A stretch of 64,000 bases of DNA from Hirudinaria manillensis (Eukaryota; Annelida; Clitellata; Hirudinida; Hirudinidae). Numbering within the stretch: the first letter of the stretch is position 1; each line of letters starts with the position of its first letter. The notes beneath the pieces were generated by a model. It saw only the letters and a list, made by a program, of their open reading frames with translations. It was not told where the DNA came from and ran no database searches. The translations under genes and the position numbers were made by a program. Below are positions 1 to 64,000 of this stretch, piece by piece. The stretch lies in the NCBI GenBank assembly GCA_034509925.1, contig CM067537.1:247501-311500 (forward strand). Direction: 5' to 3'.

Positions 1-3000
1 TTCTGCCGCAGGGAAGAGACTTCAATTCTGTTGCAAGACGGCGACACGACGCAAGAGGTGACCATGACTGGAGCATGTTTTGGACAATTCTTTGTGGACG
101 TGGAATTAGGAGGATTATACGTCATCGATTACGCAATTATATTCGCTGGAAACGGTGATTTCCTTGCAACTGTTTACCGAGTGTCTTCGAATGTCAATTC
201 GTTGTTATTTTATTTATTTTTATTTTATTTATTTTTATTTTATTTTTTTTTGAGTTTACGAGTTTATTAAACAAACAATTATGTACATTATGTAGAATTA
301 TACGAATGAACTTAAAATACAAAATAAACTCATAGGGTCAGTCTTAAGGAAGCGCAGTGCTTCCGCTAAACAGACTACTCCCTGAAAATCATATATAACG
401 CAAACATGTAAACTCAAGCAACATATTAAACATCCACTGTTCAATTGATTAGGGTTAAGGGTTAGGGTTAGGGCTAGGGTTAGGGTTAGGGCTAGGGTCA
501 GATGCCAATTTAAGAATTCATTTTCGAGAATAAAATAATTTTAAACGGTTTTGCCGCAGCCCAAGAATCCGAATTGGAGAAGTTGGATTTCTTCGTCCTC
601 TACAATTGGGGTGCGGGCATTCTGGCCTCCTGTTCCCAATACCCTGATGTTGCCAGGGCCAACTTCGGGATGAGGGTCAATTGTTTGGTCACCACGCATA
701 AATTTCACTCTTTGAAAGTACAATCACTTAAAAATGAAGGCCTCACTCTTTCTGAGATTGAAGTCCATTCATTCGGTATATTTATAATTAATATTATTAT
801 TATAATAAATTATAATTATTATCTATACATTAACAATTAATTATGATTAATAAATAATAATAATAATAAATTATTAAATAATAATAATTGATAATAGTAT
901 TCCTAATTATTCCTTGTTATTCTGTTATTACCCTCATGTTGTCATTGACAGAACATTTAAACGGCACTCCGATTTACCAAGGCTGCTTTGAAAAGGAATT
1001 TCCGATGATTTTTCAGTTCAACAATTCATTGTGCCTCGATTATTGCTTCTCGAGATTTTATCTCTACGCTGGAATAAAGGTTGGAAGGGCTTAGGGTTTA
1101 AAGTCGGGTTCGGCTTAGGTCAAGGTTAAGGTTAAGGTTATGTTTAGGGTTACGATTAAGTTTAAGATTGTGCTAGGGTTAGGGTTAGGGTTAGGGTTAG
1201 ATTTAAGGCTAGGGGTGATGATAGAGACTGGTGCTGAAGTTTTTATTGAAATTAAAGTTGCACTAACCGCCAGTTGCAAATGCGATAAAAATGCTTATAT
1301 TTGCCACAATTGAAGATAAAATCCAATCTTGACCTTAATGCAAATCGTAACCCCAACTATGAACCTATTTTAACTGATCCTCGTATCTTTATAATTTGGC
1401 ACACGCACAATTCCACACGGACAAACAGACGCGTACACATATATGTATATATATACAAACATATACATACATACAAACAAACAACCATCAACAGGACAAA
1501 GAATGCGGATGTTCGAATAACATATCTTTCGATCAAGAACTGCCACCCTCAAGTTGTCCATTTCTTTGCGAGGATGGCCAACAGAGATGCGGAGGCAATC
1601 AGAGTTACACAATCTATCTCAGTCAGTTTCGTCATAATAAATATTATTATCTGCAAATAATTATTTAATGCAATAAAATATAATAACAGAATAAAAGACA
1701 ATTAAATATAATAATAATAATAATAATAATATAATAAAATGCAACAACCAAACAATGTTCTTGAATCACAGCTTCAGTACCCCTTCCTACCTACTATGGC
1801 TGTTTACCTTTGGCAAGAGTGGCAGACAACGTCACCCTCAGTGGGGACATGACGGTCCTCAAATGTTTACGTCACTGTGAAGATAGCTTTTACGCAATGT
1901 TATGGGTATTATTATTATTATTATTACTATTATTATTATTATTATTGTCACGTGATATAATATTTATTATTATTATTATTATTATTATTGTCACGTGATA
2001 TAACATTTATTATTATTGTCACGTGATATAATATTTATTATTATTATTATTATTGTCACGTGATATAATATTTATTATTATTATTATTATTATTGTCACG
2101 TGATATAATATTTATTATTATTGTCACGTGATATAATATTTATTATTATTATTATTATTATTATTGTCACGTGATATAACATTTATTATTATTATTATTG
2201 TTGTCACGTGATATAATATTTATTATTATTATTTTACAATAAATTACATAAATTCACTTTCCCAAGAACGGTGACGACTGCTTTTGCAAGGATTACTTTC
2301 GCTCAGAAAGGGCTCCAGTTTACTACGACAACATAAGGTCTTGTAACTCTTCGTGTACAGGTGACCCTGAGGCCATGTGTGGCAGTGAGGACTACGTGTC
2401 CATTTACTTGAGTGAGCAGACGACTTTCTCTTTAGTCTGCGCGGGATTGTCTCATCATCAATGATGGATATTGATTTAAAATGAATTATATAATAAGTTA
2501 TAATGAATTATATAATGATTTATAATGAATGATATAATGATTTAAAATGAATTATATAATGATTTATAATGAATGATATAATAAGTTAATATCATAAGAT
2601 ATATAATAATAAGTTATAACAGTTCTGGATTTATCATAGTTCTGGAATGAACTGGAAAGGAAAAACGTTAAACTTAGTTGTTACGAAAAAGCTAATAAAA
2701 AACAATTATAAAAAAAAACAATAATAATAATAATTAATAAAATAATAATAATAATAATAATAATAATGATTAATACAATAATAATAATAATAATAATTAA
2801 TAAAATAATAATAATAATACTAACAATAATTTAACGCAACCCGTCGTAGCCTGCTCAAAAATCCAACACAGCAGCCACCGTTCGAACAGAAGATTTAAAA
2901 AATGTTCAGAATTGCTTCATTGCGAAGGAGCCTACAATGTCTACGGGGAGTGTCCAGGGGGGTGCCACCCCGATTACCGCGGTACCTACTGCTTGGAACG

Positions 3001-3062
3001 AGGCAATTATACACTTTTTTAATGCCAAAGCACGATAATTATTAAAGGGTTATTAGTAAACA

Positions 3063-3110
<48 letters not shown>

Positions 3111-3624
3111 TATTAAACATTATATAGATTAACACTAACACTATAATCAATTGCATAATATATATTATATATTATTGTTGGATGTCGTCGCTTATATATT
3201 ATATGGATATGCAATTGATTATAGTGTTAGTGTTAATAATATAATAATAATATATAATATATATTATATATATTACATATAATTATATATTATATATATT
3301 ATATATTATTATATTAATATGCTGATATAAGTTACGTGTGGCTGTTGTTATTGTTTTTAGAATACGACTCGTGCAACTTGCGTCCTTGTGACGAAAGTTC
3401 AACAACATGCAGGAACTTGGGTGTCACGTACACCTGTGATTGCTTACCTGGATTCGAGAAAGAAGATGGCCACGACCACGAATGCATAGGTCTTGATACA
3501 TTATTAATTATTATTATTATTATTACTATTATTATTATTACTATTATTATTATTACTATTATTATTATTATTACTATTATTATTATTATTATTACTATTA
3601 TTATTATTATTAATTATTATTATT

Positions 3625-3671
<47 letters not shown>

Positions 3672-4047
3672 TGATTGTGGAAAATATCTCTAGCAGCCAA
3701 GGGACACCTACGTCTTAAACTCTGCTTGGATCCTCTACGAGATTTTAACAACGATTTAACATCTATTATATTATTATATATATTATTTATTTATTCATTT
3801 TATTTATTTATTTATTTATTTATTACTTATTATACAAAAATTGAAGTCGATATTAAAATATATTTAATCTGAATTAATGATAATAAAAATGTAAATAACC
3901 AATTTTCAAATTAATAATCTTAATTCAATGTACTTAATGACCTTTCGTAAAGAACAAAATCCACTCATAATGGCAATCATCTTCATTGTCATTGGCGTCA
4001 TGTCGGGGTCATTGGTCATTACATCGGCAACCATTGGGTTTGTGTAA
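1..4047 (+). CDS. FTP-WSC-WSC-EGF-EGF type I membrane protein, copy 1 (5' end outside window)
   Basis: Exons read: 1-154, 560-775, 952-1079, 1495-1621, 1772-1905, 2267-2411, 2850-3002, 3361-3489, 3953-4047 (1281 nt, 427 codons including stop, in phase throughout). Only the signal peptide and about ten residues are missing. Domains in order: an FTP/F5-8C-like galactose-binding fold ending in SEIEVHSFG, two WSC domains (each split over two exons, cysteine-rich, ending YTIYL and YVSIYL), an EGF-like module ending YCLERG, an EGF module with CDCLPGF, then a hydrophobic TM helix ending at the stop, so almost no cytoplasmic tail. WSC and FTP folds bind carbohydrate in known proteins; a cell-surface lectin or receptor role is inference. 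Intron 7 appears to start with GC (3003-3004) where both paralogues have GT. Same splice phases as the genes at 49.9-53.8 kb and 54.4-58.2 kb. Confidence 0.8.
252..368 (+). repeat. Dispersed repeat element, copy (intron 1 of lectin-like gene 1)
   Basis: About 100 bp shared, in opposite orientation, with 53165-53290; the GGAAGCGC end is also shared with 49730-49860 and 50870-51010. Confidence 0.75.
448..498 (+). repeat. Interstitial telomere-like tract (TTAGGG type)
   Basis: Degenerate TTAGGG and GCTAGGG units inside intron 1 of the first lectin-like gene. TTAGGG is the usual metazoan telomere unit. Similar short tracts lie at about 1088-1200, 8947-9027 and 10531-10580, so this is a dispersed internal repeat rather than a chromosome end. 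Confidence 0.7.
1945..2235 (+). repeat. Minisatellite carrying eight TCACGTGA palindromes
   Basis: Eight copies of a GTCACGTGATATAA core are separated by variable ATT runs, in the intron between the two halves of the second WSC domain (1906-2266). Each core holds the perfect palindrome TCACGTGA, an E-box of the USF/MITF/TFEB type. Confidence 0.85.
3128..3237. repeat. Perfect 30-bp inverted repeat with 50-nt spacer
   Basis: Arms 3128-3157 and 3208-3237 are exact reverse complements by eye. The spacer 3158-3207 is AT-rich and could extend the stem partly. It sits in the intron 3003-3360 of the first lectin-like gene. A foldback MITE-like element or a structured RNA hairpin are both possible. 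Confidence 0.8.
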
Positions 4048-4122
4048 TTATATTATTATTATTATTATTATTATTATCATCATCATTACTACTATTATTT
4101 TTATTATTAATATCATTACTAT

Positions 4123-4153
<31 letters not shown>

Positions 4154-4420
4154 TTTTTTATTATTATTAATATAATTACTATTATTACTATTATTATTTT
4201 TATTATTATTATCATTACTATTATTGATTACTATTAGTAATACTAATAGTAGTAGTCATACATTATTATTTATTACAATAGTTTTAAAACCAACAACAAT
4301 GATAATAATAATAATAACAATAATAATAATAATAATAATAATAACAACGACAACAACAACAATAATAATAATAATAATAATAAGGACGGTTGAATTACCA
4401 GCAAAGACTACTGAATAGAA

Positions 4421-4485
<65 letters not shown>

Positions 4486-4745
4486 TGATAAGTGATCAAT
4501 AATTAATTTCATTTCAGTGGAAAAATACATTTAAAAAGAGCGAATTAAACAAACAATGGAGAGATGGTGAGGTGAAAGAGAAAGGGACGCCATTTTGGTC
4601 AAAGGATCCAAGGATTCGTGAATTTCTTGTTATGAACGTGTTGCGAACTGAAGTTCAACAAACAAATCTTTGTTTTTATTTCTGTTGAATTAAAATTAAA
4701 TTATCATAATTCACCAGAATTGAGTTTATTTATTTATTTACCATT

Positions 4746-4793
<48 letters not shown>

Positions 4794-5293
4794 AAAGCTC
4801 ATATTCATTACAATCCACCCATCATCATCATCATCATCATCGGTTCCGATATTAATTTGAAGTCCTAATTAATTCCTTTTAATAAATTAATTAAAACTTA
4901 ATTTCTTATAATTAATCAATCTGGCAAGACATTGTCATCTTTCCAGGCGTTCCATCCTCCGAAAACAAAAATACAATTTACTTTTCATTCACCAGATGGC
5001 AGACCGTGCGCCAATTCTCTTAATAATTACAATTATCGATTTAATTCCTTAAATTGGAATCAATTTATTAAAAATTTGTTAAGAATTTAAATTTGTTTTT
5101 TAATTTTAAAAGAAAAATTAAAAATATTTTCACCACCAAACGAAAGCTAATAATACGCTGAAAAATCGTAAAACAAATGGGTAGCCATGGCAACCAGACT
5201 CTTCCGGTTTCCATGGAGTGCAACTCGAGAGGACTCAGGACAATTACCTTCCACTTGGACACGTCAAAAATACTCGCTGGAGTGGCTGGAATA

Positions 5294-5440
5294 AATGGAT
5301 GGCCGGACGGATGGATGGAAGGATGGTTGGGTGAATGGACGGACGGACAGACGGACGGATGGATGGATGGACGGATGGATGGAAGGATGGTTGGACGGAC
5401 GATTGGATGGATGGATGGTTGGACGGATGCATGGAAGGGT
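5294..5440 (+). repeat. GGAT/GGAC tetranucleotide array
   Basis: Degenerate GGAT and GGAC units, about 150 bp. It creates spurious open frames on both strands. Confidence 0.8.
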
Positions 5441-5685
5441 GGAATCTTTCTAGAAACAAATAATTTGGTAGAAGTTAATTATTCTGACCTATTGACGTGG
5501 ACATCGACATGTTTCACCGTCATCGTCATGGTCGTGATCATCATCATCATCATCATCATCATCGTCACTCCATCGTCGCCAACGACACGAGTCGTTCCAT
5601 CGCATTCCATTTCTCCAGGCGATGGAACATCCGGTGATAAACCGAATCGCAGACGACATACAGGACTGGCGCGGATATGACTGAA

Positions 5686-5774
5686 CACGTGCTCTTGTGA
5701 ACATGTGCACTTGTGACCACGTGCTCTTGTGACCACGTGCTCTTGTGACCACGTGCTGTTGTAAACACGTGCCC
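5686..5774 (+). repeat. 16-bp minisatellite with CACGTG E-boxes
   Basis: About five copies of a unit close to GACCACGTGCTCTTGT, most carrying the palindrome CACGTG. It is unrelated in unit sequence to the TCACGTGA array at 1945-2235 but carries the same core motif. Confidence 0.75.
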
Positions 5775-5909
5775 ACCAATAGGAGCAGGAAGTTGTCAGA
5801 GGGAAATGCAAAGGATTTCAGAGGGAAGTGCACTCGACAGAGGGTCGAGTGAGCAGTCAAATCTAGAAAGGAGTTTTTGTTCTTGTGATTAAAAAAAAAA
5901 ACAATAATA

Positions 5910-5945
<36 letters not shown>

Positions 5946-6118
5946 TAATAATAATAATAATAATAATGATAATAAAATAATAACAATAATAACAATAATA
6001 ATAATAATAATAACAATAATAATAATAATAATAATAACAACAATAATCGTCATCATCATCAAGGACAACGCCTTCACGTGATGATCATGTCGAAACAAGT
6101 TAATAAAATAATAAAACA

Positions 6119-6158
<40 letters not shown>

Positions 6159-8268
6159 TCACACTCCTACTCTGGAGCCCTTAATCGTTCGTAGATCGAT
6201 GAATGAAGTCCTTCATCTTCTCAGATGACGAGAACTTGAGCAATTGCTTATTAATCAGCAGGATTTCCTTTCTAATTATTTATTAATTTAATCATTAATT
6301 TAATTAATAATTTAATTATAATTAATTAATAATTTGATTATAATTAGTTAGTTATTACTTTTTAATAATAATAATTTTTATTAATTTTTACTAATAATCA
6401 TTTTTATATCTTAAACAGGTGATAATGATTAAGAAGGATTTTTTTAATTTTGCTTAACGATCGTGGATCGTCAAATATAAAAGTTACAAGAAACAAAACA
6501 CTTACTTTGTATAAATACAAAGCTCGTATAAATACAAAGCACAAAGCATACATAAAACGCAACACATGCAAATACAAATACAAAGCACATAGACACAAAC
6601 ACATACAAAGACCATACAAAGACACGTGCAAAAACACGTACAATACAATACAATAAGGTCACGCACACACAAGAGACACACTCGAATGTGCATTGGGCAC
6701 CTAAGGAACAATTGAACCATCTCCTTGGTCGAACAGATGTCGCTACAAGTTTTAATCGTTCATCGGAACATTATTTCAACATAAACAAATTCTATTCTTC
6801 CTATAAAGTCGTAGAAATTAAATTAACAATTATTTTTGGCAATTAATTCCAATAATTCATCGTTAATTCTTGGTTTTTATTGCAAGGTTTTTCTTTAAGA
6901 ACCGACCGAGAACAGAAAGATTAAAGACTCATCACCTGATGAAGATACGACTATGATGATGATAATGATGATGACGATGACGACGATGATGATGATGATG
7001 ATGAAGACGACGACGACGATGATTGAATAATGATCGAGTTCTCGGAAGAGTTGAATGGAAAACGGAGGAGTTTACGAAGCTCTGAGAACATTGAAACGTG
7101 TGCCCTCATCACGTACGTATAACGTTGTTTTGCTGTGGTTTTGTTTTTTGTTAAGAAAGTAACATTCAAACATTTCAAGAATTTATTAACAAGCATTTTT
7201 TTTTTACATATTTTTGATATTTAATTTTAAATCAACCAAATTTTAAATAATAATAATAATAATAATAACTGTATTATTATGACGACTGTAATTACAATCT
7301 GTTCATAACAATATCAAGATAATCTTAATAAATATTTTAAAATTTGTTTCTAATAATTTAACAAATATTACGATTTATTATTTTTATTTCTTGTGGAAGT
7401 AGTTTAGGAGGTCCAACTAAAAATGTAATTATTAATAATAAATAATAATATTACTTAATAATTATTATTTAGTAATTATTAATAATAAATAATTATTATA
7501 TAATTAATAGTATTTAAATTATATAATTTATTCTTAAATGTCAACATTCATTAGTGTGAGGCAGTTTTTCGGACGATTAATCCTATAATCTATTTATGCC
7601 TTTTATATATAATTAATTAAATTATTTATTTTAAATATTATTTATTTTAAATATTATTATTTTAAATATTATTATTTTAAAATAACGATAATGTTGATAA
7701 TTAATTTAAATAAAAATATGAATAATTGTCAATAATATCCAATTTATTCTGAGTTTTTTCTAATAATTAGTGCTACTACAAAAAGTAATTGATGGGCCAC
7801 AGCAATCATAGAGATGATGTGTGGTTAGCACGACGACGACGACGATGATGACGACGATGATGATGGTTATGATGATGATGACGACGATGATGGTTATGAT
7901 GATGATGATGACGATGATGGTTATGATGATGACGATGATGATGATGACGACGATGATGGTTATGATGATGATGACGATGACGTTGGCATGAGACCGTCTT
8001 GTTCTGACACGCCACGCACAGGAAATGACGCGGAGATTTCATGAGCACAAAAGATCCTGAATATACGAACCAAACGAACGAGAAAATGGCGACGGGCGAT
8101 AATTAGCAAAGACCAGCAGAGGTCGCAGGGTATAAATTCTCAGCTCAACAATGTCAGCCCTCATATTAGGATGTTGCTATTACGATCATATTATTTACTT
8201 TAAATATTAAGAATATTAAATGGAAATTATAAATAAATTCAAATAAAAAAAAGAAGTCTTATCCACCC

Positions 8269-8343
8269 GTCCATCCATCCATCCATCCATCCATCCATCC
8301 ATCCATCCATCCATCCATCCATCCATCCATCCATCCATCCATC
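8269..8343 (+). repeat. CCAT tetranucleotide array
   Basis: About 18 near-perfect CCAT units in the spacer between the first lectin-like gene and the THSD7-like gene. Confidence 0.9.
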
Positions 8344-8736
8344 GGTCTATCCTTTTATTCGTTCACCATGTCATGTATCCAACCATCAATCCATCCATCG
8401 TCTCGGCCAATTAATTGTCCCTATGCTTGCAGGAGTACAATAACAAAACACATTAAAACATATTTTTTAATAATTTCTTGTTAAATCTCTTTTAATTCCA
8501 CAGTTTGTTTACAGAATTTAAATTCTTATTTTAAATTAAATAATTATGAATTAATTACGAAACATTACAAATATAATTTGAAAAAAAAAAGAATAATTAA
8601 TCCTTCTCCGTCAAATTAATAATTATATTTAAAATAATTATATTGAATAATATGATTTAATATGTTTTATTCATTCACTAATGACTTCATTTCTAACTTC
8701 AATTTTTGATCTTTTGGATGTAAGCCAAGTAGGTTC

Positions 8737-8845
8737 ATAATATAATATAATATAATATAATATAATATAATATAATTTAATATAATATAATATAATATAA
8801 TATAATATAATATAATATAATATGATATAATATAATATAACATAA
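8737..8845 (+). repeat. TATAA pentanucleotide array
   Basis: About 20 units of TATAA with a few substitutions, in the spacer upstream of the THSD7-like gene. Confidence 0.9.
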
Positions 8846-9234
8846 TATCTTGTTTAATAATATGTAAAAAAATGAATTTCTGTGAGTAGTGAATAAGTTC
8901 AATGAATTATACCGCTTAGGAGTGATCGTTGATCATATTTTAAACACTAGGGTTAGAGGTTAGGGGTTAGGGTTAAGGGTTAGGGGTTAGGGTTAAGGGT
9001 TAGGTGTTAGAGGTTAGGGTTAGGGTTACAAGCCAGGGGTCGGGGTCAGCATACTAAAGGCGCACTAATGAAGTGTAGTACTGACTTAACTAACCACGTG
9101 ATAAAAGATACCATACGTTATAATAACGTTACAAATTATATTTCATAATAACATGATGTAATGTAATACAATACAAAACATACAAAGATTGCACTCCAAT
9201 GATCCTCCTCATCCTCTCACCGAGCCTCATTCTC

Positions 9235-9278
<44 letters not shown>

Positions 9279-9353
9279 TCTCCGTCATGTTGTTAGGTCA
9301 AAGTGAACTTTTAATTTCAGCAGCAAGCGAATAATTCTGGAAAAGGATTCAAA

Positions 9354-12300
9354 ATGGCGGATATGATGGAACTCTTTTGTCTTTTGGCCTTCATTCTCTT
9401 CTGTCAGACGACATCTGGCGAGGATTTCAACCGAACGTTGTTTGCTTTCCAGACAGGTGGGTATCGCTGGATTTTGTTCAAAGTATCGCTCCGTATATTG
9501 CTCTGTCTTGCTCGGTATCGCTTTGTATCGCTCCGAGTGTTGCTTTGTATCGCTCCGAATATTGCTTTGTATCGCTCAGAGTATTGCTTTGTATCGCTCC
9601 GAGTATTGCTTTGTATCGCTCCGAGTATTGCTTTGTATCGCTCCGAGTATTGCTTTGTTTGGATTATATAATACATATTGTTTTATATCGTCGTTGGATA
9701 TTGTTTTAGCAATAAACATTTCATATTGTTCCGTTTCATTGAATATTGCTGCATCCACGTGTAACTGTACGTGGTAAGGTATTGTTCTGTGTCGCTGAGT
9801 ATCACTCTGTATTCGTTTCTTTCTCTTGTTTTTGTTGTATTTTATTGCATTTAAATGTTGAAAATCTTTTTAAAGAACTGCCATGTCCAAGGGTTGTCAT
9901 GGTTACACTTTTGTGTATGGTAACAATTTATTTGTAAATAAATTAAATGAACATATTCTACACAAATGTACTGAACTTAGATTTCATTTAAATTCAATTA
10001 ATTATTTTTTTAAATTTATAATTCTCAATTTTAATCTCCGATTTAATCCAAATATAAAGATGAATTTAAAAGTGACCTCGAGAATGTACATATAAATATA
10101 AACAAATATAAATATGAACATAAACAAATATAAACATAAATATAAACAAATATAAATATGAACATAAACAAATATAAATATAAACATAAAGAAATATAAA
10201 CACGAATTTGAATTTGAAATGAATCGCTCCTAGTTGAAGACATTGTTTTTCTTTCCTTCAGTACAAACGAAAGTGCAGTCGAGTACAATTTAAGTACAAA
10301 AGGTACATTGAGCAGAATCTCAGAACGTGTGCCGTGTTTTGTTTGCATCGACCTCATTTGCATATCGACGTATGACGAATAAGAGGACGATGATGGAGAG
10401 AAAGATGGAGTGAAAGGAATGAATAAGATTAACAGGTTCACGGCTGCTGGTCGGACGGACGGATGGATTGAACGACAAAAGAATTTCAAGTGAGGGAGTG
10501 AGTGAAAGAGTGCAAACTATGAATTATACAGCTTAGGGTTAGGGTTAGAGTTAGGGCATGATTATGGTTAGGGTTGGCATTACAAAAGCCCACTAACGAA
10601 GCGTAATGCTGATTTAATTAATTACATCGTGAGGCACTAGGTTAATGATTATAGTGAGTGAGTGAGTGAATGAGTGAGTGAGTGAGTGAGTGAGTGAGTG
10701 AGTGAATGAATGAGTGAGTGAGTGAGTGAGTGAGTGAGTGAGTGAGTGAGTGAGTGAGTGAGTGAGTGAGTGAGTGAGTGAGTGAATGAGTGAAGTGAGT
10801 GAGTGAGTGAGTGAGTGAGTGAGTGAGTGGCGGAGGAGTGAAAGTGTGGGGCCATCATCACTCATGAGTTCATTAGCGGCCCCATCTACGGATGCATGCC
10901 TTCTTGCAATGCGTGACGCATTTTAAGTGGTCAACGCAGGCATGACCGAACGTGCCGACAAACGAATGAAAGATAAAATTACAAATAAGCCCTCATCACG
11001 TATGGCTATCAATCCATCAATTATGCCAATTAATAAATTATTATTTTTATTTATGTTGTTAAGACTTAACTAGTAGTAGTTGTACGATTGCGTCATCGTC
11101 ATTATGACGCCATCACGTGATGACGAGAAAGGATACAACGTACTCTGGACCATCCAGCAAACCAAGCGTGACCGGAGTGTCACTGACGAATAGTGTGACG
11201 CAGGAGTGAACTTCCACTCCTCACTCACTCCCTCACTCACTCACTCACTTTCAGTCGGCTTGAAAATTGAAATATAGTTTTTTTTTATTTACAATTTTAA
11301 AGTCGGGTCGAAAAAAATCGTTCTAAGTTGGTTTTGAAAAAATATTTTGAGTTCATTTTTTTGGACATTCCAAACTTTCACATCTTAATTATAATCATAA
11401 ATTTATTATAATCTTAATTATAATTTTATTATAATTATAACATTTGTGAACTGCTTTCACAAGCAGAATTTATTTTTAAATTTCAAATATTCGAACATAA
11501 TATCAACGTTATTATTATTATTATTTTATTATTATTTAATATATTTTATTATCCAACAAATTAAATTAAATTTTGCAGTTGTTATTGTACTTGTCTTAAA
11601 AAAAGTCCTCGTCGTCGTCGTCGTTGTTTTTATTTTTGTTGTTGTTGTTGTTTTTGGAGCACGGACATGGGAAGCAGTGATTAATGTCAGATCAAGACAG
11701 ATTGCTTAATTGTAGGCCAAGCAAGACCACTTATGGACGATTTGAATAATCCTGCATTCAGTAATTAGGACAGGAAGGCAGCAAGACCACGGCGAGACCA
11801 TCTGACGAGACCAAGGCGAGACATCTGACGAGACCACGGCGAGACCAAGGCGAGACATCTGACGAGACCGGCGCGAGACCATCCCACTCCCTCCAATTTC
11901 TCTTTTCCCATCTCATCCTTTCTTCTCAAAATTCATCACGATTTTTGTTTAATTTTTCTTCCAAGTCTTTATTTTATAAAAATCAAATGAAATTCACTTT
12001 TAATTTTGAATTTTAAATTCTTTCTTTCTCCATTGTTCTCCATTCTCCGACCTAACTCCTCAGGACCCGACTTTTACTTCCGGTCAAACAATTGGACGTT
12101 AAACTCGAGGAAATGAACTCGAGACCGACGTTCTCTGACGTCATCGTCGCCTACGTCGTCGTCGTCGTCATCCTCGCGATCAGACCGGATAGGAAATTGA
12201 GAAATGGTTGGGACATGCGCACAAGCATCTGAAGAGAATTGAAATTATCACTCCTCACTTCGTACTGCTCACTTCATTCTCGAGTCTCTCCGTCCATCAA

Positions 12301-15300
12301 TCAGTGCTAGTGTTTTTCAATCACTCGATCAATCAGTGTCAACCTCCGAATGCTTATTCAACCCATTCAACTGGAATGCAATGGCGTGCCGTCGACGCTA
12401 ACGTGAATTTAGAAAAATATTAATAAAATTAATCGTAATAATAACTTAAATGCAATCTCATCATCCTGGCATTATCTCAATCATCCATTACTCGGCTCCA
12501 TCCTTCCACACACACAAAAAAAACCAAACAAATGATTAATTAAAAATTATCAATCTTTTATTCATTTTTTCGTCAAAAATACCCCCACAAAAAAAAATCG
12601 CAAAAGAATTGAATGACCCAGTCTTTGTGTCTTAATGGGTTCTTAATTCCTGCTTAAATGCCTCCTCTGCTCGGTTTGTATTTCAACATGAGGGTACTAG
12701 GCCCCGCCCCCGATTTAAATCAGCCAATGGAAATCCTCGGACGAGCGTTGCCATGGCAATCGACTTACCTTTGCGACTTTCGGGATCTTTTTTTTCTTTT
12801 TTTTTCCTTCGTTTTTCTTTAATTTCCTGTCGTGACGTCACCGGATCACGTGACTGCTTCGGGGAATTCCTCTTGCGAGCGATCAACGACATTCTTACCG
12901 TCAGTTCAGGCTGACGGAGAACGACGACGACGACGACGACGATGATGATGATGGTTTCTTAATCAACGTTCATATATAATATATTTTTTTTAATATTTAT
13001 TTATTTATTTATTGATTTAATTTCAACAAATATCTTAAATAAATAGATATCTTCTCACTTTCATTATCCCAACTAAACTTCATTCCTGGTATCTTCATTT
13101 GTCATCTACCACTGCTGAATAACATTCTGACACAGAAACCATGGCCAATAGAATTAAATATAATTAAACTTTAATTAAATTAATTAATTAATCGTGGATT
13201 TGTTAACATTTATTTAATTAACCACCCTTAACACATTCACAGCTCCACCTTCAGCACGTTAAATACAGCATCATCATCATCACCATCCATTGTTCCATGA
13301 ATGAATGAATGAAAATCCATCCACCTGCAACAATCAGTCCCCTATTAAACTCCTTAATGAGCAGGTGTTTTGTTTGCAAAACAAAAGCCCAGGGAAGCAC
13401 GCATAACATTTGTTAATTAGTACCTGGAAAGACGAGAGGCGGGTCATCACAGGTCATCGCAGGTCACCACAGTTCACCACAGTTCATCACAAGTCACCAC
13501 AGGTCACCACAGGTCATCACAGTTCATCACAGGTCGCATCTTGAAATCGTTTCAGGATCTAAAAATCAAAAAGAACAAGAGATTATGGTTTTCCAAAGAG
13601 TGGCGGAGGTGAAGATGATGACGTTAATGTGATATGGAACAGTGTTTCAAATCAGCCCATTGATATTAATTATTATTATTATTATTATTATTGAAGTAAT
13701 TGTGAAGTAATTATATAGTCAAATAAATTTCAGCTACAAAGAAATTTCAATTGCTTTTAAAGAATTATTCCACATTATTTCGTTCGTCTCAAATAAATAA
13801 ATAAACAAAATAAATAAATAAATAATAATAACATAAGCTTTACTTTTTAACAGGACCAAAATTTTATTAACATAAAGAAATTCATTTATTTCCATTTTCC
13901 AATAACATGGTGCCTAAGTAAATGTGAATATCGCTCTGTCCTGGAAGACATCTCTAGTACAACGGGGACCATTGAATCTGAGAGGCATTCATCGCATCTT
14001 TTCTTATTGTCTGCCCTAATGTGACCATTTTCCTACGTCATTGTTGCTTTTCTGTAAAGAATTAATAATTCAACAGCATTTATTTCTCTCCCGATACTAA
14101 ACAACAACAAAAAATACAAGCAAGCAAAAGATGGCCGCTCCGAAGACAATGTAAATCACTCCGATCACCGCTGATTCCCAGCAATAAAACGAAACAAACG
14201 ACAACTGCATTAGCGAGGATTTGTCAATTGAAATCCGAGATTCTACGATGATTAAGGACCCTTTATCGAGAAAATCTCAGACTTTTCGGATGTTTTTTCC
14301 ATCGCCCATGCGAAACAGGAGCACATATCAAACTATCTCAATTCCAGATGTCTTCAAACAAAACTCATTTATTTAAATAATTAAAAAATCATTTTATTTC
14401 AATAGCAATCGGAAGTCAAATTTACGATTATCATCTGGCCCAATTGTAATCATGAGGTACCAATAAATTTGAATCAAAATCCGTTTATGGAAGCTTATCA
14501 CCAGTGGTTCACAATTTGTTGTTCATTAAAAACCCTTTTTTTAAGAATAATACCATTATTTTATTTAAATATTATGGTATTATGGTACATATTTTACCAT
14601 TATTTTCAGATGATGACAATGAAGTGAACGACGTGTACCGACAACTGAGCTTTAAGTGGTTCACGGGCCAGTGGTCAAAATGTCGACCAATGAATTTGGA
14701 CTCCTCGTGTCCTTACATCGGCTTGAAAATAGGGATGCAAACGAGAAAGGTCGCTTGCCTTGGACGATGCCAGGACAACTCGGAGATAATGAGCAGAATT
14801 GCAACGGATCGACAGGATTACATCACGACTGAGGAAGAATCGAACTCTGCATGCAAATCGAACAACATGACTCCTCCAGCATCAACAAGAACATGTTACC
14901 TTCCATGTCCCGTAGATTGCATCTTCACCGCCTTCGGTCCTTGGAAATGCTTAGAACATGCAAAAATGGACGAAGTCGACGAGAGCAAAATCTTTTATTC
15001 CGAGGAAGACAAGTTTAAAACAAAAGGACATCGCAAAAGAAAGATGCTTGATCGAATAGAAAGCACCAACACAAGAACAAAAAAAAATTACTTTCACTCC
15101 AGTTCTTGCAACATCTCGTTCAGAACTAGAACCATTTTACTGCAACCTCAAAATGGAGGGAGGACGTGTCCGCGCGATACGATCGAATTTCGAGACAACA
15201 GAAATGCAGTGAAACTAATGTTACCATTGGGAAATGGTTATTTTTTGTGACAATTGTTTATTTTTTACTAATCAAGATATTTTATTTAGAGAAAAATCAG

Positions 15301-18300
15301 TTCTCATGAGAATTTTATGTTAAGAAATTATATTAAGAAAATTTGTTAATTACAGTTACATTTTATTAATATTTATAAGCAGTTATTTTAAAAAAAGTAA
15401 TTATATTTGGCTCGAGCATCGGTTTGTTTTCATTTAGCGGCAATAAAGTTTAGGGTTGGCCGTTGGTCGTCCTGCGAGAGATTTGCAGCAGACGATGACC
15501 CCATATTACATCTTGGGTCCTCATTTTATGAAAAACTGGGAAGAAGGAAGCGAAATGTTACAGCTATTCAAGAGTGAGGAATTTATTTTTTTAATAGGAA
15601 GGACATTTATAGCTGATTTATTATTTGAAATGATTATAAAAGATTGAATGATGCTCGATTTTATCAAGTGTTTACAGTTGGCTACGTTGCACGTATGTTT
15701 AGTTTTATGATGGCTTTTGCTAACAAATTTGAATTTTATTTGCACCAGAAATGCAGAAGCTATCAATTATGAACAGCCATCATCAATGGAATTCTGTATT
15801 CCTGACAACATCAAGTTTTCAGAACATGCTCAGTCTCAAGGTGATGCTTTATTTGGGATTTCCTGAATTTTCTTTGGTTCAGCATGAAAACATTTTCTTA
15901 AATGTTAGTTAGTCCAGTAAAGCTCATTAACTCTTTCAACCCAACAAACTAACAAGTTCACTCCTGAGATAAACCTTCTCTGATTTAGTGCTTGTTATGC
16001 CAGACGACTCAGAGTTTCCTTTCAAATTCATCGACTCCATTTTTGGTCCGTGGACGACCTACGACTCGTCTCGCTACGGATCGACGGAGGCCGAAACTTC
16101 TGCCAAGTCGAGACATTCGACTCCTCTTTTCGATTCCGGGTACTTTAGCAATTTCTTCGATCAAACACTGGAAAGGAGGGTTGAAGGGCACAAGTTCAGA
16201 CCCCTTCCCTTAGAGGAATGGCTTATGAGGAAGGTTCTTGGACTGAATGAAGACGAGGATGATGATGATGATGTTGGTGGAGGCAGTCGTACAGGCGAGT
16301 CGCCTAAAGAAGATGTCGACGAAGACGACGACGAAAACTGTTCCAAGTTAGTTTAAGTAACATACAAATGTGAGAGCATTGTTGTCAATAGATTCCACAT
16401 TGTTCTGGTAATTATCTCGTATTTCGTGCTTTTGAAATTGAAGTTCTTTTTTTCACCAACTTTTGAGAGCTGCCGATCGTTAGAAACTTAAACTTATTTA
16501 TAACCGATTACAACTCATCTTGCGTTCATTCTCAGGTTCGATTGGCTGGTTGGCAGGTGGACGTCGTGCGCAACGAGTGACGGGAGATGTGGAGCCGGGA
16601 TTCAGAACAGGAGCGTCGTGTGCGTGCGACTTTCGGGTAGGCCTCGATTGAAGAAATAGAATTCGAGTCCTTAATATTTACAATATGTTTGGAAATTTTT
16701 ATATTTCTAGGTGCTAATAACATTAATTGAATTGTAACAACTACTACTTTATCAATTGGATTATTTTTAAAAACAAAATCTGTAAAGACAAGGTGCCCGT
16801 GATCGACCTCAGCTGCAGGCATACGCCCCCCGTCCACACGAGGTCGTGTCGAATTTCGTGCCCTTCGGACTGCATGGTCGGCCAGTGGTCCGCTTGGTCT
16901 TCGTGCCCCGTGGAAAGGTGCAGGGCCAAGCACAGGGACGGTCAGCAGGGTTTGATACGAATTGGGGTTGGGGCTATGATTTTGGGGTCCTTTGGGGTGT
17001 TTTGATGTTTTTGATGATTTGTCGTCACGGCTTAATAACTGTTATTTATTAGGTGTTCCTAGAAAGTTACGATAACTTTACAGGTTATTGTGTCTCCTAA
17101 TACATTATTAATATTTATGAATGTTTATAATTATTTTTATAATATAATTATTTTCCTTTATCGCCATCTGGTGAAATGTCGTCCATAAATTTCAATTATT
17201 TTAATGCCACGTCGACAGCCTCCAAGCTCCGGTCACGACTCGTCATAAAAGCAGATGCCGATGGTGGCAAGGAATGCCCGAGCCTCGTGCAGGCGAAACC
17301 CTGTGATTCCCTGCCCTGCCACACCTGGAAGATCGTAGGGAGGGGACCTTGCATGATTCAGACAGGTCGGGTTAGGGTCGGGAATGGGACGACATGATTG
17401 GTGGTTTATATTAATATTATTTAATTAACAACATAATTGATAGTTAACATTATTTCATTAACAAGATAATTGATAGTTAATATTAATATTATTTAATTAG
17501 TTAATATTATTTCATTAAAAACATAATTGATAGCTAATATTATTTAATTAACAAGATATTTGATAGTTAACATTATTTCATTAAAAACATAATAGATGGT
17601 TAATAATACCAAATTAACAGCTTGTTATGACATCATCCCATGGATGATTATATTTTACATTTTTTATGGCCTTCTTATCGATTGAAATGCACATCTCCTA
17701 ATCGTTCTCAATGTTCTGATGTTCGTGTTTTTAATGTCTTCTTTAATAAACAACTTTCAGGTGCTTCTTGCGGAGCCGGAGGAAATACGAGCGTCTCGTT
17801 CGAATGCCTCGACGTTCACGGGGTGGGTCCTTTGAGGTCTTAGGTCGACTTGAGACGCTCGAAATCGTGACGACTCCCTTCTCCGCGTCGCGAGCCAGGC
17901 TTTCGTCGTTCGTTTCTAAATTTTCTTTTAAAAGTAACGAATCGCTTTTCTTACCAGCAAAGCGTTTCTGACAAATACTGCCCTCCCGAGAGCAGGCCCG
18001 GTCGATGGGAGAGCTGCTCCGTTCCCTGCGAAAACGATTGCATCATTTCCGAATGGTCCGATTGGTCTCCTTGCGATGCCTCCGAACGTCCCCTTCGACC
18101 TATTGGCTACAGGACGAGGTACAAAGAGATTTTGGCCACGGCTGGAAAAGGTCGGGACCGAAGGCTGTTTGGTTTCACGATTTTTACTTTTTTTTGTTAA
18201 CAACTCATTTTCAAACTTTCTCCGTTTATTTTCATCTGATTGTGCCCACATTACTTTTTTATAATTAATTTAATTACATTTACTATTATTATTATTATTA

Positions 18301-20801
18301 TTGTTATTAGTTCCCAAATTATACTATAATTCATATTTATAATTTACCATTATTCGCTATACTCTTGGATCGTGCCATAATACTTTAACGAAGGTGGCAT
18401 CCAGTGCATCAACCTGCGATTGGCCATCGACAAGGAAAGATGTCCGACCTCCTCCAAAGCCATCTACCAATGGACTACGGGCAATTGGTCGTCGTGCACG
18501 ATCAGAGCCGAAGAAGGCAAGTCCTACGACCTCGGCGACCCCGGGTCGTTCGGGTCGCCCTCCTGTCAGAAGCAGGGCTTCCAAAGAAGAGAGGTTCACT
18601 GCGTGGATATTGATGGGGAGAAAACTTCAAGTAGAAGGTGAGTTGAAGGATAGTTGGATGGATGTGCTGTAGGAATGTTGGGTGGATGGATGTATGGATG
18701 GACGGGCAGATGGATGAATTGCAATTTGGAAGGCTGTTAATAAAATCCTGTAAGCATTTTAATCCTTGACATCATCACTCCTGCATAATTTCGACATGGT
18801 AACCATGGTAGCGATCTCGTTCGCAAGGTGCCCCGTGGAACTCGTGCCGCCCTCAGAGAGGTCGTGTTTCCTGAAATGTCGCGTCGACTGCGTCGTCAGC
18901 CTCTTCTCCGACTGGCTTCCGTGTCCCGTCACTTGCCTGGCGCCGGAGAACGACTCCGAGCGCTCGCCTCCTCCGCGTCGGCTCCGTTACCGATTCGTGC
19001 TGGAGCACCCGAGGGAGGGGGGCATGGAATGTCCCCCTTTGGCGGAGGGCAGGCCCTGCCTCGACCTGCCTCGATGCTCGACCCTGGGTTGGAAGGTTTC
19101 GCCTTGGTCGAGGTGTCTGGTCGCAGGCTCCGACGGCAGATGCGGGAGTGGAATACGAAAGAGAGGTTGGATGGGACGTGTTCGGACACTTGCTTTCTAA
19201 ATGCAATTTTATTTTTTGTGAATTTTTTGTTATTCATTTTATTTTAAATAAAGATTTGTTTTTTTGCTGCGAGATCGAGGCAAAATTATTGACATTCACG
19301 ATGATGACCGATGGCAACGTTCCGTCGTTGTTCAGACGTCCTCTGCGTCGACATTTTGACGAATGAACGCAAACCGAATGGATTCTGCTCCGTCGCTCGT
19401 CATCTTAAACCCCATCGACTGGAATTTTGTCGCGTGAGTTGCGCCGACGTAGGAGAACGGAACTGCCTACTCTCCGATTGGAGCGGTTGGTCCACCTGCT
19501 CCAAACGCTGCGACGGGATTCGCTGGAGGTACAGGACGTCCGAGGGCTCGATTCATCCTCCGCACCGTCGCTCTAGAAGTCGCGAATCGTGCCAATTCAA
19601 GACCGACTCCTTGGTCGAGTCTCGACGCTGCAACTCCCGCTGCCCTGAAATGTCCGTCGAATTCGTCGGTCGCTGGTCGCATTGCATACTCGACGAGGCC
19701 CCTCCCCGTTCCGGTCGTCGGAGTCTGCCCTCCGCCTCCTCTCACGAATCCGGAATCGGCCTGATGAGAGCGACCGGCAAGTACTGCGGCATAGGCAGCC
19801 GATATCACGCCGTCGCTTGCAGCCTCGCGAACGTCGACGACGGAGAGGAGTCCGAGGTCGACGTCGGCAAGAAAAGCAACGTGGTTCCATTTCATTGCAG
19901 CTCAGAAAGTTAGATTTGTATCTTATGCAAATTTTTTGATGACTATTCATTCTTGACCCTGAAATCCCTTCTGGCCAACTGATATTATATTAATTTTGCT
20001 GTTTTTTTTTTGTTCAATAAAGACAATAATAAGATTCACTCTCATAACCCTGATAAATTTCTAATTTGGGCTGCATTGCCCAAATGCTGACTTGACTGCC
20101 TTAAGATTACTTATTACTTAAACATCAATGGTTATGTTTGCATTTGGTTTTGAATCAAACAATTTGGCAACAATTGACAGGCATCAGAGAGGAAATGTGC
20201 TTCAGCTCTTGTAAGAGGGACTGCCTCATGAGCAAGTGGAGCGATTGGAAGCCGTGCGAGACCAATCAGAGGTGTGGAAACGGGGTCACTCGGAGGTCGA
20301 GGTTCGTTCTCGAAGCCAGTTTGGACGGGGGGAGGAGCTGTCCGGCAATCGAAGGAAACCAGGTCGATATTTCTACGAATCAGAGTTGCCCTTCAGATTG
20401 CCACTACTTCGATCGTCTTGTAGGAGGAGCAGAAAATGCCATGCCACGTCAGCTGCGATCAGTTTCAGTGGCTAGCCGGGGACTGGAGCATCTGCGCTCC
20501 TATAGGGCAGTCTCTGGCAGGAAAGTTCCAGATTGGACAGTGTGGAAGTGGTCTGCAGACTAGAAGTGTCAGGTGAAAGAAAAAATTTTATAAGCGAGAA
20601 TCCCAAACTAGACTTAGCAGTCCAACGGCAGTCGACTGCAATTATTGCTGCTTATCAATACTTTTAGAAAAGCTCATTATGATTGATTATCATTTGTTAT
20701 GAAGAGATTAAAGTTCAATGTTGTATGTTTATGAAGGGATTAAAGTTCAATGTTGTATGTTTATGAAGAGATTAAAGTTCAATGTTGTATGTTCCATTTC
20801 A

Positions 20802-20839
<38 letters not shown>

Positions 20840-23800
20840 TTAAAGTTCAATGTTGTATGTTCCATTTCACTTATCACTCGATCATTGCCTAAGCCAATAA
20901 TTCAGGTGCATCAAAACAAAGGAATTCGGGGAGTCGTGGGTGGAGGTCGACGCGTCGTCGTGCGACGGAAGTTCGAAACCTCGGGAGTCGAGGAAATGTC
21001 ACGTGCCTTGTCACGACGAATGCGCCGTCACAATGTGGAGCGCGTGGTCGCACTGTCCGGAGGCGAGTCGCCGTTTTTAACTCGGTCGTGCATCGTCGAC
21101 TTTGCACGTCTTGTTTATTCTGAATTGTAAACTCGATATTATAATTATTATTACTATTACATTGTAGCTATTATTATTATTATTATATATTATATGCATC
21201 CTTGAAAAGGGCATTTGGTCTATCGATTCTTGCCTTCACGTGACATCCTTCTGTCCAGGACTGCACCCTGCGACCTCGGTCGACGCGTCGCAGACATCGC
21301 GGCGTCGTCAGGAACCCGTACAACTCCAGTTGTCCTCGATTCTCGGAGGAGGAACCGTGTTCGTCCGCTCGCTTCGGATCCGAGGAGTCGTGCGAGTCAT
21401 TCGAGGTCGTCCGGTCCGACTGGAGTCCCTGCGCAGCCTTTGACGCGTGCGGTCCGGGAAGGAAGACGCGTTTCTGGGAGTGTCGGAGGAAGTCGACGGG
21501 GAGGGTGGCGGAGGAGGAGTCGTGCAGGAAGGATCGAGCGACGGTTTCGTTCGGACGTGTTTCTGCCCGAGTTGGAAAGTCATTTTCATTGAATGCTTTT
21601 TTTCTTTTGCTTTCAGAAGTTCACGGAGGTCGACGAGGCGTCTTGCGACGTGCCGTGCGTCGTCGATTGCGTCGTATCCGAGTGGTTGCCGTGGTCGCCG
21701 TGTTCTGCTTCCTGTGGATTAGGTGATCGAAATACTTTGTTCGCTCGATTGAGGATGTCTTTCTTTGACCTTATTTTAGGATGAGGAGTTGTCTGGTTAA
21801 CAACATAGTTGTCTGGTTAACTACATAGTTGTTTGGTTAACTACATAGTTGTCTGGTTAACTACATAGTTGTTTGGTTAACTACATAGTTGTCTGGTTAA
21901 CTACATAGTTGTTTGGTTAACTACATAGTTGTTTGTTTAACTACATTGTTGTTTGGTTAACTACATAGTTGTTTGGTTAACTACGTAGTTGTTTGGTTAA
22001 CTACGTAGTTGTTTGTTTAACTACATAGTTTCAAGTGATGCTAGCTTTATGAAGTGTTGTGATGTTTGTGGTTTTGTGGTTTAAAAACCTTAGCATGCAT
22101 CTGCTTTCCATTGGTCCAGGCACAATATAAATGAAGCACATAAATTTAATCATTCAATTTAAATATAATTAAATTTAATTAATTAAATTCGGTTCTCTCA
22201 TCCCTTCGGAGTCTGAAACATCTCTCGCCTTTCATTCGACGAATTAATTAAATTTAATTAATTAAATTTAAATATAATTAATTAAGTTAATAATTAAAAA
22301 AGGTTACAGAACGAGAACCAGAAGCATCCTTGTCGGACAAGAAAACGGCGGCAGTTCGTGTCCCGAGGCGATGTTGCAGAACGTTTCGTGTCCTTTCCAA
22401 GAGTGTTTCAGGTGGATGGCCGTCGGATTTCGAGGTTGCATCGTGGAGGTGGGTCCGACGGATCGTCTGCCGATTAAATCCCGAGACTTTCGCATCATCG
22501 GCGATTCTCGAGATCCTCGTTCTTTCCTCAGAAACATTCTTGCGGCCACGGACGCAGAACGATGCACTTCGTATGCGTCAAACTCTCCGTCGAAGGCGAC
22601 GACGAAGAAGTCGACGAAGCCCTCTGCTCTTTCGGGCACCTCCCCGAAGTTCCGGTACGAGGATCGTCGCGGTCGATCGATTTCTCGAACTCCGATTGGA
22701 ATCTATTTGCAGTTGATTCGACCCTGCTACGTTCCGTGTCCCGACGAATGCGAACTCGGACGTTGGTCGTCATGGAGTCGATGTCACGTCGTCTGCAACG
22801 ACAGGAACGAACCTCTCGTCGGATGTAATTCGATCGAATGCCTAATAATCATTATTAATAATAATTATTATTAATTAATTATTAATCATCTCGAGACTTA
22901 AATATGTTTTTAAAAATTCTCTTAACCTATATTTTGAGACGGGCTGCAAACTCGTTCTCGGAACGTTTTGTTCCGCTCTTCCGACGTCGTCTCGTGCGAC
23001 TCCATCCCTCTCCTCGAAACGAAGATCTGCCTGGCAAATGTTTCCGTCTGCAAGTCGAGGCCGGTTTACGATTGGCAGGTCGCCGAATGGGTCGGAGGTC
23101 AAAGGTCGGTTTGGTGTCAGGACGACCTGGGTCACAGAGTGCAAGGTTGGCCAAAATTTTTGTTTTTCTTTTAATAATTGTATCGAATTAATCGATCAAA
23201 TTGATTTATTAGTTTAAAATAACAATAATAAGCTTGGAGCAATATTAAGTAATAATAGATGCACAAAATTAGTGTAAACGTCGAAACTCATTTTTGAGGG
23301 GCCTGCGACAACACCAGACGTCCGTCGTCCTCGCAGTCGTGCGACCGCAGGTGCGAGTCGATCGGGATCCCCCACTCCAGGTGTCTCTCGGACGGCAGGT
23401 GCGGCTGCGGCCCCGGATTCGAAGCCGTCTACTCGGAATCCGATCGACTCTCGTGGTGTCGGTCGGAGAAGAGGGATCCGGATTCCTTTCATCTCGGAAT
23501 GTTTTCGCTCGAGTCGGACGTTCGGGAAACACGAGGAAGAGGGGCGTGGATGGAGGAAGGTGGGATTTAAGTAATTTGTCGTCTGGAGATTTTGGAGGGA
23601 AAATGTAGAGTTATGTGGTTTTGTAGAAAAAAGTGCTTTTATAAAAATTATGTTCTCTCAAATATTCAGAGGAGGATGACATAATTCTCACGAGGACAAA
23701 CGGATGGACGTACGCCATTGCAACGATCGGTCTGATCTTCATGGTCGTACTTTGCGTGGCCATTTATTACGTGTGGTAGGTCATTTCACTGGATCGGATT

Positions 23801-23963
23801 TGAAGGTGAAGGAGCGAACGAATGACATAGAAATTATTCTAGCAGGAGATCAAAGAGTCTCATGGATATGAGCTGCACTATGGTGTCTTTACCTCTTCCT
23901 GAGCACGACCTGTTTCAGCCCCGACAGACTCAGATCGAACCTTCCACGAGCCCGAGGGGATGA
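9354..23963 (+). CDS. THSD7-like multi-thrombospondin-repeat type I membrane protein
   Basis: Twenty-three exons: 9354-9456, 14610-15236, 15438-15573, 15749-15840, 15989-16346, 16536-16636, 16788-16949, 17219-17365, 17761-17822, 17958-18150, 18394-18637, 18828-19165, 19336-19908, 20181-20362, 20424-20572, 20906-21062, 21259-21543, 21617-21722, 22303-22824, 22939-23145, 23299-23559, 23670-23775, 23843-23963; 5232 nt, 1743 residues. Start ATG is in aaaATGG context and gives a signal peptide (LFCLLAFILF). About 21 thrombospondin type-1 modules alternate between a CxxSxWSxWSxC form and a WxxGxWSxC form. They are followed by a cysteine-rich EGF-like segment, a TM helix at about 1684-1705 and a short basic tail. 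Length and order match vertebrate THSD7A/B (about 1650 residues, from memory), which act at the cell surface in adhesion and migration. Several modules have lost the first Trp (exons 8 and 19). Intron 16 starts with GC at 21063. Confidence 0.88.
9478..9660 (+). repeat. 22-bp minisatellite in THSD7-like intron 1
   Basis: Six to eight copies of a unit near TTGCTTTGTATCGCTCCGAG begin about 20 bp after the exon 1 donor. The array is open in all three plus-strand frames, which explains the overlapping spurious ORFs here. Confidence 0.85.
10652..10830 (+). repeat. GTGA tetranucleotide array
   Basis: About 40 GTGA units with a few ATGA variants. The minus-strand HSLT-repeat ORF is only a translation of this array. 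Confidence 0.9.
12690..12900. promoter_or_regulatory. Possible promoter or enhancer patch inside THSD7-like intron 1
   Basis: A GC-rich patch in AT-rich surroundings holds a GC box (CCCCGCCCCC near 12703), a CCAAT box (near 12724), a CRE palindrome TGACGTCA (12833-12840) and an E-box CACGTG (12847-12852). A second TGACGTCA lies at 12136-12143. The motifs are seen directly; function is inferred. Confidence 0.35.
17400..17615 (+). repeat. AT-rich tandem repeat in THSD7-like intron 8
   Basis: Imperfect copies of a unit containing TTGATAGTTAA and TATTTCATTAA, about 35-60 bp apart, between exons 8 and 9. Confidence 0.6.
20697..20865 (+). repeat. ~31-bp repeat plus TA run in THSD7-like intron 15
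   Basis: Four copies of a unit containing ATTAAAGTTCAATGTTGTAT; the third and fourth copies are separated by a TA dinucleotide run. Confidence 0.8.
21786..22032 (+). repeat. 20-bp minisatellite with GTTAAC palindromes, THSD7-like intron 18
   Basis: About 12 copies in strict 20-bp register of a unit near TTGTTTGGTTAACTACATAG; T/C and A/G variants alternate between copies. Each unit holds the palindrome GTTAAC. Confidence 0.9.
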
Positions 23964-25581
23964 TGGCGTATACTCTTCGTATCGATGTTTGTATGTCGGT
24001 GAAACGATCGAAGCCTCTTAGGACCTCTCTAAGGTGTGAAATTTGTTGATTGATCAGAGGCAGTTGCAATCATACGGTGTTATTTGTAGCTACTTTAATC
24101 ACTCGTTATCGTTTGTATCGATGACCTCTGAGGAGATGATCGTTGATTTCCTCGTTTGGCATTTTGGATGCAAGCATTATTTCACTTACCAATTTCTGGA
24201 GCATACATTGCTGGACAGTTAGCAACTTTCTACTATTAATGCGTTTCGAAAAAGCAATACTTTGTCAGTGTTTATATTTTGCCATGAAGAAGATTTAGGC
24301 AAACCCCTTCGTTAGCATTTGTCTCAAAATACCTCAAATTTGGTAATATTGCGTATAATACAGGTATAAGTGCGTGATAACTGGATTGTTAAAGTTTGTC
24401 TGCCGAAGGAACTCCGCATTTGACCCCAACCTGTACGTTCGAGGTGATGTGTTGTATCTGGGAAGGGGAGGGAATTAACTGGAAAACAAATCAAAGGTGA
24501 AGGGCGCATTTTATGTGAGAATCTAAGATTTAATTTGATGGATTCGTGGATTGCAAGCCTATTATCTCTGAGGTTATAAAATTCACGGTTGGAATATCCA
24601 ATGTCATATTCAGACGAATTGGCCATTTCATAGAAAATTTAATTTTTTTCGTGGAAGGTTTGTGGATTAAATTAGTATTCATCAGAAATAGCTTTGAAAG
24701 GTGTTTATCGAATATATTATGTGAGGTTCATTCGTGCTACGTTAAACAATTAAAAGTTTAAAGAATAATTAAATTGGGTAGTTTTAAATTTATTTGTTAG
24801 CAATTAAATTTTATAAATGAAATATTTAAGGGTTAGATTACTTGCTTTCTGAATCGGGTGATTTTTCAGAACCGAGTGATTGCATAGTGCGCTGAAACGG
24901 GTTATTTTTCTTTGTAAGAGGTGGGTTTTACTAAATATTACTATTAGTACAAAGTTATCGTGTATATTAAAGCGCACTGTGATACGGATATTAGAGGTTG
25001 TGGTTCGTAGTTTTTGGTTATTCGCCATTACTCTGGCATGCCGATAGTCGTACTGATCGGCACTTCCTTCAAATTCAATTCTGCATTCTGAAAGTCTGGA
25101 AAGTTCTAGGTGAACACGTTTGGGGGAGAAAAGTTCGCGTATTCCCATGCGTAGCTGATCGCCTCTCATTTGCCATTGGATCGAGGAAGGCATCGCGATT
25201 TCTATGGTAAATTTGCTGAGTCGATTTGCGTCGTTATTGTCGCGTTCCAGGTTCTGACATTACGAGGAAGGTGGGTAACATGGAAGTTACAAGCTGTCAC
25301 TTTTATTCTGCTGGCAAAAATAGCTGCTCAGCCTTTGGCCAAGGGACAGCATAACATAAATTTGTGATTGTTCAAATTTCTTAGAACAATGGAATGTACG
25401 ATAAGACAGAGAATAAAACGGTTGTCTGGATGAGACTGCTTAGTTTTAGTGCCAAGTTTCGTGCTAGATGAAAATTTTTATAAAAACTAATCAGTAATTA
25501 TGAGAACTGTTCTGCTTTGATTTGACTGATGAATCAAGAATGAACTCTATTTTTATGTTCTCTAAAGCCTATTCAAGTCTT
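23964..25581. other. Spacer between THSD7-like and G3BP-like genes
   Basis: No exon recognised. It should contain the THSD7-like 3' UTR and the G3BP promoter and 5' UTR. It is less repetitive than other spacers. The open frames on both strands lack family signatures. Confidence 0.5.
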
Positions 25582-28376
25582 ATGGAGCCAGCACAAAAAG
25601 CCGTAGCAGGTCCCGATGCTGCGACTGCAGTGAGGGGTCAGGTCTGCCCGCAAGAGATAAAACCCGAGGAAGAAACTGTCCACCCCCCTCAGAGTGTTGG
25701 CCGGGAGTTTGTGAGGCAGTACTACACCATGCTCCACCAGGCCCCAGAGCAGCTGCATAGGTTGGTGCTGCAACTTCATATCTTTTGGTTTTTTTTTGTG
25801 ATTTTCTATTCTTTTTGTTTTTATTTCTGTTCTTTAAATTGTTCTGAAAGATCTCTAATTGTATTCTTGCCAAGAAAGTAATTTTCCTTTTAATTTTTCA
25901 CAGAGCTTTCTAATTGGTGTCCACATAAGATAGTCTCACAAATAAAATTGCATAATAATAAAATTTCATAAATAATAAATACCAATAAAAACCGTCGAAC
26001 CATTCCTCCAGGTTTTACAGCCAAAACTCCAGTTTCCTTCACGAGCGCTGGTTCGGGTCAGTTGCCGAGGAAAAGCCTGCCGTCGGTCAACTGGTGAGTT
26101 TGATTTTAACGAACGAGCGACTGATTCTTTGCTGACAACAGCAACTGCTTTGAAGATGTTTTGTTAAAAATGTTGTCGAAAATCTCGCAGGAGATCTACG
26201 AGCGCATCAACACGCTCGGATTCAGGGATTGTCATGCGAAGATTTTCCAGGTGGACAGCCAGCTGAGCGTCAGTCACACGGTGGTGGTACAGGTAAGTGG
26301 CTAACGAAGCGACTAGGAGCACCCGTCGTGGAACTACCTCCCCGAGATGAAAGCAATGGCGACGATGACGCTCTATTGTAATCCGTCACAGGTGCTCGGC
26401 GAATTGTCAAACGACGGGAGACCCCTGAGGAAGTTCATGCAGACGTTCGTGCTGGTTCCTCAGACGAACAAGAAGTATTACGTCCACAACGACATTTTCC
26501 GCTACCAGGACGATGACGTAGGACCGGAGACGCCGAACGAACCCGAATGCAGTGAGTCGAAATTTGATCGGTTCAAAGATTGGGGAGAATTTAAGAGTTT
26601 GGTGGTTTGTGGTGTGCGTTGTCGGAGGTTTTTGCTTTTGCTGTTCCGTTGATTAGGATTTATTTCGGCAACGTACATCTATTACTCGTGTCGAGATGAC
26701 AAATTATGGCATCTACATGTTTTTCAATTCAAACTACTTTCCAGACAACGGGGTCGGAAAGGAGGAGGCGGACGTCCAATCCGGAGCGACCGAACAACTG
26801 AACGAAGCCCTGTACGTCCAGCAGGTGGAAGAGGAGGTCATCCTGCCAGAACAGGATCCTCGTCGGGAAATCACGTAAGTTTTTAAGGAAAAAAGTTGCT
26901 CGATTTCGATTCTAAACCGACGTCGGTGACGTTTCAGGGTCGTTGCGGGAGAAACGAAGGGGGAAGATGTTGAAGAAACGGAGCAGGAAGTGCCTGTCGC
27001 AGTTCCTGTCGCCGTCCAGAAGGAGGAGGCGGAGACTGTCGAGGAGAAGCAAGAGGTGCAAGCGGAGGCTGAAAATAAGGACGTCGTTTCTGACGTCAGA
27101 GAATCCTGTGAGTAAAGATCGAATTGCATTTCCGATGAAATCCGTCCGTCTTCCGTACTAAGTTCTTGATCGTCATTTATTTTCCGATCCAGCCCTACCT
27201 CCTCAGAAGTTGAGCTGGGCCGAGATGGCCAGTCGCAACGTCGGCTCTTCTTTCAAGCCCCTCCCAACCAAGGTGGAGTCGAGGAACGGCAACGTCCAAT
27301 CGTCGGCACCTTCCGCCAACAGCGTTCGTTCCACTCCGCCCCCTCCGACTGCCAAATCTCCACCTCCTCCCCAGCAGCAGCAACAACAACAGCAGATGCC
27401 TGTGCAGCAACAACAACAAACCCAGAAAGCTGTTAATTCGAGGTGCAACTGATTGAATCCTGATCCCATCTTGGATTGTACTTTAATGCCCTGTGTTGTT
27501 GTAGAGAACATCAACAATATCAACAACAACAGCAGCCGGTGACCGGAGGTGAAGAGGCCAACAACACCCCTGGTCGGGGCACTCAGTTTTACCCCGACCA
27601 GCAGCAGATCTTCGTCGGGAACCTGCCGCACCACATGACCGACCAGGATCTCAAGGATTTCTTTGAGAGTGAGAGGATTATAATAATAATAATAATAATT
27701 GTTTATTTCGTAACAACTACAGTTATTTATTTATTAATAACCTGTTAATTCATGTTACAAATGTTGTATAACATGTGTGATTGCTCTAAAAAAATAAGTA
27801 AATAAATGATTTAATTTCTTCAGAATATGGCAAAGTGCTGGATATCAGAATCAATAGAAAGCCAAATAACAGCCTGCCTGTGAGTTTACGTCGATGACTC
27901 TATGCCTTTAAAATCTATTTGCATGTCACATGATTTCAATTCATCGTACGTTGCAATCATTCTCGTTTGCTACGTGAACATCCCCATGTTTTTCACAGAA
28001 CTTTGGATTCATCGCATTCGAAAGTGCAGAGACCGTCAAGCACATACTGAGTCTGAGGGTGGGCTAAGACTTTTACGACATCATAACTAATAATTAATAA
28101 CCAATTATTAATAATTAATAACCAATTAATACCTAATTAGGAACTAATTAAGACCGTAAGTCTGAAGTGGATGTCGATTTTTCGTTGCAGCCTCTGTATT
28201 ACAACGGAAGATTCCGAGTGAACGTCGAGGAGAAGAAGAGGCGGGAGGACCTCGTCCCTCGACCCAGGAGCGGAAACCCGTCCGCCCAGACGACCCGCTT
28301 CAACCGCAGCCCGGACCGGGCCGTCGCCAACGGAAACCTCGCGCCCGTCCACAAGGAGGAGACCCCGAAGGCCTGA
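25582..28376 (+). CDS. G3BP: G3BP-like stress-granule assembly factor (NTF2-like plus RRM)
   Basis: Eleven exons: 25582-25760, 26012-26093, 26191-26292, 26392-26551, 26745-26874, 26938-27107, 27193-27442, 27505-27668, 27824-27879, 27999-28058, 28191-28376; 512 residues. The NTF2-like domain (about 38-165) has [29 protein letters not shown] and [11 protein letters not shown]-type signatures. It is followed by an acidic, Glu/Val-rich segment (about 175-274), a Pro/Gln-rich stretch with poly-Q (about 275-385), and an RRM (about 390-465) with RNP2 IFVGNLP and RNP1 NFGFIAF. G3BP dimers bind RNA and nucleate stress granules in known species. The C-terminal 45 residues are basic but contain no RGG motif, unlike vertebrate G3BP1/2. 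In-frame ATGs at 25540 and 25555 are alternative starts; the ATG at 25582 is the most internal choice. Confidence 0.88.
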
Positions 28377-28623
28377 GGCCGGCGGACCGGACGACCTCCG
28401 CCTCCCTTCGAGAGTTTTCCATCCTCGATTATGATTGCGATCGCGATTGCCGCAGGCGACCGCTTCCCGGGCAGACGCCGTCACGATCAACGAAGCCAGC
28501 GATTGTTTTTATTATTTTATTATTAAATTAAATGCAGACGACGTCGTCATCGCCGTCAATCATACTGTCCTTGTTTTCCCTAACATGAACAAGTTTTTGT
28601 TTCTGCTGTTGACTTTGGCTCAA

Positions 28624-28668
<45 letters not shown>

Positions 28669-29687
28669 CAAGTGTCGTTATGGTAACTACTGTTGTTATT
28701 ATTATTATTTATTATTATTATTGCTTTATTAACGTCTGTGATGATCATTGTCGTTTTCACAGCAGGCATTTCTATCTGATTGTATCATGTTGATGTGGAT
28801 GAATTGCCCTGCGATGCTTTGCATCATCACTGCCGTCTGCGAACATCATCATCATTATTGTTATTATTAATTATTATTTTTATTAACACTAACTGAAATC
28901 GGTGATGATAATGCTGTCGTTAAGCAACGTAGTGGCCGAGAGGCTGGTCACGAAGGCCGGGCCGTGTTCCTCACCTCGAGAGGTCAGGGTTAGGTCAGGT
29001 CTCCTTGGAATGAATTTGCTTCTGGCTTTCAATCTACCCCTGGTGTGGTTTCTGCGAAAATTGTATTTTCAAAATAATAAAGACGGAGGTGGAGTCGTGC
29101 AGTTTACGGACGCGACGTAAGTCCTGAACCTCGCTTAGGGCATGTGCATGCGTACCGTTGCATCCCCTTCTGTCGTGGCCGGGTGAATTACAGCCGCGCT
29201 GTTATTTTTGAGGTCACCTCGTGCTTTGTAAAGGTTTCCCCTTTTTTTATGAATCGCGATGTCTGCGTCGTCACTTGACATCTCGTCAGGTCGGGGTTTC
29301 GAGCGCGTCCGATACGCGTTCGGGCGACTGTATAGAGTAGTGGGCTACGGCGAATTTTCAATCGTCCGGCCATCTCCGATTGAAGTTTCATCGTCAGACT
29401 GATTGGTTGATCGATTGGTTGATTGATTTCTCTCCCTTCGGCGTTTTCTCCTTCAGTTGTGAATGGAGTCTCATGCAGTGCTTTACTCATCATCATCGTC
29501 GTCGTCGTCATCATCGACTTCATTATCATTGGGAATCGATTCATTCACGAAGAATTCTGTTTTCAAGGCATGGAAGTCCACTTGTTGCTGTTTGTTGAAA
29601 CCAATGACAATTTAGGGAAATTTGGGATGATACTCAACTTTTGAATACCTAAGTTGGGCTCAACAATGGCTGCCTTTAGCAGGTTGA
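28377..29687. other. Spacer: G3BP 3' region to eIF4G duplication
   Basis: Holds the G3BP 3' UTR region, an ATT array (about 28623-28670) and unique sequence. No exon recognised on either strand. Confidence 0.5.
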
Positions 29688-32600
29688 TTAACGTAAATAA
29701 GAAATATTGATTACAAGAAGGATTACATGTTAAGTTTCGCTGTGAAACCTGCTGTGGACTTGATAGTTACTCTTCAAGCTTCTGGTGCTTGGGTGCGTTT
29801 TGGACCCGGAATAGGATGGATGGGAATTAGATCGTGAAATTCATCTCATTGATAGCATAATAGCCAAGAACAAATCATACAATTTCAACGACATTTTGTA
29901 TTTAATGTTTACAAAACTACTCTAAATATTCGTTTTACATTCATTGGCAGTAATGAAAGAACTTATACTCTGCAAATAGGCAATACCGTATCATGTGCAT
30001 CAGACGGCAATGGCCACCAACTGCCTTTATTTTTGATCAGAATTTCTGTATTTTCGGACAGAATTATTGCATTTTTTAAAGTTCATTTCGAATAAAAACG
30101 CTTCCAAATATTATAAAAATTTTCCTTTAGATTTTTACTTTATTTATTAATTTTATATGTTGTTGCAAATTATTTTTAAAAAGGTTCATTTTAAAAATTT
30201 TGTAATAAATTTGTAAAATTATATAGTAATGAAAAATAATTCTTGAATTTATTACTTTCCGGTTAATGATCTTTTGTTGTGCACCTAGGACATCGGTCAA
30301 ACCGTTTGAAAAGTGGGTGAAGAAACTCGCAGCAAAATCTTTAAACTCAAATCTAAATATTGTCTGCACTCGGAATACTTTAATTATACAAATTACAGAA
30401 TAAAATACAGTAAAAAATGGCAAGGAAGAACAAGAGTAAGAAACAGACTACAAATAGCGTTGGAGGCGTTGAGGTTAGCAAGTCTGAAGTCAGTGTTCCG
30501 CAAGTTGCTACCACGACCACTGAAGTCGTCGAAGTGCCTGAAGAGGCTCCTGTGCCGGTCAAGTCGAACGAGAAGGCAGGAATCGAAGACATTCAAGTTG
30601 TTCAATTCCGAGAAACCGTTAAACCGGATAACTTTGAATTGAAGACAGACAAGAAGAACAAAAACAAAAAGAAGGCTGGTACTGCCAACGTTCCAAAAGT
30701 TCATAAGCAGACTGTTGCAGAAAATTCGAGCAGTCATGAATCTTATTCTCAATCAATAACTAAAGAAGATGTCAACTCAGAGAGTCAAATCATCCAAAAA
30801 TCAGAAGACAACACCCCAACAAACAGCCGGGAAGTAAAGGAAACAGTTGAAGATACGACTGTAGAGATTGTTGATAAAAAAATCGAAGTCGTCGCATCTG
30901 AAGCAGACAAACCAGAAGTTTGTTCACCTGTTGAGGAAGTTCAGAAACGAAAGTGCTACAGTCATGGCATGCTGCTACAAATCCTGAAGACAGCGACACT
31001 CATTAAACCTCAACTTAGATGCATCGAATTAGCAAAAGCGGTTCCGCACAGCCATCCAATAGTCCAGGAAAGACCTCGTGAACAAGAAAGCTTAGTGGAT
31101 CGCGGACAGAGAAAAGCTTTTCTGGGAATCGAGAAGAACGTGGTTTTGCACAAATCTTCTGTTGCCTGGCAGACGACCAGGAAAGATGCACCCAAAGACG
31201 ACGTGACTTCCTTGGTTCAAAAGGTCAGAGGTCTCCTTAACAAATTATCTCCCGACAACTTCGACAAGATCCTGTCCGACATCAAAGAATTATCTTTCGA
31301 TACGCTGGAGAAACTCGTCGGATGCATCAAGGTGCTTTTCGAGAAAGCGGTCATGGAGCCTGGATTCTCGGCCACGTACGCCAAGTTGGCTTTCAACTTG
31401 TCGGGTCTCGCGTTGGAAGAAGGAGATAAAAAAGTAAACTTTAAGACTCTCCTCATACGCGAATGTCAGAAAGAATTTGAGAAGGACAGGACCGATGAGA
31501 AACTCATGTTCGAACTGACTCAAAAAATTCTCGCCGCCCAAACCGAAGAACAGAAAAAGCTCTTGACGGAAGAAAAGCAGCTGGCAGTCTTCAAAGCCAA
31601 AAAACGATCACTGGGCAACATCAAGTTCATCGGAGAACTATTCAAAATGAACATACTCTCTGAGGCGATTATGGTCACGTGCATCAACAAGCTACTGAAG
31701 AGACCAGAAGACGAGGAAAGCATGGAGTGTCTTTGCCAACTCCTGAGCACCATTGGAAAATCTCTCGATGCAAAGTCGAAGCCAAAGGTCGATTCCTTGT
31801 TCGTCGAGTTGAATAAACTGATCACCAACAAGACGACATCTTCTAGAATCAGATTCATGATCATGGATGTCATCGATCTCAGAAAGTTGAGCTGGATTCC
31901 CAAGAGAAACGAAGTTCCGACGACCATTGCACAGGTGCACAAAGATGCAGAAAGAGAGAAGCAACTATCCTCTACGTACGCTAACGCGTCTTCGAAGAAG
32001 ACGGCTACTTATGCGAAACAGACTGAATCTTTCAACACCAGAAAACAGCCAACCAACCTGCTTGTACAAGATCACTTTAGGTCTAACGTAAAGAAGGGAA
32101 GTGATATCAAAAAGACCAAGAAGGTAGTAGACGATTCTAACAAGCCAAAAACTGTGGGCAATAAGTCGTTGAATAAATTCAGCCTTCTGAAGAATCTTTG
32201 CAATGATGACGACGACAAAGCTCGAAAGAAGACTTATGATTCGTCTTCAAGTTCCGTCGAAAGCGTAAAATCTGTCAAAAGTAACGAATCGTCGAACCGT
32301 ATCGAAGTCGTTTCAACTGTCCCTGATCAAACAGTCATTACACGCACTGAAATGGAGCTCAAGGTGAAATCGAGAGTAGAAGAATTTCTTTCTTTGAAAG
32401 ATTTGAGCGAAGCCATGGAAAGCATTAGGGAGTTGAAAACACAGACATGTTACAGGAATGCAGTTCGATTCTTCTACGTCTCATTGTCTCAGAACCTTGA
32501 GAAATCGTCAGTTGTGAGACAGCAAGTTGGACTTCTTCACAAGAGTGTTCTTGAAAAGATGATTGCCCCTGTCGAGGCCTACCTCGATGCTTTGATCAAG

Positions 32601-33269
32601 TTTTCGACGTTCGCAAGCGATTTGGTCGTCGACATCCCTCAAGTCTGGACTTACATTTCCGAACTGGTTACGCCTGTTATCCTGGATTCTGAATTGATCA
32701 AAATCGAAGCATTGGCGCGAGCTTCGTCGTCGTCCGATGTCGAATTGGACGAAGATTTGAACGGCGAAGAAGCTGATTACAACGCCATGTTGTTGGCAAC
32801 CATCCTCAACGGAGTTTCAGCTTCAAAGGGCAAAGAAGTGGCCGAGAAACTGTGGTCAACTGCTGGTATCGGATGGGAATCCATTGTGAAGTACAGCACT
32901 GTCGAGGTGTTCCAAAAGAAATACTTGAATGTCTGATTGTCATCTGCCTTTTCGCTATTACTTAACTCGATTAAATTAATAAAAGATTTGTCTTAAACTG
33001 ATTGCAAAACGTATTTCTGGTTGAGTTTGTATTAACTTTCAAAGTGGAAAAAATAATAAACGTTAATTTGGTTCAGTCAAAGTCAGAACAATTGAAGCTT
33101 GTTAATTCTATTATTAATTTTATTAACGTCTCAATTCACAAAGAATAAATCAAATCTCGAGGTGCAAAAACTACCAAACAATCCAAACAGAACACAAGAG
33201 GAACCATTTTAAATATGAATCACTAGTTTCCTAACAATCAACGAGGCTGGACTTTTATTTGGTTTAATT
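29688..33269 (+). repeat. Tandem duplication unit 1 (about 3.6 kb)
   Basis: Begins at TTAACGTAAATAAGAAATAT (about 29688) and ends at GGTTTAATT (33269). The whole unit, including an intronless eIF4G-like gene, about 700 bp of 5' flank and about 330 bp of 3' flank, recurs directly at 33270-36906. Direct head-to-tail copies indicate a local tandem duplication. Confidence 0.85.
30417..32936 (+). CDS. Intronless eIF4G-like translation initiation scaffold, copy 1
   Basis: One uninterrupted 839-codon frame with ATG in aaaATGG context and an in-frame stop just upstream. N-terminal 180 residues are Lys/Glu/Ser/Thr-rich and low complexity. Tyr181 starts an eIF4E-binding motif of form YxxxxL-phi (YSHGMLL). 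An MIF4G domain follows at about 262-515 with near-identity to animal eIF4G in the blocks KFIGELFKMNILSEAIM and TSSRIRFMIMDVIDLR, then an MA3 domain at about 645-765 (IPQVWTYISELVTPVI). The protein stops soon after, so the third HEAT (W2, Mnk-binding) domain is absent. eIF4G bridges eIF4E, eIF4A and eIF3 at mRNA caps. AATAAA lies 42 nt past the stop (32978-32983). All other confidently modelled multi-domain genes here are intron-rich, so a retrocopy origin is likely (inference). Confidence 0.88.
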   Translation: MARKNKSKKQTTNSVGGVEVSKSEVSVPQVATTTTEVVEVPEEAPVPVKSNEKAGIEDIQVVQFRETVKPDNFELKTDKKNKNKKKAGTANVPKVHKQTVAENSSSHESYSQSITKEDVNSESQIIQKSEDNTPTNSREVKETVEDTTVEIVDKKIEVVASEADKPEVCSPVEEVQKRKCYSHGMLLQILKTATLIKPQLRCIELAKAVPHSHPIVQERPREQESLVDRGQRKAFLGIEKNVVLHKSSVAWQTTRKDAPKDDVTSLVQKVRGLLNKLSPDNFDKILSDIKELSFDTLEKLVGCIKVLFEKAVMEPGFSATYAKLAFNLSGLALEEGDKKVNFKTLLIRECQKEFEKDRTDEKLMFELTQKILAAQTEEQKKLLTEEKQLAVFKAKKRSLGNIKFIGELFKMNILSEAIMVTCINKLLKRPEDEESMECLCQLLSTIGKSLDAKSKPKVDSLFVELNKLITNKTTSSRIRFMIMDVIDLRKLSWIPKRNEVPTTIAQVHKDAEREKQLSSTYANASSKKTATYAKQTESFNTRKQPTNLLVQDHFRSNVKKGSDIKKTKKVVDDSNKPKTVGNKSLNKFSLLKNLCNDDDDKARKKTYDSSSSSVESVKSVKSNESSNRIEVVSTVPDQTVITRTEMELKVKSRVEEFLSLKDLSEAMESIRELKTQTCYRNAVRFFYVSLSQNLEKSSVVRQQVGLLHKSVLEKMIAPVEAYLDALIKFSTFASDLVVDIPQVWTYISELVTPVILDSELIKIEALARASSSSDVELDEDLNGEEADYNAMLLATILNGVSASKGKEVAEKLWSTAGIGWESIVKYSTVEVFQKKYLNV

Positions 33270-34053
33270 GTTAACGTAAATAAGAAATATTGATTACAAG
33301 TTAAGTTTCGCTTTGAAAGGCTTCAGGATTCTGGTGCTTGGGTGCGTTTTGGATCCGGAATAGGATGAATGGGAATTAGATCGTGAAATTCATCTCATTG
33401 ATAGCTTAATAGCCAAGAAAAAATCATACAATTTCAACGACATTTTGTATTTAATATTTACAAAACTACTCTAAATATTCGTTTTACATTCATTGGCAGT
33501 AATGAAAGAACTTATACTCTGCAAATAGGCAATACCGTATCATGTGCATCAGACGGCAATGGCCACCAACTGCCTTTATTTTTGATCAGAATTTCTGTAT
33601 TTACGGACAGAATTATTGAATTTTTTAAAGTTCATTTCGGAATAAAAACTTTTCTAAATATTATAAAAATTTTCCTTTAGATTTTTACTTTATTATTTTT
33701 ATGTGTTGTTGTTGCAAATTATTTTTAAAAAGGTTCATTTTAATAATTTGGTAATAAATTTGTAAAATTATATAATTTGGTAATAAATTTGTAAAATTAT
33801 ATAATTTGGTAATAAATTTGTAAAATTATATAATTTGGTAATAAATTTTTAAAATTATATAGTAATGACAAATAATTCTTGAATTTATGACTTTCCGGTT
33901 AATGATCTTTTGTTGTGCACCTAGGACATCGGTCAAACCGTTTGAAAAGTGCGTGAAGAAACTCGCAGCAAAATCTTTAAACTCAAATCTAAATATTGTC
34001 TGCACTCGGAAGACTTTAATTATACAAATCACAGAAAAAAAATACAGAAAGAA
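32937..34053. other. Spacer between the two eIF4G-like copies
   Basis: Contains the 3' flank of copy 1, the duplication junction at about 33269/33270 and the 5' flank of copy 2. No independent gene seen. Confidence 0.7.
33740..33865 (+). repeat. 29-bp repeat expanded in the leader of eIF4G-like copy 2
   Basis: Four copies of a unit near TAATTTGGTAATAAATTTGT(AAAATTATA); the matching place in copy 1 (about 30195-30230) has one. It therefore arose after the tandem duplication, or was lost from copy 1. Confidence 0.8.
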
Positions 34054-36573
34054 ATGGCAAGGAAGAACAAGAGTAAGAAACAGACTGCAAACAGCGTTGG
34101 AGGCGTTGAGGTTAGCAAGTCTGAAGTCAGTGTTCCGCAAGTTGCTACCACGACCACTGAAGTCCACGAAGTGCCTGAAGCGGCTCCTGTGCCGGTCAAG
34201 TCGAACGAGAAGGCAGGAGTCGAAGACATTCAAGTTGTTCAAGTCCGAGAAACCGTTAAACCGGATAACTTTGAATTGAAGACAGACAAGAAGAACAAAA
34301 ACAAAAAGAAGGCTGGTACTGCCAACGTTCCAAAAGTTCATAAGCAGACTGTTGCAGAAAATTCGAGCAGTCATGAATCTCATTCTCAATCAATAACTAA
34401 AGAAGATGTCAACTCAGAGAGTCAAATCATCCAAAAAACAGAAGACAACACCCCAACAAACAGCCGGGAAGTAAAGGAAACAGTTGAAGATACGAATGTA
34501 GAGATTGTTGATAAAAAAATCGAAGTCGTCGCATCTGAAGCAGACAAACCAGAAGTTTGTTCAGCCGTAGAGGAAGTTCAGAAACGAAAGTGCTACAGTC
34601 ATGGCATGCTGCTACAAATCCTGAAGACAGCGACACTCATTAAACCTCAACTTCGCTGCATCGAATTAGCAAAAGCGGTTCCGCACAGCCATCCAATAGT
34701 CCAGGAAAGACCTCGTGAACAAGAAAGCTTAGTGGATCGCGGACAGAGAAAAGCTTTTCTGGGCATCGAGAAGAACGTGGTTTTGCACAAATCTTCTGTT
34801 GCCTGGCAGACGACCAGGAAAGATGCACCCAAAGACGACGTGACTTCCTTGGTTCAAAAGGTCAGAGGTCTCCTTAACAAATTATCTCCCGACAACTTCG
34901 ACAAGATCCTGTCCGACATCAAAGAATTATCTTTCGATACGCTGGAGAAACTCGTCGGATGCATCAAGGTGCTTTTCGAGAAAGCGGTCATGGAGCCTGG
35001 ATTCTCGGCCACGTACGCCAAGTTGGCTTTCAACTTGTCGGGTCTCGCGTTGGGAGAAGGAGATAAAAAAGTAAACTTTAAGACTCTCCTCATACGCGAA
35101 TGTCAGAAAGAATTTGAGAAGGACAGGACCGATGAGAAACTCATGTTCGAACTGACTCAAAAAATTCTCGCCGCCCAAACCGAAGAACAGAAAAAGCTCT
35201 TGACGGAAGAAAAGCAGCTGGCAGTCTTCAAAGCCAAAAAACGATCACTGGGCAACATCAAGTTCATCGGAGAACTATTCAAAATGAACATACTCTCTGA
35301 GGCGATTATGGTCACGTGCATCAACAAGCTACTGAAGAGACCAGAAGACGAGGAAAGCATGGAGTGTCTTTGCCAACTCCTGAGCACCATTGGAAAATCT
35401 CTCGATGCAAAGTCGAAGCCAAAGGTCGATTCCTTGTTCGTCGAGTTGAATAAACTGATCACCAACAAGACGACATCTTCTAGAATCAGATTCATGATCA
35501 TGGATGTCATCGATCTCAGAAAGTTGAGCTGGATTCCCAAGAGAAACGAAGTTCCGACGACTATTGCGCAGGTGCACAAAGATGCAGAAAGAGAGAAGCA
35601 ACTATCCTCTACGTACGCTAACGCGTCTTCGAAGAAGACGGCTACTTATGCGAAACAGACTGAATCTTTCAACACCAGAAAGCAGCCAACCAACCCGCTT
35701 GTACAAGATCACTTTAGGTCTAACGTAAAGAAGGGAAGTGATATCAAAAAGACCAAGAAGGTAGTAGACGATTCTAACAAGCCAAAAGCTGTGGGCAATA
35801 AGTCGTTGAATAAATTCAGCCTTCTGAAGAATCTTTGCAATGATGACGACGACAAATCCCGAAAGAAGACTTATGATTCGTCTTCAAGTTCCGTCGAAAG
35901 CGTAAAATCTGTCAAAAGTAACGAATCGTCGAACCGTATCGAAGTCGTTTCAACTGTCCCTGATCAAACAGTCATTACACGCACTGAAATGGAGCTCAAG
36001 GTGAAATCGAGAGTAGAAGAATTTCTTTCTTTGAAAGATTTGAGCGAAGCCATGGAAAGCATTAGGGAGTTGAAAACACAGACATGTTACAGGAATGCAG
36101 TTCGATTCTTCTACGTCTCATTGTCTCAGAACCTTGAGAAATCGTCAGCTGTGAGACAGCAAGTTGGACTTCTTCACAAGAGTGTTCTTGAAAAGACGAT
36201 TGCCCCTGTCGAGGCCTACCTCGATGCTTTGATCAAGTTTTCGACATTCGCAAGCGATTTGGTCGTCGACATTCCTCAAGTCTGGACTTACATTTCCGAA
36301 CTGGTTACGCCTGTTATCCTGGATTCTGAATTGATCAAAATCGAAGCATTGGCACGAGCTTCGTCGTCGTCCGATGTCGAATTGGACGAAGATTTGAACG
36401 GCGAAGAAGGTGATTACAACGCCATGTTGTTGGCAACCATCCTCAACGGAGTTTCAGCTTCAAAGGGCAAAGAAGTGGCCGAGAAACTGTGGTCAACTGC
36501 TGGTATCGGATGGGAATCCATTGTGAAGTACAGCACTGTCGAGGTGTTCCAAAAGAAATACTTGAATGTCTGA
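34054..36573 (+). CDS. Intronless eIF4G-like translation initiation scaffold, copy 2
   Basis: Again 839 codons without interruption, about 98% identical to copy 1 by eye (about 16 residue differences, no indels). The same Tyr181 eIF4E-binding motif, MIF4G and MA3 domains are intact, and no W2 domain follows. The frame stays open upstream of the ATG to 33949, but copy 1 has a stop there, so the shared ATG at 34054 is chosen. AATAAA at 36615-36620. Differences cluster in the disordered N-terminus; the folded cores are nearly unchanged. Both copies look translatable; whether both are expressed, or whether a parental intron-containing eIF4G exists elsewhere, cannot be told from this window. Confidence 0.87.
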   Translation: MARKNKSKKQTANSVGGVEVSKSEVSVPQVATTTTEVHEVPEAAPVPVKSNEKAGVEDIQVVQVRETVKPDNFELKTDKKNKNKKKAGTANVPKVHKQTVAENSSSHESHSQSITKEDVNSESQIIQKTEDNTPTNSREVKETVEDTNVEIVDKKIEVVASEADKPEVCSAVEEVQKRKCYSHGMLLQILKTATLIKPQLRCIELAKAVPHSHPIVQERPREQESLVDRGQRKAFLGIEKNVVLHKSSVAWQTTRKDAPKDDVTSLVQKVRGLLNKLSPDNFDKILSDIKELSFDTLEKLVGCIKVLFEKAVMEPGFSATYAKLAFNLSGLALGEGDKKVNFKTLLIRECQKEFEKDRTDEKLMFELTQKILAAQTEEQKKLLTEEKQLAVFKAKKRSLGNIKFIGELFKMNILSEAIMVTCINKLLKRPEDEESMECLCQLLSTIGKSLDAKSKPKVDSLFVELNKLITNKTTSSRIRFMIMDVIDLRKLSWIPKRNEVPTTIAQVHKDAEREKQLSSTYANASSKKTATYAKQTESFNTRKQPTNPLVQDHFRSNVKKGSDIKKTKKVVDDSNKPKAVGNKSLNKFSLLKNLCNDDDDKSRKKTYDSSSSSVESVKSVKSNESSNRIEVVSTVPDQTVITRTEMELKVKSRVEEFLSLKDLSEAMESIRELKTQTCYRNAVRFFYVSLSQNLEKSSAVRQQVGLLHKSVLEKTIAPVEAYLDALIKFSTFASDLVVDIPQVWTYISELVTPVILDSELIKIEALARASSSSDVELDEDLNGEEGDYNAMLLATILNGVSASKGKEVAEKLWSTAGIGWESIVKYSTVEVFQKKYLNV

Positions 36574-36929
36574 TTGTCATCTGCCTTTTCGCTATTACTT
36601 AACTCGATTAAATTAATAAAAGATTTGTCTTAAACTGATTGCAAAACGTATTTCTGGTTGAGTTTGTATTAACTTTCAAAGTGGAAAAAATAATAAACGT
36701 TAATTTGGTTCAGTCAAAGTCAGAACAAATGAAACTTGTTAATTCTATTATTAATTTTATTAACGTCTCAATTCACAAAGAATAAATCAAATCTCGAGGT
36801 GCAAAAACTACCAAACAATCCAAACAAAACACAAGAGGAACCATTTTAAATATGAAGGACTAGTTTCCTAACAATCAACGAGGCTGGACTTTTATTTGGT
36901 TTAATTCGTTATAAAAACAGACAAATTTA

Positions 36930-38616
36930 TTATTCGAGCAGTCCTAACATGTCTGCCAAAGAATTCAGGAAGAAGTCCGGTTGAAGTTTTGCCTCCGACT
37001 TCCTCGCTTCCTCGATGGTGGATACTCCGGTCTGCACCAAAAGGGATCTCATGTTGCACTCGTTCGCAAATGCTATGTCCGTGTCCAGCCTTCGGTTTTG
37101 GAAAATGCATAAAGAGTGACATTTTCAAAGACTAAACATAAAATTCTGAACGTTTTTGCCAAAAAACGTACCTGTCCCCGATCACGAGAGCCCGGTTCGC
37201 ATCCAATCCGAACCTCTTCCTGGCGAATTCGAACATCATTTCGCTCGGCTTTCCGCAGACGAAATCCGGCGACCTCTCGGAAGCCGTCGCGACCAAAGCG
37301 ACGCAAGATCCGGAGCCTGAAAGCAAGGCAGAATGTCCGAATCGAAGAAAATGGTAAGCGGAACGGAAGACTCACCTGGCAATAAAATATCATTGGCCAC
37401 CGGCAAGCTCCCGTCCAGATTGGTGGCCACAAACAGGCAGTCGGGCGACCTTAGGTACCTGGCCGCCTTTGCTGCTTTGAAGTACGTTAGGTCTTCGTCC
37501 ATTCCCATGACGACACATCGGACCTGAAAAGTCGAGACGCGATCGGTTAAACGCGTTGCATTTTAAGCGTCGCTTTAAAGAATCGTCTCACGTCGGGATC
37601 CGGGACGTATTGCGTTGCCATTTGGATGCCACCCTTGCCAGCTGGTGCTGCCTAATGAAAAATGACAACAAAGTATTCGTTATTAAATAAAAATCATGAA
37701 TTATTATACTCAAAAAGAACTTATTGGTTAATTATTTTGATCGGAAATCGATTTTAACAATGGATTAAAATAAAAATTCATTACAAGTTGTTTCACCTCG
37801 TTCCTAACTACGGACAGACCTGCCGCTTCCAACTCTTGCATCAGGCTCTCGGAACCGAGGCAGAAAATCTTTCCAACTTTGCTGCCATTTTTGGCCTTCA
37901 AGTCACTGAGGTGGCAAGCGGCCACGTAACCTGATGAAATGATGCTTTCCTGAAGACGATTGGCGATATTTAGAATCGGGTTTGAGGGAATCATTAACGA
38001 TACGACGTCCTAAATACTTAGTTTCAGAAGAAAAAAGTTTCAAATAATGGATCTTTAAACATTAATTGTACCCATATATTTATCCTATTGATTTATAAAA
38101 TGTCTTAGACAAAAACCATCATATATTTCTAATTAAAGAATACTCAAAACAAACCTCATTGGCTGGAAAGCCCATGGATGTCAATTTATCTACAAATTGT
38201 TTTCTTGTCTTTGTGCTGTTGTTTGTGACATAGAATAGCTTTTTGCCCTATTTAAAGGAAAATTAATTGAATTGAAACTTGTTGGAAATAAAACAGGTGA
38301 ATCAGATAAGCATAAAAGTTGGTTTCTTACTAATGACTGCAGTTTCTTCAGAACTTCTGGTGTACCTAGGATTGCACTGTTACCCCTGTACAAGACACCT
38401 GTATTACAATGTCAATCAACTTCTAAGTGTGAAATGTGTTGCTGACTCTATATTTAAGCATCCTAGGGTTTGCGTTTTGGCATTCTGCTTAAAAGAAATG
38501 ATTGATTCTTCAATAAATCTTTGCTTACCATCGCAATCAAACAATATCGCATCCACGTCTTTAAAGAAATCCTTCAAAATATCCGATGTCAATTCTCGAC
38601 ACTTTTTTCGCTCCAT
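36930..38616 (-). CDS. Phosphoglycolate phosphatase-type HAD phosphatase, copy A
   Basis: Eight exons, read on the minus strand: 38616-38529, 38398-38331, 38247-38155, 37949-37797, 37651-37592, 37523-37376, 37316-37172, 37089-36930; 304 residues. HAD motif I is DCDGVLYRG with Asp27 as nucleophile and Asp29 as acid/base; motif II is VTNNSTKTR; motif III Lys sits in FVCGKPS; motif IV is IGDRLDTDIAFA. A class C2 cap lies between motifs II and III. Size and motifs fit the animal PGP / pyridoxal phosphatase (chronophin) / 4-nitrophenylphosphatase family, which removes 2-phosphoglycolate or related metabolites; the substrate cannot be told from sequence. The stop and a poly(A) signal overlap (AATAAA on minus strand at 36931-36926). 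Convergent with eIF4G-like copy 2. Confidence 0.88.
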
Positions 38617-39354
38617 TTATAGTATTAAATGTCTCTTTAATGTCTTGAAACGAAGCAGTCAAACTCACTCAGCGCCGATAAGAAACCCAACAAGGTGATG
38701 GCTATTTATGTTTAGTCTGTGCGAATATTACAACAAAAAAAAAGTGAATCGTCGTTTTCACTTTGCGTAAGATCTTATTATATTGCTGGTTATTTTTTAA
38801 AAAAATTCTAAAGATTACTATCCCTATAATAAAGTTCTTATTGATTTTAAATGAGTTTGTCTAATTTCCAGAGGCGTTAAGTGCAATTGGTCCATAGTTT
38901 GTAACAACGCATATTTATTTTAAACGTTTCGAGGATGTGTGGGTCTTAAGCCAGGTAAACTTCTTAGGGTGCAAGCTAAAACTTCTTGAGAGCTGAGCCC
39001 CTTCGCTTTCTTTTCTATGCGACTTCTTTAACAAGAGGCCACATGCCTGGACCTTAGTTCCCAAAATGTCTTCACCTTATCAATAACCCGAGAATGTTAT
39101 CCTCATTAGGAATTCCTTTCCTCGGATACACTAAAGCGAACTTCAGGAAGCATTCTTTGAAATATTTAGTACGCCTTTGTGCCTATTTGAAATTAATGTT
39201 TTACTAAATAAAGTTGCGACATACTTTCCATCAATTAGTTAAAATAGCATTAAAAGTCGTGTCTTACAAAATGAAAAAATGTCTAATTTTATCAACCAAA
39301 TCATCTAAAAGTCCACATTTATCCCCTGCAGTTCTATCCATATCTATACCATAT
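38617..39354. other. Spacer between the two phosphatase genes
   Basis: About 740 bp with no exon or large repeat. It should hold the promoter of copy A and the 3' UTR of copy B, both transcribed leftward. Confidence 0.6.
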
Positions 39355-40450
39355 CTATTCTTGAACATCGAGCATGTTTAGCAAGTCTGCCAAGGAATTC
39401 AAGATATAATCTGGTTTAGCCTTTGATTTCCGGACTTCCGCAACCGTGGATGCTCCCGTCAGCACCAAAAGAGATTTCATTTTGCACGCTTCTGCAAATG
39501 CTATGTCCGTGTCGAGTCTAGGAAAGCGTTTGAAGGAAAAAAAAAGAATTAATTAGACATAATATAATAAGACATAATATTAAAGACATAATATAATAAG
39601 ACATAATATTAAAGACATAATATAATAAGACATAATATTAAAGACATAATATAATAAGACATAATATTAAGGACAAATACAGAATAAGCGGTACCGAAAT
39701 TTAAACTACAATTAAAGCGATGGCCCTTTAAGTCAATAATATTAAGAAATTTACACTTTATCTGCGCAGTGAATGCTCTAAATGACCTTTCACCTTGTTC
39801 AAACGATTGTTCAAAAAAATGACTTGGCTTTCAATTTATTTATTTATTTATTTTATTTATCTATTTATTTATTTATTTATTTATTTATGACAAACTCACC
39901 TGTCCCCCACCATGAGCGTTTTATTGGGTTGTAATGAAAATTTCTTTTGTGCGACTTCGAACATTATCTTTCCAGGTTTGCCACAAACCACATCGGGTTT
40001 CCGACCCGTGGCCTTTGACAACATGGCCACTAAAGGTCCACTATCTGAAGAATGCAAAGATACTTCGATGATACCATGCAATGCCATCATTACTATCTTG
40101 TCTAATCCAGTGTTTGTACCAATTTTTGGAGATAAAATTTAGAAAAAAATTAAATTAAAAACCAGGAAGGAAAATGTTGTTTGAAACTGGGAGGCTCGCG
40201 TCTTCGTTTGTGGCTGCAAAATAACAGGCAGGTAAGGACAGGTACCTGGTTGCCTTTGCGACCTTCAGGTAGGTCAGGTCCTCATCCAGTGAGGCCAAGA
40301 CGCAGTCTACCTGAGTTTAACGTGGATCTTAATTACTTAGGGGAATAATGTACGAAATCAAAAAGGAATATAAACATAAGCTCAAAATAATTTAACAAAA
40401 AAAACGTAATAAATAATAATAATAATAACAACAACAACAATAATAATAAC

Positions 40451-40513
<63 letters not shown>

Positions 40514-42219
40514 CTGTTAAGTAACGTGTTTAATAATAAACAAAAACAAAAACTACAGGATGCCACAATCTTTGTTAACCAGACCTCAGGGTCAAGAGCA
40601 TAAGTTGCAGCTAAGTCTATGCCTTTGCCAGGTGGATCGATCTGCAAATGAAATAATTATGCAAATGAAATAATTAAACTTTAAATAAAATATTTGTTCG
40701 ACAATTAACTGAAAAAAGTGCAAAAAAAGGCATTGAAAGAATAGCATGCCTTATGCAAATATCAATTAGATTGCGGACGTGATGCGAAGCAGACGGTTAT
40801 TTATGAGTGTAGAGACAACTTATTGTATCGCAATCATGCACGATACCTAAGAAAATTAACATTATTGCAGTTATTATCAAGGTACAGGTTATCCAGTATC
40901 CACATATCATTATCACACATCACAGGTTATCCAGTATCCACATATTGCTAAGACTCACCTCTTTCTTGAAGACAGACAATCCCATGGCTTCCAATTCTTC
41001 CACTAAGCCATCTGATCCGAGACAGAATATCTTTCCTATACTGCGAGTGCCTTTGCTCTTCAGGTCGTTGAGGTAGGAAGCAATTGCATGACCAGAGTTT
41101 AAGACGGCATCCTATAAAAGATGGCCATTTATCATGGCAATATCAATGTCACACGGTTGAGCCAAGAATGGGACGACGCCAATCATCGACGATTCGATTT
41201 TAATCAACGATTACGAACCTCGGTTGCCGGAAACCCCATCCCAACCAATTTATCCGTAAATTCCTTTCTGGTTTTCGATGCATTGTTGGTGACGTAAAAT
41301 GTCCGTTTGCCCTGAGAAACAATGGTGAATCAACTCATGGAGTACGGATTCCAAGTATGAAACAATGGATACATCGTGCGAAAATCATTTTGTTCCTTAT
41401 CGGTTTTGGGTAATGTAACAAATGTATCGGAGCCGACAAGGGTACGAGGAAGGGTGTAAATGCGCAGATGATCTCCAATTTTGCAGGATCTTTTTATACT
41501 CTCAATACAAAAATATAGGTCATCCAATCAAATTGGATTCCAAATGAAGGGGAGCTGACCCCTCTTCACTCCGCTTACGTGTCCGAAACATGTACGGGTT
41601 TGTTGTTGCCTCAATTGAGTTAGATTTTGCTAATGTAGTCATTTAGCCAAAATTCTCAAAGACTGTCAATAAAGTCGGGTTTTAAAGAAGAAGGTGATAC
41701 AGAAATAAAGCTTTAATACTTTAATAAAGCTTAGTAATTATTTTTGAAAATATAGTAAAACCTGCAATACAGAGCTAGTTTTTGCGTGAAAATAGTGTCC
41801 CTATGAGGAGGCTGTCCCTTTTATCAGGTGTCAAACATTAAACTAAAGTAAAATAGGTTCCTAGAAAAAATGGCCCTTAAGCCAGGTTTTACATTATTTT
41901 CGGGTGCCCAAAATCGCATATTTTACTATTTAAAAGTATAGCTTGACGGCCAAAACCACGGTTTAAAGAATCTTACCATCGACTGAAGTTTTTTAACGAC
42001 CTCGGGCGTTCCTTCAATGACGGCTTCTCCTCTGTATAGGACACCTAAGTTCCTCAAAATGTGATGCAGAAGTCAACAAATTTGAAAAGAATCTCATGTT
42101 AAGCTAGGTAAAATTAACTCGCCATCACAATCCAATAATATCGCGTCCAGGTCTTTAAGAATCTTCTTTATAATCTTGGGTGTAAGTTCCCGGCATTTTT
42201 TGCTCTTGCATATGACCAT
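39355..42219 (-). CDS. Phosphoglycolate phosphatase-type HAD phosphatase, copy B
   Basis: Eight exons on the minus strand: 42219-42123, 42044-41977, 41311-41219, 41111-40959, 40641-40585, 40310-40163, 40044-39900, 39517-39355; 307 residues. All four HAD motifs are kept: DCDGVLYRG (Asp30, Asp32), VTNNASKTR, VVCGKPG, VGDRLDTDIAFA. Exon boundaries and phases equal those of copy A, so the pair arose by duplication of an intron-containing gene, but the proteins are clearly diverged and the introns unrelated. Intron 1 appears to begin with GC (GATG|GCGAGT), where copy A has GT. A ~30-bp repeat (39552-39675) lies in the last intron and an AAT array (40417-40512) in intron 5. Confidence 0.87.
39552..39675 (+). 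repeat. Tandem repeat in last intron of phosphatase copy B
   Basis: About four copies of a unit built from AGACATAATATTAA and AGACATAATATAATA. Confidence 0.85.
40417..40512. repeat. AAT/AAC trinucleotide array
   Basis: A run of AAT with some AAC units in intron 5 of phosphatase copy B, source of the minus-strand poly-Leu frame. Confidence 0.9.
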
Positions 42220-42730
42220 TAGAGATGTTCTTAATTACATTCGTTAGTTAAAGAACCCCCTTCCCAAATAAACCGGTTGGTTGTGTTTATTCAAAATGGC
42301 GTAGCATTCAAAAAACTTGATGGCTATGATCTCCGTCGAAATTTTAATCGTGTTAATCTAATGAGTATATTAGCTTGGAATAATTGTCAACTATGATTTA
42401 AAATTTGATAAAAACTGACAAATGGCCCCGTCAAATTTATCACTGCACTCATTATCCTACAGCTCACAAGCGACCATCTAACTTGCCGACTCACAAGTAA
42501 ATTATTAAGGCGTTCATCAAAAGACATCATTTATTAAAACGCTACAAAAGATGAGGAAAACCCCACAAAAGTACCACAATAACAATAACATCTTTTAACT
42601 AACGCTATTAATAGCAAACTGGAATAATATCTACTGAAGATATCAACAACACGTTTCAATGTCAAGCATTTTCAATGTTTTTGGTTGAAGCAAAGTTACA
42701 TTGGCCAAGAAGAAGAGAGGGTTTTACAGC
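42220..42730. other. Spacer between phosphatase copy B and the cathepsin F-like gene
   Basis: About 510 bp, no exon recognised. Expected to hold the promoter of phosphatase copy B and the 3' UTR of the protease. Confidence 0.6.
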
Positions 42731-45700
42731 TCAATCAACAAGAGCAGAGGAGACCATTAGGTTGAGACCACACACTCCTGAGCCCCGATAAACCAGGTAG
42801 TACCCCTGAAGTAGATGGTGATAATCTTTCATTAAATTGAACATAACCATGACACATCATCATGTCCAGTTAACACTCAAAAGTGTGTGCAAGAGCACAG
42901 TTAAAGCTCACAGCTTATTAAATCAATGTGACAATAATCCACCTTTTCACCCCATCTTTCTCCCCAACTGTTCTTGATGATCCAGTAAGGTGTGTCACTG
43001 AACCAACCCTTTTCTGTGATGTGACCAAACAATCAAAACATTAGCCCAATTGAAATATTTTAACATAGACGACCTAAGATGGAATTGTACTCACTGACTC
43101 CATAGCCCACTATCACCACACCGTGATTGGCAGCCTTAGGGCAAAGGATAGACCAAGGGTGAGATATTCCACCCCTGTAGAACTGCATGTAGAGCGCGTT
43201 TATCCCGATTGACATCGGGTTATTGTTTACCAGCCAGGCTGCCATGTCTGAGAAGTTTGAGAAATTGGCGATTAATTGTTAACAGTTAATGCATGCATAG
43301 TTAATGCATGCACAGTGCACATGTGGAATGCACAGTTAATGCATGCACATTGCATTAAACCAAAAATAATTCATACTTTATATTTTGTCATTAATAAATT
43401 ATTCTAATTTTTGAATAAATTATCCTCCTTTATATTATTAAGTAAACAAAGATGAACAGAAGAAACAATGAAACCAACAACAAAATCATAACGACCAATT
43501 AGATGAACCAATAACATTATCTTATTCTTTTATCTTTGGTTATCATCTTGCTGGTCCTCGTGACAGAAGTCATGGCATTGTACGCTGCAATGCACCCACA
43601 ATGCATTGCAGCTTACATTGAAGTGCATTAATTCAATTAAATGCATTAATCTAATTAAATGCATTAATCTAATTAAGTGCATTAATCTAATTAAGTGCCG
43701 ACCATTTTCATCCGAGGAGATGTTGACGGCTCCCGTGATTTGAACCTTCACGTCGTCCTTCTTGAAGGTACAGGCCCCTTCTCTGCCTTTGTAAGGATAG
43801 TCTTCCTCGGTCACCAGTCCACCTTAGGGTCAAAGGTCAAAAGATAAGATGCCAGAACCATCTTAATGTTTGTAATTTATTTATAAATATATTTACTTGA
43901 TACAAGGAATCATAGGTAACAAGCAAATTTAATTTCAAATCAATCAACTTATTTATTTAATTATTTATTTATTAGCGAACATATTTTATAAAAATGTTTC
44001 GGACTCTTTTGGAGCTACAAACGGACTCCGACCGCACTCGTTTGAACTCTCTGCCACAATCAGAGAGGGTAGAATGACTCACCCAACCTCCTTATTTCTT
44101 GGTAGGCGAGTTCAGGCAGTCCACCATTGCATCCCATGTCCAACTGGTCGCAGTCCACGAGCTCTACAAAATCAAAGAAAACAATCGCAAACAGCCAAAA
44201 GAAGATGTGACTCGGCAAATAAAATTAAAACCATTCAGTATTAATGATAACAAAATATTGAAGATAACAAAATATTAACAGATTATTGGTCCATCTATTT
44301 TCTTGTCAAGCTGGCTTAGTAGGAAGCAGATCACAACAAAAACCCCAATAACAATAACTCTATTATTTTTATCGAGGCTTTCGATTGGTCGTTCACTGAC
44401 ATTCGCCTTTAAAGGGCATTCCGATTGGTCCAATCAAAATATGAATAAGCAATCATAATCTTGCACATCAATGCGCTGTTGCTGAACCTTGCGCTGAAAG
44501 ATTGTAAAGTTTCTTGTGCTTGACAGCCCAGGCACCTTCAATACTTCCCACAACACAGAAAGCCCAGCATGATCCACAAGACCCCTAATAAAATGGCAAT
44601 CATAATCATCATCATCGCTTATGACAAGGCCGTCTTTACCACGGTCACTACCTGATTCTTCACTGGACTGACGGCACTGAGATTCCTCCAATCGAATTCC
44701 TTGGGGAGGTCCTTGACACGCGGTGGCTCCGCCTTCTTCAAGCCTCTTCTCAATTTTGGGTCCCACTCTTTCATCAGATACTTCATCCTAAACTCCTCCT
44801 CTGCGAATAAATGCATAAAACGCCACTCATTACTGGCCGTTAAACGTTAATGAACCGAGGTCCGCATAGCTTTTTTCACAAAAATTACATCCATAAATTA
44901 TGCAAACGATATGATAAACAGGTCACGAACCGGTGAGGTCGGACATCGGAGTGGCGCCGTAGACGGCAGTTCCGAGGTCGTGGTCCTGGTAGAAACGAGC
45001 CCTTTCCAGGTTCTCGACGAATATTTTCATCCTCTTGGCCTCCTCTGCCATCACCACACAACAACATCATCATCATCATCAACACAGTTGGACAACATCA
45101 TCATCAACATAGTTGGACATCATCATCGTCATCATCAACACAGTTGGACGACATCATCATCATCAACGCAGTTGGACAACATCATCATCATCATCAACGC
45201 AGTTGGACAACATCATCATCATCATCATCAACACAGTTGGACAACATCGTCATCATCACCATCTCGAAAGATTCACCTTCTTTGGTGTCATACTTCTTTC
45301 GAAACTCTGCTTTGAAGAGCCTGAAAGCCTCCGAAGACGACATGCCTTGCAATCTCCTGACGCTCAGCACCTGACAAATTGTTACCATCATCACTTAACC
45401 GATTAACGACCGCCGTCTTCGCATCCGATTCCCACGTCGCCGTTTCTCGAAACCTCTCCTCGCTCGAGAATCAAAAGAACGAAAACTCGTAAAAAAAACA
45501 AACTTAAAAACTCCGAACGTCAAAAATGCATTAAATTCACTTTAAATCCATTTATTCTGTAAAAACACTGAAACTTTTGCAAATCATCATCATCATCATC
45601 ATCATCATCGTGTAGGACAGTAATAAAATTTATATCTAGAATATCTAGAAAGTCCCGACCGAACGCCGGAGCGAACGAAAAAGAAAAAGGCGAAAGCACT

Positions 45701-48293
45701 TCGTCTCTAAGAAATCATCTGAAATTCTGAGCCCTCGGAGTCTTCAAAACTCCTGGAAAGACAAAACGATTCACTTCAATCCACGAAAAATGATCGAAAC
45801 ATTTGATTGGTTGGTTGCCAATTAACATAAATTAATTAAACGAATGATTGACACTTGATTGACAGTATGGTAAGAGCACATAAAGTCCGTGCACCGATGG
45901 CTTCTTATCAGTACTTGTACAAGTACTGATAAGTCGGACTTTTGTTGAGTTTGAAGTAAGTACTTCTCAGAACGTTTCCAACATTTGTCAATTGACATCC
46001 ATCATCTTTAAGGTTACCTTAACCACAACTAAACCAAATAATAATAATCATCATCATCATCATCATCGCACTCACATCATTATCTCCAGATTCTTCTCCC
46101 ATTTTGTGCTCCGAGAAGAACAGTCTTCCGACTCTCGTCGATTCCGAACGACATCCGTACTTGACGAGGGTGAACCTCGGGGTCATCCAGGGCTGGTCCA
46201 CGACCTCGACCTTGCACTCCATCAACTGCAAGTGAACATCATCATCATCATCATCATCAACTGCAAGTGAACATCATCATCATCATCATCATCAACTGCA
46301 GGTGAACATCATCATCATCATCAACTGCAAGTGAACATCATCATCATCACCATCAACTGCAAGTGAACGACAACGTCATCGATATCAAGCAACGAATACA
46401 TCTCGGATTGCATTTTGTTGAAAACTATCAAAAATAAACACCAGCAACAAAAGCATCTGTTTACAATAAAACATGCAAATATCAATTGAATATAAAAATA
46501 ATGTTAAACAAACAAACAAACAAACAAATAAACAAACAAACAAACAAACAAACAAATAAACAAATAATAACAACAACATAGAATGTCAAACAGCAAACAT
46601 AAAAATAAGTCTGTTTGCACAAAAAGCAAGACAAACATCATTTGAAACTAACTAAATTTCAAGGCAAACACAAAACCAACAACCTTTGACGAAAACAAAC
46701 AAACGAACGATTTTTAATTTAAAAAATAAAACAAGAAATAAAAAAAATAAACAGCACGTCAACTGACGTCAAATCAAAACAAAAACGTCGAAGCAACCTC
46801 GTCCAGGTGATTGCTGGCACTACAGGTATCCAACGACTTCTTTTCCTCGCAAGACTTTGCTTTGAAGACCAGGGTCACGTAGTACTTTTGTCCTGCCACA
46901 ATCTGGAAATGGAAAGAAAAATAATTAAAAAATCAATTAATTCTGCATTATTGGCTTTTGGAATTTTTTAAAAATTACATCATTTTATGGTGTTTTTAGA
47001 AGTAATTAAAATGCATTATCGTCGGGTTGGGTTTGGTGCTTTGATGATTATTATGCGATGACGAGGAGGAAGAGGAAGTTGATTTCCATGAATAGAAAAG
47101 ATGGATTTTCAAAAGAAACATTTGCAACCATTTAGAAAACAATCGAATCAACAACAACAACAACAACAAGATCCTTCGTTCCACCTGCTTCTGGACTTTC
47201 TTGATTTCATGGACATCCAGCTGGTAGAAACCATTAGACATGGAATTCAGGGTCTCGGTGGCAAATGCCAGCGCCTCTTTGGCTTCTTCGGCGCTTCCCG
47301 GTTCCAATCCTCCGAGCAAATGTCTCTTCTGTCGAGCGACGTAGCGTGTCAACAGGCCGCAGTCGAACCACTGGATTTCCGCCGGTCCCGAGAAAGGACG
47401 ATAGGCCTTCACGTCGCACGTCTGGACCTGTTTTTGGGAGGACATGAACGTTAAAACGAGCGACGTGATTGGCTGGCATTCGTGAATATTAATTGGCATA
47501 ATTATTATTATTAGTTTGTGAACATTGTTCGAGTCTCGTTAAATGGAAGAATAAGATGTGTGAATGTAGAATAATGTTCTGCTAAAATATTCTTGCTTCT
47601 ATTAAATTTTACTCAAAAAATATGTTTTATGTAAGACTATCTCAACCATTTTTGATATTCATGAAGGAAGATTAAATGACTAAAAGGGTCGTTTGTAATT
47701 ATGATAATGATATCATCAAATGACTAAAAGGGTCGTCTGTAATTATGATAATGATGTCATCATATGAAGGTCACACCCGTTGAAATGCGCAGTTTGCTGG
47801 GTCCGGATTATCTTGGTTCTTCAAGCAGCTCGTGTGACCCAATTCGAGGGTCATGTTGTAGTTCATTCCATTGACGAGCTGCAGGTTCAAAATATTCAGG
47901 ATTAAAAGAGAAACCTTTTCAAGCCACAAAACAAAACAGTTTGGTCAAGAATAATAAATAATTTAAGATAAATCCAAACAAAGAAAGAACAAACTCGTAG
48001 GTAAAGTAAGTTTAATATATAGAAAAATCATAGCAATAAAAACACAAAATTCATTCCAATTCAACACAATGAAGACAATGAACCTGTTGTTTGGCTTTCA
48101 CCACCCTGATGAGACGAATGGTGTATAAGCTGTTCTGCATATTTTGAAGTTGTTCGACGACCTCTTTGACAGCTCGAGAGAACATCGAATCCTCATCATT
48201 AGTGGAAAGATCCACATCATTCCAACCTCCAATGAGTCCAAGTGAGCCAAAAGAAGCGCTCACAAACAGCAAACATATGATTAGAAACTTCAT
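42731..48293 (-). CDS. Cathepsin F-like cysteine protease with two N-terminal cystatin-like domains
   Basis: Fourteen exons on the minus strand: 48293-48084, 47878-47777, 47427-47185, 46902-46798, 46225-46076, 45370-45277, 45044-44931, 44800-44652, 44584-44488, 44163-44083, 43822-43703, 43247-43095, 43013-42943, 42805-42731; 587 residues. Signal peptide ([14 protein letters not shown]). First cystatin-like domain about 24-140 with QLVNG; second about 143-255 with a QIVAG loop and paired cysteines. I29 propeptide about 275-345 ([18 protein letters not shown]). Mature papain-fold domain from about 373 with Gln389, Cys395 (GSCGSCWAF), His530 ([10 protein letters not shown]) and Asn554 (IIKNSW), so catalytically complete. 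Cathepsin F is a lysosomal or secreted endopeptidase; cystatin-like prodomains may inhibit or target it. Introns carry ATC-rich repeats. Confidence 0.9.
45058..45270 (+). repeat. ATC-rich ~30-bp repeat in protease intron 6
   Basis: About seven copies of CAACACAGTTGGACAACATC followed by a variable ATC run, in the intron between exons 6 and 7. Confidence 0.85.
46205..46375 (+). repeat. ATC-rich ~30-bp repeat in protease intron 4
   Basis: About five copies of CAACTGCAAGTGAACATC plus ATC runs. The array begins inside the 5' end of exon 5: the first copy's CTGCAA supplies the splice acceptor (reverse TTGCAG) at 46226, so the acceptor is itself repeated several times upstream. Confidence 0.85.
46505..46575 (+). 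repeat. AAAC tetranucleotide run
   Basis: About 15 AAAC units with some AAAT, in protease intron 4. Confidence 0.85.
47674..47761 (+). repeat. Two tandem 44-bp units in protease intron 2
   Basis: Two direct copies, 47674-47717 and 47718-47761, differing at two positions; each begins AAATGACTAAAAGGGTCGT. Confidence 0.9.
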
Positions 48294-49894
48294 TTCTCCG
48301 ATTAATTAATCAAATCTTAACTTTCTTTGTAAGCAGAAATAGTTCCCGGAAAGTTGCCTTGAAATACTCTTCCTTAAATACCACTATCGGATCCAATCAT
48401 ATGACGCTGTAAACAAGAGTTAGTTGCCTGATCACTACCGACAGAGTTGGCTAATTATATTTTAGTACAATATATAAATTAGGTAAATTTAAGTTGAATT
48501 TGTGTTGAATTTGTTTTTAATAAAACCCGTTAAATATTTTCGAGAATAATCAATTTGAAGATTTGTATTAATTGGTCTGGATTATAAATATCTATTTATT
48601 TATTAAACCATGTTATTCGTTACCTTTCAAATAACAGAGCTCAAAGTTCAGCAGCAATTGGCCAAATGAAATGCAATTTTTCTCACCTTCCTTTTGAGAA
48701 CAACGATAGCTCTGGCCACTGCGTAATAAAGTGATGCGTCAATATCACATAACCGACCTTTTAGAATGTTATAACTTGTAAATTAGTTTAATTAGTTTTA
48801 AGAACTATAAACATTTTCTTTATTTCTTTTTTTTAAAGCAAAGCACATTGTTAATTAAGTACATTTACAAAAAGACAGATTTTATTAAGTAAATACTGTC
48901 CATCAATAATTTTTATTGCCTGAAAAAGTTTGTGGTACGATTTTTTTTTTATAAAAAAATCATGGCCATGATTTGCCATTCGACCTGGGACTTTTATTTA
49001 AATACTTTCCACAGGCCTTGTGATAAATGGAAGCTCGATCTTTCGACCCTCTCATTATTAATATTATTATTGATTTTCAATTACTATAGATGTGATACTC
49101 GAGTACCGATTACAGTTTCTTGTACACGTACTTGTACCTCCAGTACTTTCCACAAAAAGCAGGAAATGCCTTTGAAGAGCCAGAGATGAGACATTCTCGA
49201 TAGGACAGCAAATGGGGAACAATTAATAATTTATATTTAACTAAATAAAAAACATCGATCAAATTTAAAACTTTTTTCAATATTCCAAAGATAAAAGCCG
49301 TCGATACGTCATAGGCTGAATGTAAACAAAGTTTTAAAACAACAAGGATCGTATGTTTTCATTTAATTTCAAGAATCTATCCAGTTCAGTCCAATTCGTT
49401 CTAAACGATGCATTTTCACGTAACAATCTGCATGTTGTGTTTTCCTCTCATACTCTGGGGTCAGTCAATCACACTTTACTTTTTGGCAACTTATCCAAAA
49501 GTACTTTGAAATTATCTCAAAGAACTTATCCATGACATTCCATATCATTGTTTCGGCACGAACCTTAACTCCTTATTACTCAATATCCACTTGGGAAATT
49601 TGGAAGGCAATCAAATATGTCGATCCGTCATTTAAACGTGTTGAGGAACAGATATCACTTCAGCTATTGACTCTATATTGAACTGACAATAAAAACTCTG
49701 TAATAAGTAATATTAAATTAAAAAAGCCAACAATAAGAAGGACAGGCAGATTAATGAATGACTCGTGGACCGACCTTAAGGAAGCGCAAGCCTCCTTTGA
49801 CTCAAAGATATCAATTATTATAATATTTTTACCCTAACCCTAGCATTAAATAGAAAAATATTATAAAATAATTTAAAAAAAAACCTAATTGCAG
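48294..49894. other. Divergent spacer upstream of protease and lectin-like copy 2
   Basis: Between two divergent genes, so it should hold both promoters. One copy of a dispersed repeat lies at about 49730-49860. A possible short signal-peptide exon for the lectin-like gene is at 49432-49459. Nothing else recognised. Confidence 0.5.
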
Positions 49895-52282
49895 TTGTCG
49901 ACGGCGTGAATTTGGTAATCGGTGAAATTTATTCTTGCGAAGCAAAGGCCCCTCAAGAATTTTACGACGGAGACCATAGCGGAATGTCACACATTACGCA
50001 TACCTGTAAGAAATCGGATCTATCGATCACATTGAACACCAATTATTACGTCACCCACGTCATACTCTATGGTGTCGAAGGTCGGATATTAAATTAAAAA
50101 GAAATTAATCTTTGCAATAATTTTTATTATTTTATTTATTGTTTTGAAAGACATGCTTCGTAGCATTAATTTTGCTTGGCAAACTGTTCATGGAAAGATA
50201 ATTTTACATTCGTTCGAGAGATAATAATTTGAGTTTTTACTTTATCTTTAATTCTTTTTATTATTATTTTATCTTTAATTTGTAATTTGTAATCAAAAGT
50301 GATTGTCGTTTGATTTTCCAAAGGAAATAAGGACAGCCAATTAGATTTCTTTAACGTTCAAATAGAAGACCAAGGACGAGGGAGCGATAATTGTGGAATG
50401 TACCTTGGAAAGACGAAAGTCCAAGGAACAGAACTTCAAATGAGACTCAATTGTAAACCGAGGACTAGGAAAGCATTTTTCGTTCAAATATATTTTAATC
50501 CCGAAGCAGAAATTTATTTGTCAGAAGTCGAGATCCACTCTATCGGTAAGAATTAAATGAATAAAATATTTAATACTAAAATAGTTAATTACTTTTTGTG
50601 ATTTAAAATTAAATTAATTTAATTAAATGGAATTAAACATGCTTTTATTATAACATACGATAAATTGGTACCGTAATATACCATAATAATAGCTTTAACG
50701 GATTTAAATTATCAAAATACAACACTGATAACTTTTGATACTATATTCATTGTTGCATTTGTGGTCATTTTGCCCCTTCTGCACCACGTGACTCGAAGCA
50801 GTTGGTGGGGATGTTCTTGTTTATTTGATTTGTTTTTTTGAGTAGATTTGAGTGGATTTATTAATCAGAAAGAGGAAGCCAACAATAAGAAGGATCAAAG
50901 GCAGATTAATGAATGACTCGTGGACCGACCTTAAGGAAGCGCAAGCCTCCTTTGGCCCAAAGATATCAATTATTATAATATTTTTTACCCTAACCCTAGC
51001 ACTAAATAGAAAAATATATGATATTAATAAGAAAAATACCGAAATAATAAAAAATATTTCTTATTTCATTATTCATTAACTTATTTTCCAGGAACCCAGT
51101 ACTTGAACATTCCTCTGATATACCGTGGTTGTTACGAAATCTCGGAACCAATTCGCAAACAAGCCAAAGATTGGGAACGCTGCCTGACAATATGTCGCGA
51201 TTTGAATCTTTTGTTGACAGCTTTGAAAGTTATTCCATCCAATTTATTGTCTTTTAATATTAATTTGATATTAATTAATTAATTAAAAATCAAAAACTTA
51301 AATACATAAATAATACATACACATAAAGCATATTTTATATTTATGTTTAATATTTATATAGGACCTTATTTTCATAAATATATAATAATATATATAATAA
51401 TAAATATATAATATATTATATTATTAATTTATAAATCCTAATGTTCACGAATGAACATATAAAATATTATAAATAATATCTTGAACGTCAACCCTGGAAA
51501 CCGAAAGTTGAACTTAAAATTCCGACAGGGAGATACTTGTGGATGCGTTCATGACATTTCGAAAATCACTGAAGTTCCGGGAAGCCATTGTAACAAAAAG
51601 TGTAAAGATGGCGTCAGAAATTGTGGAGGGAAAGATGCTTATTCGGTTTATTTGAGTTCGTATTTTCCATTATAAGCATACTTAAATAAATTATCGGTTA
51701 ATTAATAAATTAAAATTAATAAATCGACATTTAATCAAATTCAATGATAAAAGAAGAAATCCATTTCTTATTAACTCAGGTTACGTACCATTGCCTTATG
51801 CAAAGGCATGCGTCCGTTACGATCAAGATATTCCTGATTATAGTTACATGACCTTGGCAAGTTGCTTGGAACGTTGCGTGGATTATGAATTGGCATCTTT
51901 GAGGGTATAAAAATAATTCTACATCTACCAATTTACACAATTGCTACAACAATAGCTATGATGATGATGATGATGACGACGATGATGATGATGGTTTTAA
52001 TATAATGTTATTAATATCAATATAATAATATCGATAATAACAAAGGAGCTGTGTGATTCATTTCAGACGGAAACCAAGTGCAAGTGTTTGGACACTGACA
52101 CCGAATTGAGTAATTTAATGGAGGCCGATTGGCCGGAAGGAAATGATTTGGAAAAGTGCAGAGGGAAATGTCCAGACGATCCTGACATGTTTTGTGCTGT
52201 ACACGGATATATTACAGTATACTCGAGTATTTTCATTTCAATCTTGTCATACGTAGTAGCCGTCGATGTAATTTCATTTACA

Positions 52283-52330
<48 letters not shown>

Positions 52331-52971
52331 TTGTAAATTAAATTAACTCGTAAGCCTGCAGATACAGACACAACAGCAGTCAACGTGCTCAGATGAGTTG
52401 CAATGAATTACTTCACTGCAAAGATGGATACGACATGCACGGAATTTGCAAGGGTGGCTGCCAGGAAGGATATTTTGGGGAGCACTGCCTCGAACGAGGT
52501 TATTGGGTGCAATCAGGGGTTATATATTATATATAAATATAAATATATATATAGGTATATGTTGTAATATATACTTATAATGCTTATTTATCACCTATTA
52601 CTATTTTAGGTCAAGGCAATTATTTTATTGGTCAGAAATATTTGTACATTTCACCATATCCTAATATTATTTGATAGTCTACCATTTTCATCAGCGATAA
52701 ATATAATAATAATAATAATAATAATAATAGCAATTATTAATAATAATAATAGCAATTATTATTATTATTATTGTATTTAACGCTTATTATTTATTACTTA
52801 ATCAGTTACGGACATATGCGATTTTGACCCATGCCACATGAAAAACTCATATTGTAAATCTTTGAACGAAACTTACGATTGTTTATGTCTCGAAGGATTT
52901 GCAATGATCAACTATACTTGTAAAGGTGAAGAGGTTTAGCTGATTACTTTTAATCAACCATTACTCTAGGC

Positions 52972-53065
<94 letters not shown>

Positions 53066-53082
53066 TAATAATAATAATAATG

Positions 53083-53137
<55 letters not shown>

Positions 53138-53764
53138 TAATAATAATAATAATGATATATCGTAATTATAGCTTGCGCTTCCTTAAGACCGACCCTATGA
53201 GTTTATTTTGTATTTTAAGTTTCATTTTTTTCGTTTGTGTACATAACTGTTTGTTCAATAAACTCATAAACAAAAAAAAAATAAAAATAAAAAATAATGT
53301 AAATAACATATTAATTATTATAATATTTACATTAAATAATGAACACAATTATACTACTGTTAATAATATATATAAATATTAATATAATAAATAATAAATA
53401 ATTATTATTAATATAATAAATAATAATAATAATTAATATAATATAATAACTTATTAATTATTAATATTTTATAATATTCATGTATTTCCACTAAGCCATC
53501 GAATCTGCATTATTGAATATCCTGGTGATGCTTGTGGTCACCATGTGCATGCTTATGCTCTTTGTGGCCTTCTTCCTGTCAGTTGGATTCTCATATGATT
53601 CTAATTCATTTCTAATTCATTTTTAATTCATTTTTAATTCATTTATAAAATTAATTAATTAATATTGTTAAATTAAATGATTAATATTTATTTTGTTAAT
53701 TAATAAATTTAATTATAATTTCCTTTTCCTTTTTTTCAGTTGCATGTCAATGCTTCAGAAGTGA
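49432..53764 (+). CDS. FTP-WSC-WSC-EGF-EGF type I membrane protein, copy 2
   Basis: Certain exons: 49895-50080, 50324-50545, 51092-51228, 51529-51655, 51780-51904, 52067-52226, 52355-52498, 52806-52925, 53496-53577, 53740-53764 (443 codons). A tentative first exon 49432-49459 (MLCFPLILWG, ends G|GTCAGT, phase 1) would supply a very short signal sequence; low confidence. Order: FTP/F5-8C-like domain ending LSEVEIHSIG, two WSC domains, EGF-like module ending HCLERG, EGF module with CLCLEGF, TM helix rich in Met/Val/Leu, and a tail of only about six residues. The acceptor of exon 52355 is set by phase: the more obvious CAG at 52362 would run into stops. Splice phases equal those of copies 1 and 3. 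Confidence 0.82.
49730..49860 (+). repeat. Dispersed repeat element, copy (lectin-like gene 2 upstream)
   Basis: Shares with 50870-51010 about 130 bp including GACCGACCTTAAGGAAGCGC and a following short CCCTAACCCTAG telomere-like motif. Related cores lie at 252-368 (+) and 53165-53290 (-). Confidence 0.75.
50870..51010 (+). repeat. Dispersed repeat element, copy (intron of lectin-like gene 2)
   Basis: Near-identical to 49730-49860, in the intron before the first WSC exon, about 1.1 kb downstream in the same orientation. Confidence 0.75.
52975..53155. repeat. AAT trinucleotide array
   Basis: About 60 AAT units with a few GAT variants in the intron before the TM exon of lectin-like gene 2. 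It directly abuts the minus-strand copy of the dispersed element at 53165. Confidence 0.9.
53165..53290 (-). repeat. Dispersed repeat element, inverted copy
   Basis: Reverse complement matches 252-368 over about 100 bp, including GAGTTTATT, ACTTAAAATACAAAATAAAC and CTTAAGGAAGCGC. In its own orientation it is followed by an ATT array, as expected for a non-LTR-type element with a microsatellite tail (inference). Confidence 0.75.
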
Positions 53765-54415
53765 TGCTGACATTTGAAATTCTTTATTTTCAAATACTTT
53801 CAGTCTTTATTTTGTTTATTTTGTCTCTGAATGAGATTTATTATTCAATTGGAATAAAAATATAATAATCTTTTAATATTATTTGATTGAATATTATTTA
53901 TTTACTAATAATTTTTAATAACGTTTATTTCTAGTGAAATATATTAGAATTCAAATAAGACATTCGCCTGTCATAGTTTGATGATACCAAAGGATATAAA
54001 AAGATTAATTTCAGATTTTAAAGTATAAAACTGTAAAATAATCGGTGAATTGCGATTTATTAGAAAAGTTGTGATCAATTGGTTTGTAAACAAATGAACG
54101 AAACATTAATAAATATTTAACGAGGCACGTTATTTTAGCACACATTTTACAAGCAATTAAAGATGATTACAAAGGAATAAAAATGTTTAACCAGTTAACT
54201 AATTAGCAAATAAAATAAAATAAACTTTATTCGATGTCTTTTGAAACTCGATGACGTAACAAACATTTGTAAACAATTTTGACAGGAAACGAATCATAAA
54301 TTAAGACTTGGATTCACGACAACACAACATCACAACATCACAACATCACAACATCATCAAAATATCATAATAACATCATCACACACAACGACACAACGTT
54401 GCCAATGATGCCGGG

Positions 54416-54535
54416 ATGTTGAGATCACTTTGTACAATCCTTCTTTCCATCGGCACTTTTGGAAAAAATGGAGGTTTTTTTTTTAAATTTTTTGTTGAAA
54501 TTAATAAAATAAAATCTAATAATAATAATAACAAC

Positions 54536-54568
<33 letters not shown>

Positions 54569-54738
54569 TAATAACAATAACAACAATAATAATAATAATA
54601 ATAATATTAATAATTCAATGTTGTTATAGTGCTAGGGCCATGATTAGAATTAGGGGTTATTATTATTGCAGTTGGCATTATTATTATAACAAGGTATATT
54701 ATTATTATAGTTATCATTATTATTATTATTATTATTAC

Positions 54739-54769
<31 letters not shown>

Positions 54770-54776
54770 GTTATTA

Positions 54777-54832
<56 letters not shown>

Positions 54833-57800
54833 CCTTGTTATATAATGTCGTAATAATCGTGTAACAGCAATCAACGTGGCTCTGCACAAAAATGGAACCT
54901 TCTGCTCTAAAACTGCTCTTCCTGAAAGTTTATTTGACGGATCAGTGACGGATGTCGTCAGTTTGAAAGGTCATTGCACTGACAAGTCCAACCTTGACAT
55001 TCATTTCGGGACGTCAAGTCACGTCAGCTTCGTTGTCATCCATACAGGAAATGGTTTCATATTGGAATTGCTTTCGACTTTTGGCCATTTTATTTATTTA
55101 TTTGAAATTAATTGTTTGCATAAGTTGTACTATAACTTGTATAACTTGTATCACTTGTATAACTTGTATAATTTGTATAACTTGTATAATTTGTATAACT
55201 TGTATAATTTGTATCACTTGTATAACTTGTATAATTTGTATAACTTGTATAATTTGTATAACTTGTATAATTTGTATAACTTGTATAATTTGTATAACTT
55301 GTATAATTTGTACAACTTGTATAACTTGTATAATTTGTTTACTTTGTTAATCGTTCATCGACGAAGCTTGTTTATCCCGAATTTCAAGTAAGTCAAATTT
55401 TTAAAAATTAAAATTAATATTTATTTCGGTTAACCATATTTTGAATGATTTTAAAGACAAATTTAAATATATTTTGTTTTATAAAATAAGTAGATTTATT
55501 TTAATTTTCAGTTAATATTTCAACTATTTTAACAAATAGTTTTTAAATAATTTTGATTCAAAAACCGATGCCTTTCTGGAAATACCGAACGATTTGGAAA
55601 ACAAAAAATTCTCTTCAGATGACGAAGCACAGGAAGAATTAGATTTCTTTCGAGTTTACAGACTCAATGCCATCAATTCATCGACGGTCGACCTTTGTGC
55701 CGAGTATCCTTACGTGGCTCACGGCAGAAAGTTTCTCAGGGTCAACTGCCAATTCACACTCAAGAAGTATTTTGGAGTGAAACTCGAATCTTCCAAGAAC
55801 GTTGGCCTGAGTTTGGCAGAAATAGAAGTTCATTCTCTGGGTAGGCTTCGAATTGGTCCGTCGTTTTGGTCCTTGTCACATAGCTACTTATATAGCGCTC
55901 CATTTTATATTAATTCACGAAAAAAGAGTGAATTAAAAATTTAAATGAAGTCAAAATATGAACATAAGCAATGTATCGTTGAAATGTAAATAAATTCTAA
56001 AATGCTCGCATATCAGCACATTCTGACCAAGTTAAGGTTGAATTCCTGTATCGTGGTTGCTTCAAAGATCTTCAGACTTCTTTGCCTGAACTACTTTGCC
56101 AAGATGGAGGTTGTACTACGAGTTCAGAATGTATCTTCACAGGGTTACAAGTAAAAACAATTTATTTAAATTTAATCTGTTTAAATATTAATTATTATAA
56201 TTATATAATTTAATTGTTTAAACCTAATTTTGGAAATTGTCTTCTTTTGCCAGAAAAATAAATGCGTTTGCATCTGCCAACCATCTTCTTGGATGGAAAG
56301 ATCGATGAAGGAATGCAGCTCCAGGTGCATGGATGGAACGACAGTCTGTGGAGGAATAGAGAGCTATTCCGTGTACTTGAGTAAGTGACCCGAAAGTAGT
56401 TTGACCTATCAATAGGGCAAAGGTCAGACTACCTTCAGACTCTGTTTTGTTTGCAATCAATTAATTGTTGCATTTAATAATTATTATTTAAAGTTATTTC
56501 CTAATAATAATAATAATAATAATAAATAATAATTAATAATAATAATAATCATCCGTTCTAGTGGCAGTTCCTCTACCCAGCTTCAAAGGATGTTACAAAA
56601 TTTCCGAAGAATACGAAAAACAATCCCTTTCGCCTCAAAAATTTGGCAAAATATCCATAGCCGATTGTCTGCTTTATTGTGATCATAAAAGATTCATGCT
56701 GTTCCATGTAAGTAATTTTTCCCAATCATTTTCGTGGCCATTTTGAATATTTATCGTTGCTTTTCTCGATAAATTTCAGTAAAAAAAAATTTTTTTTTAT
56801 TTCGCGCTAGAAAAATGAAGGATATTGTTCATGCGAGGATGATATCGAAGGCCGTCTTTTGTCAGATGCAAATGTTCGGTTTTGCACCGTGGATTGTAAA
56901 CAAGTTGAGGGTGAATGTACTGAAAGACTCCATGCATCTGTTTATACAAGTACAAACATTTAGTCTATTTTATGATTATAATGAATACCTATTGAGAAAT
57001 CAGTCAATTTCATTTGCATAAAGCTTAAATAAACTAATAACATGAGAAATTGAATTTATTATTTATTTAATTAACTTAATAATTTATTTTATTTATTTTG
57101 TTGCACAATAACCAATAATGTTTTTTTTAACTTCTTAAATAACTTTGTAAAATCAGCTTGTAAAGGTGGATTGAAAACAATGGACGTGAATTGTTCTGAA
57201 TTATTCCATTGTGAAGGATCGTACGATGAATATGGCACCTGTCCACACGGGTGCAGGCCTGGATATTTTGGGGATCATTGTCTTGGGAGAGGTTCATCCT
57301 CTTAATCGAATAATATTATAATATTAATATTAACATTAATAATACAAGATAATTATTAATTACGTAAATTATTCTTAAGGAAAATAAACTGTTAATAATA
57401 ATAATAATATATTAAATCAAAATTAATAAACCAAATGAGAATATAGCCATGGAAATGTACACAACAATTCTTGCCATCCAGTGGTCTCGCACTGGTGTGA
57501 CCTTGAACCTTGCGACAACTTGACCTCAACTTGTAGAAATTTGAATGATTCATTCATCTGCGATTGTTTTCCTGGATATGTAAATGATGAAGGTGATTTA
57601 TGTAGAGGTAAACACTGTTGATGATGTTTGTGATGACGACGACGACGATGATAATGGTGGCTACGTTAATTAAGCTAAGAATTAATTGAGAAAATACAAA
57701 AAAAATTAAATTTATCTCTAAATAGCTAAATACTCAAAAATTACATATGAATTTACACGTAATATGTGACATATTATATGCATCTTATATTGCTCCATAT

Positions 57801-58219
57801 TTTCAATTATTATTCTGAAATGAATTAATTCACTCCCCTCAGAAAAAACATTTTTCGACATATTTTACATCCCAGAAAACGTGAAAATGTTCTTCTCGGT
57901 TTTCTTTATAAATTTCCTTGTGGTAATTATTGGATATTTCATAGGGTTAGTCAGTTCAATTTGTCAAATTGGTAAATAGAAATTCAGAATTACTTTATGC
58001 AATAATAACAATAATATAAATAATATTATAAAAAATGCATTATTATTATTTAAAATTTAACAATTAACTTTTTTAAGTTTGAATAAATTTTGTACTTTAA
58101 ATTCTTCTTCTTCGGGTAGTCGTATAGTCACGTCGAAAGTTGCAAACAGACTCAGCAGTTTGACTGCAGTAGAAAAAAATGAATCAGAAAGTTTGCCAAG
58201 AATTGAGAGCGTCCACTGA
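54416..58219 (+). CDS. FTP-WSC-WSC-EGF-EGF type I membrane protein, copy 3 (complete)
   Basis: Exons: 54416-54473, 54868-55053, 55619-55840, 56017-56150, 56254-56380, 56562-56707, 56811-56949, 57157-57291, 57482-57607, 57843-57945, 58120-58219; 1476 nt, 491 residues. Signal peptide 1-14 (MLRSLCTILLSIG). FTP/F5-8C-like domain 20-155, starting NVALHKNG and ending LAEIEVHSLG. WSC1 about 163-242 (YRGCF ... YSVYL), WSC2 about 243-337 (FKGCYK ...), EGF-like module 338-382, EGF module 383-424 with CDCFPGY, TM about 438-458, tail 459-491 with several Ser and acidic residues. Every intron phase matches copies 1 and 2, so the three genes are tandem-type duplicates. Role in glycan recognition or adhesion is inferred from domain types. 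Confidence 0.85.
54517..54835. repeat. Complementary AAT and ATT arrays in intron 1 of copy 3
   Basis: An AAT/AAC array (about 54517-54605) is followed after about 50 bp by an ATT array (about 54655-54835). Transcribed RNA could fold on itself. They cause the poly-Asn and poly-Tyr frames on the two strands. Confidence 0.85.
55128..55335 (+). repeat. 9-bp minisatellite TTGTATAAC/TTGTATAAT
   Basis: About 23 copies of a 9-mer in strict register, in intron 2 of copy 3. It stays open in two frames and fakes an extension of the preceding exon (LYNLYN repeats). Confidence 0.9.
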
Positions 58220-58296
58220 TGCAAGACTCCAACATTCGATATTACTCCATTCACTTTGTATTATTATTATTATTATTATCATAATAATAATTATCA

Positions 58297-58327
<31 letters not shown>

Positions 58328-59430
58328 TCAATGATTATTTTGACAAATGATTGCAAAAAAATGAATAAATAAAACTAAAAAGATGACTTGTCATTCTCTG
58401 TCCACGTAATTTGAGGTTACATTTTGTCATTTAGATTTATTTATAAAGAATTAGTTATATTTCACTTACCAGACAAATTTATTTTTCATTCGCCAGGGCT
58501 CCTCTAGGCACTATTTTCAATTCATTCGCTAGAGTATTTCCAGCAACGTTTAAATTTCATTCGCTAGAGTTAGCTTATCCTCAAAATTTATATTTTATTC
58601 GCTAGACTGATTATAATTATTCTAAATAAATTATAATAGTAAATTATAATATCTCTATTATAATAATTACATGCATAATTACTTATTATAATAATTAATC
58701 GCATAATTGCCTACCTATTATTTATTATAATCACTCGCTAGACTTTAGCATACTTTTTAATGACCAACAACTATAACAGGAATTTAAACTTTGTTCTAAA
58801 ACGTATTATAAATAATATATTATAAATAATTATAAATAATCATTATTATAAATAATATATACAACATAATATATAATAAATAACATGAAAATAACCATAA
58901 CAGTGGAACATATGGTTAATTATATTTACGGATATTTCTGTATACTTACGGATAATTATGAATAATTATGAATAATAATGGGCGTGTGGTATATAATATA
59001 AAGGAATGTAAGAAACCAGGTACTTGTGAGTTGGGCGCGTTCATTGAGTGCAGGGTGGTCTTAAAACATAAAAAGGTCTTCAGTCGAGTTTGTTGCTTCT
59101 GCCTTATTGAGACGATAAATTGATTTTACAAAATAATTTTTATTAACAATGTTTAAGTTAAACATTAAGTTTAAATTTAATTTTATATAAAAGGAAAATT
59201 CTAATAAATAATTTACAATAACATTTATCCATTATAATAAAGCATCCTGAAAATTCTTCTAACACATTCAAGAACCATTTCAAAAGTTAAGAAGCACACA
59301 TCAGGCCTGAATAGTCTGATTTTTGGTAGAATTCTGAATAATTTTGAAGATATTTCCTCGAATTTTCACATTTTTTATTAATATTTATAACTATTAACAT
59401 TTGAATACTCCTTTTCTAAAGTCGGGAGCT
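58220..59430. other. Spacer between lectin-like copy 3 and the GPCR gene
   Basis: No exon recognised. ATT array at about 58260-58326 and a loose family of CATTCGCTAGAGT-type motifs at about 58490-58745. Confidence 0.5.
58490..58745 (+). repeat. Dispersed CATTCGCTAGAG-type motif, about five copies
   Basis: The words CATTCGCCAGGG, CATTCGCTAGAG (twice), ATTCGCTAGAC and ACTCGCTAGAC recur at 40-120 bp spacing without a fixed period. No known motif recognised. Confidence 0.5.
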
Positions 59431-60350
59431 ATGGAAAGAAACATTTACGGATGTAACTCGACAGGTTTGTAAGACTTTCATTGTCGGATGTTGTCGGATA
59501 TTATCGGGTAAATATTTTAAAAACATTGTTATGATACGTATATTGTATTAAAGGGCTTTTTTAAAAGATTAATTTTGGTAAATAAAAATAAATAGTTTAT
59601 AATTTGCTTTGATGAACAATTTTTAAAATAATTATTAACTTTAAACACCAGCAACAATTGATTCGCATCCAAGCGGCAATCCAAAGTAATCCAGTTTTTT
59701 GTTCACTTCTCAACGTCACCCCGGAGAAGATTGAAAACAATTTTCTCTTATTTTCAGGATTTCAAGAACAAATCATCGAGAATTATTCAATTATATCAAA
59801 CTCCCTTCGCACGACTAAACCAATCTCATCCTCCTCCTCACCATCATCATCATCATCGTCATCATCGTCATCATCATCATCGTCATCATCGTCATCGTCA
59901 TCATCGTCATCACCATCATCATCATCATCACCACTTTGACTTTTTCCTATAAAACTCGGATACGATCAACCCAATACCGTCAATTTCTTGGCATGAAATC
60001 ATAAAATATTTTTAAAAGATTATTTTATCAAAATAATTTTTTATTTTCAAAAAGATATTTTTTAAAAATTATTTACACGTTCAGGGATTGATGATGATGA
60101 TGACGATGACGATGACGACGATGATGATGATGATGACGATGACGATGATTGACTTGTTGATTGCAATCGTTTTGAAAGTTCATATTTCATTTCTTATTTC
60201 CGTTTGGAACTTTTTAGGACTTTTACGTTTTAAATTTATTAATAAATAAATAAATAAATAAATAGTATTACATTTATATATTTGTACAATTGCTATTAAT
60301 TATTTGTTTTGAATATAAAAATACATTTATCATTAAAATTATTTTTTAAC

Positions 60351-60385
<35 letters not shown>

Positions 60386-61470
60386 TCAACCATCTTAATT
60401 TACTCAAAAGGCTTAAACGTTTCAGACGGTCTAAATATAGAAACTCCTCTCATTGGTCAGGAAAAACCCAACGTGGCCGATGCCCTCTTTGACCGAGACC
60501 TGCGATTGGTCGTCTTGACGATCATCATCATAATCGGCTCCATGGGTGGAGCCGTGGTCTGCGTGTGGCTGTGCTTCAATTGGACCAAGAGGTCACGTGT
60601 CCACTACGTCATCTGCAACGTCACTGCTTCCGACATGCTCGTCTTGAATGTCACCTGCGTCATCCAGGTGGGTTAGCAAGTGCAGGTGTCGAGTCGGGGC
60701 GCTGAGGAAAAGTTCCATACCAAGGACTTGATCCTCGTCATGATCATCATCATCATCATCATAACTATCACCATCGTCGCCGTCGTCATCATCATCATAA
60801 CTATCACCATCGTCGTCGTCGTCATCACCATCGCCGTCATCATCATCATCATAACTATCACCATCGTCGCCGTCATCATCATCATCATAACTATCACCAT
60901 CGTCGTCATCATCATCATCATCATCATCATCCTTCTCCCAGAGTAAATGTTACTCCAGGAAGCCAAAATAGTTCCTCAGTGGATGAAAAACAAGTTTTTG
61001 TCCAAACACACTGAACAACCAATCAGAGAGCAGGGAATTAGGGAAGCCCGAGCAGTTGCCATTGGCAACCAAGCGTTTAAAAAAAAACAGGTTGCTAAAC
61101 AAAGGAACGAAGGAAATAATTTTTAAAGGGAATAAAATGAAATTATTTGTAATTATAATTAAATTATTTATAATTATAATTTAATTTTTATAATTATAAT
61201 TTAATTTAAAAATATATAATAAACAGTTCTAAATTAAGCATCAGATAAGAGAGATAATGCGTTGCAAATGCAACGTGTCACCGACAGAAGGACGAGGCAA
61301 AAGAAGGAATAAAACAACGGATTTAATGAATTTTTATGATTAAATCTCATAAAACAAGAATAAATTTCCCAGAAATTGACTCCAAAATGGCTTCAAAGAT
61401 GCAAAATAATTTTTAATTTCAGGTTAAAAATAATCGCTGTCGGTGATTTTATAAAAAATAAAAATGACTT

Positions 61471-61520
<50 letters not shown>

Positions 61521-61738
61521 TTCAATGCAGCTGGTATGGGAATGGTTCGACAGACGGTGGATCGCCGGCAACATCGGCTGCAAGCTGGCCAAGACCTTCC
61601 AAGGCTTCAGTTTGATGAGCAGCAACTTCATGGTGGTCGTTCTCACCTTCGACAGGTTCCAGGCCGTCGTTCACCCCCTGAAACCGCTCTGCAAGGTCAG
61701 AGGTCAACGATGGCGATGATGACGACGACGACGACGAC

Positions 61739-61776
<38 letters not shown>

Positions 61777-63026
61777 CCATTTACTCAGCTATTAGTTTTT
61801 AATTAAAATCTTCATTTCTGACGTTTGCAGTTCGGTCCACTTTGAAATGAAATCGTGTCGACTTTCAGGGACATCTTTTCTTTTTCTTTTTCTTTTTCTT
61901 CATTCTATCAAAAGAAGAAATTAAATTTAAATTTACACGAAGCAAAGAAACAAAAAATAATTTATTTCATCAATTCTTGAATATAAATTATTTTTAAAAA
62001 TTTAATTCAATAATCAAATAAAATAAAATGAAACATGACTAATCTTGCCAATTGATGCGTAACCATCCTCATGGTCATCATCATCATCATCGTAATCGTT
62101 ATCACCACCACCATCATCATCATCATCGTCATCATCATCATTATCATCATCATCATCATCCTGGCATTCCTATCCCCGAATAGACGAAAAGACTGACGGC
62201 TCTGGGCTGGCTGGCCGGCTTTCTCCTCTCCTGTCCCCAATTGTTCGTCTTCAGGGAGCATTACGTGACCTCAGGTGGGCCATTTCACAACAAGACCGTC
62301 TGCGAGTCCATCTTCAGGTCTTGGCCTCGCTGGGCAAGACAAGTTTATTTGACGTCGATCAGTTGCATCGTCTTCTACGTTCCCTTTGTTGTCATCGTTC
62401 TCTGCTACTTTGCAGTCTACATGGAAACGACTAAACAAAGCGGCAAGTATTTCAACACGGGCCACGGCCGGCGCGGACTAGGCCTGACGTTTTCCAGAGA
62501 ACGCCGGCCGGGCGACGGCTCGGTCGAGGCTGGACGAAAGGACGAAACGATAAAGAGTCGAGAGATGCTCATTTGGAGCAGTCAGCGTGCCAAATCTTTC
62601 GCTCTGGCCAGAATGAAAACATTAAAGATGGCCATCGTCGTCTCTCTTTGCTTCTTAGTCTGCGTCTCGCCCTACCACCTGCTCGAGACTTGGATGTCTT
62701 TCGGCGACCACACTGCCATCCATCCGTCCCTCATGGCCGTTCTGGGCTCTTTGGCGGTTCTACACTCGGCCATCAATCCCTATCTATTCCTGGCTTTCAA
62801 TATTGCCAAGGGTAACGAAGGTTTTCTGAGGCGTTGCAGGGGATTGGACGCTAGGAAAGAAGACGCTCTCTCGGATTTCCGAGGGAAAAGGAATTCTAAA
62901 CGATGTCTCGACCAGGAAGTTACCGTCAGAGAAAGAGTGCTCAGTAGGCCTGAAGATAAGCGCACCATAATCTCGACTGACCTTTCGATTAAAATCACCA
63001 CAACCTCACAATTCTGGGACACTTAA
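59431..63026 (+). CDS. Class A peptide GPCR, GnRH/AKH/corazonin receptor-like
   Basis: Exons: tentative 59431-59464, then 60426-60667, 61531-61695, 62184-63026; 427 residues. The first exon (N-terminus with an NST glycosylation site) is chosen because it ends in phase 1 with a GT donor, as exon 2 requires; moderate confidence. Seven hydrophobic helices: TM1 about 39-62, TM2 with SD (Asp2.50), TM3 with Cys109 and DRF at 133-135 in place of DRY, TM4, ECL2 Cys, TM5, a long basic third loop, TM6 with CVSP at 307-310 in place of CWxP, TM7 with NPYLF at 345. The third-loop to TM6 block ARMKTLKMAI and the TM2-TM3 region resemble GnRH/AKH/corazonin receptors, which signal through Gq or Gs to peptide hormones. 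Introns hold ATC/GAT arrays. Confidence 0.78.
59825..59935 (+). repeat. ATC/GTC-rich trinucleotide array, GPCR intron 1
   Basis: CATCATCGT-type repeats about 110 bp long; poly-Ser and poly-His frames here are artefacts. Confidence 0.85.
60730..60935 (+). repeat. ~36-bp ATC-rich repeat, GPCR intron 2
   Basis: Four to five copies of ATAACTATCACCATCGTCG followed by ATC runs. Confidence 0.85.
61470..61520. repeat. AAT array just before GPCR exon 3
   Basis: About 17 AAT units ending 10 bp before the exon 3 acceptor at 61530, where a polypyrimidine tract would be expected. Confidence 0.9.
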
Positions 63027-64000
63027 AAGACATTCCGTGTACCTTTGACCTTTTTCTTTGGCTGCATACTTTAGCCATGTTGTTAATTTAAGTGAAGTTA
63101 ATGTGTTGACTTATCGTAGAGAATCTAAAACATATTTTCTTGTTTGTGTTTGTGTGTTGTTTTCAAATACAATTGTGTTTTTTTTTTTGTTTCTCATACA
63201 AACAGATATCCTGCTTGACGTTGTTGTTGATGAGTCATTAGCGTGTATCATGTTATGACGTCATCACAACACGATGATGACGTCATCACTCGGCTAACCG
63301 GAAGTAAATAAGCCATCACGTGATCTTCCGAATTCCGTCATCCGTCATAAAAGCTAAAAGACCGATGGCTATCCTTTTTTGGTTCGTGTTTGTTCATCTT
63401 GCGAGCAAAAAAAAACTGCCACAGGATTAAATTTAATTTTTCAAAAATTACTTATTAAAAATAAACTGTAAAATATTATTTTATTTATTTTTTGTTTTTT
63501 ATTTTTAATTTTTAATTTTAAAATTTAAAAAAATATATGACCTAAAAGTCTGAGAGGACTTGAAACTCTGAAATGAAGACCGTGGATTCTGAATGGCATC
63601 GTAATCCGAAATATCAACACCGGATATTATTATTTATTATTAATTATTTATTCAATTAATCATTTAAAATATAATTATTTAAATAATTCCTTTGTAATGA
63701 CTTTAACATTTAATTTTAATAATTATCTCATCATTTGTCATCATTTGGTCCTACGTTACATCCGCCTGATATTTGCTTCGATGGCATCACAAAAGATACT
63801 GAATGCATCGTCTGCTCAGACATCGATATAAAAGTTGTCGGCATAGAAATAATAAAATTACATTTTAATATTATTATAACATAATAATTATTGCCTAAAT
63901 AATAACTACGTAAGAGAACATATTAAGAGTATGTAATATGTATTATTATTAATATAATATAATAATATAATTTACATCGTCTCGTCATCGTAATGGACAC
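63027..64000. other. Region downstream of the GPCR
   Basis: GPCR 3' UTR then AT-rich sequence to the window end. Contains a promoter-like cluster at 63256-63322 and no recognised exon. Confidence 0.5.
63256..63322. promoter_or_regulatory. Cluster of CRE, ETS and E-box motifs
   Basis: Two perfect TGACGTCA palindromes (63256-63263 and 63278-63285), an ETS-type CCGGAAGT (63298-63305) and CACGTG (63317-63322) within 67 bp. Could be the promoter of a gene beyond the window or a distal element. Motifs seen; function inferred. Confidence 0.35.

What the first reader, a model, noticed from the sequence alone, without database searches (positions are those of the whole stretch)
29688..36906. Tandem pair of intronless eIF4G-like genes
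Two 839-codon genes with intact eIF4E-binding, MIF4G and MA3 regions lie head to tail without introns, amid genes with 4 to 23 exons. This is best explained by retroposition of an eIF4G mRNA followed by tandem duplication of the whole 3.6-kb unit. Both copies are open, so at least the ancestor was kept under selection. Extra eIF4G genes are known to act in germ-line translation in other animals.
Basis: partly seen in the sequence, partly recalled or inferred. Interest (0 to 1): 0.72.

Follow-up and report, generated by a model that had tools for sequence, protein, structure and literature searches.

The report
Tandem intronless eIF4G genes in leech
Two intact, intron-free copies of the translation-initiation scaffold eIF4G sit side by side in what looks like the Asian buffalo leech genome, and the same genome also carries intron-free copies of the genes for its two partner proteins (eIF4E and eIF4A), which suggests a second, reverse-transcribed cap-binding complex.

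Summary
Two head-to-tail 839-codon ORFs (30417-32936, 34054-36573, +) lie in tandem units 29688-33269 and 33271-36906. Each has a YxxxxLL eIF4E-binding motif, MIF4G and MA3, and no intron. The copies differ by 1.2% in the CDS and 3.6% in the 5' flank.

Assembly statistics match the published Hirudinaria manillensis (leech) genome. Interrupted eIF4G genes exist there (C2:12.005, C2:12.045, C2:9.05, C7). The window pair and a third intronless gene (C2:6.44 Mb) form one clade next to the two C2:12.0 Mb genes. Silent sites between C12 and C2:6.44 are saturated while the domains stay 54-55% identical, so intron loss is old, the ORFs were kept by selection, and only the doubling is recent. They lack W2 and end where the long eIF4G appears to splice on to W2.

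Beyond the finding, the genome holds intronless full-length eIF4E (3) and eIF4A (5) genes, so each eIF4F subunit has intronless duplicates. Other RNA helicases show the same; PABP and chaperonin searches did not. Best reading: a retro-derived alternative eIF4F, probably germline-restricted. Expression is untested.

The parts
29688..33269 (+). tandem unit 1 (3582 bp)
   Evidence: shared ends; divergence; only two places in the assembly
33271..36906 (+). tandem unit 2 (3636 bp)
30417..32936 (+). intronless eIF4G-like gene, copy 1, 839 aa
34054..36573 (+). intronless eIF4G-like gene, copy 2, 839 aa (frame open upstream to a GTG at 33949; the ATG shared with copy 1 is preferred)
30957..30977 (+). 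eIF4E-binding motif YSHGMLL, copy 1
   Evidence: register with YDRDFLL
34594..34614 (+). eIF4E-binding motif YSHGMLL, copy 2
31221..31889 (+). MIF4G domain, copy 1
   Evidence: coordinates
34858..35526 (+). MIF4G domain, copy 2
   Evidence: coordinates
32361..32687 (+). MA3 domain, copy 1
   Evidence: coordinates
35998..36324 (+). MA3 domain, copy 2
   Evidence: coordinates
32978..32983 (+). first AATAAA after the stop of copy 1 (possible poly(A) signal; another at 33055)
   Evidence: function inferred
36615..36620 (+). first AATAAA after the stop of copy 2 (possible poly(A) signal; another at 36692)
   Evidence: function inferred
33743..33858 (+). 29-bp repeat in unit 2, start found at 33743, 33772, 33801 and 33830; accounts for the 87-bp gain against unit 1

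Best explanation
An eIF4G mRNA of a leech ancestor was reverse-transcribed and inserted, and gave a lineage of intronless short eIF4G genes (now C2:6.44 Mb and the C12 pair). One of them sits downstream of a G3BP-like gene and was recently doubled by a 3.6-kb tandem duplication. The proteins keep an eIF4E-binding helix, the MIF4G (eIF4A-binding) domain and MA3, but not W2 (the MNK-binding end; role recalled), so they should still bridge cap-bound eIF4E to eIF4A and the 43S complex, without MNK control. Because the genome also has intact intronless eIF4E and eIF4A genes, I think they form a retro-derived second eIF4F used in a restricted tissue, most likely the germ line. Shown: tandem copies, domains, absence of introns that relatives have, old divergence, purifying selection, existence of the partner genes. 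Inferred: retroposition as the route of intron loss, expression, complex formation, germ-line use.
For: Domains and motif. Relatives with introns (inferred from frame breaks and GT/AG ends, no transcripts): C2:12.005 has one inside MA3, C2:12.045 two inside MIF4G, C7 and C2:9.05 several; the window frame runs through those places. Tree: intronless clade 100/99; that clade with the C2:12.0 Mb genes is set off from human, C7 and C2:9.05 with 100/100. Selection: C12 copy 1 against C2:6.44 pS 0.82, pN 0.38 over 680 aligned codons in open frames; copy 1 against copy 2 dS 0.022, dN 0.0092, ratio 0.41, Fisher p 0.024. W2: 6 matches in the genome, one at C2:12.002 Mb downstream of C2:12.005, none near C12, C2:6.44 or C2:12.045. 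Partners: three full-length intronless eIF4E, five eIF4A, dN/dS well below 1 among those compared.
Against: No expression data. No poly(A) tract or target-site duplication recognised. The ratio 0.41 rests on 30 differences, and 11 of the 18 nonsynonymous ones lie in codons 1-255, so one copy may be relaxing. The intronless eIF4E genes lie on C11 and the eIF4A genes megabases away on C12; nothing shows co-expression. Intronless arrays of DDX23, eIF4A-III and a UAP56-like helicase show the pattern is not limited to eIF4F. PABP, a further eIF4G partner, shows no intronless array. The W2 search also missed C7, so absence by that search is not proof for any one gene, though the window frames end in stops before any such domain.
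Confidence: 0.6

Rival explanations
1. The genes are functional but only dosage or redundancy copies of a short eIF4G isoform, expressed broadly, with no dedicated complex.
For: Motif, MIF4G and MA3 are kept; C2:12.045 is also a W2-less eIF4G, with introns.
Against: Identity to C2:12.005 is only 53% in MIF4G and 46% in MA3, more drift than a dosage copy needs.
Confidence: 0.2
2. Tandem array of decaying retrocopies with no lasting role.
For: Copies do die here: an intronless eIF4E at C11:5.003 with stops inside and a broken DDX23-like copy at C9:6.995.
Against: Saturated silent sites with 680 aligned codons open in both C12 and C2:6.44 mean long maintenance.
Confidence: 0.12
3. Dominant-negative or decoy eIF4G (translation repressor, or bait for a parasite protease).
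For: Short form without W2; the N-terminal 255 codons change fastest between the copies (dN 0.019, dS 0.031).
Against: MIF4G is nearly unchanged between the copies (1 nonsynonymous difference in codons 256-520).
Confidence: 0.05
4. Assembly artefact: two haplotypes laid end to end.
For: Divergence of 1-4% is in the range of allelic divergence in some invertebrates (recalled).
Against: Only the 3.6-kb unit is doubled, with sharp ends one base apart; the published HiFi reads average 18.73 kb (passage), longer than the 7.2-kb array.
Confidence: 0.03

Closest known systems
Drosophila eIF4G2 (testis eIF4G) with eIF4E-3
   Same: A second eIF4G gene beside a canonical one, with extra eIF4E paralogues in the same animal (PMC4388691, passages seen).
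   Different: Here the extra genes are intronless, tandem and W2-less, and eIF4A is duplicated too; expression unknown; no evidence of common origin. Intron content and domain ends of the fly gene were not looked up.
Canonical eIF4G1/eIF4G3
   Same: eIF4E motif, MIF4G and MA3 in the same order.
   Different: No introns in the CDS, short N-terminus (no PABP site identified), no W2.
eIF4G2/DAP5/NAT1
   Same: MIF4G and MA3.
   Different: DAP5 lacks an eIF4E site and has W2 (recalled); here the site is present and W2 absent. Separate DAP5-like candidates lie at C4:7.35 Mb and C8:6.17 Mb, where MIF4G and W2 matches lie near each other (assignment not tested).
Functional retrogenes of housekeeping genes (general knowledge)
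   Same: Intronless, open, under purifying selection, interrupted relatives elsewhere.
   Different: Later tandem amplification, and parallel copies for all three eIF4F subunits.

Membership tests
eIF4G | MIF4G domain most like eIF4G rather than other MIF4G proteins | tested here: met
   human eIF4G1 E 1.4e-85, eIF4G2/DAP5 1.8e-34, CWC22 7.9e-4; Pfam
eIF4G | YxxxxL-phi eIF4E-binding motif upstream of MIF4G | tested here: met
   YSHGMLL aa 181-187 in both copies, in register with YDRDFLL; binding itself not tested
eIF4G | MA3 domain after MIF4G | tested here: met
eIF4G (long metazoan form) | C-terminal W2 domain | tested here: not met
   no W2 among the families matched; PF02020 search of the genome: 6 matches, none on C12
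eIF4G | PABP-binding N-terminal site | not tested
   no motif model at hand; no Pfam match over cut-off in the first 268 aa
Retrogene | no introns where relatives have them | tested here: met
   frame breaks of relatives against the open frames
Retrogene | poly(A) tract and target-site duplication | tested here: inconclusive
   none recognised by eye at the unit ends; age and later tandem copying could erase them
Germ-line eIF4G (Drosophila eIF4G2 type) | expression restricted to germ line or testis | not testable with these tools
   no expression data
DAP5/NAT1 | lacks the eIF4E-binding motif (recalled) | tested here: not met
   motif present

The most novel reading that the evidence does not exclude
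This leech carries a complete parallel eIF4F built from retrocopies (intronless eIF4E, eIF4G and eIF4A, each later amplified in tandem), whose eIF4E-eIF4G contact has drifted on both sides so that the set pairs within itself. The intronless eIF4E of C11:3.2173 keeps W56, W73, W102 and E103 of human eIF4E but has Y, T and M at H37, L131 and L135 (alignment; roles of residues recalled; the other two intronless copies read the same there, while the interrupted eIF4E at C11:2.91 reads WLE at that place). On the other side the window eIF4Gs have YSHGMLL where the eIF4G1-like gene has YDRDFLL. The set would serve translation of stored mRNAs in the germ line.
Probability: 0.25. Interest if true: 0.78.

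Novelty: new variant of a known kind. Interest (0 to 1): 0.55.

Why it matters
Tissue-specific eIF4E and eIF4G paralogues are known from flies, but whether a whole cap-binding complex can be duplicated and insulated from the general one is open. Intronless, amplified genes for all three subunits in one leech would make that directly testable: which copies are expressed where, and whether they bind each other rather than the canonical partners.

Tried and rejected
Insect origin was suspected first. The insect odorant-receptor family PF02949 gave 0 matches (nothing rang in the controls either, so weak by itself); the annelid linker family PF16915 then gave 8, and the assembly statistics matched a leech paper. 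The mitochondrial COX1 search (PF00115) did not complete and was given up. The first 300-400 bases of three contigs were looked at for a telomere repeat: C1 and C7 read N, C12 showed no obvious repeat.

Paper searches returned nothing in their listings on extra or intronless eIF4G in annelids or leeches: 14 papers; 3; 10 listed of 13; 12 listed of 65; 6; 6; 8; 7. This covers open-licence PMC papers only. One search was for the fly eIF4G2 and for leech genomes.

The idea that C2:12.045 is itself a retrocopy was dropped: by eye it keeps introns at places also interrupted in C7. C7 as closest relative of the intronless genes is rejected (AU p 3e-49; the groups were named after seeing the tree). 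In the 12-row MIF4G tree the C10 copies (2 of the 3 used) and the 282-codon frame sit on very long branches, so they are not counted as members of the intronless clade. No structure prediction was run. On re-checking, the 5' flank divergence first taken (32/732) was found to reach past the unit and was replaced by 25/691; the flank is then not significantly more diverged than silent CDS sites (Fisher p 0.18; 0.043 with the old count).
Full report
What is there. The window holds two head-to-tail ORFs of 839 codons, 30417-32936 and 34054-36573 on the + strand. Both carry MIF4G (aa 269-491) and MA3 (aa 649-757) over Pfam's cut-offs, and phmmer gives human eIF4G1 as best PDB relative of copy 1, E 1.4e-85. 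The motif YSHGMLL at aa 181-187 aligns with YDRDFLL of the eIF4G1-like gene in one tblastn stretch. The units are 29688-33269 and 33271-36906; a DNA search of the assembly with unit 1 finds only these two places. Mismatches within the units: CDS 30/2520, 5' flank 25/691, 3' flank 5/333. dS is 0.022 and dN 0.0092 (12 synonymous, 18 nonsynonymous); the deficit of nonsynonymous change is modest (Fisher p 0.024), and 11 of the 18 nonsynonymous differences fall in codons 1-255 against 1 in codons 256-520.

Which organism. G000 has 148,429,096 bases in 23 contigs. Insect odorant receptors were not found (a weak negative); the annelid erythrocruorin-linker family gave 8 matches. PMC10671345 (passages seen) describes a Hirudinaria manillensis assembly of 22 scaffolds and 148.59 Mb, the 13 longest 14.76 to 8.30 Mb, scaffold N50 11.46 Mb, contig N50 9.58 Mb. 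G000 has C1 14,755,599, C6 11,463,318, C12 9,582,500 and C13 8,303,845. The identification is strong but rests on these numbers; the totals differ slightly (148.43 against 148.59 Mb, 23 against 22 pieces). The HiFi reads averaged 18.73 kb, longer than the 7.2-kb array.

Relatives in the same genome. A MIF4G family search gave 17 matches and a search with the window protein 18; both count exons and are lower bounds. I fetched ten stretches. Gene structures below are read from frame breaks with GT/AG ends, without transcripts. C2:12.005 (-) is the eIF4G1/3-like gene: SDQWSPVNPEGTKKYDRDFLL-like sequence aligns to human [21 protein letters not shown]. It has an intron inside MA3, after LKDIK, and a W2 match downstream (C2:12.002). 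C2:12.045 (+) has two introns inside MIF4G, by eye at places also interrupted in C7. C2:6.441 (-) is an intronless 706-codon frame (697 aa from its first Met) with YSREFLL, MIF4G and MA3, with a 282-codon MIF4G-like frame beside it. C10:9.38-9.39 holds three tandem intronless frames of 725-746 codons with a weaker MIF4G domain and repeated segments.

Descent. With MIF4G plus MA3 (8 rows, 457 columns, rooted by me on human, C7 and C2:9.05) the C12 pair and C2:6.44 form a clade (100/99), and that clade with C2:12.005 and C2:12.045 is set off from the other three with 100/100. The pairing of C2:12.005 with C2:12.045 is only 82/84, and neither is rejected as closest relative of the intronless genes (AU p 0.135 and 0.082); C7 is (p 3e-49). 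So the intronless genes come from the C2:12.0 Mb lineage. Between C12 and C2:6.44 pS is 0.82 and pN 0.38 over 680 aligned codons: saturated silent sites, open frames, and domains 54-55% identical. That is long purifying selection and an old loss of introns. The simplest route is one retroposition; two, or another route, cannot be excluded.

The missing tail. In C2:12.005 the reading frame passes EFLKKF and then GTAAATATGTGA, a plausible 5' splice site followed in frame by Val-Asn-Met-stop; splicing instead would lead to KVDYTVESPD and on to W2. The window proteins end KKYLNV-stop, C2:12.045 ends KKFLKY-stop, C2:6.44 ends KKYLRFEL-stop. In three of the four genes compared the stop lies at the same codon after the junction. 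I infer that the source mRNA was a short form read through this junction, which would explain why the paralogues lack W2. The W2 search gave 6 matches, none near C12, C2:6.44 or C2:12.045; it gave none at C7 either, so that search can miss a gene.

The partners. The eIF4E family search gave 13 matches, exons counted. Three are single open frames covering the domain (C11:2.9726, 3.2148, 3.2173 Mb; 196 aa each), the last two about 2.5 kb apart; a fourth (C11:5.003) carries stops. Pairwise dN/dS are 0.013/0.081, 0.046/0.152 and 0.051/0.225. Against human eIF4E, W56, W73, W102 and E103 are kept and H37, L131 and L135 are Y, T and M (alignment, for C11:3.2173; which residues bind cap and eIF4G is recalled). 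The eIF4A search (97 matches, many of them exons or other helicases) found five full-length intronless frames on C12 (four at 7.256-7.351 Mb, one at 5.44 Mb), one partial (7.345 Mb), and two genes matched in pieces (C12:4.661 in 4, C6:9.094 in 6). The protein is of eIF4A-I type (606 bits, against 524 for eIF4A-III, one copy). dN/dS is 0.001/0.036, 0.002/0.067 and 0.160/1.67 among four of the five that were read. So each eIF4F subunit has intact intronless copies.

How special is this. The DEAD-box search (36 of 137 candidates scored, 42 matches) also showed intronless arrays: DDX23-like at C9:6.987-7.005 (four open and one broken; three read, identity on one; a further 794-codon frame at C9:7.035 was not identified), eIF4A-III type at C9:6.294-6.2965 (two open, identity on one), and a UAP56-like helicase on C8 (four frames, two read; name recalled). 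PABP's MLLE domain gave 3 matches and the chaperonin family 54, without tandem arrays of full-length intronless copies; two longish open frames (C1:8.036, C2:5.746) match chaperonins weakly. The pattern favours RNA and translation genes in what I sampled, but the sample is small and I chose the families. This weakens a purely eIF4F-specific story and fits retroposition of genes active in the germ line followed by tandem amplification.

How it likely works. Inferred from the domains: the helix binds eIF4E, MIF4G binds eIF4A, MA3 supports eIF4A, and loss of W2 removes MNK recruitment (roles recalled). In flies a testis eIF4G2 and eIF4E-3 are needed in spermatogenesis (PMC4388691, passages).

Verdict. 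The tandem intronless pair is real. The intron loss is old, the doubling recent. The wider finding, intronless copies of all three eIF4F subunits in one leech genome, is the part worth following.

Noticed in passing
G000 C11:2.9726, 3.2148, 3.2173 Mb (L046, L045, L044): Three intact intronless eIF4E genes, two about 2.5 kb apart, plus a copy with stops at C11:5.003.
   Followed up: yes
G000 C12:7.256-7.351 Mb and 5.440 Mb (L063-L066): Five full-length intronless eIF4A-I-type genes and one partial, on the window's chromosome, with dN far below dS among the four read.
   Followed up: yes
G000 C9:6.987-7.005 Mb (L060-L062): Intronless tandem array of DDX23/PRP28-like spliceosomal helicase genes, four open and one broken; an unidentified 794-codon helicase frame at C9:7.035.
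   Followed up: partly
G000 C9:6.293-6.299 Mb (L069, L070): Two intronless eIF4A-III-type genes and a fragmentary third; a longer-gene candidate lies at C13:3.312 Mb.
   Followed up: partly
G000 C8:0.554, 0.600, 0.704, 0.707 Mb (L067, L068): Four intronless helicase frames of 429-468 codons; the two read look like UAP56/DDX39 (name recalled).
   Followed up: partly
G000 C10:9.38-9.39 Mb (L014, L015): Three tandem intronless frames of 725-746 codons with a weak C-terminal MIF4G domain; the segment NPHARLFEVLRFK(A/T)NNKL occurs three times in each; meaning unknown.
   Followed up: partly
L009:2814-3659 (-), G000 C2:6.439 Mb: 282-codon open frame with a diverged MIF4G domain downstream of the intronless eIF4G at C2:6.44; perhaps a partial copy.
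   Followed up: partly
window 26374-27670 (+) and 37171-37511 (-): G3BP-like gene (NTF2 and RRM pieces) upstream of the pair, and a convergent gene that looks like a HAD-type phosphatase (recalled; the piece tried gave no Pfam match).
   Followed up: partly
G000 C5:5.9807 Mb: W2 domain in an uninterrupted 509-codon frame, perhaps another intronless translation factor; the region could not be fetched.
   Followed up: no
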